A stretch of 20,290 bases of DNA, taken from assembly GCA_005888755.1 (NCBI GenBank), contig VBBQ01000021.1:458-20747 (forward strand), written 5' to 3'. Positions 1-20,290 of the stretch are shown here, one piece after another. The stretch is from Candidatus Bathyarchaeota archaeon. GTDB taxonomy: Archaea; Thermoproteota; Bathyarchaeia; 40CM-2-53-6. The translations under genes were made by a program, and so were the position numbers. The notes under the pieces are model-generated. The model saw only the letters and a program-made list of their open reading frames with translations, was not told the origin of the DNA and ran no database searches. Each line of letters begins with the position of its first letter. Position 1 is the first letter of the stretch.

Positions 1-1328
1 GGGACGGTCCATGTAGCACCGCCGTCTGTTGATTCACTCCAGTAGGTTGCGGCGTGACACGTTGAGGGACCAGGGAAGCAGGTTGTATCGACTCCATATG
101 CGGTCGCTGTGTTGAGGGCTTCGGTTGACCAGGCAGCGTACACGTCACCGTTTGGAGCGACGTCGCCAGCTGGGAAGCTGTTGACTCTGAAGACGGTGTT
201 TGCCGGTGGGGATATGTCGATGAGGGGTGCGATGGCTACCGGTTTAGACCAGGAAACTCCACCATCGGTGGATTTGGTCACCCATGTGCTGTCGAACGGT
301 CCGAATTTCGTGTCGCCATCCCAGAGGACGTAGACTGTGCCGTTGGGTCCCACCATTACGTGGGAGCCTTGGCTGTAGAGGACGTTAGGCGAGATCAGTT
401 GTGTACCGCTGAAAGTCTGGCCGCCGTCAGTGGAGTATGCAAAGGCGATGGGGGATTGGACGTAGGCGCCGGTGCCGGCCTTGAAGATGAACCGGGTCCA
501 GGAAACGTAGATGCGTCCTTGGAAGGGACTGGAGGCGTGCGTGTCAATAGCGGTCCAGGGTTTGTCATTCAACGTAGAGGGGGAGATTGTCTGGCCGATG
601 AAGACAGGCGCTCCCCAGTGGAGGTTGCCATTGGAGTCGAAGGTTCCCTTGTTCACCGCGACAGTATTGGGTGGTGTGAGCCGGTTGAAACCGAGGCCTG
701 TGTAGTAGACGTTGCCGTTGTTGTCAAAGACTAGGTTCGGGTCTCCTCCTGCGTCATATTGGCCGCCGACTAGGCGCTCTACGCCAGGGATGAGTGTTCC
801 AATATTCTGCGGATTAGTTGCTACACAGCACCAGGTTGCTCCGCCATTGTTCGAGTAGTATGTGCCAGAGTAGCCGTCGCCGAGAGCGCTGCAAGGCGTA
901 CCACCAACTGTACAGCTCCAAGTTCTAGTAACGTAGTCGTTGGCGCCCGCTACGATCCGGTTCGGGTTGTTAGGGTCTACGGCGATGACGGGTTCGTTCT
1001 GGGTCGCTGCAAGTGTGTCCTGGTTGACGGTTACGTCTGGGGCTTGGACGGCTGAGCCGTCGAGATTACTGGTGAGGACGAACGAGGGTGTGATCGGGGT
1101 GTTGGGTGTCGGGTTGGTGGCCAGGTCACTGGAGTCAGCCTCTTGGAGAATGAAGTTTGAGAGGCCTATCTGAAGGCCTTGGTTTTGGGCGTCGTGAACT
1201 GCTGCAGCCTTGCCTGCTAGCGTGTTAGTGTCATAGGTTGTCTGAGATGCGGCTGTCGATCTAGGGCCGACGGAAACCATAGCTAACGAGAGGGCTAGGA
1301 GAATAGCTACAGAGATATGCTTCAACAA
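1..1328 (-). CDS. Secreted BNR/Asp-box repeat protein, partial (sialidase-like beta-propeller)
   Basis: The minus-strand frame is open from TTG at 1328 to the left edge (442 codons; the C-terminus lies outside). I translated it codon by codon and found no stop. The N-terminus (LLKHISVAILLALSLAMVSV) is a signal peptide, with a Shine-Dalgarno-like GAGGA 6 nt before the TTG. An in-frame stop at 1359-1361 limits the upstream extension, and no ATG is available before residue 17. Asp-box motifs (S/N-x-D/N-G-G-x-x-W/F) recur: YYSNNGGATW, YSTDGGQTF, KSTDGGVSW, ESTDGGATW. With phrases such as NGTVYVLW and GRIYVSW, they indicate a BNR beta-propeller of the sialidase/exo-alpha-glycosidase superfamily. 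The fold is supported; an enzyme activity is not, because catalytic Arg/Tyr/Glu residues cannot be assigned in a partial sequence. It probably acts outside the cell. A TATA-like GCATAATAA lies about 30 nt upstream of the start. Confidence 0.85.
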   Translation of the reverse strand, partial: MLKHISVAILLALSLAMVSVGPRSTAASQTTYDTNTLAGKAAAVHDAQNQGLQIGLSNFILQEADSSDLATNPTPNTPITPSFVLTSNLDGSAVQAPDVTVNQDTLAATQNEPVIAVDPNNPNRIVAGANDYVTRTWSCTVGGTPCSALGDGYSGTYYSNNGGATWCCVATNPQNIGTLIPGVERLVGGQYDAGGDPNLVFDNNGNVYYTGLGFNRLTPPNTVAVNKGTFDSNGNLHWGAPVFIGQTISPSTLNDKPWTAIDTHASSPFQGRIYVSWTRFIFKAGTGAYVQSPIAFAYSTDGGQTFSGTQLISPNVLYSQGSHVMVGPNGTVYVLWDGDTKFGPFDSTWVTKSTDGGVSWSKPVAIAPLIDISPPANTVFRVNSFPAGDVAPNGDVYAAWSTEALNTATAYGVDTTCFPGPSTCHAATYWSESTDGGATWTV

Positions 1329-1526
1329 GTGTTTTCCTCGGGAAATACGAGTATTGCCTTATTATGCTTCTAGAGGGAACTGAAAGAAATCGCGCTTGTT
1401 CTACACTTGGTCCAGGCCCCCTTACGTTTTTCAACAATCCTTTTAACGGTTTACTCCCAGGCCGCTACGATCTTGAAGATTCTGCAGGTTTCCGCAGCCA
1501 GCGTTTCCGCCCTCCTTCTCGTTGTC

Positions 1527-2309
1527 CTAATGGTTTGCTCTGCAAGTGCAGCGCCACTTCTCAACGTGGGCAGCTGACTCTTCTTGATGGAGTTCGTGGT
1601 GTGATTCAACAGCTTCTCTCGCGACGAACGCGAGGATAACTCCAGTCGCTAGATAATCGGCCCACCAGAGTCCGAGAAAATATTCTGCGAGAAGTCCGCC
1701 CAGGAGGGCTGTGGCCATGAAGAGACAGGTCACAGATTCGATCGCGTCCATCGAGAGGGCTAGCGACCGGGTCTCACGGCCTATCCTCTTCTTCTGAACA
1801 TAGAGATAGGGCATCACGATTACGGCCCCAATTGCAATGACGATTCCCAGTGGCGATCCCTCGGGCTTCAACCCAGTGAGATAGGAATAGACTGCGCCGA
1901 GTCCGATGACGGGAATCAGAGCGAAAAGGAGCAGACTGGTGAACTGTTCCGTTCTCTTGCTGTCGAGTACACTGCCAACTCTAGATGAGTCTCGGCGCAG
2001 ACCGCTCAAGACCGCGAGGCCGGAAATCAATTCGATCAGACTATCACCACCAAAAGCGAGCAAGGCGAAACTTCCAGCGAACAATCCGACCCCGATCGAT
2101 CCCAAGACCTCAATTGTCATCCAGGCTGAGCTGAGGTATTCGATTCTGATCCCGTTTCCGATCCTCACATGTCTCCATGATTGATGGGGGGTGCTGCAGC
2201 AACATGAGGCACAGTTGGAGCAATCCGCGACTGTCTGGCAGCTTTCACAGGATGTTTCGGAGCAGCCACACGTCTGGCATGCTGAAGAGGAGTATGCTCC
2301 AAAGGCCAT
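1527..2309 (-). CDS. Cation diffusion facilitator-like transporter with Cys-rich N-terminus
   Basis: This 260-residue membrane protein is probably a divalent metal transporter of the CDF (CzcD/ZitB) superfamily. Six hydrophobic segments are visible. The first pair contains GVGLFAGSFALLAFGGDSLIE and a later one SLALSMDAIESVTCLFMATA. The acidic clusters GGDSLIE and MDAIE sit where CDF proteins carry their TM2 and TM5 metal ligands, but without the classic HxxxD. The first 38 residues carry ten cysteines (C11, 14, 16, 21, 24, 30, 33, 36, 37, 38), resembling a metallothionein-like metal trap. The tail has His/Glu-rich HHELHQEESAAH and a CTC motif, and the usual cytoplasmic C-terminal domain of CDF proteins is absent. 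Start: the only in-frame ATG, with a stop just upstream (2325-2327). The metal specificity is unknown. Confidence 0.85.
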   Translation of the reverse strand: MAFGAYSSSACQTCGCSETSCESCQTVADCSNCASCCCSTPHQSWRHVRIGNGIRIEYLSSAWMTIEVLGSIGVGLFAGSFALLAFGGDSLIELISGLAVLSGLRRDSSRVGSVLDSKRTEQFTSLLLFALIPVIGLGAVYSYLTGLKPEGSPLGIVIAIGAVIVMPYLYVQKKRIGRETRSLALSMDAIESVTCLFMATALLGGLLAEYFLGLWWADYLATGVILAFVAREAVESHHELHQEESAAHVEKWRCTCRANH

Positions 2310-2440
2310 AGGAAAGACTAATGTCTAGCTGCTGCTCGCTGCTTATTTCCCTAACGCTAGACAGCGTTCAAAGAATGGTAACCTATGAAGGGCTAGTCTG
2401 CCAGAGAATTAGAAAGTCGAGGAACTGGTCGCGCCTTTGC

Positions 2441-2944
2441 TTAAGCGGCTGTCTTTGTCTGGACCATGCGCCGGAGCAATGGCAGGGATACGATTGCGGT
2501 TACGACCCCGTAGAGCAAATGAAGAACAAAGGTCCCTCCTCCAAACGTTGCGTCGGTCAGGTCAGCTGGGAGAAGGATTGCTGTGACGGGTACGTATACG
2601 ACTATCCAGATTGCGATGCCTCCTAGAATGCCGACCCAGATGGCCTTCTTAGTCGCGGTCAAAGCGAACCTCCGGATTGCGGCCGTTGCTCCGACGAACA
2701 GTGAGCCTGCGACTATTCCTACTAGGAAGTGGAGGGTCCATCCTCCAAGGACGGATGAGTCTGCAAATCCCAGTTTCCTCGCGATGGTGGTGTAGAAGAG
2801 CTCCTGGTTCATGGCAATGGCACCGATCTCTCCAGTAATGCCCAGGACGATTGATCCGATGAAACCGCCGATAGCGCCAGCTCTCAGCCCTTTCGATACT
2901 GAATAGGTAATTGGCTGCATAGATTCGGGCTCCGTGTGATTCAT
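2441..2944 (-). CDS. Four-helix integral membrane protein, unknown function
   Basis: This 167-residue hydrophobic protein has four likely membrane helices: near residues 21-46 (GAIGGFIGSIVLGITGE), 70-90 (LHFLVGIVAGSLFVGA), 99-124 (AIWVGILGGIAIWIVVYVPV) and 138-158 (FVLHLLYGVVTAIVSLPLL). Glycine-rich helix faces suggest tight packing. I recognise no family motif. The ATG at 2944 is well placed: a TATA-like CTATAGGTTAT sits roughly 30 nt upstream, giving an almost leaderless transcript. It is divergent from the gene starting at 3031 (86 nt between starts) and lies 131 nt upstream of the CDF-like transporter on the same strand. Co-transcription with that transporter is possible but not shown. 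Confidence 0.8.
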   Translation of the reverse strand: MNHTEPESMQPITYSVSKGLRAGAIGGFIGSIVLGITGEIGAIAMNQELFYTTIARKLGFADSSVLGGWTLHFLVGIVAGSLFVGATAAIRRFALTATKKAIWVGILGGIAIWIVVYVPVTAILLPADLTDATFGGGTFVLHLLYGVVTAIVSLPLLRRMVQTKTAA

Positions 2945-3030
2945 ATTAAAGACTGAGAACCTTCATACACCAGATAACCTATAGTCCTAATAATCGCGAC
3001 TCGGATTTTTCAACCGCTCGCTACACAGCC

Positions 3031-3324
3031 TTGAACTTAACGACCCATGCTGCATTGGGATTCGTACTCGGGATCGAACTATTTCGAAACATCGAAATCG
3101 CACTAGTGATGATGATTGGGGCGTTCATCCCAGATCTCGATCGAGAACACCTGTTCATAGCAAGAAAGAGGTGGGCGCAATTGCAGTTGGATCGAGCCTT
3201 GTTCCATAACTTCTTCTTTCTTGGTGCAATGTACCTGTTCAATCCCTACCTTGCATTCGGAGCATTCACCTCTAGGAAGAGGATGAACGGACACTTCTCA
3301 GAATTCTTGTCCTGGGGAATGTGA
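3031..3324 (+). CDS. Short DUF457/YdjM-like membrane protein, probably C-terminally truncated
   Basis: This 97-residue protein starts with TTG. It opens with THAALGFVLG, followed by GAFIPDLDREH and RALFHNFFFL, which match the THxxLG, GAxxPDxD and HRGxTHS-like blocks of the DUF457 membrane-bound 'metal-dependent hydrolase' family. Family members usually continue into an HxLLD-type block and further membrane helices, reaching about 150-200 residues. Here the sequence turns hydrophilic (SRKRMNGHFSEF) after FGAFTS and stops. The other two frames downstream do not restore the family sequence, so this is either a truncated gene or a small variant. No ATG exists upstream in frame; a TATA-like TAATAAT lies about 40 nt before the TTG. 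The next gene begins within 40 nt on the same strand. Confidence 0.6.
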   Translation: MNLTTHAALGFVLGIELFRNIEIALVMMIGAFIPDLDREHLFIARKRWAQLQLDRALFHNFFFLGAMYLFNPYLAFGAFTSRKRMNGHFSEFLSWGM

Positions 3325-3357
3325 AATGGTTATTTCAAAGAGGTGAAGATTCTCGAG

Positions 3358-4368
3358 ATGGACAAGCTGGAATCTATGGATTTCAAAGACCATGCGGTCG
3401 AATGGCTCCTAGACTCAGATGATCCATCGCTCCGCTATCTCACTCTCACAGAGATTCTTGATAGACCGTCGGACTCGAAAGAAGTTCTGGCGGCGAAGAA
3501 ACAGATTCCTAACGGGCTTTTTGTGAAGACTCTCCTCTCGGGACAGCGGGCCGATGGTGGTTTCGGGGTGCATCCCTACCAGAAATGGACAGGCGCGCAC
3601 TGGCGTCTCGTCTCTCTTGTCGAGCTTGGAATACCTTCGGGATTTCGGCCGGCGGTCAAGGGGACGGATCTTGTTCTGAAATGGTTGCTCGGTGAGGCGC
3701 ATGTAAGCAATGTTCCTAGGATCGATGGACGATATCGGAGATGTGCGTCTCAAGAGGGTAACGCGTTGGCAGTGTGTAGCCGGCTGGGTCTCGCAGAGAA
3801 CCCACGGGTTGTGAAGCTTGCCGAGTCGCTGGTCGAGTGGCAGTGGCCTGATGGAGGATGGAACTGTGACAGGATACCGAAGGCCGACCATTCATCGGTC
3901 AACGAGTCTCTGTCGACACTCTGGGGTCTTGTCGAGTATCAACGAGCAACAGGTGATCGAGGGTTCTTGAAGCCGATTGAGAGAGCGTCGGAGTTCTTTC
4001 TTCAACACCATCTTTTCCGTTCGGACCATACGGGAGAGATCATCAACCCGAGCATGGTCAAACTTCACTATCCACTGTACTGGCACTGCGATATTCTACA
4101 AGAACTCACGATACTCTCCCGAGCAGGAAAACTAGACGACCCACGAACCAAGGAGGCGCTGGATATTTTGGAGAAGAGGAGGGCTCCCGATGGATTGTGG
4201 CATGCAGGCGATTATTACTGGAGCATGCGACGGACACCGTTGACCACCTCGAAGGCGAACGTGTCGAACGTTGAGGTCGTGGACTGGGGACGGAAAGGCC
4301 CCAATAAGATGATAACGCTGAACGCTCTACGGGCTCTCAAAGCCGCAGGACGAACAGAGTTCAGATAA
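3358..4368 (+). CDS. Alpha/alpha-toroid protein, squalene-cyclase/prenyltransferase-like
   Basis: This soluble protein of about 336 residues contains QxxDGG(F/W)-type repeats: QRADGGFG near residue 64, QWPDGGWNCD near 165 and RAPDGLWH near 276. These mark the alpha/alpha barrel shared by terpene cyclases and prenyltransferase beta subunits. Related bacterial and archaeal proteins begin with the same pattern (WLLDSDDPSLRYLTL, then HPYQKWTGAHWRL) and are variously annotated as squalene cyclase or prenyltransferase, without a proven reaction. No signal peptide and no canonical cyclase DxDD in the expected place are seen, so catalysis is uncertain. Start choice: GAGGTGA at 3340-3346 is a good ribosome-binding site for ATG 3358; an in-frame GTG at 3343 lies within that site, and ATG 3376 is also possible. 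The gap to the preceding stop is 33 nt, so the two plus-strand genes may form an operon. Confidence 0.85.
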   Translation: MDKLESMDFKDHAVEWLLDSDDPSLRYLTLTEILDRPSDSKEVLAAKKQIPNGLFVKTLLSGQRADGGFGVHPYQKWTGAHWRLVSLVELGIPSGFRPAVKGTDLVLKWLLGEAHVSNVPRIDGRYRRCASQEGNALAVCSRLGLAENPRVVKLAESLVEWQWPDGGWNCDRIPKADHSSVNESLSTLWGLVEYQRATGDRGFLKPIERASEFFLQHHLFRSDHTGEIINPSMVKLHYPLYWHCDILQELTILSRAGKLDDPRTKEALDILEKRRAPDGLWHAGDYYWSMRRTPLTTSKANVSNVEVVDWGRKGPNKMITLNALRALKAAGRTEFR

Positions 4369-4400
4369 GTGCGGAAACCCCCTCCGACTTGAGACACCTC

Positions 4401-4405
4401 TTTTT
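4401..4405 (+). terminator. T-run, candidate terminator after the toroid gene
   Basis: CCTCTTTTTG lies 33 nt after the stop of the toroid protein gene. Archaeal intrinsic termination can rely on short T-runs without a hairpin. No stem is visible, so this is only a candidate. Confidence 0.3.
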
Positions 4406-4454
4406 GCCTGAAATTTGGACTGGAGACTTGTGCTTTCATTTCTGATTCTCATGA

Positions 4455-4724
4455 TTACCAGCAGGTGTGTTCAACTGTCATGACAGCTTCCGAAGGTCGG
4501 TTCCGATGGGCGTATTTCCGAGGCGTGGCGGTGCGCAACACGCTGATGCGTGAGGACGTGATCTTCAGGTCCAGCTCCAGCTCCTCGATCAATAGTTCTC
4601 CTTTCTCCGTCTCCCTGTATGTTGTCGCTATGAGCCTTCCGCAGGTACTGCACGCGTGAAGATTCGCTCTGTTGAGTTTGTGAGAGTGCTTGTTAGCTTC
4701 TGATGCTTCTTCCTTCACCTGCAC
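4455..4724 (-). CDS. Small CxxC protein, hypothetical
   Basis: This 89-residue frame begins with GTG. Composition and codon use look natural (runs such as GAG GAG CTG GAG CTG GAC CTG AAG). It has a CSTCG knuckle at residues 25-29 and a His/Cys pair (H86, C88) at the extreme C-terminus, which could complete a zinc site. Between them lies an acidic segment (GELLIEELELDLKITSS). No family is recognised. It is convergent with the toroid gene and lies 65 nt downstream of the oxidoreductase gene on the same strand. An alternative GTG start lies two codons in, and no ATG is suitable. Existence is moderately supported; function is unknown. Confidence 0.45.
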   Translation of the reverse strand: MQVKEEASEANKHSHKLNRANLHACSTCGRLIATTYRETEKGELLIEELELDLKITSSRISVLRTATPRKYAHRNRPSEAVMTVEHTCW

Positions 4725-4789
4725 TTGCCAGATCCCAGGTCTTAGGTTCGCGGGGCATCACACACAGACCTCGACCGGACGATTCCGTG

Positions 4790-5830
4790 CTAGGACGGGA
4801 ACTTTCGAAACCCTATCTGAGCTGGCTCACCTGCAACTAGTTCCTCGGACGCTGAAGGTCGAACCTGAACTGTCCGCTCTTCGAGCATTGACCTCTTCGA
4901 TGCCTCTAGGAGTCTCACTACTCCAGCTCCGATGCCTCCATCTGACAGGTTCGAGTACGGTTCTGATGCCGAATTATTCTCAACGCATCTGACGAAGTGG
5001 ATGATCTCTTCCTGCAACGTGTTGCTTGGAACAGTGGATATGGTCTCTGTTTTCTCAGACCGCTGAAGGACCAGCTTCTGATCCAAGCAATCCAGCCGCG
5101 CCACCGCGTCACTTCCTACCACGGTGACGTCTCTATGCTTCTCTGAGTCCAGCCAGCTGAGCTCGATGTTCGCGTTGACCCCGTCTATGTGTTCGGCTGT
5201 AATGAAGGCGACCTCGTCGCATGCTCCACCCCTGTAACCTCTCGCTCTGCATGAGATCTTTGTTGGCCATGTGCCTAGAATATTGTTGCAAATGTCAAAT
5301 GGGTGCGGGCCGAGGTCGGTTATGACGTCACGGTCTTTCTGGGGTGGTAGGTATCCAGTCCACTGGAGGCGGAGATAGTAGATGTCCCCTAGGATTCCGC
5401 TTTGGACTATGCGTCTTAGCTCGTTGAGTCCATTGTTGAATCGGTGAACGTGTCCTACGGCGAGGACTCTGCGCTTCGCCGCTGCTAGCCTAACCAGCTC
5501 CTCGGCTTCCCTTGACCGAAGAGCTAGGGGTTTCTCGACGAGAACGTGTTTCTTTGATCGGAGAAAGTTTGACGCGACTTCGAAGTGCGTGCTGTTTGGT
5601 GAGCAGATGTGAACAGCGGAAGTTGTAGAGTCGGACAGTAATCCCTGATAGCTCAAGCGATAGTCTAAGGGGCCAAATTCTCTCAGGCATTGCTCAAGCA
5701 TGGAAGGTGAGTTGTCAATAACGGAGCATAGGTTAACGCGGCCGGTAGTGCGGGACACGTTCAGAATTTCCCGTATTACTTTCTTCCCCCAATAGCCCGC
5801 ACCGATCACGGACATATTCACGGGCATCAT
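4790..5830 (-). CDS. Gfo/Idh/MocA family NAD(P)-dependent oxidoreductase
   Basis: This 346-residue protein has the full layout of the family. An N-terminal Rossmann fold opens with VIGAGYWGKK (residues 8-17, GxGxxG type), the nucleotide-binding domain ends with the EKPLA motif (E99-K100-P101), and GHVHRFN (126-132) and DLGPHPFDI (172-180, candidate catalytic H176) follow in the C-terminal beta-sheet domain. The family oxidises or reduces sugars, sugar nucleotides or inositols. The GYWGxK form is common in UDP-N-acetyl sugar 3-dehydrogenases of the WlbA type, so a role in nucleotide-sugar or surface-polysaccharide synthesis is plausible but inferred. The ATG at 5830 is supported by a TATA box about 30 nt upstream. 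Internal ATGs at residues 2 and 6 are alternatives. Confidence 0.92.
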   Translation of the reverse strand: MMPVNMSVIGAGYWGKKVIREILNVSRTTGRVNLCSVIDNSPSMLEQCLREFGPLDYRLSYQGLLSDSTTSAVHICSPNSTHFEVASNFLRSKKHVLVEKPLALRSREAEELVRLAAAKRRVLAVGHVHRFNNGLNELRRIVQSGILGDIYYLRLQWTGYLPPQKDRDVITDLGPHPFDICNNILGTWPTKISCRARGYRGGACDEVAFITAEHIDGVNANIELSWLDSEKHRDVTVVGSDAVARLDCLDQKLVLQRSEKTETISTVPSNTLQEEIIHFVRCVENNSASEPYSNLSDGGIGAGVVRLLEASKRSMLEERTVQVRPSASEELVAGEPAQIGFRKFPS

Positions 5831-5857
5831 GTCTGAGAGGTAATTGATGCTCTTTCG

Positions 5858-5863
5858 ATATAA
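5858..5863 (-). promoter_or_regulatory. TATA box of the Gfo/Idh/MocA gene
   Basis: The minus strand reads CCGGTTATATCGAAAG. TTATAT lies 28-33 nt upstream of the ATG at 5830, the spacing expected for an archaeal promoter making a leaderless or very short-leader transcript. Confidence 0.5.
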
Positions 5864-6004
5864 CCGGCGCGTCTATGAAGGAACACAAGCTACCACATTG
5901 CGTTACAACCAAGGTTTCGTCGTAGAGGTTACCTTGGGTTGAAAAAGACGCATTTGGACAGCAGGTCTCCGCACTGTCTGTTCTTTGTGTCAGAGGCTGA
6001 GCTG

Positions 6005-6023
6005 ATAAGATAAGAAAAAGAAA
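6005..6023 (-). terminator. T-rich tract after the WELHP-domain gene
   Basis: Read on the minus strand, CTTTCTTTTTCTTATC begins about 26 nt after the stop of the gene ending at 6049. It is pyrimidine-rich with a T5 run, as in archaeal T-tract terminators. No stem is visible. Confidence 0.35.
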
Positions 6024-6048
6024 GCGGGTGGTTTGAGGCTCGGATTTG

Positions 6049-7464
6049 TCACAGCAGGCTGACTGTGACGGTCACCGTTGTCGAGTGCGACATTGTTCCA
6101 CTGGTGCCTGTGACAGTTACGGTGTAGGTTCCGGGTGTTGTTAGCAGCGAGGATGAGACGGTCATGGTTGACGAGCCTGTTCCGTTCGCACCGAGAGCTA
6201 CACTGGCTGGACTGAAAGACACTGTTGGCTTTACGAGGGAAAGCGATGCCGTTGTGTCGGATGGGGCGATTGTCCCTGAGAGGTTCACTGTACCAGCGAA
6301 GCTGTACAGACTGCTGAGGGTTATCGTCGCTGTCCCAGAAGATCCGACTGCAGCTGTCATGGCCGTTGGACTGGCGGATATGTTGAAGTCTGGCGGTGGA
6401 GATGTCACGATCAGGGAGAGGGTTAGAATCCGTACAATGCTCCCGCTCATCGCTTTGACGCTGACCTTGTAGCTTCCTGGCGATGTTGTCTGTGACGTTT
6501 TGACCGTAAGTGTTGAGGTTGCTGAACCTCCTGGGGCGAGTGAAACGCTAGTGGGGTTAAGTGACGTGGTCGTGGTGTTCTCTATGACTGGCGATGGACC
6601 TGACGCGAGCGCTACTGTACCTGAGAAGTTATCGAGGCTTTGTAACGTGATGGTTGATGTTGACGATGAGCCTTGTTGGACGCTCAGGCTTGGCGGGTTC
6701 GAGACCATGCTTATGTCGGGTGTTGTACCGTTCGATAGTCTCCACGCTGTCAGAGGGTGGAGTTCCCATGAGGAGTATCCGTGTCCCGAGCTTGAGGGTG
6801 GATGCCATGCTACGAATCCCTGAACATCGATCTTCTGGGTCGGATTGAGGCTGTCGAATGTGGAGTTGTTGCAGACTGTTCGCCTTATGCATATCTTCGG
6901 ATTGGGATTATCAAGTGTCTCGCAATTGCCCGTGTACTCCGTTGTGTCCTGGAAGACTCCGTACGCGTTGCAGAACGTTTGACCGCTAGGGTAGGGACCG
7001 CCACCGTTCGTAGACAAGTATTTTGTCCCGCATTTCCCGCCGACGGCCCCGTCTTCGACGATCGAGTTTGCTGTCAGTGAGATCCCGTGGATCTCGACGA
7101 ACGTCGGAGCCATTGTCCCGTTGACGTTGGGAGCCGTACACGGCGGATGAAGCGATGATTCGTCTGTAGTGTTGAGAACTCCAAATGGTCCGCCGCTTTC
7201 GAGGGCGCCCTGTGTTGACGAGTTGAAGTGGTTTCCTATTACTTGGTGGACGGTTGCTAGTGTCGCTTGACAGTTTACATTGGGGTTCCATGACGGGAGA
7301 TTGCCTGGAGTAATTGTGGTGGCGCTAGCTGAGTGTACGGCGAACAAGCCTGCAGAGACTGCAAGGGCTGCTAAGAGTACAGTAGCCACAATTGGTAGCG
7401 TCCTGGTTCGCTTTCCATGGACTTGAGTTGTGGGTTGCAGTGTTGTTACCACCTCTGTTTCCAA
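6049..7464 (-). CDS. Secreted protein: WELHP-motif domain plus two Ig-like repeats
   Basis: This 471-residue protein has an N-terminal hydrophobic segment after basic residues (KRTRTLPIVATVLLAALAVS, about 18-46), a signal peptide or anchor cut near SASA. A cysteine-containing domain of about 195 residues follows, with LPSWNPNVNC, FVEIHGISL, VEDG and IDVQGFVAW, ending at SSWELHPLTAWRL (231-243). Two homologous repeats of about 105-115 residues follow (248-353 and 357-471), each with PDxxxS, a GS-T-x-T-I-T-L strand, F-G-T-V and a terminal YxVxVxxxSG strand, resembling Ig-like or fibronectin-like repeats. The Ser/Thr/Asn content suits an extracellular glycoprotein. A frameshifted paralogue lies at 10217-11510. 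I do not recognise the WELHP domain. The start is TTG 7464; a GTG five codons in is also possible. Confidence 0.85.
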   Translation of the reverse strand: METEVVTTLQPTTQVHGKRTRTLPIVATVLLAALAVSAGLFAVHSASATTITPGNLPSWNPNVNCQATLATVHQVIGNHFNSSTQGALESGGPFGVLNTTDESSLHPPCTAPNVNGTMAPTFVEIHGISLTANSIVEDGAVGGKCGTKYLSTNGGGPYPSGQTFCNAYGVFQDTTEYTGNCETLDNPNPKICIRRTVCNNSTFDSLNPTQKIDVQGFVAWHPPSSSGHGYSSWELHPLTAWRLSNGTTPDISMVSNPPSLSVQQGSSSTSTITLQSLDNFSGTVALASGPSPVIENTTTTSLNPTSVSLAPGGSATSTLTVKTSQTTSPGSYKVSVKAMSGSIVRILTLSLIVTSPPPDFNISASPTAMTAAVGSSGTATITLSSLYSFAGTVNLSGTIAPSDTTASLSLVKPTVSFSPASVALGANGTGSSTMTVSSSLLTTPGTYTVTVTGTSGTMSHSTTVTVTVSLL

Positions 7465-7483
7465 AAGAAGAGAAGCGTCGGAA

Positions 7484-7546
7484 GTATTTGTCCAGTCGGT
7501 CTACAAGAGCCTAGAAGAGAACACAATGTGACACAGGTGACGACGC
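7484..7546. repeat. Promoter-like duplicated segment, copy A
   Basis: This segment lies just upstream (minus strand) of the WELHP-domain gene. It shares GTATTTGTCC, then an identical 18-nt block GTCTACAAGAGCCTAGAA, then AACACA and CAATGTGACA with copy B at 9924-10003. Copy A lacks about 18 nt between two CACA motifs that are both present in B. On the minus strand GGACAAATAC is a plausible TATA region about 20 nt from the TTG. Weaker similarity continues into the first codons (TGGTAA-AACA-TG). Confidence 0.65.
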
Positions 7547-7599
7547 AAGATTGGGGACCTCGGCGAGAGAAGAATTGGTCTCCGCGATGATTCTAAACT

Positions 7600-9819
7600 T
7601 CATGTGGCCCTGGAGAAAATCCCTGATTTTCCAGTCCAAGACAGGATAGAGGAAACCCTGGATTCTACCGGTAGAAACATAGCTTCTTGGCGAGAGACAA
7701 AACTCACAAGGCCTACGAACTGGAGTAGTTGAAGTCCTTGTATCGTAAAGTAGGGTTGAGAAGATGGCCTCAAGGTGGGACTTGTAATGTCAAGGGACAG
7801 AATAGTCTGATGATGTATTCCGCTTACAGTCGCATCAATAGTAATGATGTAGGAACCACTTGACATGGTGGGCGGTAGATTGATAATCAAACTTGCGGCT
7901 CCTGTTTCTCCAGTGGTCAAGAAAACTATTCGGGGAGTAACCTCAATTGTTGGACCGCGAGGAGAAATGCTAGCGTTCAGAGTAACAGTCCCAGAAAAAC
8001 CCTCAATGCCATTCGCGAACAGGGTAAGGGTTTGGCTTGAGCCGGCCAATAGGGGGAAGCCAATAGGGCTCAGAGAGATCTTGAAATCCTGTACGATCAC
8101 CGTTACGTTAGTGGAGTGAGATGACCCGTCGCTCCACCCATTGATTGTCAAGATGTAAGTGTTCGCAAATGAACTGTTGAATGAAAGAGTGGCGGTGGAG
8201 GTTTGTCCCGGTCCTACCGCGACACTTGTTGGGAAGAGAGTCACGTTAGAAACCGAGGGACTAGAAGCCACGGACAAGGCTACCTTGTCGTTGAAATTGT
8301 TCAGGCCTTCGATATCAATGTGAGAAACCGCGCGTTGTCCGGCTAGAACTGGTACAACCTTGGAATCAGCTGTCATCGTAAAATCTCGAACGATTACCCT
8401 CACGATCGTGGCACGCGAACCTTGGATGCCTCCCGAGCCCGTCAATACAACATCATAGACTCCGACTGGAGTCCCTCGAGGTATGATTATCGTGAGATAG
8501 GTAGTATTGCTACTTCCGGCGGTTACCTGCAGTCTGGTATTCGCAGGCACAGCGATCGGACCTGATGGGGTCGCGATAACCGCTAGGTTGGCAACTCCTG
8601 CGAAGCCTGTGCTGTTGATAGCGATTAGCGATGTCTTTGACGTTCCTGGGTAAATTCTGACGAGATCGGGGGTCGCGCTTATTGTGAGATTAAGGAGCGG
8701 GGGTGCGTTCTTGTATGATAATATGGTTCCCCAGCCAGGGCCGGTGGGGGATAATGACCCGTAGATTCCAGCTCCCGGCGTACTGGACCAGTCGGCCATT
8801 GGGAACCAGAGCCAGTTTAACCGCGATTGTAATGTGGTCGTTTGACTGTCGAGGAGACTTGTCATTGTTTGTATGAAGTGGAGGTTCGTTTTGCAGTAGC
8901 CCGATGACCCGTTTAGGATAACATCTGGACAGGTAGTCGTCGTTTCATTGGCTAGTCTTCCGAAAGGCCTTCCCGGTCCGCCTTCCGTGTTTAGAACCGG
9001 CCATCCTGTGCTCTGGGTCCCATTGAGCATGTCAAGGACCCATGTCCGAGCGTATGTCTCCGCGGTCGCGTTGGACCATTCAGAATAGTGATATTGGTAT
9101 TCGAAGTAGGCATGCAAACTGATGAACAGTCTCCCCGCTGGATCGTTTACAGTTGGATAGGCTTTCCAAGAGTCAGCGACCGGTAAACCGCAGCTGAGAC
9201 TGCAAAGGTTCTCGATGACTATCCAATGATCGTCTCCTAGGCTTCGAGCCTGATCTACCCACTGCTGGTACGCAGAATTAACAATCGATATGGAAGCAAA
9301 TGTTGCATTGGGCTCGTTGAGGGGTTCCCAGATTATTCTATCATATCTACCCGTGAATTGGTGTACGACAACGTCCCAGAAGCTGAGCCAGCATGAGGTA
9401 CTGCTACCGGTTTGCAGGTCATCGTACCCGTGGTAGTCTACTATGATCCAGAGCCCATAGTGCGCCGCTATCTCAATGGACCTGGACAACTGGCTTGCGT
9501 TATACGTTCCGAAGAATCCATTGCGATCGGTGCAATATGGGGCGAAGCTAGCCCTGTAACCGTTGAACCCTTTCTGAACGAGCATCCGGGCTTGCATCTC
9601 CATGTCACTTGCATTCTCACCTGGGAAGACCTCACCCGCTGGACTAGAGTGGCTAAATCTGCCACTCTCCAAAAGCCGGCTTCCACCCCACCCTGTCACG
9701 ATCGGAGGGGTCTGCATTGCATGCAATGCTGAGGCTTGGGTGAAGAGGAGTAAAAAGACAAGCAAACCTGTAGGCGCCACGATCTTTGCTGCAAGGCTCG
9801 ACCGCTGAGCGCGACCCAA
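7600..9819 (-). CDS. Secreted GH5-type glycoside hydrolase (cellulase-like) with three Ig-like repeats
   Basis: This 739-residue protein has a signal peptide (AAKIVAPTGLLVFLLLFTQA, cleavage near SALHA) and a (beta/alpha)8 glycosidase domain at about residues 36-375. WEPLNEPN (164-171) supplies the acid/base Glu169 in the Asn-Glu-Pro signature of clan GH-A. NTEGG (277-281) supplies the nucleophile candidate Glu279. DYHGYDD and SLHAYFEY (H236) match substrate-site positions of family GH5. The substrate is probably a beta-1,4-linked glucan or mannan, but specificity cannot be read. Three Ig-like repeats follow (about 378-475, 476-572, 573-680), related to those of the neighbouring secreted proteins. 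The last 50 residues carry only a weak hydrophobic stretch, so surface anchoring is doubtful. The start is TTG 9819 with AGGT just upstream. Confidence 0.9.
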   Translation of the reverse strand: MGRAQRSSLAAKIVAPTGLLVFLLLFTQASALHAMQTPPIVTGWGGSRLLESGRFSHSSPAGEVFPGENASDMEMQARMLVQKGFNGYRASFAPYCTDRNGFFGTYNASQLSRSIEIAAHYGLWIIVDYHGYDDLQTGSSTSCWLSFWDVVVHQFTGRYDRIIWEPLNEPNATFASISIVNSAYQQWVDQARSLGDDHWIVIENLCSLSCGLPVADSWKAYPTVNDPAGRLFISLHAYFEYQYHYSEWSNATAETYARTWVLDMLNGTQSTGWPVLNTEGGPGRPFGRLANETTTTCPDVILNGSSGYCKTNLHFIQTMTSLLDSQTTTLQSRLNWLWFPMADWSSTPGAGIYGSLSPTGPGWGTILSYKNAPPLLNLTISATPDLVRIYPGTSKTSLIAINSTGFAGVANLAVIATPSGPIAVPANTRLQVTAGSSNTTYLTIIIPRGTPVGVYDVVLTGSGGIQGSRATIVRVIVRDFTMTADSKVVPVLAGQRAVSHIDIEGLNNFNDKVALSVASSPSVSNVTLFPTSVAVGPGQTSTATLSFNSSFANTYILTINGWSDGSSHSTNVTVIVQDFKISLSPIGFPLLAGSSQTLTLFANGIEGFSGTVTLNASISPRGPTIEVTPRIVFLTTGETGAASLIINLPPTMSSGSYIITIDATVSGIHHQTILSLDITSPTLRPSSQPYFTIQGLQLLQFVGLVSFVSRQEAMFLPVESRVSSILSWTGKSGIFSRAT

Positions 9820-9823
9820 TTTA

Positions 9824-9837
9824 CCTAGCCTACTAGG
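9824..9837. promoter_or_regulatory. Inverted repeat at the GH5 start codon
   Basis: CCTAG-ccta-CTAGG has 5-bp arms and a 4-nt loop, ending 5 nt upstream of the TTG start (minus strand). It overlaps the possible ribosome-binding site AGGT, so it could form a leader hairpin or be an operator. Short and possibly chance. Confidence 0.3.
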
Positions 9838-10216
9838 CGAGAGGCGACCTTTCCGCAGGGCGGGACATAGGTATCCCTTCCACTGTTATTACCAACGCGC
9901 TTCTCCAGAATAAGCATACCGGGGTATTTGTCCGGCCCGTCTACAAGAGCCTAGAAAGTAACACAGTCGAAGTGATCGCACAATGTGACATAGCTGACCG
10001 CACGGGAGACTACGTGGAACGAGACAAGGAGCCGCTCGAGTAGAATCCAATGCCAAGGATCGCAGTCCTCTCATATCGTAGTGCAGGTTACTGGATTCGA
10101 CTCTTACGACTGAACTTAGGAGCTTGAACTTAGATTTGGCAAGTCTCGGCGTAGCATTGGAAGCTGTTTTGTGTTGGAGCTGCGGCAAGTTGGTGGAGTT
10201 CAAGATCGACCTCACG
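9838..10216. other. Intergenic region upstream of the GH5 gene
   Basis: This stretch of about 380 nt has no convincing gene. It contains copy B of the duplicated promoter-like segment. The rest (10004-10216) shows no recognisable RNA gene or coding pattern; a long minus-strand frame here has the composition of noncoding DNA. Confidence 0.6.
9924..10003. repeat. Promoter-like duplicated segment, copy B
   Basis: This is the second copy of the segment at 7484-7546, about 105 nt upstream of the GH5 start. The same GTATTTGTCC, 18-nt GTCTACAAGAGCCTAGAA, AACACA and CAATGTGACA blocks occur in the same order, with about 18 nt more between the last two. On the minus strand, GGACAAATAC is followed by ATGCTTATTCTGG, a 26-codon frame that ends before the GH5 gene and partly resembles the start region of the WELHP-domain gene. 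This suggests a duplicated gene head. Confidence 0.65.
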
Positions 10217-11510
10217 TCACAGGGTAACATTTACGATGACGGTCGCCTGATGTGATAGCGTCCCGCTGTTAGCATTGATGGTGACCGTGTAAGTTCCAGG
10301 TATCGCTAGGAGCGATGCGGAAACCGACAGCGTGGAAGTAGCTAGTCCATTTCGAGCAACGGTCACGGTAGCCGGATTGAGGGAGGCAGCAGGTTCAGCA
10401 GGGGAGAGAGATGCAGTTGTGTCTGCAGGCGCGACCGAAACAGCGAGGTTCACCGCTCCCGTGAAGTTGTATATGCTCTGAATCGTTATGGTGGCCGTTT
10501 GGGATGAGCCAGGCGTAAGAGTCAAGCTTGTTGGGTTGGCGGAGATGCTGAAGTCGGGAGGTGGCATCGTGATGGCGAGTGTCACGAGTAGGGTGTGGGT
10601 CACAGATCCGCTCGTCCCCTTGAGAATAACCGTCCAGAAGTTGTACACAGGCGCGGACGGGAATGCTTGGATTGTTAGTGTTGCAGTCGCAGATCCGCCC
10701 GAAGACAGTAGTATTCGCTATTTTAGCCGTGACGGAGGCTGAGAGTGTCACCGTCCCGTTGAAACGGTCGAGACTGTTTATTGTGACGGTTGCTGTTGAG
10801 GATGCGCCTTGCTGGACACTTAGCTTATTGAGGTTCATTGATAGCCCGAAGTCTGGCGTTGGGCTGCTGGAGAATCTCCAGGCTGAGATGGGATGAATTT
10901 CCCAGCCGCTGAAACTGTGCCATGAATTGTTGACGTGATCATTGTCCCAGTAAACAAAGCCCTGAATGTCAAAAAGCTGGTTGGTAACGGGCGGGTTCTG
11001 CGAGGCGATACCTGCCGATTTCCAGGCCTGGTCTATCTCCATGTGCATTTGGCAAAGATAGAGGTCCGGGCTGGCGCACTTTGGATCTTGGAAGTTGAAT
11101 GTTGTATCACAGAAGTTCCCATTGGGATATTGGGCACAGTCCTCGACGACGTAGGTTAGCGTGAGCATTTGAACACCATGGATTTCCACGAACGTTGCAT
11201 TTCCATTCACGGTGCACGGTGGGGAGGTAGACCTCTTGTCGGGTACGCCAGGTATGAAGCCCCCTCCTCCGTAGGCTGCCCCACCGTTTGCATTTCGCTG
11301 GCTACCGATTACCCCTTCAATGCTGGTTAGTATGGCGGTGCACCCAACGGCTGGGTTCCAGGACGGGAGCTGGCCGGGAGGGACAGTGGTAGCCTGGGCA
11401 ATGAACGGGCGCGCCGCTAACAAAGCTCCTAACCCGACTAGAACGACTAGCGCTATTGCGGTCGCGACTGATCCTGATCGTGTTCGTTGTGCGCGAGAAA
11501 CGGCTATCAT
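10217..11510 (-). pseudogene. Frameshifted paralogue of the WELHP-domain secreted protein
   Basis: The intact part from ATG 11510 (GGGAG ribosome site 6-10 nt upstream) encodes a signal peptide (IALVVLVGLGALLAARPFIA), then LPSWNPAVGC, FVEIHGVQM, VVEDC, FDIQGFVYW and SGWEIHPISAWRF, then the first Ig-like repeat. All parallel the protein at 6049-7464. After IANTT (about 10705-10712) the frame is lost. The repeat resumes in another frame as LLSSGGSATATLTIQ and continues through PPPDFSISANPTS to ...VIVNVTL, ending at 10217. Compared with the paralogue, about 10 codons are missing at the junction, with a net shift equivalent to roughly 32 nt deleted. It is a genuine inactivating deletion or an assembly error. 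The head follows the micro-operon by only 20 nt, so read-through transcription is likely. Confidence 0.8.
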
Positions 11511-11530
11511 TTCAACTCCCACAGGCGCAA

Positions 11531-11809
11531 TTAGGGTCTAAGCCGGTTTACAGGCGTTTGCAACAATTGGTCGCGTTGACCAGGGTAGATTGACTCGCGC
11601 ATCAAGTGCGGCGCGATTTCCCTAGTCGGCATTGAAGGTGGACTCGCCCTCGGCGCCATCAAAGAGGAATTGACTTCGAGATTCTCCCTTACCCATTCTG
11701 GCACAATTACCGCTCGAAGGAGTTGTTGCACCGTGACATCCCTTCTCTTAGCTTCAGATTCTAGTATCTCGAACGTGCCGTCTCCCACAGATAGTATGAA
11801 TTTGGCCAT
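11531..11809 (-). CDS. Ribbon-helix-helix-like small protein
   Basis: This 92-residue protein begins MAKFILSVGD, followed by helix GTFEILESEAKRRD and helix VTVQQLLRAVIVPEWVREN. This beta-alpha-alpha pattern fits a CopG/Arc-type ribbon-helix-helix DNA-binding fold. The last 45 residues are Pro/Arg-rich and probably disordered. It is the last gene of a four-gene operon, starting 2 nt after the preceding stop. A frameshifted homologue is at 12701-12884 on the opposite strand and matches over its whole folded part. A role as operon regulator is inferred from fold and position. Confidence 0.75.
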   Translation of the reverse strand: MAKFILSVGDGTFEILESEAKRRDVTVQQLLRAVIVPEWVRENLEVNSSLMAPRASPPSMPTREIAPHLMRESIYPGQRDQLLQTPVNRLRP

Positions 11810-11811
11810 TG

Positions 11812-12066
11812 TTATGCTCCCGGCCCTTCTCGAGCAATCTTGGCTTCAGTATCCCTCGGCGTGTATTCATGACGTATTTGTCGTGGAACTCCCCCTTCGA
11901 CCATGACGATGATATTGTAGTCTACACCGACTCCTCGAAGCGACTGGACGAACCCGTCAAACTCGTCCAGTATCTCCTCCTCTCTTCGGGCCCAAGTTTG
12001 TCCCTTCAATTTCATGTATGCCGTCCACCTATAGTTCTCCTGGATCCTGTCTCTAGTGTCGCTCAT
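11812..12066 (-). CDS. Small protein of unknown function in micro-operon
   Basis: This 84-residue protein is not recognised. An N-terminal amphipathic part (YRWTAYMKLKGQTWARREEEILDEF, split by a turn) is followed by a hydrophobic beta strand NIIVMVEGG and a charged tail. The short alpha/beta layout could be a compact ferredoxin-like or partner-binding fold, but this is a guess. The ATG lies 3 nt after the stop of the Cys-rich gene, and its own stop is 2 nt before the next start, so it is surely part of the operon. Confidence 0.7.
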   Translation of the reverse strand: MSDTRDRIQENYRWTAYMKLKGQTWARREEEILDEFDGFVQSLRGVGVDYNIIVMVEGGVPRQIRHEYTPRDTEAKIAREGPGA

Positions 12067-12069
12067 CTG

Positions 12070-12216
12070 TCATCCCGCCATTGTGTCAGTCGGGTCAATG
12101 TCGATTGAGCAGGCGCAGCAGTGTTCGAGACACAGCCGGCAATTATCACATGTTAGACTGGTGGTTTCTAGGCATGAGTCGCAAAGATTCGAGTCCAAGT
12201 CTTGATCGAGCATCAT
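12070..12216 (-). CDS. Cys8 zinc-binding-like mini-protein
   Basis: This 48-residue protein has eight cysteines and a histidine: CDSC (12-15), CDNCRLC (23-29), H32, CCAC (33-36). The CxxC-x7-CxxCxxC-x3-CCxC spacing suggests one or two zinc sites, of the treble-clef or B-box-like kind. The frame is open further upstream to 12282, but the ATG at 12216 is preferred. It overlaps the stop of the preceding gene in TGATG, and AGAGGA about 10 nt upstream can serve as ribosome site. Such overlap implies translational coupling. Function is unknown; binding to nucleic acid or to a partner protein is possible. Confidence 0.7.
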   Translation of the reverse strand: MMLDQDLDSNLCDSCLETTSLTCDNCRLCLEHCCACSIDIDPTDTMAG

Positions 12217-12470
12217 CACGACCCATTCCTCTTGTCTACTCTTCCTTCGACTTTGAAGTAGACATCTCGATCGTTCATCCAATCGCCACGTACTTGTTCG
12301 TCAGCGATGTCAGTGTACACCCCATCAAGCCAGACTCTTACGTCCAGTGCCTTTGAGGAATCTATGAGGTCTACAAGGAGACCTTTCAGGCGATCGCCTG
12401 CCTCAGGTTCTCGAACTTCCGAGAACGGAAGTCCTTCCCGTTTTTCGTTGCTAGAGAGCATCGCATCCAT
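12216..12470 (-). CDS. Small acidic protein, first gene of micro-operon
   Basis: This 84-residue protein is not recognised. After a polar N-terminus it shows alternating strand/helix segments (GDRLKGLLVDLIDSS, ALDVRVWLDGVYTDI) and ends with DVYFKVEGRVDKRNGS. The composition is charged and soluble, without a signal peptide. ATG 12470 and ATG 12461 are both possible. A TATA-like GGTTAAATGG lies about 35-45 nt upstream on the minus strand, consistent with this being the first gene of the operon 12470-11531. Confidence 0.7.
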   Translation of the reverse strand: MDAMLSSNEKREGLPFSEVREPEAGDRLKGLLVDLIDSSKALDVRVWLDGVYTDIADEQVRGDWMNDRDVYFKVEGRVDKRNGS

Positions 12471-12700
12471 CGTCTATCTATCGCTACCTTTCGCAATTTT
12501 TCCATTTAACCACGACGTTTACAAAGTAACCTCTCCTAACACACTGTGGACACCTCGCTCTTGTCGTCGGAATTCCAGATCATGCTTTGAGAGAAGTGGA
12601 AGGAGGATCTGGTCCTAACCACGTTTCCAATCGAGAAAGCCGGTGAATTGTCTCGGCTAGATGAGCAGGACAGCTTTTGCTGGTTTGGGTAAAATAGGAA

Positions 12701-12884
12701 TTGCAAAAGTTCATGGTAACCATAGACGATAAAGTGTTCAACTGTCTTCAGCTGATAGTGAAAAGGGCGAAACATTTCCATTCAGGAGCTCTTTCGAACA
12801 ATCGTCATTCCCGACTGGATTGAACGCAACATGGTTGAAGAGCCTCAGCGGCCCCGCGAAAACCAGCCTATCTACTCTCAATAG
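12701..12884 (+). pseudogene. Frameshifted homologue of the ribbon-helix-helix-like gene
   Basis: The frame starting at TTG 12701 reads LQKFMVTIDDKVFNCLQLIVK, matching MAKFILSVGD and what follows in the gene at 11531-11809. It then shifts. From the A4 run (about 12761-12764) the next frame reads KGRNISIQELFRTIVIPDW and IERNM, matching KRRDVTVQQLLRAVIVPEW and VRENL, and ends at TAG 12882-12884. Removing one A from gtgAAAAggg restores one continuous protein of about 60 residues. The copy is therefore disrupted by a single-base insertion or carries a sequencing error; recoding at the A-run is a remote alternative. It stands divergent from the micro-operon, 230 nt from its first gene. Confidence 0.7.
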
Positions 12885-12911
12885 GCCATGACGGCGATGA
12901 ACTGAGACAGT

Positions 12912-12930
12912 GGATCACGGAATATGATCC
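12912..12930 (+). terminator. Hairpin followed by T-rich tract
   Basis: GGATCA-cggaata-TGATCC has a perfect 6-bp stem and a 7-nt loop, and is followed by CTTTGAGTTTCTTTTC. It lies 28 nt after the stop of the broken ribbon-helix-helix-like gene, in the right place for a terminator, though the T-tract is interrupted. Confidence 0.3.
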
Positions 12931-13026
12931 CTTTGAGTTTCTTTTCAGAGGACTTAATAGAAAAGAACGAGATCAGAACTAGTGACCGTAGGAAGCTTTC
13001 TAGCTCCGTCCTTAAAGCCGCTTCGG

Positions 13027-13215
13027 TTATTCGATCGGCTTCTCCAGTTTGCGAGCCTTGCGATCGTCCGATTGAGTCGCGCTGTCCTGCTGCTCATCAA
13101 CTGAGGGGGTTCTTGCATCCTCCTCGGTGTGCATCCGGATCCATCCCTGGGTTTTCTGCTTGTCCTTCTTCGGTTCACTAGTCGAGCTTTGCTTATCTCT
13201 TGTAGTTTCTCCCAT
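13027..13215 (-). CDS. Small hydrophilic, probably disordered protein
   Basis: This 62-residue frame overlaps the end of the upstream regulator gene by 23 nt. It is dominated by Lys, Glu, Asp, Gln, Ser and Thr (SEPKKDKQKTQGW, DEQQDSATQSDDRKARKLEK), with almost no hydrophobic core. The codons look natural and the ATG overlaps the regulator stop region, so it could be a co-transcribed accessory protein. No family is recognised; a chance open frame remains possible. Confidence 0.4.
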   Translation of the reverse strand: MGETTRDKQSSTSEPKKDKQKTQGWIRMHTEEDARTPSVDEQQDSATQSDDRKARKLEKPIE

Positions 13216-13852
13216 TCTTGGCCCCCGGAAAGCTGGGTATTAGCGGAGTATCTCGCGTTCCATTGGCCGCGCTTACTATTGGACGAGTGATGGTCGCGAC
13301 TATCTGGCCGTCTGTCTCTTGGGTCTCGACTTTTGCTTCCATGAGTTTGAAGAGGGATTGAAACATCTCGCCGTAGAATGCCGAGACCCTTGGTCCTCGA
13401 TCATGTTTCAACACTACGGTGTCGGTCTCTCCATCGATGGTGTATTGGAGTCTGAACGCGTTTCCATAGCTGCCAATCATCTCCAGGGCTTTTAGCGCGT
13501 TCTCTGGGTTGAACTTCTTGAACCAGAATAGGACCATCTCGGGAATGGTGTTCGCGCCTGCCTCTCTTCCTAGTTCCCGTGCTTCCTCGTCAGTGAGGAT
13601 GCTGAACACTTTTTCTACCAAGGATGTGGGAACTTGGATGAAGCCGAACTTGCCTGCTTTGTCCTCCCACTCTACAAGCTTCCTGAGGGCCCTGTTGGCG
13701 AGGAGGTTGAAGGAGAATTGTTCTCTTTCAGCCATCTCGACGATGCCAGCTTCGACATCTTCATCTAATCTAAGGGTCCTGGTTACGCTCCTTGAGCTCG
13801 AAACCAGTGTTGGTTTGAGCTGAAGCGTGGTTCGTGTCGGTGCTAAGGTCAT
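13193..13852 (-). CDS. RHH-type regulator paralogue 1
   Basis: This 219-residue protein has an N-terminal ribbon-helix-helix domain (SVTRTLRLDEDVEAGI, then FSFNLLANRALRKLVEWE, residues 22-64). A C-terminal domain of about 130 residues shares FWFKKF, LKALE, YGxAF and KHDxG-SxFY with the protein at 14115-14807. The N-terminus aligns with CopG/MetJ-type DNA-binding ribbons; the C-terminal domain is not recognised and may sense a ligand or oligomerise. ATG 13852 is chosen because it puts the RHH at the same depth as in the paralogue. An upstream in-frame ATG at 13945 would add 31 unlikely Cys/His-containing residues. The palindrome CACTTAAGTG lies 36-45 nt upstream. Autoregulation is inferred. 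Confidence 0.85.
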   Translation of the reverse strand: MTLAPTRTTLQLKPTLVSSSRSVTRTLRLDEDVEAGIVEMAEREQFSFNLLANRALRKLVEWEDKAGKFGFIQVPTSLVEKVFSILTDEEARELGREAGANTIPEMVLFWFKKFNPENALKALEMIGSYGNAFRLQYTIDGETDTVVLKHDRGPRVSAFYGEMFQSLFKLMEAKVETQETDGQIVATITRPIVSAANGTRDTPLIPSFPGAKNGRNYKR

Positions 13853-13887
13853 TTTTGCTCCGCAAGAACCCATTTGGTCGTTGCAAG

Positions 13888-13897
13888 CACTTAAGTG
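13888..13897. promoter_or_regulatory. Palindrome CACTTAAGTG in divergent promoter region
   Basis: A perfect 10-bp palindrome, 36-45 nt upstream of the ATG at 13852. It sits where a TATA box or an operator overlapping it is expected for the minus-strand regulator gene. Confidence 0.4.
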
Positions 13898-13982
13898 GTA
13901 CGTCTCTCTTCGCTTGCATTCGGCAATCATGTTGGCTGTATGCACGGCATAGTTTTGCGTCGAGTATGCAGAGAGACCGTTT

Positions 13983-13994
13983 GCAATATATTGC
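13983..13994. promoter_or_regulatory. Palindrome GCAATATATTGC in divergent promoter region
   Basis: A perfect 12-bp palindrome with a TATATA-like centre, about midway between the two divergent regulator genes. It could be an operator for these RHH-type proteins, or a TATA box for a longer form of the minus-strand gene starting at 13945. Confidence 0.45.
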
Positions 13995-14060
13995 GAGCGG
14001 GGTGCTGGTTTTCTCCCCTTTCAGTGGGAGAGGCTTGGGGTGTGATAGGGAGGGGCCAAG

Positions 14061-14088
14061 CTTATCTTTATGTGTGCACCTGAGTGCA
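14061..14088 (+). promoter_or_regulatory. Promoter and inverted repeat of RHH paralogue 2
   Basis: The TATA-like CTTATCTTTA (14061-14070) lies 45-54 nt before the ATG at 14115. It is followed by the inverted repeat TGCAC-ctga-GTGCA (14075-14088), which lies between the TATA and the predicted transcription start, a typical repressor position. Confidence 0.4.
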
Positions 14089-14114
14089 GATGCCATAGAA
14101 TGTGATAGTCTGTA

Positions 14115-14807
14115 ATGACACAGATTGAAAACGCTCTGAAGACTGAAACTCGCCGGTCTCCCGACACGGTTACCAGAACATTCCGGATAGACCGCGACGT
14201 TGACAGGAAGATGGAAGGACTCTCCTCTGAAGGAAGAGTCAGCATGAACCAGATGGCTAACAAAGCTCTGAGAAGGTACGTTGAGTGGGAGGTAAACGCC
14301 GAAAAGTTCGGAACAGTCACAACCTCAGCCAGCACGATCAGAAAGTTCTTCGACTATCTAACCATCGAGCAGGCCAAGGAAATGGGAAGCTGGTGGGGCG
14401 AGAACCAGGCCCCAGGAATCATAACCTTCTGGTTCAAGAAATTCGACTTCGACAGCGTCCTGAAAGCTCTAGAATTCCTTGGCGCCCAGTACGGCCGAGC
14501 ATTCACCTCAGACTATGCATTTGACGGCAGAAGCCATACTCTCATCGTCAAACACGACATGGGACTAAAGGCCAGCGTATTCTACGCCGAAGCCGTAAAA
14601 GCCGCATTCTCCCACCTCGGACTAGGGACCGACATATTCGTCACAGACGACCAAGTCATCGCAATAAGCCCACCCGATCCCGCCCATCCGCTGAACAGGT
14701 CCTACGAAGGAGCCGCCGACCTGAAATATCCAACAAGTGCCACAAGCAGGCCAATTCCGAAACTTCGCAAAGGGCAACGAGCCGACCCCGATAGCCGCGA
14801 TAGCTAG
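14115..14807 (+). CDS. RHH-type regulator paralogue 2
   Basis: This 230-residue protein is a paralogue of the one at 13193-13852, in divergent orientation. The ribbon TVTRTFRIDRDVD and the helix MNQMANKALRRYVEWE (about residues 18-60) form a ribbon-helix-helix domain. The C-terminal part contains FWFKKFDFDSVLKALEFLG, YGRAF and VKHDMGLKASVFYAE. Its last 35 residues are Pro/Arg/Ser-rich and differ from the paralogue. It is probably a dimeric DNA-binding regulator; the ligand and target are unknown. ATG 14115 has a TATA-like box upstream and no strong ribosome site, as expected for a short-leader archaeal mRNA. Confidence 0.85.
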   Translation: MTQIENALKTETRRSPDTVTRTFRIDRDVDRKMEGLSSEGRVSMNQMANKALRRYVEWEVNAEKFGTVTTSASTIRKFFDYLTIEQAKEMGSWWGENQAPGIITFWFKKFDFDSVLKALEFLGAQYGRAFTSDYAFDGRSHTLIVKHDMGLKASVFYAEAVKAAFSHLGLGTDIFVTDDQVIAISPPDPAHPLNRSYEGAADLKYPTSATSRPIPKLRKGQRADPDSRDS

Positions 14808-15182
14808 GAAAAATTGACGCGACGCAAACTCGGATTATCTTCCCAGCAGAGGTCAACCATCCGATGTCACTTCTTCCGTTCAGAGCAAAGGGATAGATCC
14901 AGCACCGGGTTACGGTCGAGCTTCACTATCCAACACATAGAGATTCAATCGCAATTATGGCGAAAGTGGTGACATCTCTGAAGTCTAGAACATTTTTGCG
15001 ACGCCTTAGAAATATCGAAGGTGTAAATCCTCGGTTGTTTCGTGACACTCTCTGACCTAATCGTCTGTATCCACTCTTCTCTTTCGAGGCGGTCATCGGA
15101 TTCAACGCCTGTCGTTACTGGTAGGAGTTGGGAAGGACTAGAATCCGTGACGAGCGCTATACAGGAAGGAGGTTGCCTGCAA
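14808..15182. other. Intergenic region without recognised genes
   Basis: This 375-nt stretch lies between the convergent regulator and HNH genes. Short frames are present but none has protein-like composition. I checked for tRNA T-loop and acceptor patterns and saw none. No repeats or promoters were recognised. Confidence 0.5.
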
Positions 15183-15512
15183 TCAAGACCATGAGACCCG
15201 AAATCTGTTGGCCGCGGCATCTCCAAAACGCAATGTGACATAGTGGAGGACATTGCATGGTTTGCACCGAACCTCCAAATCTTCTACCAGACGTTTACCA
15301 GTCGCGATCGCATGGATGAAATCGTATCCGCGCAAATTGTGACCCTCTCGTCTACCTCCACCTCTGATGTGATTGATTTCTAAGAGCCGTTCATCGTCAC
15401 AACCGCAATTTACACATCTCGGACCGCCAAGCCTAGCGAGCGCCAGTTTTCCAAGTTTTGCACCATATTCAATTTGGTACGACCGCTGTCTTTCTGGGTC
15501 TTTGTACGGCAT
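15183..15512 (-). CDS. Stand-alone HNH endonuclease-domain protein
   Basis: This 109-residue protein has CVNCG (about 33-37), LEINHIRGGG (about 44-53) and CKPCNVLHY (about 83-91). This is the CxxC ... NH ... CxxCN-xxH arrangement of a zinc-stabilised HNH nuclease, with the INH histidine as the general-base candidate. The N-terminus (PYKDPERQRSYQIEY) resembles the DPExxR-x-Y leader seen in many phage and archaeal HNH proteins. It could be a homing or mobile-element nuclease, or part of a defence or repair function; the neighbours do not decide. ATG 15512 is followed by a clear N-terminal motif, so the start is well supported. Its start is back-to-back with that of a possible plus-strand gene at 15518. 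Confidence 0.8.
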   Translation of the reverse strand: MPYKDPERQRSYQIEYGAKLGKLALARLGGPRCVNCGCDDERLLEINHIRGGGRREGHNLRGYDFIHAIATGKRLVEDLEVRCKPCNVLHYVTLRFGDAAANRFRVSWS

Positions 15513-15517
15513 GGGAA

Positions 15518-15802
15518 ATGGTCCACGGAAACTACACTAAAAGTATCCCTGTCCAAAATCCTGGCGGTTCAAGGGTCAAGCTACCACGCTACTGGCGCGA
15601 GGGGGTGGTTGAGGTTCGACCGTTCCCTGCCAAGAAGAGACCGAGTGTCTCTGAGGCGCTAGGGCTCTCAGGTGAAGCCGTGAAGAGGAACCCGACGACG
15701 ACGGTAATCCCGGGAGTCGATAAGAGCAAGGCAAGCCTATTCGAAGACTTGACAGAACCGAAGTATCGTATTCCTCTATTGCTGTTGAGAACACCGGTTT
15801 AG
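15518..15802 (+). CDS. Small hypothetical protein
   Basis: This 94-residue frame has natural codon use (AAG-AAG-AGA-CCG, GTC-GAT-AAG-AGC-AAG). It contains LPRYWREGVVEVRPF, a Pro/Lys-rich middle and a hydrophobic end (RIPLLLLRTPV). A TATA-like ACCATATTC lies about 45 nt upstream. It is convergent with the SLOG-family gene, with stops 5 nt apart. Against it, there is no recognised family, and its start lies 6 nt from that of the HNH gene, so each promoter would lie within the other gene. Confidence 0.4.
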   Translation: MVHGNYTKSIPVQNPGGSRVKLPRYWREGVVEVRPFPAKKRPSVSEALGLSGEAVKRNPTTTVIPGVDKSKASLFEDLTEPKYRIPLLLLRTPV

Positions 15803-15807
15803 GATAG

Positions 15808-16449
15808 TCAGAGCATCTTTGCTACGCTTTGAAAATAGCGAATGCCTCTTTTGCCGTTGAGGGCGTGGTCTAGTGCTTGGTCTACGGCGTCTTTGGGTGT
15901 TGGGGCGGCCATGACTTTCACTGTTTTGCGATCGTCTAGGTAGCTGTCGGCGATCTTGTCCGCTGTTCCCCCTGTTCCTTTCAAGGCTACTATCGGTTTT
16001 CCTTTCTGGTAGGCGACTAATGCTTCCACGTAAGTTCCCGCTCCTCCTCCCACTACGATTGCAGAATCCGCAGAGTAGGCGGTTACGTAGTTCCGTGAGA
16101 ATCCCATTCCAGTCGGGACGATGATATCGCAATAGGGGTTCGCGTAGCTCATGTCTTCTTGTGGGAGAATTCCGACGACCATTCCACCTTTCTCCTTCGC
16201 TCCCCTGCAAGCAGCTTCCATTACTCCGCCAAGACCCCCGGTTACGAGAACAGCTCCCCTAGATGCGATTTCGGCGCCGACCTCCTTTGCAGCAGCGTAG
16301 GTGCTCTCGGGACAATGGTCCGCGTCGGATCCTATTACGAGAATCTGTATGAGGCGTTTGAGGCTGGTCAGTGGGGTTCTCGATGCTACTCCTCTAAACA
16401 ATTCATCATCACTCTTTTGGAAGGATAGGATGCGACTACACGCGTCCAA
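15808..16449 (-). CDS. SLOG/TIGR00725-type nucleotide-binding protein (LOG/lysine-decarboxylase-like)
   Basis: The 213-residue frame carries a Rossmann-like SLOG fold. ILVIGSDADHC opens the first strand near residue 36, TGGLGGVMEAACRGA (70-84) is the phosphate-binding loop and GGGAGTYVEALVAY (134-147) the second motif. This GGGxGTxxE form is that of the TIGR00725 group, rather than PGGxGTxxE of cytokinin-activating LOG enzymes, so hydrolysis of a nucleoside monophosphate is only a possibility. The start is uncertain: TTG 16449 gives about 34 extra residues before the fold, TTG 16401 is shorter, and no ATG is available. It is divergent from atpA with about 105 nt between starts. Confidence 0.85.
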   Translation of the reverse strand: MDACSRILSFQKSDDELFRGVASRTPLTSLKRLIQILVIGSDADHCPESTYAAAKEVGAEIASRGAVLVTGGLGGVMEAACRGAKEKGGMVVGILPQEDMSYANPYCDIIVPTGMGFSRNYVTAYSADSAIVVGGGAGTYVEALVAYQKGKPIVALKGTGGTADKIADSYLDDRKTVKVMAAPTPKDAVDQALDHALNGKRGIRYFQSVAKML

Positions 16450-16498
16450 CCCAGCCGCTGGCTATGAGGTTGGCGTAACCATTGCTCTAACGAGGAAG

Positions 16499-16506
16499 GT
16501 TTTAAT
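16499..16506 (+). promoter_or_regulatory. TATA-like element of the ATP synthase genes
   Basis: GTTTTAAT, preceded by the purine-rich CGAGGAAG (possible BRE), lies about 48-55 nt upstream of the atpA ATG. It would give a leader of roughly 20 nt. Confidence 0.4.
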
Positions 16507-16553
16507 GACAACCGGCCGGAAACTCGACCTTCCCACACTCATAGGTCCTGTTC

Positions 16554-18338
16554 ATGCCTGACTTCAAGCCTGGAAAAGTCGCACGGGTCGCAGGCCCCGT
16601 CATCGTCGCCGAAGGAATGCTCGGCGCCCAAATGTACGAAGTCGTCCGAGTAGGCGACCAAGGCCTCATCGGCGAGATCATCAAAATCGATGGAGAGAAT
16701 GCCACAGTCCAAGTCTACGAAGAAACTGCTGGCCTCCGTCCCGGCGAAAAAGTAGAACGCACAGGCAAACCACTTTCAGTTGAACTTGGACCCGGAATCC
16801 TAGGCCAGATCTACGACGGCATCCAACGCCCACTTACAGTTCTTTTCGAAAAGACTGGACCCTTCATCAAGAGAGGACTTGCCCCCTCCGCCATAGATCG
16901 ATCTAAGAAGTGGCACTTCGTTCCCACCGCGGACAGGGGAGTAGAGGTTTCTGGTGGCGATGTTCTAGGGACCGTCAAAGAGACAACTCTAATCACTCAA
17001 CGGATAATGGTTCCGCCCAACCAATCCGGAAGGATCACTTCGATCGTCCCGGAGGGCGACTATACGATCACCGAGCCGATCGGCGAGATGGAAACCAAGA
17101 CGGGACCCATCTCGTTGTTCATGATGCACACCTGGCCCGTACGAATCGCCAGGCCCTTCAAACGCAAACTCCCGTCCGAAATCCCACTCATAACCGGCCA
17201 GCGCATCATCGACTTCTTCTTCCCCGTGGCGAAAGGAGGAACAGCAGCAGTTCCCGGACCCTTCGGCAGTGGAAAAACGGTGCTCCAGCAAGCACTTGCG
17301 AAATTTGCCGACGCTCAAGTCATCGTCTACGTCGGCTGTGGCGAGAGAGGAAACGAGATGGCTGAAGTTCTCGAAACCTTTCCGACACTCCTTGACCCTC
17401 GCACTCAACAACCCCTCATGAATCGGACAACTCTAGTCGCGAACACTTCCAACATGCCGATTGCCGCCCGGGAAGCAAGCGTCTACACCGGCATCACAAT
17501 CGCAGAATACTTCCGCGATATGGGTTACGACACTGCGCTAATGGCTGATTCCACGAGCAGATGGGCCGAAGCCCTCAGAGAAATCTCCGGACGTTTAGAA
17601 GAGATGCCTGGTGAAGAAGGGTATCCAGCCTATCTCGCGTCTCGCCTCGCCGATTTCTACGAACGATCGGGCCGACTAGAGGTTCTAGGCTCGGAATCCA
17701 AACAAGGCTCTATCAGCGTAATCGGCGCTGTTTCGCCACCTGGCGGCGATTTTTCTGAACCGATTACTCAGAACACTCTTCGTATAGTCAAGGTTTTCTG
17801 GGCTCTTGATTCCGAGCTTGCCAAGCGACGCCACTTTCCAGCTATCAATTGGTTGACAAGTTACTCTCTCTACCTCGACACTCTCGAAACCTGGTATCCG
17901 AGGGAAGTCGGACCCGAATGGGTCGACTTGCGAAAAGTAGCAATGTATCTCCTCCAGCGAGACGAAGAGCTCCGCGAGATAGTCATGCTCGTCGGTCCCG
18001 ACGCCCTCTCCGAGGGACAACGGGTAATCCTGGAAGCTTCGAAAATGATCAAGGAAGACTTCCTCATGCAGCAATCCTACAATCCTGCTGATAGCTATTG
18101 TGACAAGACGAAAACCTACAACATGATCCGGATAATCCTCCACTACTACAACCTGATGCAGAAAGCAGTCGACGAAAACATTCCACTCCAGAAAGTTCTC
18201 GAACTGCCTGTCAAGAACGATATCAGCCGCATGAGACTCACTCCGGCGGACAAGTTCACAGACTACTCCCAGAATTTGAACGAGCGTCTGGATCAAGAAT
18301 TCAAGATGTTAACAGCACCGACTGCCAAGGCGAAATAG
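16554..18338 (+). CDS. atpA: A-type ATP synthase catalytic subunit A
   Basis: This 594-residue protein is the catalytic A subunit of the archaeal A1Ao ATP synthase (EC 7.1.2.2), full length for the family. It begins with the beta-barrel [15 protein letters not shown], contains the long A-specific non-homologous region, and has the P-loop GPFGSGKT (residues 235-242). [15 protein letters not shown] follows with the catalytic Glu region, then [18 protein letters not shown] and [11 protein letters not shown]. It works with subunit B, encoded directly downstream, in the A3B3 head. The P-loop is intact: it lacks the intein that often sits there in other archaeal and fungal A subunits. ATG 16554 is the natural start. 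Subunit genes E, C and F, often upstream of A, are not present here; the gene is first in its cluster. Confidence 0.97.
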
Positions 18339-18339
18339 G

Positions 18340-20290
18340 ATGGTCTCGCTCGCCGGTCTCGAATACCGAACGGTCCGAGAAATATCCGGACCCCTCATCT
18401 TCGTCGAACAAGTAAGAGGAGTAGGATATGGGGAGCTAGCAAGGATCAGGACCCCCAACGGCGAAGAAAGGAGAGGCCAGGTCCTAGAAGTCGGCGGAGG
18501 AGTCGCAGTCGTCCAGATCTTCGAAGGAACATCCGGGCTCGACGTTTCCGCAACAAGTGTCCGTTTCACCGGTGAAACCGTCAAACTTCCCGTCTCTCAG
18601 GACATGCTCGGCAGAATTTTCGACGGTAGCGGCAGGCCTACAGACGGCGGTCCAAGAATTATCCCTGATGATTATCTCGATGTAAACGGCAGTCCCATCA
18701 ACCCCTTCGCCAGGGAATATCCGAGAGAGTTCATCCAAACAGGCGTCTCTGCTATCGACGGGATGAACACGCTTGTCCGTGGACAGAAACTCCCTCTCTT
18801 CTCCGCGTCCGGGCTCCCTCACAACCAAATCGCTGCCCAGATTGCCCGTCAGGCCAAGGTCCGAGGCACGGACGAACCATTCACAACAGTCTTCGCGGCA
18901 ATGGGCATTACTGCCGACGAAGCCCGCTTCTTCAGAGACGATTTCGAGAAACAAGGCGCCTTCGACCACGTAACTATGTTCGTCAACCTCGCAGACGACC
19001 CTGCTATCGAACGAATTCTCACCCCGAGGCTCGCACTAACAGCCGCCGAATATTTCGCAGTCAAACTCGGAACCCACGTCCTCGTCATACTCACCGACAT
19101 GACCAACTATGCCGAAGCTCTCCGAGAAATCTCCGCAGCCCGAGAAGAAGTCCCTGGACGTCGAGGATACCCAGGCTACATGTATAGTGTTGATGGTAGC
19201 CGTAGAGTTGTTCTTCGAGATCCTGAGGGCTCTGTAAGAATCGTTGCTCTTAGCGAATTCTTCAATATGATTGAGGGTCCCATCCGGAACGACGGAGTCG
19301 TAGAAAGGAAAATCATCAATGGCTGGCACGCCCTCTCCACGACGACCGATGGTCGAAGCGGATTCCATCCGATCAGACATATCGTTCGGCATCCCTACAA
19401 GGGTCTGCTTACCCGCATCAAGACACAACTCGGAGAAACAATCGTAACTCCCAACCACAGCGTCTTCGGTGCAAAGGAGGGGCAACTCTCTGCCGTGGAA
19501 GCCGGGCAGCTTGGAGTTGGCGACTCACTCGCCCATGTGGCCAAAATCCCGGAGGACTGGGTTTCCAAGGAGACCGTTGAGATTCCAAGCGTCAAGACAC
19601 GGTTCCACCGAGAGATTGCCGTAACTCCTGAACTAGCTAGGTACCTTGGCTACTACGTTGCCGAGGGTCATTCCTCTCGGTGGTACGGTCGTAAGCACGG
19701 TATATGGCTGCACCAAGTTCTCATTACCAACAATTCGACCGAGTTCATCGATGATGTAGCAGACTGCTACACGAGCGTGTTTGGAAGAGCCCCGCCTACG
19801 ATTCACATTTGTGATAAGAGGTCGGGAACGTGGAGAGTGGGAACCCAACGAAAACACGTGTACGACTTTCTCAACGAATCGCTCGGATGTGGTCACCGCG
19901 CTTCTCACAAACGGATCCCTAGCGCCATTCTATCAGCCCCTAAGCCAATCCGGGGGGCGTTCTTCAAAGCATACTACGATGGAGATGGATTTTCGCAAGA
20001 CGCCCGCTACAAGACAAAGCAGTACTGCATGACCACGATAAGCCCGGGACTGCGTGATGATCTCATTTTCTTGTGTCGTACGCTCTACCCTGACCGGTCA
20101 CCCTCACTTACACCTGCAGTCGGAGGAAGAGCTCACCAAGTCTACCTCTCTACATACGTGAGAAGTCAGACGGCCTCTCTAAACGACACTGATTGTGTGA
20201 AAATCAAAGAGATCGAGCAAGTTGAACCAACAGAAGAATGGGTCTACGACATCGATGTGGAAGGATCGGACAACTTCGTAGATGCCTGCG
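18340..20290 (+). CDS. atpB: A-type ATP synthase subunit B with in-frame intein, partial
   Basis: The frame starts at ATG 18340, one base after the atpA stop, and is open to the window edge (650 codons). Residues 1-282 are the non-catalytic B subunit: [14 protein letters not shown] at the start, then [19 protein letters not shown] (degenerate P-loop) and [21 protein letters not shown], ending in [11 protein letters not shown]. At that point family members continue directly with SDLATIYERAG. Here a Ser283-led insertion follows with intein blocks; the C-terminal extein lies outside the window. After protein splicing the subunit should be normal, provided the intein is active. Pairing with atpA gives the alternating A3B3 ring. 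Codons before the insertion mostly end in C; after it, many end in T. Confidence 0.95.
19186..20290 (+). mobile_element. Intein with LAGLIDADG-type endonuclease in atpB, C-terminus cut by window edge
   Basis: The element starts with Ser283 (block [13 protein letters not shown]). Block B is [10 protein letters not shown] with Thr370 and His373. Block C, LGYYVAEG (436-443), and block [11 protein letters not shown] (541-550), are degenerate LAGLIDADG helices carrying the acidic residues Glu442 and Asp549. Block F is [16 protein letters not shown] (634-649). Block G (usually a short hydrophobic run ending in His-Asn) would come next but lies outside. The total length would be about 375 residues. 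The +1 extein residue is predicted to be Ser of SDLAT. Nucleophile Ser1 with Ser+1 is compatible with ordinary splicing. The endonuclease would target the intein-free atpB allele for homing. Confidence 0.92.

Follow-up and report, generated by a model that had tools for sequence, protein, structure and literature searches.

Results

The window, i.e. the whole stretch of 20,290 nucleotides analyzed here (positions 458-20747 of contig C18 of genome G000), ends inside the gene for the B subunit of an A-type ATP synthase. On its plus strand, atpA (16554-18338), encoding the catalytic A subunit, retains an intact P-loop and is uninterrupted by an intein. The open frame that follows (18340-20289) encodes the N-terminal 282 residues of the B subunit (N-extein, 18340-19185, plus strand; positions 1-276 of TIGR01041, E 1.9e-140 in a profile search) and then an intein splicing domain (PF14890, 44.6 bits, cut-off 35.8), together with a LAGLIDADG half-motif. 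The intein, also on the plus strand, starts with Ser1 at 19186, reaches the window end at 20290 and continues to C18:20776, equivalent to window position 20319. The frame runs past the window, with its stop 555 nt 3' of the intein; the C-extein (C18:20777 to C18:21331, plus strand) starts TDLSTIYERAGRLHGSKG and completes the B subunit in frame, TIGR01041 positions 276-457 being matched at C18:20777-21322 and both exteins belonging to one 853-aa frame. Joined, the two exteins (TIGR01041 1-276 plus 276-457) give an intact B subunit, as in class 1 inteins. Further upstream in the window, 6049-11522 on the minus strand encodes, as read by eye, a cluster of large secreted proteins in which Ig-like modules recur; one of them has an apparent glycoside-hydrolase-like N-terminal part.

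The sequence-only reading of this DNA had placed an intein in atpB and none in atpA, and both statements hold for G000: the PF14890 match, the splice blocks and the downstream C-extein are all present in the former, and the latter is uninterrupted. It had also set the insertion after GYPGYMY and before SDLAT, and expected, to the right of 20290, a block ending in HN followed by SDLATIYERAG. The site and the HN block were correct; the C-extein starts TDLS, not SDLA, and the junction (marked here and below by a slash) reads GLLLLHN/TDLSTIYERAG, so that neither of the elements whose absence had been proposed to refute the intein, the C-terminal splice block and the C-extein, is missing. The insertion point between GYPGYMY and TDLSTIYERAG corresponds to the point between the equivalents of residues 286 and 287 of the Methanosarcina mazei B chain (2rkw), where the surrounding stretch is nearly identical, in line with the strong conservation claimed for the site.

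Directly after the last base of the window, G000 has a run of 8 N, which masks the beginning of the C-terminal block. This run is the one feature that speaks for an assembly chimera or misassembled gene, an explanation that we consider practically negligible, since five independent genomes share this insertion down to the codon and four orthologues read through this position without a gap (DAC-GLLLLHN), which refutes it. Given these gap-free orthologues, the 8 N were most likely put in as a placeholder during scaffolding, which would set the actual intein length at about 375 aa.

All blocks of the intein lie on the plus strand: the Ser1 nucleophile block (19186-19218; read from the sequence and invariant in five orthologues), block B, TPNHSVF (TxxH; 19447-19467, aligned to known inteins and orthologues), block C, the first LAGLIDADG motif (19636-19668, acidic Glu at 19663-19665), block E, the second one (19960-19992, acidic Asp at 19984-19986; PF14528), and a further intein block at 20236-20280, placed by domain profile and solved-intein alignment. 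Both motifs, the first of which reads YLGYYVAEG, were aligned by phmmer to PI-PkoII (2cw7) and sit in the middle third of the intein; the alignment bears out the earlier view that each keeps an acidic residue. Ser, and not Cys, is likewise the nucleophile, as had been proposed, and it occupies intein position 1 in 5/5 carriers. Block B and block F are present along with the PF14890 match (57 bits in an orthologue), and the end of the intein reads LLLLHN/T in G000 and its orthologues, i.e. His-Asn followed by Thr+1. The closest solved inteins are PI-PkoII (E 5e-22) and the TFIIB intein (E 1e-12); a structure predicted from four close orthologues had a pLDDT of 31.6. Taken together, the class 1 features (Ser1, TPNH, VYD...F, terminal His-Asn and Thr+1) and the motifs identify the atpB insert, with a high degree of confidence, as a large class 1 intein with a nested LAGLIDADG homing endonuclease, for which splicing and homing are predicted.

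A class-wide search covered 256 genomes, 102 of which had a B subunit match. The GYMY/T intein was found in five of them, all from one genus, and was not seen outside that genus among the 256. Besides G000, full-length 376-aa orthologues, 88-90% identical, are present in four sister species, G005, G013, G015 and G017, three of these four being identified as soil Bathyarchaeota/Crenarchaeota MAGs. Eight genomes of the same genus (G001, G002, G003, G006, G007, G008, G010 and G016) carry an uninterrupted site that reads exactly GYMY-TDL. The A-subunit P-loop intein of the classic type was detected in G003, G005, G013, G017, G018 and G250, so that three of the five carriers (G005, G013 and G017) have inteins in both subunits, with the B intein alone in G000 and G015. 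In a 398-genome phylum sample, the only other clear B-subunit inteins were those of G169, G250 and G416, at TDMTNY/C...N/CEALRE. The notion of an intein in the B rather than the A subunit is thus right for G000 and fails as a rule, given the A-subunit inteins of sister carriers and this second B-subunit site.

The TDMTNY/C inteins (L095, L096 and L097) belong to three distant Thermoproteota, and G250 has an A-subunit intein as well. A 724-aa B frame in G557 was rejected as a carrier, as it merely has an open upstream frame and an intact GYLY-SDLA. Three draft contigs (L062 in G009:C97, L074 in G341:C55 and L070 in G430:C174) stop at one of the two B-subunit intein sites or no more than two codons from it, as though the assembly had been interrupted by a mixture of alleles with and without the intein. 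In G003 atpA (L101), the A-subunit extein is some 50 residues shorter past the P-loop (AKWAD-SNMPIAA), either by an in-frame deletion or by an assembly error.

G000 itself is an intein-rich 2 Mb genome. Contig C18 has a second intein in thyX (L010:7828-9627, i.e. G000:C18:26828-28627; FSQQ/CYDPET...WCGN/SQRY), and others lie in a PHP-domain protein, endonuclease IV, Hel308 (two), MCM, the Cdc48/VCP P-loop, the Lhr helicase, PolB and a 2-oxoacid:ferredoxin oxidoreductase subunit (loci L011-L017 and L131; contigs 37, 3, 30, 1, 25, 17, 32 and 11). A long EF-2 frame in G000 would fit a P-loop intein, as in sister genomes.

The intein copies contain no stops, and their dN/dS lies at 0.06-0.13 for the splicing part and at 0.06-0.10 for the endonuclease part, compared with 0.003-0.03 in the exteins. 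Purifying selection thus acts on both parts. Both acidic residues are kept in four of the five carriers; in the sister genome G017 the catalytic Asp of the second motif is replaced by Ser (DGSG). The intein and extein dS values are similar, or the former slightly lower, from which it follows that any transfer is old. A contrast in T-ending codons had been taken as a hint of a separate origin of the intein; it amounts to 24% in the intein versus 15% in both exteins of G000 and is too weak to indicate a foreign source, since the C-exteins of relatives reach 20-28%. Phylogenetic tests gave different degrees of support: with 60 nt about the junction left out, the atpB flanks reject a single carrier clade (p-AU 0.0023), while the concatenated atpA and atpB tree opposes a single clade only weakly (p-AU 0.09).

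We compared the junctions of the five carriers with those of four close empty alleles; the pattern described here was found post hoc. Only 5 of 1380 columns separate carriers from empties among these nine alleles, four of them at -10, +9, +10 and +11, and no alternative 5/4 split of the same alleles gives such clustering at the junction. The serine at +10 is encoded by TCN with the intein and by AGT without it in 9/9 alleles, within 11 nt of the insertion point and against the gene tree. The Leu-Ser pair at +7 to +12 is CTY-TCN in carriers, whereas each of the four closest empties has YTG-AGT; CTY is also the outgroup state at +9, which places the change there on the empty side. The Ser codons at -654 and +10 occur in all four combinations, and so recombination (or repeated double changes) has uncoupled the junction from the remainder of atpB. 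Beside the A-subunit site GK/T, the serine at -9 of atpA has an AGY codon where the intein is present and TCC in five of the six alleles lacking it; it tracks the intein in 8/9 alleles, the exception being G000, which is empty with AGT. Among 45 conserved serines of atpA and atpB, only four mix TCN and AGY, and two of these adjoin the two intein sites. For the EF-2 intein site, a candidate third case for a junction haplotype, there is a single close empty allele.

Discussion

The anatomy described above is that of an ordinary type of mobile element in an unusual place, a well-supported conclusion in which splicing and homing activity are deduced from sequence. The atpB precursor would be translated whole, intein included; Ser1 would perform the N-O acyl shift, Thr+1 of the C-extein would take over the N-extein, and cyclization of the Asn would free the intein, the expected product being an intact 466-aa B subunit. 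By F1 homology, the insertion point presumably lies just after the loop facing the rotor, for which reason splicing should precede assembly. The endonuclease, in turn, would recognize the conserved DNA spanning the empty site of related alleles, and repair would install the intein, carrying a short flank along; some lineages already show the onset of loss and decay. The retained acidic residues, purifying selection, the patchy distribution and the junction-linked haplotype argue for this homing proposal.

Alternatively, the intein could have been inherited vertically from the ancestor of the subclade and lost repeatedly, surviving as a decayed or splicing-only element whose endonuclease no longer cuts. 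Its confinement to one genus, the comparable dS of intein and exteins, the missing second catalytic Asp in G017 and the single clade left unrejected by the concatenated tree are compatible with this scenario. Nevertheless, purifying selection acts on the endonuclease as it does on the splicing part, both acidic residues persist in 4/5 carriers, one clade is rejected by atpB alone, and the intein-linked haplotype is limited to the junction, so that we regard vertical inheritance as possible and the less probable history. A quite improbable explanation is that B-subunit splicing responds to stress and regulates ATP synthase assembly. Conditional splicing has been described for other inteins, e.g. 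those of RadA and SufB (PMC5874633), and it would suit both the strength of the purifying selection and the essential nature of the host protein; against it, eight genomes of the same genus manage without the intein, and the splice junctions have no cysteine, the usual redox handle.

Within the homing proposal, the codon switch at the junction suggests either short co-conversion during homing or homing-resistant targets. That intein-free alleles persist because synonymous changes made their homing site resistant is a speculative idea, to which we give a rather low probability.

Several inteins resemble the atpB intein. The VMA-b inteins, at the A-subunit P-loop (GK/T) of Thermococcales, Thermoplasma and others, are also class 1 elements with LAGLIDADG motifs and Thr+1 in the A-type ATPase operon, and that of Pyrococcus horikoshii, with 376 aa, is close in size (PMC8966425). 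They differ in subunit, site and nucleophile (Cys1 instead of Ser1), form a separate, well supported clade, and match the atpB intein merely at E 1e-4 to 5e-5 (TliVMA/PhoVMA); moreover, the A-subunit GK/T site is uninterrupted in G000. The TDMTNY/C inteins share the host protein, class 1 and an endonuclease, whereas they lie about 26 residues upstream of GYMY/T, use Cys1/Cys+1, measure 528-555 aa and form their own clade; the G000 insertion is at GYMY/T with Ser1. The best match outside the atpB group is to MCM inteins (SGRGT/S...HN/TAAG; 31% over 218 aa, E 8e-24), which share the Ser1/Thr+1 chemistry but differ in host and site, with no supported sister relation. In the intein tree, the atpB inteins cluster as a distinct clade on a long stem, apart from A-subunit and other B-subunit inteins; the deeper nodes of this tree are unreliable owing to long branches.

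B-subunit inteins as such are not unique, given those at TDMTNY/C; Methanopyrus kandleri AtpB/VatB is a further candidate for an archaeal B-subunit intein (InBase/UniProt). Among family models, NCBIfam NF011287 (PRK14698) is an A-subunit model of 1017 positions, the extra length of which is taken to be an intein, while the best-matching B-subunit models have lengths that leave no room for one. Searches of the open-access literature yielded no paper on a B-subunit intein, and the Soucy 2014 intein listing has no ATPase allele. A Halorubrum "atpB" paper was rejected as a report of a B intein, atpB being there an MLSA marker and not an intein host. For GYMY/T, no record as an insertion site was found in the open-access sources covered here.

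With the atpB intein, the non-catalytic subunit of a rotary ATPase gains an insertion site, and in one archaeal genus inteins have invaded the A/B operon at two independent positions, either one at a time or both in the same genome. With carriers, empty alleles and a decaying copy, this single genus offers natural alleles for testing the homing cycle and possible target-site resistance. If such resistance proves true, the serine codon-family switches would be a visible sign that homing endonucleases and ATP-synthase genes are engaged in an arms race.
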